Positions 1-22,333 of a stretch of DNA of 22,333 nt are shown here, one piece after another. Position 1 is the stretch's first letter; each line of letters opens with the position of its first letter. The stretch comes from a virus, in IMG/VR virus record IMGVR_UViG_3300025652_000621, positions 1-22,333 of that record. The stretch is one strand, 5' to 3'. A program made the translations under genes and the position numbers. The notes beneath the pieces are model-generated. The model did no database searches and was not told the origin of the DNA. It saw only the letters and a program-made list of their open reading frames with translations.

Positions 1-1
1 A

Positions 2-508
2 ACTGCTGATTTGCACAAACGTATTTCTTGCACATTGAGTCACTATAGCTTATGGCTACATTGTTATAACTCTGGTGAACCAATTATGATTCTAGAGCAT
101 GATGCTTTTTTTACAAGAAAGTTTGATTATAAAGATATTAAAGATAGCTTTACTGGACATATTCTGGGACTATGCCACCCTGTAGGAGCTACAAGAAAGG
201 CCAATGTATATCAAGATGCAGTAAGATCTTATCATAATGATCTTGAGAAAAAGCTAAAAGCGGCTTTACCATATAGCATACAATCAGCACCAACTATAGA
301 TAAAAATGTAGTACCACAAGGTATTGCAGGTAACTCTGCCTATATTATTAAGCCAGAAGGTGCAGCTAAGCTTATCGCACTTACAGCAGAACATGGACTA
401 TGGCCTAACGATGCTATTATGTGCAAACAGTTAATGCCTAGTAAATTGCAGATTGTATATCCCTACTATACTAAAGTACAGGGTCTTATTTCTACCACTT
501 CACTATAA
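2..508 (+). CDS. GT25-type glycosyltransferase, 5' end outside window
   Basis: Probable glycosyltransferase of the LPS-biosynthesis family 25, which moves a sugar from a nucleotide-sugar donor onto a surface glycan. The visible part carries the family signature of a Ser-His-x-x-Leu-Trp block (SHYSLW) followed about 15 residues later by the nucleotide-binding strand and acidic motif ILEHDA; most members have EDD where this has EHD. The reading frame stays open upstream of the first possible start (a TTG at position 11) to the window edge, and the matching paralog has about 70 more N-terminal residues, so the gene is truncated by the window. It lies 17 bases before the paralogous gene at 526, which shares the same signature, pointing to tandem duplication. 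Donor and acceptor sugars cannot be told from the sequence. Confidence 0.75.
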   Translation, partial: TADLHKRISCTLSHYSLWLHCYNSGEPIMILEHDAFFTRKFDYKDIKDSFTGHILGLCHPVGATRKANVYQDAVRSYHNDLEKKLKAALPYSIQSAPTIDKNVVPQGIAGNSAYIIKPEGAAKLIALTAEHGLWPNDAIMCKQLMPSKLQIVYPYYTKVQGLISTTSL

Positions 509-525
509 CTATTGGATAGCTCTAC

Positions 526-1170
526 ATGAAAGCTTTTGTCATAACAATAATGGATAATCCTGAATCTGTAAGAGTAGCAGAAAGGTGTATTCGATCTGCT
601 GCAAAGTATGGTATTGAGGTAGAAAAATTTCCTGCAATTACCCCAGCACAGGATCCTGTAAATATTGCTGCTGATAAAGGTATTCCAGTAGACAATTTCA
701 AAGAGGTTTATTCTCGATTTGAAAACTGTGTGTCTGCATTTCTTTCTCACTTTACATTATGGGAAAAGTGTGTAGAAGATAATGAACAGTATATGATACT
801 AGAGCACGATGCATACTTTATAGATCAGCCAAATGTTTTTATGCAGTTCGATCGCGCTATTAATCTCGGCCAACCAAGCTACGGCAAAGCCCAAAGACCT
901 ATGAAACTCGGGGTTAATCCTCTTACTTCTAAACCGTATTTTCCCGGTGCTCATGCTTATATGATTAAGCCTGTAGGAGCTAAAGCTTTTATACAACGAG
1001 CATTTATGGATGCCGGACCAACTGACATATTTTTACATAGAAAGCGTTTCCCTTGGCTGCAGGAGTACTACCCTTGGCCAGTACAGTCACGAGATACATT
1101 TACAACTATTCAAAAAGTTGACGGCTGTTTTGCAAAACATGGATTTAATAATGACTACAAAATCATCTAA
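526..1170 (+). CDS. GT25-type glycosyltransferase, complete
   Basis: A 214-residue glycosyltransferase of family 25 type, paralogous to the gene before it. The N-terminal strand MKAFVITI is the typical Rossmann-like opening of this family. The Ser-His-x-x-Leu-Trp block (SHFTLW, about residues 74-79) and the acidic motif ILEHDA (about 91-96) follow, and the segment GAHAYMIKP near residue 145 matches the GNSAYIIKP segment of the neighbour. EHD replaces the usual EDD in both copies, so the change was probably present before duplication. It probably adds a sugar to host surface glycan or to a phage-encoded acceptor; the sequence does not say which. Its end overlaps the next gene by 20 bases, which suggests coupled translation. 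Confidence 0.78.
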   Translation: MKAFVITIMDNPESVRVAERCIRSAAKYGIEVEKFPAITPAQDPVNIAADKGIPVDNFKEVYSRFENCVSAFLSHFTLWEKCVEDNEQYMILEHDAYFIDQPNVFMQFDRAINLGQPSYGKAQRPMKLGVNPLTSKPYFPGAHAYMIKPVGAKAFIQRAFMDAGPTDIFLHRKRFPWLQEYYPWPVQSRDTFTTIQKVDGCFAKHGFNNDYKII

Positions 1171-1786
1171 ACTATTCATAACAGGTTGTGATGCATCTAC
1201 TGAATGGATGCTACCTTGGTTTGTAGACACCTATCGCAAGCACAACGATACTCCACTGATGATTATGGACTTTGGTATGAAGACGAGCTTGTACGCGGAT
1301 ATACGCAAGAGCGTCCGCGGACATGAACAAGGCTGGTTTAAAAAACCTAAGGCTATGAGAATTGCTTCTGAATTCGCAGAACAAGTATGCTGGCTAGACA
1401 CTGACTGTGAAGTACTTGGTGATCTATCTGGTATTTTTAATCATGTCCAGCAACAAAAACTTTCGATGGTCATAGATAAACCATGGACCTCTCGACGTGG
1501 TGGTACATGGCACAATTCTGGTGTAGTTGCATACAAAGGAACACCATCTATCCTAATGGATTGGGAAATGTCCTGTGCAACGGCTCCAATGCAAGGTGAT
1601 CAAGAAGTCTTACATATGATGATGAATTCACCACTAAAACGTATGCAGTTTATTGAAGATGTGCCTAATCGCTATAATGTGCTTCGTTTACAGCATATAG
1701 ATAAGACGTTGCCAAAAGATCCATTGGTGTATCACTGGACAGGCAGAGCAGGCAAGGAACATATTAGGAAATTGATGAATGGGTAG
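1151..1786 (+). CDS. DTD-motif nucleotide-sugar transferase-like protein
   Basis: A 211-residue protein with the look of a GT-A-fold (GT8-like) transferase. Its core is the segment CWLDTDCEVLGDLSGIF at about residues 80-96, where DTD is the metal and nucleotide-sugar binding DxD motif; HNSGVVAYKG at about 121-130 corresponds to the N-(S/T)-G-V loop of such enzymes. The chosen ATG (1151) lies inside the end of the preceding gene. An in-frame ATG 12 bases upstream is possible, while longer extensions would run deep into the upstream gene and look unlike protein. Overlaps on both sides make it part of one translationally coupled glycan operon with the two GT25 genes. Substrates are unknown. Confidence 0.68.
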   Translation: MTTKSSKLFITGCDASTEWMLPWFVDTYRKHNDTPLMIMDFGMKTSLYADIRKSVRGHEQGWFKKPKAMRIASEFAEQVCWLDTDCEVLGDLSGIFNHVQQQKLSMVIDKPWTSRRGGTWHNSGVVAYKGTPSILMDWEMSCATAPMQGDQEVLHMMMNSPLKRMQFIEDVPNRYNVLRLQHIDKTLPKDPLVYHWTGRAGKEHIRKLMNG

Positions 1787-2375
1787 AGTAGTTCACGTAA
1801 TCGGCAATGGCGACAACGCACCGATGTATAATCAGAATAGTAAAGGTACTAAGATCACTTGTAATCTTCCGCCTTTTGCTGTTCACGGCACGTATGGTAG
1901 TTGCATAGTTGATTTTAAAATGATGAGAGCTATGCATGAAGGAAGTGTTCAAGTGCCTGGTGATTGGATTCTTGGATTCAGACCCAGTAAATATCTTGAG
2001 ACCAACCCTGATTTAAGAATTCGATGGATGAATCAGGTACGTGATACATACTTAGTAAAGCCAGAATATGCAAAAAGCTACACCGATTTTAATTGCGGAC
2101 ATATGGCTGTTCACTATTCTGCAAACAAACTAAAGGCTGAAGAGATTCATTTATATGGTTTTGATTCTTTATTCGATTTTAATTTGCGCAGCTGTACTGA
2201 CTTTTATCTTACATCTGATAGAGGTGATACCAATAATATGAGATTGTCGGATAACTGGAGACCTATCTGGCAAAATATGTTTAAAGAGTTTTCTGATACC
2301 CAGTTTGTATTACATCATAAGCATAAGAACATAAAATTTAAAATACCTGATAATGTTGAAATAGTTACAACATAG
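1779..2375 (+). CDS. unrecognised protein in glycosyltransferase operon
   Basis: A 198-residue protein I cannot place with certainty. It opens with a Rossmann-type strand-loop (VVHVIGNGDNAP), and a second strand region (EEIHLYGFDSLFDF, about residues 123-136) resembles the nucleotide-binding parts of sialyltransferase-like or DUF115/MptE-like proteins, in which an initial GNG loop and a later GxD motif recur. That resemblance, with the three glycosyltransferase-like genes upstream, makes a sugar or nucleotide-sugar role the best guess. It starts inside the last eight bases of the preceding gene. A strong promoter follows its stop, so it appears to be the last gene of this operon. Confidence 0.6.
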   Translation: MGRVVHVIGNGDNAPMYNQNSKGTKITCNLPPFAVHGTYGSCIVDFKMMRAMHEGSVQVPGDWILGFRPSKYLETNPDLRIRWMNQVRDTYLVKPEYAKSYTDFNCGHMAVHYSANKLKAEEIHLYGFDSLFDFNLRSCTDFYLTSDRGDTNNMRLSDNWRPIWQNMFKEFSDTQFVLHHKHKNIKFKIPDNVEIVTT

Positions 2376-2378
2376 GGG

Positions 2379-2407
2379 TTTACATACCATGACATTTTGT
2401 GTATAAT
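2379..2407 (+). promoter_or_regulatory. sigma70-type phage promoter
   Basis: TTTACA at 2379-2384, a 17-base spacer and a perfect TATAAT at 2402-2407, preceded by a GGGG run. It sits in the gap between the stop at 2375 and the start at 2432. It is the best example of the promoter pattern repeated through this window. Confidence 0.8.
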
Positions 2408-2431
2408 ATTAAAGTAATTAATAGGACGGGG

Positions 2432-2656
2432 ATGAATACTACTATGGTAAAGCTAAATGATAAGATTATTAAGAAGCGCATGGACGAACTTCAACGCTGT
2501 ATGGAACAAAATGCACATTTAGCAGAAGCACTATATGTAATGGATCTATATCATTCTGTACGTAAGTGTTGGTCAGTTTTAAGTGAAGAAGATCGTGACT
2601 ATCTCCAAGCTGTTGACTATGCCATCTCAGAAAGGATTGAATGGAAGTTACCATGA
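2432..2656 (+). CDS. small unrecognised protein
   Basis: A 74-residue soluble protein, mostly alpha-helical and charged, with no motif I recognise. The start at 2432 is chosen because AGGA lies five bases upstream and because an upstream in-frame GTG falls inside the promoter -10 region. An ATG 12 bases downstream is also possible. It is the first gene after the promoter at 2379 and overlaps the start of the secreted glycine-zipper gene by an ATGA junction, so the two are probably co-translated as an early or middle unit. Confidence 0.65.
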   Translation: MNTTMVKLNDKIIKKRMDELQRCMEQNAHLAEALYVMDLYHSVRKCWSVLSEEDRDYLQAVDYAISERIEWKLP

Positions 2657-3120
2657 TGAAAAAGATTCTGTTAACTACTGTATTGGCTACACTGGGTACA
2701 TCTGTTTATGCTGATGAAACGGTGAATGCTCGGGTTAAAGATCATTATACAACTGTATATGAGTCAGTTCCGGTGTCAAAACGCTATTGTGAGAATGTAG
2801 AAGTTCCAGTATATGGAAATAGACATACTCAAGGTAATGCTGCAGGAGGAGCTATTCTTGGAATGATCATTGGCGGTCTTGCTGGTAAAGCTGTCACTGG
2901 TAAAGACAATGGTGCAGCAGCAGGTGCTATTATGGGTGGAGTAATCGGTGCCGACAGAGCCGCCAAACCCAAGAATGAAATTGTTGTTACTGGTTATCGT
3001 ACAGAGCGCCAATGCAATGATGTTACTGAATACGTAAATAAACAAAAAAAAGTTTATGATTATTCAACTTTAGGGTTTACATTGGACGGCAAACGGTATA
3101 GAATAGAATTTATCAAATAG
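2653..3120 (+). CDS. secreted glycine-zipper protein
   Basis: A 155-residue exported protein. Residues 1-20 form a classic signal peptide (MMKK, a hydrophobic stretch, then SVYA before Asp), predicting cleavage after Ala20 and export to the periplasm or outer membrane. Residues 62-100 are a glycine-zipper pair of membrane-associating helices with repeated GxxxG spacing (GGAILGMIIGG, then GAIMGGVIGA), as in the 17-kDa surface antigen and SlyB-like proteins. Two cysteines (about 46 and 121) flank the zipper and could form a disulfide. There is no lipobox. GGAAG five bases before the ATG supports the start. The role is unknown; envelope modification, superinfection exclusion or lysis help are possible. 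Confidence 0.75.
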   Translation: MMKKILLTTVLATLGTSVYADETVNARVKDHYTTVYESVPVSKRYCENVEVPVYGNRHTQGNAAGGAILGMIIGGLAGKAVTGKDNGAAAGAIMGGVIGADRAAKPKNEIVVTGYRTERQCNDVTEYVNKQKKVYDYSTLGFTLDGKRYRIEFIK

Positions 3121-3131
3121 GAGAAACTAGT

Positions 3132-3208
3132 GCGGGTGTAGCCCAAAGGTAGGAGGCACCAGACTTAAAATCTGTACAGTGTGGGTTCGAATCCCACCAC
3201 CCGTACCA
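3132..3208 (+). tRNA. tRNA with UAA anticodon (Leu codon UUA), short variable loop
   Basis: Complete 77-base cloverleaf. Acceptor GCGGGTG pairs with CACCCGT (closing G-U), D stem GCC/GGC, T arm GTGGG-TTCGAAT-CCCAC, discriminator A and encoded CCA. The anticodon loop CTTAAAA gives UAA. Two oddities: the variable loop is only five bases, whereas bacterial leucine tRNAs have a long variable arm, and the first anticodon-stem pair is C-U. Charging as leucine is therefore inferred from the anticodon only. Confidence 0.8.
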
Positions 3209-3218
3209 ATAAATCCTT

Positions 3219-3246
3219 TCCGGTTCGAGTCCGGATGGGAGTACCA
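3219..3246 (+). pseudogene. orphan tRNA 3' half
   Basis: A perfect T arm (TCCGG, loop TTCGAGT, CCGGA), the 3' acceptor strand TGGGAGT, discriminator A and CCA, but no matching D arm, anticodon arm or 5' acceptor strand (ACTCCCA) before it. Only 10 bases separate it from the previous tRNA's CCA. It is a tRNA remnant or a minihelix-like element. Confidence 0.75.
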
Positions 3247-3260
3247 TATAAAAAAAATAT

Positions 3261-3351
3261 GGAAGTGAGACTTGGTAGTCAGAGGAGTCTTATAAGCTCT
3301 TTGCGCCAGATTAGCGCCTTTGAGGTGGTTCGAATCCACCCACTTCTACCA
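3261..3351 (+). tRNA. class II tRNA with apparent UAU anticodon
   Basis: A 91-base tRNA with acceptor GGAAGTG/CACTTCT, T arm GGTGG-TTCGAAT-CCACC, discriminator A and encoded CCA. The anticodon stem GGAGT/GCTCT encloses CTTATAA, reading UAU (Ile codon AUA). The variable region is 23 bases with its own GCGC/GCGC stem, the shape of Leu, Ser or Tyr tRNAs. Body class and anticodon disagree, so the amino acid identity is uncertain; a leucine-type body is suggested by discriminator A. Confidence 0.7.
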
Positions 3352-3380
3352 AATAAAAATGAAAAAAATTCGTTTTAGGG

Positions 3381-3410
3381 TTTAAAACCGATTTAAAACG
3401 TATATATACT
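3381..3410 (+). promoter_or_regulatory. promoter for the mini-cistron
   Basis: TTTAAA at 3381-3386, an 18-base spacer and TATACT at 3405-3410, preceded by TTAGGG as at other sites in this region. It lies just upstream of a 38-codon frame that ends in a terminator, forming a self-contained small transcription unit inside the tRNA cluster. Confidence 0.55.
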
Positions 3411-3436
3411 ACTAACAATAGGAATCAATCCAAAAT

Positions 3437-3553
3437 ATGTCCATTCACTTTACATATCCACTCCAGTCAACGGCCGCAGTCTCATGCGATCGCAGATCTA
3501 TGGGTAATGGCAAATGGCAGATTAATAACATTGAGGGTTTTGGAAACGGATAG
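3437..3553 (+). CDS. 38-codon mini-gene or leader peptide
   Basis: A small frame of 38 residues, beginning MSIHFTYPLQ and ending NNIEGFGNG, bounded by a promoter 27 bases upstream and a strong terminator 28 bases downstream. AGGA lies 13 bases before the ATG, longer than ideal. No family is recognised. Its last codons (GAG GGT TTT) coincide with a nine-base segment complementary to the 5' arm of the terminator, so translating ribosomes would cover that segment. The frame may thus be a leader peptide that controls termination, or a real tiny phage protein. Existence of the frame is certain; expression is inferred from the flanking signals. Confidence 0.45.
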   Translation: MSIHFTYPLQSTAAVSCDRRSMGNGKWQINNIEGFGNG

Positions 3554-3589
3554 TAACAATTAAATAGTTACAAGTTTTTTAAAACCCTC
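3533..3589 (+). promoter_or_regulatory. candidate antiterminator pairing
   Basis: GAGGGTTTT occurs at 3533-3541 and again at 3605-3613. Both copies are complementary to AAAACCCTC at 3581-3589. The second pairing is the terminator stem; the first would exclude it. A small hairpin (GTAAC/GTTAC, 3553-3571) lies between. The first copy lies inside the last codons of the 38-codon frame, which gives attenuator-like geometry. Confidence 0.45.
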
Positions 3590-3617
3590 CAAGTGAAAAC
3601 TTCGGAGGGTTTTTTAT
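3581..3617 (+). terminator. intrinsic terminator
   Basis: AAAACCCTCC then AAGT, a GAAA tetraloop, ACTT with one bulged C, then GGAGGGTTTT and a T run. This gives a long GC-centred stem followed by uridines, the clearest factor-independent terminator in the window. Confidence 0.9.
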
Positions 3618-3713
3618 TATGGTGTCACTGATGGTTCAGACGGTTCTCTCATAAGGAACTATGGAAGATTCAATTTCTTCTGACACTACCAAGAAAAAAA
3701 TTTAAATTAGGTG

Positions 3714-3742
3714 TTTACAACCCGATTTGAATAATGTAAGAT
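3714..3742 (+). promoter_or_regulatory. promoter of tRNA-like element copy 1 and tRNA-Tyr unit
   Basis: TTTACA at 3714-3719, a 17-base spacer and TAAGAT at 3737-3742. Transcription would begin near 3749 and run into the structured leader, the first tRNA-like element and tRNA-Tyr. Confidence 0.65.
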
Positions 3743-3748
3743 ACTAAT

Positions 3749-3882
3749 ATGAGGACGAAGAGATCATATCAATCTCCTCAAAGTGGAAATGCGGAACGAG
3801 ACTGCGGTAACCCCACTATAAACAAATACCGAATGGGCGTACTGGAGGATGGAAGCGTAAGCTGAAAAATCCCAGATAATAT
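3749..3882 (+). ncRNA. structured leader RNA with a 38-codon frame
   Basis: Hairpins visible directly: GAGAT/ATCTC near 3761-3777, AGTGG/CCACT spanning about 3783-3819, CTGG..GGAT pairing with ATCCCAG around 3842-3874, and AGC-GTAA-GCT with a GNRA tetraloop at about 3854-3863. The stretch also contains an ATG frame of 38 codons (3749-3865) that starts exactly where transcription from the 3714 promoter is expected, so it would be leaderless. The hairpin content suggests the RNA itself matters; no RNA family is recognised. Confidence 0.45.
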
Positions 3883-3992
3883 TATTCTATTTTCACATGT
3901 ACACAAACCAGTTGTAGCTACCTGGTAGTGGACTATATGTATCGAGATACGAAAACACGTTCGATTCGTGGTGTACAGTTGTAAATAGAATA
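3883..3992 (+). ncRNA. tRNA-like RNA in a long helix, copy 1
   Basis: An outer helix of 10 pairs (3883-3892 with 3983-3992), a T-T mismatch, CA/TG, a 2x2 internal loop (CA opposite GT), then a 7-pair acceptor-like stem TGTACAC/GTGTACA (3898-3904 with 3971-3977). Inside are a D-arm-like hairpin ACCAG/CTGGT, a small GTAT/ATAC hairpin, and a T-arm-like hairpin CACG-TTCGATT-CGTG that directly abuts the acceptor 3' strand, as in tRNA. No CCA is encoded. The helix ends one base before tRNA-Tyr. The motifs TTTTCACATG and CAGTTGNAAA recur in copy 2 at 7236-7401. Confidence 0.65.
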
Positions 3993-3993
3993 T

Positions 3994-4078
3994 GGGAAGG
4001 TAAAGTCGGGGGTTCCGACACGCGGACTGTAAATCCGTTCTTTAACCGGGAGAGGTTCGAGTCCTCACCTTCCCACCA
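3994..4078 (+). tRNA. tRNA-Tyr (GUA)
   Basis: An 85-base class II tRNA. Acceptor GGGAAGG/CCTTCCC is perfect, the anticodon stem GCGGA/TCCGT encloses CTGTAAA (GUA), a variable arm is present, the T loop is TTCGAGT, discriminator A and CCA are encoded. The outermost T-stem pair appears to be A-A. Confidence 0.9.
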
Positions 4079-4083
4079 ACAAC

Positions 4084-4159
4084 GTTCCTGTAGCTCAGCG
4101 GTCAGAGCTGCCCGCTCATAACGGGTAGGTCGTAGGTTCAAATCCTACCGGGAACACCA
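4084..4159 (+). tRNA. tRNA with CAU anticodon (Met or Ile2)
   Basis: A 76-base cloverleaf: acceptor GTTCCTG/CGGGAAC, anticodon stem GCCCG/CGGGT with loop CTCATAA (CAU), T arm GTAGG-TTCAAAT-CCTAC, A, CCA. The paired first base argues against initiator tRNA. Elongator Met and lysidine-modified Ile (AUA) cannot be separated here. Confidence 0.9.
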
Positions 4160-4201
4160 AATTTTATGTGGCGCAGGGTAATACCCGTAAGGCGTTATAT
4201 T

Positions 4202-4275
4202 GTAGGTATAGTGTAATGGTAACACGGCGGCTTCCAATCCCGCAAATCTGGGTTCGATTCCTAGTACCCTCGCCA
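4202..4275 (+). tRNA. degenerate tRNA, Gly(UCC)-like
   Basis: D arm GTG/CAC with a GG-containing loop, T arm CTGGG-TTCGATT-CCTAG, 3' acceptor strand TACCCTC, discriminator G and CCA are all present. The 5' acceptor strand GTAGGTA leaves T-T and A-C mismatches, and the anticodon stem GCGGC/CCCGC ends in a C-C mismatch. The loop region CTTCCAA is that of tRNA-Gly(UCC), but strict 5+7 spacing would read CCA (Trp). Either a decaying gene or one needing correction. Confidence 0.6.
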
Positions 4276-4285
4276 ACAAATGGTC

Positions 4286-4313
4286 CTGAGTTCGAATCTC
4301 AGGGGATTCACCA
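4286..4313 (+). pseudogene. orphan tRNA 3' half
   Basis: A perfect T arm CTGAG-TTCGAAT-CTCAG, 3' acceptor strand GGGATTC, discriminator A and CCA. It follows the previous tRNA's CCA by 10 bases, leaving no room for the rest of a tRNA, and no matching 5' acceptor strand (GAATCCC) precedes it. The arrangement matches the fragment at 3219-3246. Confidence 0.75.
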
Positions 4314-4323
4314 TTATTTTGAT

Positions 4324-4429
4324 GATACACTAGAAGTTCCTGTGGCGACCAAGCGATTGGGGGAAGATAGGAACGTAAAGAGCGAAATTACTGGCCTTAG
4401 CGTGTCAACACCTCAGTAGCTAGTGTATC
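4324..4429 (+). ncRNA. compact structured RNA closed by a 10-bp stem
   Basis: GATACACTAG (4324-4333) pairs perfectly with CTAGTGTATC (4420-4429). Inside are GTTCCT/AGGAAC enclosing CCAA-GCGA-TTGG with a GNRA tetraloop, a GTAA/TTAC hairpin, and ACTG/CAGT enclosing GTG-TCAA-CAC. This is a 106-base multi-branched fold with no convincing long frame. I do not recognise the family; ribozyme, riboregulator or assembly RNA are open. The next gene starts 38 bases downstream. Confidence 0.6.
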
Positions 4430-4467
4430 TTCTAAGTAATAGAATAGGTGGCTGTAAGGGGTCAGCG

Positions 4468-4596
4468 ATGACACTAAAGAAAGCGAAACGAAAGTTGAGT
4501 GTTAAATTTTGTAGGAAGCTTCAAAAGATGCCTGCACAGAAACGATTAGATGAGATATTGAAAGGCACTCATAAACGAAATAAAAAGCCTAGGTAG
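4468..4596 (+). CDS. small, very basic protein overlapping tRNA-Phe
   Basis: A 42-residue protein rich in Lys and Arg (begins MTLKKAKRKLSV, ends THKRNKKPR), with no acidic run or membrane segment. AAGGGG six bases before the ATG is a good ribosome binding site. The frame's last ten bases overlap the 5' end of tRNA-Phe, whose acceptor strand supplies the stop codon context. The charge suggests RNA or DNA binding; this is composition-based inference only. It may be co-transcribed with the structured RNA upstream. Confidence 0.55.
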   Translation: MTLKKAKRKLSVKFCRKLQKMPAQKRLDEILKGTHKRNKKPR

Positions 4597-4662
4597 CTCA
4601 GTTGGTAGAGCAGTTGGTTGAAGCCCAGCGTGTCGGCGGTTCGATTCCGTCCCTAGGCACCA
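4587..4662 (+). tRNA. tRNA-Phe (GAA)
   Basis: A 76-base cloverleaf: acceptor GCCTAGG/CCTAGGC perfect, D arm GCTC/GAGC, anticodon stem GTTGG/CCAGC with loop TTGAAGC (GAA), T arm GGCGG-TTCGATT-CCGTC, A, CCA. Confidence 0.95.
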
Positions 4663-4671
4663 AATTAAAGG

Positions 4672-4700
4672 TTTACAATTGTTTTCACTTAGTATAGAAT
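4672..4700 (+). promoter_or_regulatory. promoter for the 4728-5678 genes
   Basis: TTTACA at 4672-4677, a 17-base spacer and TAGAAT at 4695-4700 (TATAGA overlaps it), preceded by AAAGG. It sits just after tRNA-Phe and before the acidic small gene, heading a three-gene operon. Confidence 0.7.
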
Positions 4701-4727
4701 AACACTATCAACAATGGAGAATACAAT

Positions 4728-4883
4728 ATGACACTTTCTTTTAATCCACTTGACCCATACGTAAAAATGGTAATGGAAGTTTCTGATGAAACTCTTGTTC
4801 GTTTCTTTGACTCCATGGGTATCGACATCAAGATTAATGTTGAAGACGAAGATGAAGGTATTCTATACGATTGTGAGGCATAA
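4728..4883 (+). CDS. small acidic protein
   Basis: A 51-residue protein beginning MTLSFNPLDPYV, ending in a strongly acidic tail (VEDEDEG then ILYDCEA). GGAGA eight bases before the ATG and the promoter at 4672 support it as a real gene. Its stop overlaps the next start (TAATG), so the two are coupled. No family is recognised. Acidic phage proteins this small are often DNA mimics or inhibitors, but nothing in the sequence proves that. Confidence 0.7.
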   Translation: MTLSFNPLDPYVKMVMEVSDETLVRFFDSMGIDIKINVEDEDEGILYDCEA

Positions 4884-5164
4884 TGGTTAAGGTTCTTATA
4901 TACGGCTCAAAAGAGCTTTATGACGATTCGTCTTATGAAGGACGAGCCGAAGCTGATATTGTTCTTTATAGAGATAAAGATGATACTTATCACGCGAGAA
5001 AGAACCGTACCGGTCGCTATATTGGAAAATATTTATATGGTGGTATGCTTGAACACGTTCTTAACCGGATTGAAAATGATGAATGGGAAGCCGATATGAA
5101 ATCATATAAGCTTCAGCAGAAATATAAAGACCATCATTTAATCGAATTGAGTAAAAATGGCTGA
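4883..5164 (+). CDS. unrecognised protein, 93 residues
   Basis: A soluble protein with a beta-rich first half (MVKVLIYGSKELYDD, then ADIVLYRDKDDTYHARK) and a helical, charged second half. No catalytic or binding motif is recognised. It starts on the TAATG junction with the acidic gene and overlaps the HAD-like gene by eight bases, so the three are probably made together from the promoter at 4672. Confidence 0.7.
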   Translation: MVKVLIYGSKELYDDSSYEGRAEADIVLYRDKDDTYHARKNRTGRYIGKYLYGGMLEHVLNRIENDEWEADMKSYKLQQKYKDHHLIELSKNG

Positions 5165-5678
5165 TAGAAAATACTTGGTGTTTCTAGACATTGATGGCGT
5201 ATTTACTTCGTCTCGTGTACATTATGCACACAACGCAGTTTATGAAATGTGGCACAGGTTTGACCCTGTTGCAGTTGACTTTATGAACAAAATCCATGAT
5301 CGTTATCCAGTTCAATTTGTTTTGATCTCGACTTGGAAGAATTATCTTCGTAATGACGATAATCAAATCGAACATTGGATCCGTGCAGCATTTGCCAATT
5401 CTGGTTTTAGAGGTGATTTTCCAACAATGTGGAAAACCGATCCAGAAGAAACTTGGATTAATAAAGGTCACGGATACAATCGTGCCCACGAAATTATAGA
5501 CTATCTGGCAGATTACGCAACAGATGTTAAAGACTACATTATCTTTGATGATAATGATTATGAGTTTAAAAATGTGTTGGGTAAAAGCAGATTGGTTAGA
5601 ACAGATGCAGAAGAAGGCTTACTGTTCAAACATATGAAAAATGCTCAAAGTCTTATGGGACAATGGCACGAAAAATAA
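5157..5678 (+). CDS. HAD-superfamily phosphatase-like protein
   Basis: A 173-residue HAD-fold protein. Motif I is FLDIDGV, with the nucleophile Asp11 and Asp13; motif II is LISTWK (about 56-61); Lys103 in NKGHGYNR is a candidate motif III; and motif IV is FDDND (about 130-134). The ISTWK and DDND pattern is typical of stand-alone HAD domains related to the phosphatase part of Swiss-army-knife RNA repair proteins. A nucleotide or RNA-end phosphatase, analogous to the 3'-phosphatase of T4 polynucleotide kinase, would fit a region full of tRNA genes, but that link is inference. It ends two bases before a tRNA-like gene. Confidence 0.75.
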   Translation: MADRKYLVFLDIDGVFTSSRVHYAHNAVYEMWHRFDPVAVDFMNKIHDRYPVQFVLISTWKNYLRNDDNQIEHWIRAAFANSGFRGDFPTMWKTDPEETWINKGHGYNRAHEIIDYLADYATDVKDYIIFDDNDYEFKNVLGKSRLVRTDAEEGLLFKHMKNAQSLMGQWHEK

Positions 5679-5679
5679 T

Positions 5680-5762
5680 GCCTGAGTAGCTGATGTGGTC
5701 TTAGCGGCGAGTTGAAGCGCTTCAACTTGGAGATGTCCGTTCGATCCGGACCTCAGGCACCA
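5680..5762 (+). tRNA. tRNA with palindromic, undecodable anticodon arm
   Basis: Acceptor GCCTGAG/CTCAGGC and T arm GTCCG-TTCGATC-CGGAC are perfect; the D arm GCT/AGC is normal; a five-base variable loop, discriminator A and CCA are present. The anticodon arm (5708-5729) is 22 instead of 17 bases and contains the 18-base perfect palindrome AGTTGAAGCGCTTCAACT, which folds as a nine-pair hairpin with loop GCGC. No U33-anticodon arrangement with a paired stem can be found, so no codon can be assigned. Confidence 0.7.
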
Positions 5763-5777
5763 TATAAAGTGAAGCTT

Positions 5778-5990
5778 ATGCAGAATGATATCAAACTAAT
5801 CGCTAAAAAGCTAAAAGAAGCACGAAAGCTTCCTGAAAACAGTACAACCGAGTACAATCATAAGCAAGTGATACTCAATCATTGGAAGCTTGAGAGATAC
5901 ACGCTCAAGAAAGCGATTGAACAAGATATCAGAACTCGTAATTATTTTGAAAATAATGGTTTACATTTACACAGAATCAGTATATTCTAA
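5778..5990 (+). CDS. small helical charged protein
   Basis: A 70-residue protein starting MQNDIKLIAKKLKEA, predicted all-helical, Lys-rich and soluble. The frame extends upstream into the preceding tRNA, so the ATG at 5778 after that tRNA is taken as the start; the ribosome site (GAAG) is weak. No family is recognised. A promoter-like sequence lies inside its last codons, reading into the next membrane protein gene. Confidence 0.55.
   Translation: MQNDIKLIAKKLKEARKLPENSTTEYNHKQVILNHWKLERYTLKKAIEQDIRTRNYFENNGLHLHRISIF
5960..5988 (+). promoter_or_regulatory. promoter for the 6017 gene
   Basis: TTTACA at 5960-5965, a 17-base spacer and TATTCT at 5983-5988 (TATATT overlaps), preceded by GG. It is embedded in the end of the upstream gene. 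Confidence 0.55.
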
Positions 5991-6016
5991 TAATGTAAGT
6001 AACGAAAGGAACTAAA

Positions 6017-6208
6017 ATGAAAACTGCTACTGTAATTGCACTTATTTTCACTGTCCTGACTTGGGTCTTTCTCTGGCCTCTCGCAATGATCTGGGCTATC
6101 AATACTCTGTTCGCTATGGGTATTGCCTACACATTCTGGAACTGGCTTGCCATGATCGTTCTGACTGCGTTCTTCGGTAGAGCTTATCTCAAGGTAAACA
6201 AGGACTAA
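6017..6208 (+). CDS. small two-helix membrane protein
   Basis: A 63-residue, very hydrophobic protein with two probable transmembrane helices (about residues 6-30 and 33-54), rich in Trp and Phe, with a short basic tail RAYLKVNKD. AAGGA six bases upstream gives a strong start. It probably sits in the inner membrane. Phages use such proteins for superinfection exclusion, holin-like functions or membrane remodelling; nothing here decides which. A basic small gene follows after five bases. Confidence 0.7.
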   Translation: MKTATVIALIFTVLTWVFLWPLAMIWAINTLFAMGIAYTFWNWLAMIVLTAFFGRAYLKVNKD

Positions 6209-6213
6209 AGAAA

Positions 6214-6378
6214 ATGAAACCAAAACCAAAGGTGCCTAAGGAACGAAACGAAGCTGTTTTTCAATTGATTAAAAGAGCTGGTTCTGGTTCTGGTGTGCAC
6301 GGTAAATCTCGAAAGGCAGAACGTAGAGCTGCTAAGATTTCTATACAGCAAAAATGGACCACTAGCTCAGTTGGTTAA
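6214..6378 (+). CDS. small basic protein overlapping tRNA-Lys
   Basis: A 54-residue protein (MKPKPKVPKERNEA..., central GSGSGVHGKSRKAERR) dominated by Lys, Arg and small residues. A Gly/Ser patch followed by HGKSRKAERRAAK resembles short basic proteins seen next to tRNA genes in many phages; this is recollection of a pattern, not a search. The frame ends inside the D-arm region of tRNA-Lys, so 23 bases serve both genes, including the whole 5' acceptor strand of that tRNA. Probably nucleic-acid binding. Confidence 0.55.
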   Translation: MKPKPKVPKERNEAVFQLIKRAGSGSGVHGKSRKAERRAAKISIQQKWTTSSVG

Positions 6379-6432
6379 AGCAGGGGACTCTTAATCCCAA
6401 GGTCGTGGGTTCGACTCCCACACGGCACACCA
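6356..6432 (+). tRNA. tRNA-Lys (CUU) with mismatched acceptor stem
   Basis: D arm, anticodon loop CTCTTAA (CUU), T arm GTGGG-TTCGACT-CCCAC, A and CCA are all as expected. The 5' acceptor strand GGACCAC against ACGGCAC leaves only three of seven pairs, and the top anticodon-stem pair is G-A. The mismatched strand is exactly the part that overlaps the 54-residue coding frame. It may be inactive or depend on correction. Confidence 0.7.
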
Positions 6433-6436
6433 AGAC

Positions 6437-6520
6437 GGTAGACGGCCCGGACGGTAAGGGGCGGGATTGCAAATCCCAGGCAGCGAAAGCTATGCGGTTC
6501 GACTCCGCAGTCTACCTCCA
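6437..6520 (+). tRNA. tRNA with GCA anticodon (Cys), long variable arm
   Basis: Acceptor GGTAGAC/GTCTACC and T arm TGCGG-TTCGACT-CCGCA are perfect, discriminator T and CCA are encoded. The anticodon stem has four pairs around TTGCAAA (GCA). The variable region is about 14 bases with an AGC-GAAA-GCT hairpin; cysteine tRNAs normally have four to five bases here. Confidence 0.8.
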
Positions 6521-6526
6521 AATTTT

Positions 6527-6598
6527 TGTCTCATAGCTCAACGGTAGAGCAAACGGGCTGATAATCGTTAGATGGGAGTTCGATTCTCCCTGAGACAA
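6527..6598 (+). tRNA. tRNA-Ile (GAU), eight-base loop, no encoded CCA
   Basis: Acceptor TGTCTCA/TGAGACA, D arm GCTC/GAGC and T arm GGGAG-TTCGATT-CTCCC are intact. The stem AACGG/TCGTT encloses GCTGATAA, eight bases, with GAU as the anticodon. The discriminator A is followed by TCA, not CCA, so the end would need CCA addition by the host. Confidence 0.75.
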
Positions 6599-6619
6599 TC
6601 AATATAAAAAGAGAATGAT

Positions 6620-7105
6620 ATGTTTACTGAGAAACAAATTACAGATATGGTTGATCTATTAATTGACTGTAATGAAGATACAAAGGTTTATCTTGGTTGT
6701 GACTCAGTTCGCTATGTCAAGGGTGATAGGTTTTGGGGAAGATTTGCTACTGTTGCTATTGTTCATATGAACGGCAATAAAGGTTGTAAAATCTTTTCAA
6801 ATGTGTCACATGAGCCTGATTATGATATGAAAGCAAATCGTCCTAAGATGCGGATGATGAAAGAAGTTCAAAAGGTCTGTGAATTGTATATACAGATTGG
6901 TGCTTTCATTGATGAGTTTGATATTGAAATCCATCTTGATATTAACACTGATCCAATGCACGGTTCAAACTGCGCTGCAAGTGAAGCGGGTGGTTATGTT
7001 CTAGGTATGACAGGTATTCAACCTAAGCTTAAGCCTGATAGTTGGGCAGCAAGCTTTGGTGCTGATGGTGTTGCTCATGGTAGAACAGAAAAAAGTGTGA
7101 ATTAA
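6620..7105 (+). CDS. YkuK-type RNase H-like nuclease
   Basis: A 161-residue protein of the RNase H-related YkuK (DUF458) family. Recognisable blocks are VYLGCDSV (Asp28), HLDINTDP (Asp107), the long motif around SEAGGYVLGMTGIQPKLKP, and SWAASFGADG (Asp149); the spaced aspartates fit an RNase H-like metal site. Members are about 150-170 residues, so it is full length. The biochemical substrate is not settled, and RNA or RNA-DNA cleavage is inferred from the fold. It stands alone between tRNA-Ile and a promoter, inside the RNA gene region, so a part in tRNA or structured-RNA processing is attractive but unproven. Confidence 0.88.
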   Translation: MFTEKQITDMVDLLIDCNEDTKVYLGCDSVRYVKGDRFWGRFATVAIVHMNGNKGCKIFSNVSHEPDYDMKANRPKMRMMKEVQKVCELYIQIGAFIDEFDIEIHLDINTDPMHGSNCAASEAGGYVLGMTGIQPKLKPDSWAASFGADGVAHGRTEKSVN

Positions 7106-7118
7106 TTCATTTTAGGGG

Positions 7119-7147
7119 TTTACAAAGATACATAGATATGTTAATAT
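7119..7147 (+). promoter_or_regulatory. promoter of the second RNA unit
   Basis: TTTACA at 7119-7124, a 17-base spacer and TAATAT at 7142-7147, preceded by TTAGGGG. It reads into about 1.4 kb with no convincing gene except RNAs: tRNA-like copy 2, tRNA-Asn, a structured RNA, tRNA-Arg, tRNA-Ser and another structured RNA. Confidence 0.75.
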
Positions 7148-7235
7148 ACTTATATCAGATCAAATAGATCTACGCTCTTTTAAAATTTAAAACTTTCTCT
7201 TAGGTATAATCCGATAATAGAGATGAAAATAGAAA

Positions 7236-7401
7236 CTCTGTTTTCACATGCTAATGAATTGGTAAGGTAATTCGGTTCGACTCCGACTAGGTCTTGGTGA
7301 CTATGCGAAGGTTCAAATCCTTCTTAATACTTGGTGTAGCAAATAGGGATATCTCCCGCCGAGTAGGTTCGATTCCTACACATTAGCAGTTGAAAACAGA
7401 G
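7236..7401 (+). ncRNA. tRNA-like RNA in a long helix, copy 2
   Basis: An outer helix of 11 unbroken pairs (7236-7246 with 7391-7401), a 2x2 internal loop of CA opposite GT, then an 8-pair acceptor-like stem TGCTAATG/CATTAGCA (7249-7256 with 7381-7388). Inside lie three T-arm-like hairpins with seven-base loops: TCGG-TTCGACT-CCGA (7272-7286), GAAGG-TTCAAAT-CCTTC (7307-7323) and GTAGG-TTCGATT-CCTAC (7363-7379). The last lies one base from the acceptor strand. A D-loop-like TTGGTAAGG follows the 5' acceptor strand. It shares TTTTCACATG and CAGTTGNAAA with copy 1, while helix sequences differ but still pair. Confidence 0.68.
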
Positions 7402-7505
7402 CTTCAAAGATAGAGTCGGTATCAATAGTGTTGAGATACTAAACAATGGCTATTATCTACCGTATGGACTTCTAATAAATTTGACATGCGGTTACAACGA
7501 ATTAT
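7402..7505 (+). other. spacer with one hairpin
   Basis: No gene is seen between the second tRNA-like element and tRNA-Asn. One interrupted hairpin is visible: AATAG and TGTT pairing with AACA and CTATT at about 7423-7456. It may be a processing spacer. Confidence 0.35.
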
Positions 7506-7581
7506 TCCCAAGTAGCTCAGTAGGTAGAGCAACTGACTGTTAATCAGTGGGTCGGCGGTTCGAGCCCGTCCTTGGGAGCCA
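7506..7581 (+). tRNA. tRNA-Asn (GUU)
   Basis: A fully canonical 76-base tRNA: acceptor TCCCAAG/CTTGGGA, D arm GCTC/GAGC, anticodon arm ACTGA-CTGTTAA-TCAGT (GUU), T arm GGCGG-TTCGAGC-CCGTC, discriminator G, CCA. Confidence 0.97.
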
Positions 7582-7591
7582 AATTAAGGTA

Positions 7592-7866
7592 CTATCTTTG
7601 TAATCCGAAGATAGCTAAGTCGCCCTAGGGTCGAGTGGGTATGCCATAGGTAAGGGATAACAACGGCAGGCTCATTGCGTAGTACCGGTTGCCCTTACTA
7701 AAGAATTAAGGTGACAACTATGTGAGAGTAGTTCTGAGTGTGATTATCGTTAGGTTCAATGACTCAATTCTTAATTAGCAATCTCACTTGCGGATTGAGG
7801 AGCTATTGTTCGGCCTGGGATCGGTCTGTAAGTCCTGATGATTACATGCGGTTTATGTCACCTTAA
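7592..7866 (+). ncRNA. structured RNA between tRNA-Asn and tRNA-Arg
   Basis: Visible helices: CTATCTT/AAGATAG (7592-7614); GTAAGGG/CCCTTAC (7650-7656 with 7692-7698), with further pairing of CAACGG to CCGGTTG inside; the palindrome CCCTAGGG at 7623-7630; a 10-pair long-range stem TTAAGGTGAC/GTCACCTTAA (7706-7715 with 7857-7866) enclosing about 140 bases; and within it CAATC/GATTG. No good reading frame is present. It fills the gap between two canonical tRNAs almost completely, and may form one transcript with the structured region after tRNA-Ser. Family not identified. Confidence 0.58.
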
Positions 7867-7875
7867 ACTATTAAT

Positions 7876-7951
7876 GACTCCTTAGCTCAGTGGATAGAGC
7901 AAGTGCCTTCTAAGCACTAGGTCGAGGGTTCGAATCCTTCAGGGGTCGCCA
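7876..7951 (+). tRNA. tRNA-Arg (UCU)
   Basis: A canonical 76-base tRNA: acceptor GACTCCT/AGGGGTC with one T-G pair, anticodon arm AGTGC-CTTCTAA-GCACT (UCU, codon AGA), T arm GAGGG-TTCGAAT-CCTTC, discriminator G, CCA. AGA codons are frequent in this AT-rich DNA. Confidence 0.96.
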
Positions 7952-7956
7952 ACAAT

Positions 7957-8046
7957 GGAAGCGTGTCCGAGTGGTTTAAGGAACTGGTCTTGAAAACCAG
8001 CGAGGGTGAAAGTCCTCCGTGGGTTCGAATCCCACCGCTTCCGCCA
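7957..8046 (+). tRNA. tRNA-Ser (UGA)
   Basis: A canonical 90-base class II tRNA: acceptor GGAAGCG/CGCTTCC, anticodon arm with loop CTTGAAA (UGA), long variable arm GAGGG/TCCTC, T arm GTGGG-TTCGAAT-CCCAC, discriminator G, CCA. Confidence 0.97.
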
Positions 8047-8048
8047 TA

Positions 8049-8149
8049 ATAGACTGGATATAATCACCCCCTTGTGAGGGTGACCCAAGGACTCAGTAAC
8101 GAGATACAGCGAAGAGTTGTTGGTCAAGGGTGCAAACACCCCAGTCTAT
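8049..8149 (+). ncRNA. structured RNA domain closed by a 9-bp stem
   Basis: ATAGACTGG (8049-8057) pairs with CCAGTCTAT (8141-8149). Inside are TCACCC/GGGTGA (8064-8069 with 8078-8083), a less certain middle branch, and GGTG-CAAA-CACC near 8129-8140. It begins three bases after the CCA of tRNA-Ser and looks like the first domain of the larger RNA that follows. Confidence 0.58.
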
Positions 8150-8164
8150 ACTTATTCACTGTGT

Positions 8165-8460
8165 AAGAGGTCGACATCTTGCATAGAGAGAACACTGCAT
8201 ACCCCATGGAACCTCGGGGTACCGACGATGACAGTTGTCGTGCAGGGGTAAAAGTCCCAACTGGGGGTTCTGGGAATACTGTTTGAAGCGTCCTCTGAGC
8301 CGCTAACCGATTCCGGATAAGAGGTTAGCTAAGACGCGGATGACGACCTTAGTTAAAGCAGGTGAAACAAACTGGTCGTAAAACTGACTACAACCTGAGT
8401 AGAAATAAACGTTGTTAAACTGCTCTCGAAATTAAAATATGTCAATGCAGGTTTGCTAAC
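8165..8460 (+). ncRNA. large multi-hairpin RNA, GOLLD-like in setting
   Basis: Direct complementarity shows TACCCC/GGGGTA (8200-8205 with 8216-8221), CGAC/GTCG (8223-8226 with 8237-8240), GCGTC/GACGC (8288-8292 with 8333-8337) enclosing a perfect seven-pair GCTAACC/GGTTAGC (8302-8308 with 8323-8329), and ACGACC/GGTCGT (8343-8348 with 8374-8379). No open frame explains the stretch. Established knowledge: GOLLD is a very large ornate RNA found in phages next to tRNA genes. Inference: this region, perhaps with 7592-8149, belongs to that kind of RNA. I cannot confirm the family by eye. Confidence 0.5.
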
Positions 8461-8497
8461 AGTAACAGATATCACAGGCGTCATATCACTACTGCTG

Positions 8498-8524
8498 TGA
8501 GGTTCGATTCCTCAATTGATACCA
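8498..8524 (+). pseudogene. orphan tRNA T-arm with acceptor strand and CCA
   Basis: A perfect T arm TGAGG-TTCGATT-CCTCA, then ATTGATA and CCA. Only six bases plus discriminator, or seven without one, separate T arm and CCA. TATCA just upstream (about 8484-8488) could pair with TGATA, giving a minihelix rather than a full tRNA. Third such fragment in the region, here at the 3' end of the structured RNA. Confidence 0.6.
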
Positions 8525-8542
8525 ATTAAAAGGAATTATGTT

Positions 8543-8773
8543 ATGGAACCAATCTCAATCGCATTTATGTTTATCATCGCCGTGGCTATGGGCGAAGAAA
8601 ATAAAGCACAGGCTGAATATATCGATGAACTTCATTATGAAATGCAACAACTTGAGTCTTGGAACTATCGTCTATCTGGTGGACTTGCCGACATTGCTGG
8701 TCGAGAGAATATGAATGATGCTTCTCAGCAAGCCCAGATTGATGCACTTGTTAGAAAAGTTCTTTCCGAATAA
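8543..8773 (+). CDS. membrane-anchored helical protein
   Basis: A 76-residue protein with one N-terminal hydrophobic segment (ISIAFMFIIAVAMG, about residues 4-17) followed by a polar, Glu- and Gln-rich stretch (about 18-76) that looks coiled-coil. The start is the ATG after the orphan tRNA fragment; AAGGA nine bases upstream supports it. The shape, an inner-membrane anchor plus periplasmic helix, and the small lipoprotein gene 11 bases downstream recall i-spanin/o-spanin lysis pairs, but the protein is short for an i-spanin and has no other spanin mark. Function unknown. Confidence 0.65.
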   Translation: MEPISIAFMFIIAVAMGEENKAQAEYIDELHYEMQQLESWNYRLSGGLADIAGRENMNDASQQAQIDALVRKVLSE

Positions 8774-8783
8774 AGGTATCGCT

Positions 8784-8918
8784 GTGAAATACTTACTAAT
8801 CTTTACATTGTTAGCTGGTTGTGCTAATATACAAGACAATACGACAGCCATAGATAAAGTAATAATCGCAACAACTTTTGCTCTTATAGCTAGCGGTGCC
8901 ACTAGATTAATGCAATAA
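8784..8918 (+). CDS. 44-residue lipoprotein
   Basis: A tiny predicted lipoprotein starting at GTG 8784 with AAAGG just upstream. MKYLLIFTLLAGC is a short signal sequence with a good lipobox (LAGC), so the mature protein would carry lipid on Cys13 and be about 32 residues. A second hydrophobic stretch (VIIATTFALIASGA) follows, unusual for an outer-membrane lipoprotein. The same frame can be read further upstream inside the preceding gene, but that adds no sensible N-terminus. Possible o-spanin-like partner of the preceding gene; weakly supported. Confidence 0.62.
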   Translation: MKYLLIFTLLAGCANIQDNTTAIDKVIIATTFALIASGATRLMQ

Positions 8919-8946
8919 TATTTTAAAGACTTGGAGACACACTTTT

Positions 8947-9615
8947 ATGGGAATTACACCTAGTCCTAAATATAGTTTACCGACGCTGGATATAGCTCCG
9001 CTGAGAAATGTCTGCCTTGCTGACACCGGGATTAGGATGCATGATTCATTTATTGGTGACGTGATTAAGCTTGAATCTAAAGGTAAGTGGACTCATTCTA
9101 AGTGTTCCCACCGTGAGTACAAAGAAAACAAGGGATACCGAGATCCGAACGGCATCGAGAAGATAGATTTAGATCACAGAGTAATTGTAAGGCAGCTTAA
9201 ATCTACTATTAAACAGGAAACTCAATTAGGCATGTATGGCAACATACATGACAATAGCGATAAGGTATCCGTTGCCATACGAGAAGCATTGGGTTCAAAA
9301 GCCCAATATTTTTCGAATATGATGATGCTAAAATTTAACTCGGATCAGGGGCTTATTCCTCACAAAGACGGCGTAGGCGTTGCCAGATTGTATATCCCAA
9401 TTTATCCTTTTGGAGAAGATTATAGCCGCTTAGAGTTTTATTGGGAAAATCAGATCTATTACCTTTATAATTATATCTCACCACCGCCAATTTATTTGTT
9501 TAGTAGTAAAGTTATTCATAGCGTATTCAATCAGGGATATCCTACTAGATTAAATTTACAGGTCACTTGTGACTTACCATATGAAGAAGCAGTTGAGATG
9601 TTTAATGAGAGTTAA
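8947..9615 (+). CDS. 2OG-Fe(II) dioxygenase-like protein
   Basis: A 222-residue protein with the double-stranded beta-helix motif set of 2-oxoglutarate and iron dependent dioxygenases: HKD (His139, Asp141) followed by a beta strand ARLYIPIYP, then IHSVFNQGYPTRLNLQ with the distal metal His191 and the 2OG-binding Arg201. Such enzymes hydroxylate proteins, nucleic acids, lipids or small molecules using oxygen and 2-oxoglutarate, so activity depends on the host's TCA metabolism. GGAGA upstream supports the ATG. It overlaps the next gene (radical SAM) by 11 bases and opens the enzyme cassette. Substrate unknown. Confidence 0.75.
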   Translation: MGITPSPKYSLPTLDIAPLRNVCLADTGIRMHDSFIGDVIKLESKGKWTHSKCSHREYKENKGYRDPNGIEKIDLDHRVIVRQLKSTIKQETQLGMYGNIHDNSDKVSVAIREALGSKAQYFSNMMMLKFNSDQGLIPHKDGVGVARLYIPIYPFGEDYSRLEFYWENQIYYLYNYISPPPIYLFSSKVIHSVFNQGYPTRLNLQVTCDLPYEEAVEMFNES

Positions 9616-11215
9616 GTTTCTAGCGTTTAGCTATACGAAACCATATTCGTTTAATCCTATTGCATATTGGTTGCGTTCATTCTATAAGAAGAATGGAAAG
9701 CATTACGACAAATATGAATGGCTTCAAACTGAATACTTTTATGATGAAGCTGTTGTAGATAGAATCATAGATGAAGGGACGAATATTCTCTGTCTGTCAG
9801 TTTATATTTGGAACTTTGAAAGTATGATGAAAGTTGCAGAAGAAGCTAAAGCCAAAAATCCAGGTCTTATAATATATGTTGGTGGGCCAGAGTGTCATGC
9901 TCATACCGAAGATGGCTGGTTTGAAAAATACCCATTTGTAGATTTAGCAATATATGGTGATGGTGAAAAGGCGTTTGCTGATCTTCTTGACTGGGAAATT
10001 GAGTCACTTCCTTTTCTGTCTGATATTCCAAACATAGTTTACCCACAACATAAATCAAAACACCAAATTTTTAGATTTAGAGAATATAAAGAATACAGCC
10101 CATATTTAGATTTAAAAGAAGATTTTTTATTAGACTATAAATCATTTAAATCTAAAGTCGATAATGCCTTTGTATATCTGCCATATGAAAGAACAAGAGG
10201 GTGCATGTATTCGTGCGCGTTTTGTGATTGGCAAGGTGGACTTCATTATAAAGTGAATAGTCGTATCAATGACTATAAACCTGAAATTGATTTCTTTGTT
10301 GAAAATAAAATTAGATCTATGCATATTGATGCAAATGTTGGCATGTCTAAAGAAGATATCCCTCTTTATGAATATGTTTATGATAAAATGCAAGAGAATG
10401 ATTTAAACTTTATTCCAACAGAACCAAGAAATATGGCAAAGTTGAATAAGGATAAAGTTGCTAAAATCTATGATATACTATGCAAAGCATCTCCGAATTA
10501 CAATGTAAAGGTTTCTTTGCAATCCATTTATGATGATGTTCTTTCATATATTGATAGACCTGATGTTCCTTGGGATAAGCATAAGCAAATAATTATGAAA
10601 ACAAAGTCAGATCATCCTGGCATTAAAGTTATTCCAGAACTTATTATGGGTTTGCCTGGTATGACATACGAAAGAATTAATGAAACTCATTTAGAGTTTA
10701 CTGATATTCCTATGACTCACATTTATGCATATGAATGGATCCTTTTAAAGAAAGCTCCTGCGTATTCTAAAGAGTATAGAGATCGTAATAATCTAACAGC
10801 AACTAAAACATTTTATCCAGCCATTTTTACAGGTCTTGATGCTGATGCGATATGCTATGATGATTTTATAGAGGATCCAAATATTCCTATTAATAAGAAT
10901 CAAGCATACTTTATTGATATGGTATATGACACAACTCTTGGAATCAAAGGCGTGATTTATAATAAAATCATTACACGAGTTTACAATCGTATGGCATATG
11001 ATCCAAGGTTTGGTAGAGAATGGCTCACTGAATATTTAGCTAAACATATGGACTACTATCTAGAAATTGCAGAGAAAGAAGCTAAAATTCAAGATGACTT
11101 TTTTGCACAATATGGGTTTTATGTTTGGGGAAAGTGTGATGTAATAGGAAATAAGATAAACAATTATGAAGCGGTCATTGATCAGTATATAGATCCTACT
11201 TTAGGAATAAAGTAA
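9605..11215 (+). CDS. B12-binding-domain-type radical SAM protein
   Basis: A 536-residue enzyme with an N-terminal cobalamin-binding-like Rossmann domain (about residues 1-135; motifs LCLSVYIWN, YVGGPE and GDGEKAF typical of this class) followed by a radical SAM domain whose iron-sulfur ligands are Cys200, Cys204 and Cys207 in GCMYSCAFC. PELIMGLPGMTYE near residue 345 is the usual later radical SAM strand. The DxHxxG cobalamin ligand motif is not evident, as in many members. Such enzymes methylate or rearrange unreactive carbons. The ATG at 9605 overlaps the upstream stop; an upstream extension would add 12 unlikely residues. Substrate unknown. Confidence 0.87.
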   Translation: MRVKFLAFSYTKPYSFNPIAYWLRSFYKKNGKHYDKYEWLQTEYFYDEAVVDRIIDEGTNILCLSVYIWNFESMMKVAEEAKAKNPGLIIYVGGPECHAHTEDGWFEKYPFVDLAIYGDGEKAFADLLDWEIESLPFLSDIPNIVYPQHKSKHQIFRFREYKEYSPYLDLKEDFLLDYKSFKSKVDNAFVYLPYERTRGCMYSCAFCDWQGGLHYKVNSRINDYKPEIDFFVENKIRSMHIDANVGMSKEDIPLYEYVYDKMQENDLNFIPTEPRNMAKLNKDKVAKIYDILCKASPNYNVKVSLQSIYDDVLSYIDRPDVPWDKHKQIIMKTKSDHPGIKVIPELIMGLPGMTYERINETHLEFTDIPMTHIYAYEWILLKKAPAYSKEYRDRNNLTATKTFYPAIFTGLDADAICYDDFIEDPNIPINKNQAYFIDMVYDTTLGIKGVIYNKIITRVYNRMAYDPRFGREWLTEYLAKHMDYYLEIAEKEAKIQDDFFAQYGFYVWGKCDVIGNKINNYEAVIDQYIDPTLGIK

Positions 11216-11217
11216 AT

Positions 11218-11826
11218 ATGTTTTACACCGATAAATGGACCTTTATTCATATACCCAAAACAGCCGGAAGTAATATACTGTCGCGATGTACAAAGCAGTG
11301 TGGCAATCGGCTTACTGTACCCTGGGACGCATCCACACGGCTTTGCCGTCACAACCCAGTATGGTGGTGGACTGAGCACGCACCTATGGCTACTGGACAA
11401 GTACTAAGTGTGGTTAGAAACCCGTACTCAAGATCTGTCAGTCTGTGGAAAGATATTATGAAAGAAGGTGGCCGCGACGTTAGCTTACTGGATTTTTATA
11501 CGCATAGACCAGCAGATCTTTTTATGCACTGGTTAGGCAACAATTCGAACCTAGAAAAACAAATACGTTACAACAGAAAAAGCATCGCGTGGGATATGCA
11601 CAGCACTCAAAAAAGCTTTGTTAACCCGGAAACAACAGTATTTCGTTACGAGAGTGAGTTACCTTTACTAGAGTCTAAGCTTGGCGTTAGGTTTACAGAT
11701 ACTCGAATTAACACAGGCAATTATAAAATGGACTATAGATATTATTACAGCGATGAGTCTCAAGAGGCTGTGTACAATCTTTTTAAAGAGGACTTTATAG
11801 AGTATGGCTACAATATTAATCTATAG
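11218..11826 (+). CDS. sulfotransferase-family protein
   Basis: A 202-residue PAPS-dependent sulfotransferase-like protein. The 5'-phosphosulfate-binding loop is FIHIPKTAGSN (about residues 9-19) and the 3'-phosphate-binding motif is VVRNPYSRSVS (about 65-75), both classic for the carbohydrate sulfotransferase clan. It would transfer sulfate from PAPS to a glycan, lipid or other acceptor, which makes it a natural partner for the glycosyltransferases at the left of the window. It starts two bases after the radical SAM stop, with AGGA 11 bases before the ATG, and overlaps the desaturase by 23 bases. At about 200 residues it is slightly short but complete in its core. Confidence 0.82.
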   Translation: MFYTDKWTFIHIPKTAGSNILSRCTKQCGNRLTVPWDASTRLCRHNPVWWWTEHAPMATGQVLSVVRNPYSRSVSLWKDIMKEGGRDVSLLDFYTHRPADLFMHWLGNNSNLEKQIRYNRKSIAWDMHSTQKSFVNPETTVFRYESELPLLESKLGVRFTDTRINTGNYKMDYRYYYSDESQEAVYNLFKEDFIEYGYNINL

Positions 11827-12439
11827 CTTCATCTGGTGGTTATTTTTATCATCTGCTGTGATTTCTGCAGGTTACCACCGATACTTTTCACATAGATCCT
11901 TTAAGGCTCCCGTGTGGTATGAATATCTAGTACTTATATTAGGGCCTTTGTCTGGCTCTGGTTCTGCCCTTGGTTGGGTCGGCGTTCATAGAATGCACCA
12001 TAACCACTCAGATACAGAAAAAGATCCACACTCGCCAAAATATCAGCCGATGTGGAGAGTGCTTACCTCTACGTTTAAAGTACCCGCAATTCGACCGCGT
12101 CATATCACTGATCTACTTAAAAACAAACGAGTTTTATGGTTCCATAGACACCATAAAAAAATTAGACTTTTAACTCTTTTTGGGGGGTTACTTTTACCCT
12201 TTGAATGGTATATAATACTTATTATATCGCCGATGATTTATGGCTATTTAGGGTACGGACTGCTTAACACGCTGTGTCACAGACACGAGCATGTTTCAAA
12301 TTCCTGGATAGCAAACATACTTACAGGTGGTGAAGGTTGGCATGCGAATCATCATGATCAACCTAGAGACTGGCGTATTGGAAAGAAATGGTGGGAATGG
12401 GATCCGGCAGCTTGGTTTATTCGATTGATCCAAAAATAG
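11804..12439 (+). CDS. membrane fatty acid desaturase
   Basis: A 211-residue membrane di-iron desaturase of the acyl-CoA/acyl-lipid delta-9 type. The three histidine boxes are all present: HRYFSH (His25-His30), HRMHH (His62-His66) and HANHH (His180-His184), with the extra ligand region NTLCHRHEH near residue 155-163. Hydrophobic helices surround the boxes (about 5-20, 40-58, 122-155). It introduces a double bond into a fatty acyl chain using oxygen and reduced electron carriers. It is shorter than host enzymes (about 260-300 residues) but lacks no box. It overlaps the sulfotransferase and the following gene, so it is translated with them. Confidence 0.9.
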   Translation: MATILIYSFIWWLFLSSAVISAGYHRYFSHRSFKAPVWYEYLVLILGPLSGSGSALGWVGVHRMHHNHSDTEKDPHSPKYQPMWRVLTSTFKVPAIRPRHITDLLKNKRVLWFHRHHKKIRLLTLFGGLLLPFEWYIILIISPMIYGYLGYGLLNTLCHRHEHVSNSWIANILTGGEGWHANHHDQPRDWRIGKKWWEWDPAAWFIRLIQK

Positions 12440-13002
12440 TAACACTTCAAGACTACGGACACGGTAATTTCTTAAAAGAGATCGCCCGACTGCGTGAAGA
12501 GTCTTACGTTTACGATAAGAAGAATGCCAATTGGTTTAACCATTTGCCTAGCACGTACAATAGCGACAAATATCTGGATTGGTTTTTTCTGTATGATAAC
12601 ACCAGACCGGTTGCCTTCGCTACTATACAACGGTACTACGATGGCTGCTACAGGGTCTGTACAAGAACCTATATATACAGAGAATACAGACGATTCGTCC
12701 ATCCTAAAAACGATCAGGTGTTTAGCCCATCGCAGCATTTGTGCCTTGCTCAATTGGATTACTTAAAAACATGGGACACAGTGTTTGTCTCTATGCAAGG
12801 TTTAAATAGAAGAAACAGCATACATAGATTTAAGGAAAAAATAGAGCGCCGTACAGGACTACCATGGCACGTACCAGAAGGTATGTACCAGACTTCTTCG
12901 CCAGCGTATGACCCAGATGCCTATCAGAATATTGTTTACAATGGACTTGTACCACACCTAAATAAAATGGATATTGAAACTTACAGGATTTTTCATGGAT
13001 AA
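12388..13002 (+). CDS. unrecognised protein, possibly GNAT-like
   Basis: A 204-residue protein of uncertain family. A central beta-rich part (WFFLYDNTRPVAFATIQRYY, then CYRVCTRTYIYREYR) and a following helix-strand unit (LDYLKTWDTVFVSMQ) resemble the core of GNAT acetyltransferases found in phage cassettes, but the acetyl-CoA loop is not convincing. The start is uncertain: the ATG at 12388 overlaps the desaturase by 52 bases, and a second ATG is at 12397. The C-terminal LPWHVPEGMYQT is distinctive and could be used for homology search. It overlaps the next gene by eight bases. Confidence 0.62.
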   Translation: MVGMGSGSLVYSIDPKIVTLQDYGHGNFLKEIARLREESYVYDKKNANWFNHLPSTYNSDKYLDWFFLYDNTRPVAFATIQRYYDGCYRVCTRTYIYREYRRFVHPKNDQVFSPSQHLCLAQLDYLKTWDTVFVSMQGLNRRNSIHRFKEKIERRTGLPWHVPEGMYQTSSPAYDPDAYQNIVYNGLVPHLNKMDIETYRIFHG

Positions 13003-13639
13003 AAAATACCTAATTGAGACCACACGCCGACAGCGGGTCAGAGGCACAGGTCCTAAACGTCACGAGTTAAAGTTTTTTAAAAAGTTAGGCGTTGTACCCA
13101 CGGAAGTGGTAGATGAACTAAATGAAATTTTAGATGCAGAACCACAAAATGATATTGGTGGTGATGTGTACGGTATTAGTCAAGCTATTGATTATAAGCA
13201 AGTTTTTGATACTAGCGGATATCGCCAACTTTTGGTTCAAACTAAACCGCCAGGTGAGGTTGGTGTTGATGTAAATGAATATAATTACACTCACTGGACA
13301 AAAGATATAAAAGTTAAGAAATATCTCGAATCTTATTTTAGAAACATTTATCGATTTAGAATGAGTGAAATGAGTAATGCACATCAACTTAACTGGCACA
13401 TTGATAGCTGCACAAGTTATATGTGCAGAGCTCAAATTTGTTTAAATGAGAATGACTCAGTATTTGAGTTTCGTGGGCGAGATGGCGTAATTCACAGTTT
13501 CCAAATGAAAGTGGGTGAGTTATGGTTCATTAATACTGGCTGGAACCATCGAGTTGTGACTGGAGAAATTCCTCGGAGAGTTGCAATATTTGGATATCAC
13601 TTTAGTGATAGTCTTATCGGAGACACACTGTATGTCTAA
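12995..13639 (+). CDS. aspartyl/asparaginyl hydroxylase-like 2OG dioxygenase
   Basis: A 214-residue cupin-fold dioxygenase. LNWHID supplies His135 and Asp137, the strand RAQICLN follows, and ELWFINTGWNHRVVTG supplies the distal His185, with Arg194/195 in position to bind 2-oxoglutarate. The W-x-N-x-x-x-x-H arrangement before the last metal ligand is like aspartyl/asparaginyl beta-hydroxylases. AGGA six bases before the ATG at 12995 fixes the start. An ATGGATAA overlap links it to the previous gene. It is the second of three different iron/2OG enzymes in the cassette and shows little similarity to the others beyond the metal triad. Confidence 0.75.
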   Translation: MDKKYLIETTRRQRVRGTGPKRHELKFFKKLGVVPTEVVDELNEILDAEPQNDIGGDVYGISQAIDYKQVFDTSGYRQLLVQTKPPGEVGVDVNEYNYTHWTKDIKVKKYLESYFRNIYRFRMSEMSNAHQLNWHIDSCTSYMCRAQICLNENDSVFEFRGRDGVIHSFQMKVGELWFINTGWNHRVVTGEIPRRVAIFGYHFSDSLIGDTLYV

Positions 13640-14228
13640 CTATGAAAAGATCCTGGGAAGATTTGCTAACACATCATTTCAAAACAATATCTCAGCTAAG
13701 TTCGCGGAAAGCTTTCGGCCCAATCAGCTTAAATCCAAGTCTTGGTTGGTATATGAGATTACCAAGTTTAAGACTGATTTTAAAAAAGTAGCAGTTTTAG
13801 GTAGCTGGAATTCTATTCTGCTGTATGAACTAATGACAAGTAAAGCAAAAGTGGAGTCTTGGGACTTCTATGACATAGACACTGACGTCCATCACGATCG
13901 TGATACTTACTTTAAGTCAAATGAAATGGTTATGAACTATAATAGCTTTGATGTAGATGCTACTACAATCTTTTCTAATACTACACTTGCATGTGAATAC
14001 GATCTTATTATTAATCCTTCATGTGAACATATGATTGATATCCCTGCAGTGAAAGGTCCAATGTATGCTCTGACGTCTAACAACTATGAGGGCGTAGAAG
14101 GTCACATTAACACTATTGAACACGAGACCGACCTTGCAGTTAAGAATGGGGTAAATAATATTTTATATAAAGGATCTTTAAAGATGCCTAATTATATTCG
14201 ATACTGTGTAGTGGGATATGCGAAATGA
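13632..14228 (+). CDS. class I SAM methyltransferase-like protein
   Basis: A 198-residue protein with the layout of a Rossmann methyltransferase: KKVAVLGSWNSIL (about residues 51-63) in place of motif I, an acidic strand end (SWDFYDIDTD, 76-85) that could bind the SAM ribose, and a motif-IV-like YDLIINPSCEHM (123-134). The glycine loop is atypical (LGSWNS rather than GxGxG), so activity is not assured. GGAGA eight bases before the ATG fixes the start; the frame extends upstream into the previous gene without meaning. Its stop overlaps the next start (ATGA). Confidence 0.65.
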   Translation: MSNYEKILGRFANTSFQNNISAKFAESFRPNQLKSKSWLVYEITKFKTDFKKVAVLGSWNSILLYELMTSKAKVESWDFYDIDTDVHHDRDTYFKSNEMVMNYNSFDVDATTIFSNTTLACEYDLIINPSCEHMIDIPAVKGPMYALTSNNYEGVEGHINTIEHETDLAVKNGVNNILYKGSLKMPNYIRYCVVGYAK

Positions 14229-14488
14229 GCGATATGTTTGATTTCGGATTCACTGCAGTCGATGAGAACGAGTTGGCGTCTGTACAAGAAGCTACTTCGG
14301 TAGCAAGAGAAGTTGAACAGGTAGCGAACACCACACAAGAGCGATTGGATAACTTATACAATGCTGTTATCCCTCTACTAAATAATTTAAAAAAGAATCC
14401 AGGAAAAGAATACATCTTGTGGCCAAACCGACTTACTAAGGTAGAGGAGTTTGAGTCGCAACTCCTTAAAATTTACAAAGGAGAGTAA
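14225..14488 (+). CDS. conserved small T4-like phage protein
   Basis: An 87-residue protein beginning MSDMFDFGFTAVDENEL, with a central helical segment (about residues 18-58, probable coiled coil) and the ending KNPGKEYILWPNR...KVEEFESQL. The MFDFGFTAV start and the NP-x-K-x-YI-x-WPNR block are familiar to me from marine T4-like myoviruses, where it is a conserved protein of unknown function; this is recollection, not a search. Its position amid metabolic enzymes suggests the cassette is interspersed with phage core genes. Confidence 0.8.
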   Translation: MSDMFDFGFTAVDENELASVQEATSVAREVEQVANTTQERLDNLYNAVIPLLNNLKKNPGKEYILWPNRLTKVEEFESQLLKIYKGE

Positions 14489-14489
14489 A

Positions 14490-14705
14490 ATGTTTTCAGC
14501 AATGGTTTTAGCTTGTGTATTAAGCTCAGATGGAAGTTTAAATCCCAATAACTGTCGGGGATTCGTTTCTCCTTATATTTGGGAAAATAATGATCACTGT
14601 ATGCAAGCACTACAAGTTGGTATAGCCGAAGTTGATAATCAAGGTTGGGCAGTCATGGACTACCAATGTTTTAACTGGGAAACTAAAAAAGGTACTAGAC
14701 TTTAA
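14490..14705 (+). CDS. small exported cysteine-containing protein
   Basis: A 71-residue protein with a hydrophobic N-terminus (MFSAMVLACVLSS) that may be a short signal or anchor, followed by a region with spaced Cys residues (NNC, DHC, YQC) and aromatic residues. AGGAGA six bases before the ATG at 14490 is an excellent ribosome site and decides the start. Paired cysteines suit a periplasmic, disulfide-bonded location. The function is unknown. Its stop overlaps the next start in TAATG. Confidence 0.72.
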   Translation: MFSAMVLACVLSSDGSLNPNNCRGFVSPYIWENNDHCMQALQVGIAEVDNQGWAVMDYQCFNWETKKGTRL

Positions 14706-15409
14706 TGGAACTTAAACGGTGGTTTAGTAGTCCGATAGGAATTGTTAACTTTGGTGAAATGTCAAGGGATTTAAATACTAAGCTTATAGAAACTATTGAT
14801 GTCGAGATGGATCAAAAGGCTAATAGAGATCAAAGATCTTGGGCTAACAATTCTGCATCTACTGACAAAAATCTTTTATCACATAAACCCTTTCAGATGC
14901 TAAATCAGGTGATCTCGCTTTCACTTAAAAACGTTATGGTCGGATATGGATACAGAGAAGAAGCTGTAAAGTATATTACGATTGATTACTATTGGGCTAA
15001 TAGAGCTACACAAGGTGGTTGGTCAAGACCGCATTACCACGGCTCAGGAAGTACTCTGTGGAGTGGGGTTTATTACCCGCATGGATACGAAGATACCGAA
15101 CAGAATCTAGACGACTTCAATGAAGATGATTGGATTTTTGGCGGCGGAAGATTACCTGACGATCCAGGCGGTTTTCTATGTCTTCAGGATACGTCTTTTA
15201 CTACTAAGGGGTTAATTACACCTGGTGATAAAGATATTTTTAAAGCTAATAGTGATTTCAGTACACGTAAATGGGTAAAACCGCGACAAGGTTTATTAGT
15301 CCTATTTCCCTGTTGGCAAGATCATTTCGTAGAGCCGGTGAGTAAAGATGAAACCCGGTATAGCATTTCATTTGGCGCACGACTTAGTGATGCTTATTGG
15401 AATAAGTAA
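14705..15409 (+). CDS. 2OG-Fe(II) oxygenase, phage type
   Basis: A 234-residue member of the putative 2OG-Fe(II) oxygenase group common in marine myoviruses. RPHYHGSG (His110, His112) precedes the strand SGVYYPHG; the C-terminal half has QGLLVLFPCWQDHFVEPV with the distal His207, then ETRYSISFGAR with the 2OG-binding Arg218. The L-x-x-FP-x-W-x-x-H and R-x-SIS-F blocks are the family hallmarks. In this family the first ligand is given by HxH or HxD pairs. It starts on the TAATG junction with the small Cys protein and closes the cassette. Targets are unknown. Confidence 0.85.
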   Translation: MELKRWFSSPIGIVNFGEMSRDLNTKLIETIDVEMDQKANRDQRSWANNSASTDKNLLSHKPFQMLNQVISLSLKNVMVGYGYREEAVKYITIDYYWANRATQGGWSRPHYHGSGSTLWSGVYYPHGYEDTEQNLDDFNEDDWIFGGGRLPDDPGGFLCLQDTSFTTKGLITPGDKDIFKANSDFSTRKWVKPRQGLLVLFPCWQDHFVEPVSKDETRYSISFGARLSDAYWNK

Positions 15410-15426
15410 TTTAAGGAGGAAATAAT

Positions 15427-15627
15427 ATGAGTATGTGTGGAGAAGTAGAAAATTTACGGCATGAGATCGAAAAAAAAGAAACTGAGTTAAAGTCTCTGAG
15501 ACAACGTCTGAAAGACCTAGAGAAAATTATAGATGATGATCGGCAGCCTAAGTTCGATATGCACATTGATCCGGCTAAACGCAACTGGGAGTACGATGGC
15601 GATGGCCGAAAAATACCAAAGGAATAA
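15427..15627 (+). CDS. small coiled-coil protein
   Basis: A 66-residue protein. Residues about 6-37 form a clear heptad-like coiled coil (VENLRHEIEKKETELKSLRQ and on), followed by a polar tail ending GDGRKIPKE. AAGGAGG eight bases before the ATG is one of the strongest ribosome sites in the window. Probably a dimer acting as an adaptor or inhibitor; no family is recognised. Its end overlaps the next small gene by about 30 bases in another frame. Confidence 0.7.
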   Translation: MSMCGEVENLRHEIEKKETELKSLRQRLKDLEKIIDDDRQPKFDMHIDPAKRNWEYDGDGRKIPKE

Positions 15628-15745
15628 AGAGATCAAAGAGTTAATTGATAAGTGCGAAGTACCAATCGGATATCAACAACAAGAGCGTTACCACCAATAC
15701 ATCTTACGGATGCTTAGAGAAGAGCGTGAAAATAATTCAAAATAA
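15596..15745 (+). CDS. small charged helical protein
   Basis: A 49-residue frame starting MAMAEKYQRNKEIKEL, highly charged and probably all-helical, ending RMLREERENNSK. GGGAG lies a few bases before the first ATG; the second ATG at 15602 is equally possible. It overlaps the coiled-coil gene in a different frame, so expression would be by translational coupling. A promoter follows its stop after 13 bases. No family is recognised. Confidence 0.5.
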   Translation: MAMAEKYQRNKEIKELIDKCEVPIGYQQQERYHQYILRMLREERENNSK

Positions 15746-15746
15746 A

Positions 15747-15766
15747 TGAAATTAAACGTGTACATT
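15747..15766 (+). repeat. 20-base direct repeat at promoter, copy 1
   Basis: TGAAATTAAACGTGTACATT is identical at 16465-16484. Both copies include the TGTACA -35 element and an AT-rich upstream part, marking a duplicated or conserved regulatory block. Confidence 0.85.
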
Positions 15767-15787
15767 TGATTTGAAATAATGTAGTAT
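15759..15787 (+). promoter_or_regulatory. promoter for the 15813-16452 genes
   Basis: TGTACA at 15759-15764, a 17-base spacer and TAGTAT at 15782-15787, just before the ribosome site AGGAGA at 15801. It heads a run of four tiny genes. Confidence 0.7.
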
Positions 15788-15812
15788 GGTTATATCAAAT
15801 AGGAGATATACC

Positions 15813-15995
15813 ATGAACGGTTTTGATGTACAATCAGCAACAGAAGTTTCCAAGCAGTTTTCCAGCCTCGCACGCCGGGCAGAACGCTTTGGTTATTCAC
15901 GTGTAGAGATCTTGGAAGAGCTTTTGTTTCTTTCTAATAACTATCAGAACGTAGCTAATCGTATTGATGCCGCAATGAGCAAGGAAATTGTGTAA
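15813..15995 (+). CDS. small helical protein
   Basis: A 60-residue soluble protein (MNGFDVQSATEVSKQF..., ending DAAMSKEIV), mostly alpha-helical with alternating polar and hydrophobic residues. AGGAGA six bases before the ATG and the promoter at 15759 define it; upstream in-frame codons lie in the promoter. Its stop overlaps the start of a 24-residue membrane peptide. No family is recognised. Confidence 0.72.
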   Translation: MNGFDVQSATEVSKQFSSLARRAERFGYSRVEILEELLFLSNNYQNVANRIDAAMSKEIV

Positions 15996-16069
15996 TGAGC
16001 TTCTTTATTTTTATCGGAATCGTTTTCCTTATTATCTGCGGTGTAACTGCTATCGTGGAGAACGTATAA
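15995..16069 (+). CDS. 24-residue membrane peptide
   Basis: A very short frame (MSFFIFIGIVFLIICG, then VTAIVENV) that is one transmembrane helix. It is exactly coupled on both sides by TAATG junctions with the 15813 and 16069 genes, leaving no gap, which argues that it is translated. Phages make such single-helix peptides to alter host membranes, but no specific role can be assigned. Confidence 0.5.
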   Translation: MSFFIFIGIVFLIICGVTAIVENV

Positions 16070-16224
16070 TGTCTAATTATGAAGTAACAGCATTCATCAG
16101 AAAAGATGGCGAATATAAGCTAATGGAATATGTTTGTGGTTTGTCTCACCGCCACGCCCGTGCGACCTTTCAACGTTGGTCCTCGAATACTAGTTATGCG
16201 ATTATTAATATGAAAGCTATATAA
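16069..16224 (+). CDS. small protein, 51 residues
   Basis: A 51-residue protein starting MSNYEVTAFIRKDGEYK, with a beta-rich first half and a segment LSHRHARATFQRWSS, followed by YAIINMKAI. The order strand-helix-strand, with R and H in the helix, suggests a compact alpha/beta domain. The start is set by the TAATG junction with the membrane peptide. Its stop is immediately followed by a TTG that begins the next frame. Confidence 0.65.
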   Translation: MSNYEVTAFIRKDGEYKLMEYVCGLSHRHARATFQRWSSNTSYAIINMKAI

Positions 16225-16452
16225 TTGTTTACGAACGAATTTGAATGGGATGCTACAGTAACCACTATCCTTGATGAGACTGCTGAGCACGAGGATGTAC
16301 AAGTCTACATCGAGGATAGTGGCGTGTTCATCCGACAGTTTAACGAGAACTCCAACAAGCATGATCTTATCGTGATGACCCATAGAATGTTCTATGAATT
16401 TCTAGCAGCTATGCGTACAGCTGAAGGCACATATAAAACTTTTTTAAAATAA
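16225..16452 (+). CDS. small acidic protein with TTG start
   Basis: A 75-residue protein (FTNEFEWDATVTTILDETAE...) that can only begin at the TTG directly after the previous stop, because no ATG or GTG occurs before residue 50. The protein is acidic with a plausible alternation of strands and helices (VQVYIEDSGVFIRQF, then MFYEFLAAMRTAEG), so the frame looks real. Translation probably depends on the previous gene through the TAA-TTG junction. No family is recognised. Confidence 0.6.
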   Translation: MFTNEFEWDATVTTILDETAEHEDVQVYIEDSGVFIRQFNENSNKHDLIVMTHRMFYEFLAAMRTAEGTYKTFLK

Positions 16453-16464
16453 AATGAAAAAAAG

Positions 16465-16484
16465 TGAAATTAAACGTGTACATT
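16465..16484 (+). repeat. 20-base direct repeat at promoter, copy 2
   Basis: Identical to 15747-15766 over 20 bases and placed the same way over a -35 element, while sequences on either side diverge. Confidence 0.85.
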
Positions 16485-16505
16485 CCCCTTAACTTGATTT
16501 AAGAT
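16477..16505 (+). promoter_or_regulatory. promoter for the 16539 gene
   Basis: TGTACA at 16477-16482, a 17-base spacer and TAAGAT at 16500-16505. It shares its upstream half with the promoter at 15759. Confidence 0.7.
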
Positions 16506-16538
16506 GGTTATAGAAACAAAAACACGGAGACTTACATT

Positions 16539-16802
16539 ATGAAAATCGCAACAACACAAGCTGATCGCATCGCTCTTATCAAAGAGATTGCAGAGCGCAA
16601 GAATAAAATGGCCAGCATCAAAGCCAAGTCCAAGATCGTTATGCGTAAGGCTTCTAAACCCGCTCGCACATTCATGGACACACCAGAAGATACTTCTAAG
16701 AACCCTAACTACTACACTGACTCTTCTAAGTACGCTCAGCAGTACTACGGCGAAACATTCCACGAAACAACACGCCACGATACAGACTGGGGCGACTACT
16801 AA
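16539..16802 (+). CDS. small polar protein
   Basis: An 87-residue protein with a basic helical N-terminal half (about residues 1-43, many Lys and Arg) and a C-terminal half rich in Tyr, Asp, Thr and His (NPNYYTDSSKYAQQYYGETF, then WGDY). GGAGA upstream of the ATG, and the promoter at 16477, support it. The bias in the second half suggests a disordered tail. No family is recognised. Confidence 0.68.
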   Translation: MKIATTQADRIALIKEIAERKNKMASIKAKSKIVMRKASKPARTFMDTPEDTSKNPNYYTDSSKYAQQYYGETFHETTRHDTDWGDY

Positions 16803-16864
16803 ATGTCTTATGGCGTTGATACGCCATTTGTTATGAATACATCTTTAGCATGGAGAACTACAAT

Positions 16865-17236
16865 ATGAAGAACTTGAATTCAGAAAAGGAACTGGAAGCT
16901 ATGACACAAGAGACTTTGAGCACAAAGACTACAGCAGAATTGGAATTGCTTGGGCTGGCAGAATTGGAATTGCTTGAGAAAGATATTCGTAAACAAATTC
17001 GAACCAAGATGATTGAAGATCTACAGACTGGAACAAAGGTAGTGACATTCACAAAAGTGAATGGTGAACAGCGTGTGATGACATCCACATTGGATCAGAA
17101 TCTTATTCCACAAGATAACCAAGAAAGTGTAGCAAAGTCGCCTAAACCGGTAAACGAAGAAGTGCTTCCTGTTTGGGATGTTAATGCTGAAGGTTGGCGT
17201 TCATTCCGTATCGATAGTGTAGTTTCATTTGAATAA
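16865..17236 (+). CDS. SH3-like (DUF2693-type) phage protein
   Basis: A 123-residue protein. The N-terminal 45 residues are a Glu/Leu-rich helix; the remainder (about 55-123) has a pattern I recognise from DUF2693-type, SH3-beta-barrel phage proteins: VTFTKVNGEQRVMTSTL, then NLIP, and near the end PVWDVNAEGWRSFRIDSV. In T4-like phages these are small proteins of unknown function. GGAGA ten bases before the ATG fixes the start. Two tandem copies of an eight-residue unit (AELELLGL / AELELLEK) sit in the helix, encoded by a recent 24-base DNA repeat. Confidence 0.75.
   Translation: MKNLNSEKELEAMTQETLSTKTTAELELLGLAELELLEKDIRKQIRTKMIEDLQTGTKVVTFTKVNGEQRVMTSTLDQNLIPQDNQESVAKSPKPVNEEVLPVWDVNAEGWRSFRIDSVVSFE
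16934..16978 (+). repeat. tandem 24-base repeat inside a gene
   Basis: GCAGAATTGGAATTGCTTG begins at 16934 and again at 16958, with a period of 24 bases and at least 19 identical bases. It keeps the reading frame and duplicates eight residues of a coiled-coil-like helix. Confidence 0.9.
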
Positions 17237-17247
17237 ACTAGTTAAAG

Positions 17248-17255
17248 TATAAATA
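17248..17255 (+). promoter_or_regulatory. T4-type late promoter sequence
   Basis: TATAAATA is the exact -10 consensus used by the T4 late sigma factor gp55. It lies about 24 bases before the start of the 17279 gene, in the intergenic gap, which is the right place. The gp33 co-activator of late transcription is encoded downstream in this window. Confidence 0.6.
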
Positions 17256-17278
17256 GTTTAAACAATAAGGAGATCGCT

Positions 17279-17491
17279 ATGTACATTGACCCTATGGTGC
17301 TTAACTGGATCCTTATCGGAGTTGCTTCTGGCTGCTCCGCTATGATCGGATATCATTTCGGTAAAAGATCTAATGAAGACACTATTGCCGACACTATCAC
17401 ATTCTTGGCAAAAGAGGGATTCGTCAAATCTTACGAGAATGAAGACGGTGAGCTAGAGCTCGTCAAATTAAATGACGATATTCCCAAATAA
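17279..17491 (+). CDS. small membrane-anchored protein
   Basis: A 70-residue protein with one N-terminal transmembrane helix (about residues 6-26: VLNWILIGVASGCSAMIGYH) and a polar acidic cytoplasmic or periplasmic tail. The short HFGKR after the helix favours a cytoplasmic tail. AAGGAGA six bases before the ATG is a strong ribosome site. A TATAAATA late promoter lies directly upstream. Function unknown. Confidence 0.75.
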   Translation: MYIDPMVLNWILIGVASGCSAMIGYHFGKRSNEDTIADTITFLAKEGFVKSYENEDGELELVKLNDDIPK

Positions 17492-17495
17492 ACTA

Positions 17496-17524
17496 TATAC
17501 TTCTCTAGCTATCTGTGATACAAT
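17496..17524 (+). promoter_or_regulatory. promoter for the 17549 gene and gp33
   Basis: TACAAT at 17519-17524 is a good -10, with a 17-base spacer to a weaker TATACT at 17496-17501. GGAGA and the ATG of the 17549 gene follow within 25 bases. Confidence 0.55.
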
Positions 17525-17548
17525 GCAATTACATTATGGAGATTTAAC

Positions 17549-18685
17549 ATGGTAGCTCGTCAAAAGCCTACACGTAAAAAGGCATCATCACTTCCCCGCA
17601 AGGCCCGTACAGGGCTTGCGGCTGCTCCTACTAAAAACTTCCATGCATTCCGAGAATACTTTCGAGTGGATCTTGAGCGTAAAGAAGTTGCAGGAGTTCT
17701 TCGAGCATACATTCGCGATAACTATACAGGTGAAGAGCGTAAGCTACTTCTCTCTGGACCAGATCATGTGTATACGTCACACTATGGTCCAGCGGCCGGT
17801 ATCCAGTGGAAAAATCTTGGCTATGACTGGCCAGAGAATTACCATGGAGTAAAAGCTGCAGATAGCTACATCGAGAATGTTCGATACTGGGCAGAAAAGA
17901 AAGCTGCAGAGAAATCTGAAGAAGTCAAGACTGCACAGGTTGTACGTTCTCCTATGGATATTGTTAAGGAGCGTACGTCTGACTTTATTGGTGAGGTCGA
18001 AGATGTACTGGATCTTTTCTATAATGGGACATACATTGACGTAGAAAACTACTCGGTGTATAACGAAATGGTTAAGGCTGATCTGAACTCTTTTTCTGCT
18101 GCTAATGTACTAAAGTACTACCAACCGGTTCTTGCAGAGATCAATGAACTAGTATCAGATAAGACCGAAGATCTAGTCGAAGCTTACAGTCACTGGACTA
18201 TTCCCAAGCGTAAAAAGTACCTTAAGCTTGTACAATCAATAGTGCATGATGCAGAGCGCTATGTGCTATCGAAGAAAGCTACACGTAAACCTTCGAAGCC
18301 TAAAGTTAAAACCGCAGACAAGCAAGTCTCTAAGCTCATCTTTGCATCGGATTCTGCAGAGCACAAGATTACCTCTATCAATCCAACATCAATTGTCGGC
18401 GCAAATAGACTGTATACGTTTAACGTAAAATATCGTGTACTCACAGAGTATGTTACTGAGTCGCCAAAGGGCTTCGAGGTTCGTGGCAGTACAATCTATG
18501 GCATTGACCTCGAGCGCTCGCGAGCTGTACGTTTACGTAAGCCTGAAGAGCAGTTAAGCACGTTTCTTACTAAGACGCCAACTGCTATTAATAAGTTCTG
18601 GGCCATGCTCACCACCAAGACAATCACAGATGTGAAAGGTCGTATTAACAAGGATACAATACTATTGAGAGCACTAGATAAATGA
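17549..18685 (+). CDS. conserved T4-like phage protein upstream of gp33
   Basis: A 378-residue soluble protein with a basic N-terminus (MVARQKPTRKKASSLPRKAR and on), a helical middle part, and a Lys-rich linker (about residues 245-268) before a C-terminal beta-rich domain (about 270-378). The R-x-KPTRKKA...ART-GLAAAPTKN start reminds me of a protein found upstream of gp33 and gp32 in marine T4-like phages, whose function is not known to me. In T4 the helicase loader gp59 is near gp32, but this protein does not resemble it by eye. It overlaps gp33 by four bases (ATGA), so the two are co-translated. Confidence 0.75.
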   Translation: MVARQKPTRKKASSLPRKARTGLAAAPTKNFHAFREYFRVDLERKEVAGVLRAYIRDNYTGEERKLLLSGPDHVYTSHYGPAAGIQWKNLGYDWPENYHGVKAADSYIENVRYWAEKKAAEKSEEVKTAQVVRSPMDIVKERTSDFIGEVEDVLDLFYNGTYIDVENYSVYNEMVKADLNSFSAANVLKYYQPVLAEINELVSDKTEDLVEAYSHWTIPKRKKYLKLVQSIVHDAERYVLSKKATRKPSKPKVKTADKQVSKLIFASDSAEHKITSINPTSIVGANRLYTFNVKYRVLTEYVTESPKGFEVRGSTIYGIDLERSRAVRLRKPEEQLSTFLTKTPTAINKFWAMLTTKTITDVKGRINKDTILLRALDK

Positions 18686-18909
18686 ACGATAAATTTCTAA
18701 CTAAATCAGAATTCTCTAAACTTGTCGAAAAGGCAGTGCTTGAGAATAAACTTGGATATATGGATGCCGTACTAATGGTCTGTGACGACCACGGCATCGA
18801 TCCAGAAGACGTGCGTAAGTTCGTTTCTGCGCCAATTCAAGAGAAGATCGAGGGTGAAGCTATGCGCTTGAATTTAATCCCACGTACCAACGAACTTTTC
18901 TTCGAATAA
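18682..18909 (+). CDS. 33: gp33, late-promoter transcription co-activator
   Basis: A 75-residue protein that matches the marine T4-like form of gp33: MNDKFLTKSEFSKLVEK opening, GYMDAVLMVCDDHGIDPEDVRKF middle and a short hydrophilic end. In T4, gp33 binds the RNA polymerase beta flap and links the gp55 late sigma to the gp45 sliding clamp, switching on late genes. The position directly upstream of gp32 is as expected in this phage group. It is shorter than T4 gp33 (112 residues), as is usual for marine relatives. Its ATG overlaps the stop of the previous gene. Confidence 0.83.
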   Translation: MNDKFLTKSEFSKLVEKAVLENKLGYMDAVLMVCDDHGIDPEDVRKFVSAPIQEKIEGEAMRLNLIPRTNELFFE

Positions 18910-18918
18910 TTGCATATA

Positions 18919-18952
18919 TAACATGTACTCTGGTACAAATATATGTTAATAT
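18919..18952 (+). promoter_or_regulatory. gp32 promoter with overlapping inverted repeat
   Basis: TGTACT at 18924-18929 and TAATAT at 18947-18952 are spaced by 17 bases. The same stretch holds TAACAT-GTAC (18919-18928) facing GTAC (18933-18936) and ATGTTA (18943-18948), an inverted repeat that spans the promoter and could be an operator or an mRNA hairpin. Confidence 0.55.
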
Positions 18953-18987
18953 ACTTCAGTTAATACAATGCAATACAAGGAAATATA

Positions 18988-19899
18988 ATGTCTTTTGCAA
19001 ATCTTAAACGTAACCGTAACTCCATCGATAAACTCGTAGCTGCAGCAGAAGCTACTGGAGGCGGTGAAAAATCCTCCTACAAAGACGAACGTATGTGGAA
19101 GCCAACCATTGATAAGATGGGTAATGGCTATGCAGTAATTCGTTTCCTACCAGCAACCGAAGATCAGGATCTCCCGTGGGTACGCTACTGGGATCATGGA
19201 TTTAAGGGTCAGACGGGTAAATGGTACATCGAACGTTCTTTGACTTCAATCGGTCAGGATGATCCAGTAGGCGTGCTTAACAGCAAGCTTTGGAACATGA
19301 GTGACGATGATAAGTCTCCGACACGTAAACAAGCTCGAGATCAGAAGCGTCGTCTGCACCATGTAGCAAACGTACTTGTAGTATCTGATCCTGCCAATCC
19401 ACAGAACGAAGGCAAGGTCTTCATGTATCAGTTTGGTAAGAAAATCTTCGATAAGATCATGGATGCTATGCAGCCACAGTACGCCGACGAGACTCCAATG
19501 AACCCATTCGATTTTTGGGAAGGCGCTGACTTTAAGATTAAAATTCGTAAAGTAGAAGGTTGGGTGAACTATGATAAAAGCGAGTTTAGCTCTGCATCTG
19601 AACTATCTTCAGATGAGGCGTACCTCGAAGGCATCTACAACACACTGCATCCTCTGAGCGAGTTTACAGATCCTAAGTTTTATAAGTCTTATGCTGATCT
19701 TGAGAAGAAGATGAATGACGTCCTTGCTCTTCAGTCTGAGATGCCTATGGCACAACAGTCTATGATGAATGCAGAATCACCTGCACCAGTCATGCGTGAG
19801 ACACCACCACAGACTATTGAAGAGATGGCAACTGCATCTGACGATACTGAGGAAGAAGAGGATACCATGAGCTACTTTGCCAAGCTGGCAAACGGTTAA
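18988..19899 (+). CDS. 32: gp32, single-stranded DNA-binding protein
   Basis: The 303-residue single-stranded-DNA-binding protein of T4-like phages, which coats DNA during replication, recombination and repair and contacts the replisome. The basic N-terminal cooperativity segment (LKRNRNS, residues 6-12), the OB-fold core with NGYAVIRFLPA and LPWVRYWDHGFKGQTGKWYI, and an acidic C-terminal tail (DDTEEEED) ending SYFAKLANG are all present. The Cys ligands of the T4 zinc site are absent, as in marine relatives. It has its own promoter upstream. Its stop codon overlaps that of the minus-strand gene by two bases (TTAA). Confidence 0.95.
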   Translation: MSFANLKRNRNSIDKLVAAAEATGGGEKSSYKDERMWKPTIDKMGNGYAVIRFLPATEDQDLPWVRYWDHGFKGQTGKWYIERSLTSIGQDDPVGVLNSKLWNMSDDDKSPTRKQARDQKRRLHHVANVLVVSDPANPQNEGKVFMYQFGKKIFDKIMDAMQPQYADETPMNPFDFWEGADFKIKIRKVEGWVNYDKSEFSSASELSSDEAYLEGIYNTLHPLSEFTDPKFYKSYADLEKKMNDVLALQSEMPMAQQSMMNAESPAPVMRETPPQTIEEMATASDDTEEEEDTMSYFAKLANG

Positions 19900-21806
19900 T
19901 CTAGTCCAGCAATAGCTCCACCCACATCATGTGGGTTGGGCGTGCTCCCAGCATCTATTCGAGTATTAGAAACATTAGTAGACGCGTCGGTGGTTGTCAC
20001 TGGCGCGTTTACTGTTGCAGCAGCTCGTTGTTCGTAAGTTGCCATTATCTGCTCAAGTCTTGCTAGCTCCTCCATCATTACCTGAACTTGGGGCTGACTA
20101 GCGTAATATTCGCTCGCTTGACTACGCAACTGTGGAGAGCCTCTTCCGCGCGTGAGTTCTTTAGATCTTTTTTCCCACTCTTCGAATGTTATGTCGCCAG
20201 CCATCTCCTGCCGATCTAATTCTCTTTGAGCGTTAGATGAAGCTTTACTATAATTAAATTCCCCGACCCCACTTGGACGCATTATCCCGGTTGAAACAAT
20301 ATAGTCAAATATTTCTTCTTTGTTTTTAAAGCCACCTAATAAAGACCCAGATTCTTGCTTGGCCGATAGCATCTTTTCATCTAATCCCAATGCTCTAAGC
20401 GCTTTTAAAGCTGACTCTGTGGCTAAATTTCCAGCCTTTGATCCCAGAGAAGATTCGCCAAACGATTCTTGGGCTACCTCTTCGTTGCTTTTGCCTGTAA
20501 ACATTCGCAGGGCAGATTTGGCTGCATAGATCCCTAGATCGGCCATGCCTACAATACCTTCGGCAGCACCACCAGCGCCGCCTGATAACTTTTCTAAATT
20601 GGTAGCTACCTGCCCCATCTCGGCTGTTTCAACGACCTGTTTCTTCGCGCCTTGGACAGCATCGCTAGCAACTAGAAGAGCACCAAGCGGTGCAGCCGCA
20701 AGTTTACTAACTGCTTTAGCACCACGGCGCGCTACGACGAGGACCGGCTGTGGCCGCTTCAATGCTGCTAAGACCTCCTTGGGCGAGGCAAATGGCAGTT
20801 CGCCGCCAGGAGTTATTTTTCTGATGCTTATTCTACCGTCTTTGTGCTGGACTCTTTTGAATCCTGCGGTCTCAAGATCTGTATCCGAAAACTTAGATAA
20901 CTCCGTCTGAGTAACGCTTTTAGAAGGGGCATCATCACCAAGTGCACTAGATGGGGCTGATGGTCTAGCCGTTTGACCAGCTCCTCGAGGATCATACTCA
21001 GCATCTACTGCTATATACTGCGCTCTTTCAAGAGCCAAACGACTAGCCTTAGTACTTCTAGCTTTTTTTACTTCTGCAGCAGCGATCTCAGCGTTTTTAG
21101 CTCTTAAAGCACGTTCGTCAGCGAGAACTTTATCGCTAGCTGCACGATTGGCTAATTTTTTCTTTAACTCTTTTTCTTCGTATAGCTTGTCAGCCTCACG
21201 CATTTTAGCACGGGCTTCTTCCATCTTCTGTTGTCTTTCAAACCGCTTTGCTTCTTTCTTAGCCGCCAGTTCTTTTCTGTGAGCTGCAGCAGATTCGGCT
21301 CTTAAGCTGCGTTCTTCCACTTTAAGCCTATCTGATTCCGCGCGTGCATTTAATCTTTCAGCTTTTTGCTTTTTCTTTAATTCATCAGCCTCAATTAAAG
21401 AAAGACCCCGTTGGGTTTTGGCGCGCTTCGACATGACGTCTGAAAGAGCCGTGGCTGCGCCGCCTAACAACTTTAATGCGCCTTTGGCAGTTGCCAGACC
21501 CGCACCGAGCAAAGTAAGGTCTTTTATCCCACTTAATATACCAGGAATATTACTTCCTTTAGATGCCTTAGAGGCAGAAGTAAAGGCGCCACCAGCAGCA
21601 GCGCCTTTACCCAATCCTTTTAAGAGTTTATTTCTTTCACGTTCCGCTTCTAGTCTATCGCCCCGACCGTTTTTTTCATTTTCAAGAAACTTTTTAAGAT
21701 TCTTGTCCATGGACTGTAGAGATTTATTCCCAGTCTCTTGGTTCTCGATGATGATTTTATCATCTTCTTGAATTAGCCTTGCGACTTCCTGTAACGTGAT
21801 AGCCAT
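19896..21806 (-). CDS. large tail or baseplate-associated protein
   Basis: A 636-residue protein I cannot name. An N-terminal polar part is followed by a Gly/Ala-rich hydrophobic stretch (about 66-125), a long Lys/Glu/Ala-rich helical segment (about 125-265, coiled coil likely), a Pro/Ser-rich linker (about 275-290), a second Ala/Gly-rich hydrophobic region (about 345-430) and a Thr/Ala-rich tail. The helix-plus-hydrophobic layout recalls tape-measure or baseplate-hub proteins. It directly follows gp26 and gp51 homologs on the minus strand, with a TAATG junction to gp51, which supports a tail assembly role. It could match the cryptic hub-associated protein of marine T4-like phages. Confidence 0.7.
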   Translation of the reverse strand: MAITLQEVARLIQEDDKIIIENQETGNKSLQSMDKNLKKFLENEKNGRGDRLEAERERNKLLKGLGKGAAAGGAFTSASKASKGSNIPGILSGIKDLTLLGAGLATAKGALKLLGGAATALSDVMSKRAKTQRGLSLIEADELKKKQKAERLNARAESDRLKVEERSLRAESAAAHRKELAAKKEAKRFERQQKMEEARAKMREADKLYEEKELKKKLANRAASDKVLADERALRAKNAEIAAAEVKKARSTKASRLALERAQYIAVDAEYDPRGAGQTARPSAPSSALGDDAPSKSVTQTELSKFSDTDLETAGFKRVQHKDGRISIRKITPGGELPFASPKEVLAALKRPQPVLVVARRGAKAVSKLAAAPLGALLVASDAVQGAKKQVVETAEMGQVATNLEKLSGGAGGAAEGIVGMADLGIYAAKSALRMFTGKSNEEVAQESFGESSLGSKAGNLATESALKALRALGLDEKMLSAKQESGSLLGGFKNKEEIFDYIVSTGIMRPSGVGEFNYSKASSNAQRELDRQEMAGDITFEEWEKRSKELTRGRGSPQLRSQASEYYASQPQVQVMMEELARLEQIMATYEQRAAATVNAPVTTTDASTNVSNTRIDAGSTPNPHDVGGAIAGLD

Positions 21807-21961
21807 TATTGCATCTCTCTTATTTGTTGTTCTCGCGCCTTCATCTGATTAATTAATAAAGTAACGTATACTTCCCTTTCCCACGGCATCATACTATAAA
21901 GATCTGCTAGTGAATAACTATGATTTTCCATTAATTGAAAGTTTGTTTCAAAGTGATTCAC
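21806..21961 (-). CDS. 51: gp51-like baseplate hub assembly catalyst
   Basis: A small minus-strand frame of 51 residues from GTG (21961), containing SYSLADLYSMMPWEREVYV followed by a helix LLINQMKAREQQIREMQ. The (Y)S-x-x-D-(I/L)-x-x-MMPWE-RE-VY pattern is that of gp51 homologs in T4-like phages, a protein needed catalytically for assembly of the baseplate hub. It lies between gp26 and the large tail gene, and its stop overlaps the next start in TAATG. The start is uncertain: the frame reads back through HENLVNHFETNF to an ATA that overlaps the gp26 stop, giving 59 residues. Confidence 0.7.
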   Translation of the reverse strand: MNHFETNFQLMENHSYSLADLYSMMPWEREVYVTLLINQMKAREQQIREMQ

Positions 21962-21981
21962 TAGGTTTTCGTGAGAAAGGG

Positions 21982-22333
21982 CTATTCGAAAAAATCAGAT
22001 AATCCTCTTAAAGTTGTTTGGTTTTTATGTTTACAGCCCTCACACTCGAACTCCACGCCTAATTTCATGCTAGGTGTATTAAGTACAAATTCCCTAAGCT
22101 TTTCAAATTGGCGTGACGTCATACTATTAACAAAGGCTTCTAATTCTTCTTTGGGCTCTTCGTTTACCTGCAGACGCTCATCTTGGGTAAGAACCGCCTC
22201 AATGCTGTTCATAATAATAGCGTAAAGCCTTGATATATCGTCTTTTGCTTCAGCAATTTCAGGCTGCGATAAAGAATCATTATACGAGAGATATTTCATC
22301 TCTAAAGAAATTCCCGGGCTAATCTCAATAATA
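21982..22333 (-). CDS. 26: gp26-like baseplate hub subunit, 5' end outside window
   Basis: The C-terminal part of a minus-strand gene. The frame is open to the window edge above the internal Met (22299): EISPGISLEMKYL is in frame upstream, so the gene is truncated by the window. The C-terminal segment FECEGCKHKNQTTLRGLSDFF carries a CxxC pair and matches the end of gp26, a baseplate hub subunit of T4-like phages that acts in tail assembly. Family members are about 210-250 residues, so roughly half is visible. The gp51-like gene follows about 20 bases later. Confidence 0.75.
   Translation of the reverse strand, partial: IIEISPGISLEMKYLSYNDSLSQPEIAEAKDDISRLYAIIMNSIEAVLTQDERLQVNEEPKEELEAFVNSMTSRQFEKLREFVLNTPSMKLGVEFECEGCKHKNQTTLRGLSDFFE

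Follow-up and report, generated by a model that had tools for sequence, protein, structure and literature searches.

GOLLD (RF02032) and ROOL (RF03087) are phage RNAs of unknown function that occur near tRNA islands and form RNA cages (PMC12286853). Both form homo-oligomers, and ROOL is often found close to phage tRNA islands (PMC12286853). In T4, rnaC (species 1, 139 nt) and rnaD (species 2, 119 nt) are annotated small stable RNAs directly 3' of tRNA-Arg. The record states no function for them, Rfam has no match for either, and the predicted fold of rnaC contains a T-arm.

The window analysed here is the whole of IMG/VR record IMGVR_UViG_3300025652_000621, a fragment of 22,333 bases with a T4-type gp32 gene whose best phage relatives are marine. 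The stretch 8049-8524, which follows tRNA-Ser(UGA), was originally predicted to be a single large multi-domain RNA, GOLLD-like in setting, or failing that a new large phage RNA. The features on which that prediction was built are real: all the named helices are at their places, the stretch closes with a T-arm and CCA, and no frame is gene-like (the longest stop-free frame has at most 66 codons). The data support a structured, noncoding, tRNA-associated sequence that has no Rfam match. The reading favored here, with a probability of about 0.6, is that 8049-8524 is the end of the tRNA array and encodes three independent RNAs, modules A, B and C, followed by a degenerate tRNA-like element, all in tRNA orientation (Table 1). 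The structures, their modularity and their position are shown by the comparisons below; the figure also covers the more tentative co-transcription and processing with the tRNAs. The new phage RNA of the prediction is in this reading several RNAs, not one.

Table 1. Features of the window. Positions are those of the window; paired segments are separated by a slash.
Feature	Positions	Strand	Remarks
tRNA array	3132 to 8046	+	11 ARAGORN tRNAs, every one on the + strand
D frame copies, TCTRTTTTCACA..GTTGWAAAYAGA	3886-3989 and 7237-7400		enclose tRNA-like RNAs with T-arms
F frame copy, GATGATACAC..GTGTATCTT	4321-4431		
tRNA-Ser(UGA)	7957-8046	+	CCA ends just upstream of module A
Module A	8049-8149	+	cloverleaf-like RNA; covariance model R1 matches 14 contigs, the window among them
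A closing stem, 9 bp, ATAGACTGG/CCAGTCTAT	8049-8057/8141-8149		
A helix P1	8050-8057/8141-8148	+	
A helix P2	8064-8069/8078-8083	+	near-invariant loop
A helix P3	8085-8088/8120-8123	+	
A exchangeable P3 tip	8089-8119	+	ACTC..GAGT hairpin
A helix P4	8129-8132/8137-8140	+	CAAA loop
Module B	8159-8258 (approx.)	+	9 distinct sequences
B 10-bp hairpin	8159-8168/8177-8186	+	palindromic loop GGUCGACA
B helix P2	8195-8199/8241-8245	+	
B helix P3	8200-8205/8216-8221	+	
B helix P4	8246-8248/8256-8258	+	
Module C	8288-8436 (3' limit approx.)	+	5 distinct sequences
C helix P1, GCGTC/GACGC	8288-8292/8333-8337	+	covaries
C helix P2, GCTAACC/GGTTAGC	8302-8308/8323-8329	+	covaries
C helix P3	8344-8348/8374-8378	+	within ACGACC/GGTCGT, 8343-8348/8374-8379
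C pseudoknot	8350-8353/8387-8390	+	TAGT in the P3-hairpin loop with ACTA
C invariant hairpin	8391-8394/8411-8414	+	
Degenerate tRNA-like element	8441-8524	+	ARAGORN at the 50% threshold only; relative in L060

Comparison with known RNAs

The original prediction proposed an Rfam scan and a search for homologs with covariation, and both were carried out. Above gathering scores the scan of the window returned tRNAs only, and at E<=5 nothing convincing apart from tRNA was found in 3100-8700. Weak tRNA-Sec and plastid matches overlap tRNAs or sit outside 8049-8524 and were set aside. GOLLD was sought with a covariance model of its conserved 3' region (gathering score 150 bits); the window has no match at E<=10, and 3100-8700 has none at E<=5. 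The search works, because it also found GOLLD in nine related contigs; eight of these matches exceed the gathering score, and the ninth, located close to the end of its contig, reaches 126 bits. Module A is present in the GOLLD-bearing contigs L026, L027, L032, L034 and L036, and module C in L025, L060 and L064; in L036, about 1 kb separates A from GOLLD within a single array. GOLLD in these relatives is an RNA separate from A and C, so A, B and C accompany GOLLD there and are not GOLLD itself. The setting, a phage-borne structured RNA close to tRNAs, is shared with GOLLD as predicted; membership in the family is not. The L036 GOLLD (2809-3271) is a full RNA, in the same array as A, that overlaps a predicted tRNA. 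The ROOL covariance model (gathering score 99.1 bits) matched neither the window nor 19 related contigs, and the control genomes were negative as well.

tRNAs (RF00005) resemble the modules in size and array position, and A has a cloverleaf-like shape in which one loop resembles an anticodon loop; at the 3' end of 8049-8524, the T-arm and CCA add to the likeness. A, B and C themselves, however, have no tRNA model match, no CCA and no T-arm, and 8049-8440 gave neither an Rfam tRNA match nor an ARAGORN call.

T4 rnaC and rnaD are the best parallel to the window RNAs. Both sets belong to the tRNA cluster of a T4-type phage (for the window by the evidence of gp32 and position), share the strand of the tRNAs and lie a few nt from a tRNA, but there are two RNAs in T4 and many modules here. 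The parallel does not extend to homology: nhmmer found no match to rnaC or rnaD at E<=1, and the best R1 score in the T4 region, 7.6 bits, is at background level.

Structure and distribution of the modules

A blastn search of 50,697 phage records for copies of the 8049-8524 RNAs gave chance or tRNA matches only. Relatives were sought in IMG/VR, where the neighboring gene RNaseH_like (6620-7102) served as bait and led to 19 loci, and pattern scans with conserved pieces added further loci. The relatives, given here by L numbers, are metagenomic contigs throughout, many of them incomplete, and contigs of near-identical phages are not independent. Most matches to the short pattern AGAGAACACTGCATAC are chance, and the single pattern match in bacterial and archaeal genomes, L065, is scored as background by model R1.

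Module A folds into four helices, a closing stem and three hairpins. R1, built from 8 sequences, matches 13 contigs besides the window, with a single copy per record where the whole record was searched. The covariation count uses 13 distinct rows, including a partial row for L037, which was taken as a chance match (16 bits, without tRNAs) yet was kept in alignment A3. In this alignment, which was fitted to the structure, 98.2% of cells are paired and 12 of 22 pairs show double changes, values reached by none of 500 shuffles; sliding the partners by 1-3 columns reduces pairing to 27-45%. With an unfitted MAFFT alignment, examined separately, RNAalifold reports double changes in 6 of 15 pairs. 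The P2 loop is CUUGUGA in relatives and has one additional C in the window copy, and the stem of P4 covaries beneath its constant loop. The tip of P3 is a GNRA tetraloop in L017, L018, L023, L031, L032, L034, L035 and L036, and a larger hairpin in the window, L024, L026, L027 and L033; the hairpin of the window recurs within another RNA, a D frame, in L011. CCA ends 2-4 nt upstream of A in all 13 contigs inspected. A occupies a tRNA-sized slot in L026 and in L036, where 5-7 nt separate it from tRNA-Met on one side and from tRNA-Ser on the other.

The two other modules pass the same controls. For B, 98.1% of cells are paired and double changes affect 8 of 24 pairs (0/500 shuffles; slid structures collapse). 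The most divergent copy, in L061, has its first stem fully rebuilt, with wobble pairs, and the hairpin loop is palindromic in both observed forms, GUCGAC and the UUCGAA of L061. For C, a small sample of 5 sequences, 96.9% of cells are paired and 9 of 28 pairs show double changes, the pseudoknot included; again no shuffle in 500 reaches the observed value and slid structures collapse. The pseudoknot covaries through UAGC/GCUA and AAGU/ACUU variants. The ACGACC/GGTCGT helix is invariant apart from the outermost pair, which does not form in 4 of the 5 sequences, and in the L060 copy a different hairpin stands in place of the first two helices. Covariation in the relatives is decisive for structure beyond chance in A, B and C. 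Folding energy gives z of -2.5 against shuffles for the whole 476 nt, which is moderate, and -4.1 for 8049-8149 alone.

The remaining segment, 8441-8524, is a degenerate tRNA or tRNA-like RNA with a 6-7 bp acceptor, a D-like hairpin, an enlarged 'anticodon' loop, a T-arm and CCA. Its relative in L060 (14789-14888, E 1.5e-6) retains the acceptor, a T-arm with covarying pairs, and conserved GCAGGTTTGC and ATCACAGGCGTC. An intron-containing tRNA ending near 8524 was considered, and ARAGORN with introns gives none; a possible 5' tRNA half, GGTATCAA at 7419, was discarded, as the acceptor partner is present locally.

The single multi-domain RNA of the original prediction is not supported, because A, B and C each occur separately in other phages. 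A is found without adjoining B or C in L026, L014, L017, L018, L036 and L031, and in L031 module C is 3.3 kb away. B occurs without A in L007, L025, L054, L056 and L061; C occurs without B in L031/L063 and L060/L064, and without adjoining A or B in L031 and L060. A and B are together in the window, L024, L023 and L034/L035, and B and C in the window, L025 and L061/L062. On the comparative sequence evidence A, B and C are newly recognised structured RNAs as far as the open-licence literature goes (an earlier description elsewhere is possible), and related marine phages shuffle them, together with tRNA-like RNA, among tRNA genes.

Frames and exchangeable domains in related arrays

Locus comparison reveals that the stretches between tRNAs in the relatives are mosaics of conserved pieces. 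Two of these are frames around variable interiors. Frame D (UCURUUUUCACA..GYUGAAAAYAGA) occurs 20 times in 14 loci, including twice in the window; the copy at 7237-7400 holds three T-loop motifs within 140 nt and shares 80% identity with L016 11824-11996. Frame F (GAUGAUACAC..GUGUAUCUU) occurs 13 times in 10 loci, including once in the window. In many inner domains of the frames a T-arm adjoins the closing stem. Inner domains are common to the two frames: one in D at L025:796 and in F at L033:1661 shares 85% identity over 109 nt, and a second swap links L025:66 (D) with L054:365 (F) at 76% over 54 nt. These cases suggest a natural exchange of RNA domains between scaffolds.

A tentative extension is that the tRNA arrays of marine T4-type phages are a noncoding-RNA cassette system, in which constant stems (the A core, D and F) would display exchangeable domains. 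If so, the phage would have at its disposal a rapidly evolving supply of tRNA-like RNAs to use as decoys or effectors against host factors. Folding z of 120-nt pieces across the arrays (mean -0.9, against -0.7 on the reverse strand) is uninformative, and the wider claim is independent of it. Related arrays hold many RNAs of the rnaC/rnaD type, sometimes beside GOLLD, with covariation-backed structures, near-invariant loops and clear boundaries, and these make the role of noncoding RNAs in phage tRNA arrays directly testable.

Other conserved pieces were seen in the window. One of about 62 nt at 7646-7707, between tRNA-Asn and tRNA-Arg, is 100% identical in L004 and 98% identical in L007, in phages otherwise diverged; it is also present in L003, L024 and L026 and has no Rfam match. 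A noncoding piece at 3755-3880 belongs to a 127-nt stretch conserved at 97% identity in L007 and recurs in L002, L003, L004, L014, L017, L018, L023, L032 and L034. A probable tRNA-Tyr(GUA) at 3999-4078 is missed by ARAGORN at default and found at a lower threshold. A gene within the array, 5157-5675, has the HAD domain PF18143 (Swiss Army Knife RNA repair proteins) and is possibly related to RNA repair.

Possible roles and alternative explanations

Separate modules are favored because covariation passed both controls, the modules occur apart, A stands just after a CCA, all three are on the tRNA strand, and T4 offers a parallel. The modules would be co-transcribed with the tRNAs and cut out by processing of the flanking tRNA ends, which would yield stable RNAs about 75-150 nt long that are comparable to rnaC and rnaD of T4.

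As to function, the best guess, speculative and weaker than the proposed processing, is tRNA mimicry: the modules would serve as decoys or competitors for a host factor that binds tRNAs, for example a synthetase or a defence nuclease that cuts tRNAs. In A, the near-invariant CUUGUGA loop would be the part presented and the P3 tip the part that varies. In size and in its U-turn pattern (C-U-UGU-G-A) that loop is like an anticodon loop, the region of tRNAs that is read by threonyl-tRNA synthetase and by some anticodon nucleases. Against mimicry by A, the neighboring helices are out of tRNA order, the T-arm and CCA are lacking and a G follows UGU; the likeness of the loop could be coincidence.

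Somewhat less probable is that the modules serve processing or spacing, or are selfish inserts on mobile tRNA arrays, and that their product has no function of its own. Insertion directly after tRNA ends, the mosaic order and the interruption of a tRNA-Asn by an endonuclease-like gene in L007 would all fit, but the conservation of sequence and pairing, with near-invariant loops, across divergent phages exceeds the needs of spacing. Self-association into RNA-only assemblies like the GOLLD and ROOL cages, for instance through the palindromic loop of B, is improbable. It draws on the homo-oligomers of those RNAs (PMC12286853), on the presence of GOLLD in the same arrays and on the retention of the palindrome through a double change (between GUCGAC and UUCGAA), which is however one event only, in a loop that in L061 also resembles an ordinary T-loop; A and C have no such loop.

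A single GOLLD-like RNA folding as a unit from 8049 to 8524 is very unlikely. The helices are contiguous, B and C are adjacent in three lineages and A and B in several, and true GOLLD is present in related contigs, but the window matches neither GOLLD nor ROOL, the modules are found separately, and the energy-model fold of the whole reaches only z -2.5. Decayed tRNA genes with chance helices, suggested by the final 84 nt, are refuted for A, B and C by conservation with compensatory changes, and the chance of this explanation is negligible.

In the related arrays, homing elements are suggested to act, because endonuclease-like genes interrupt or trail tRNAs in L007 (tRNA-Asn, 9164-9960) and L026 (the apparent 5' part of a tRNA-Val, 7617-8069). 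Permuted tmRNA genes are present in L024 (11042-11405), L013 (2963-3362) and L019 (8444-8710). Rfam tmRNA_permuted matches all three, and alpha_tmRNA also matches those of L024 and L013, a hint of alphaproteobacterial hosts.
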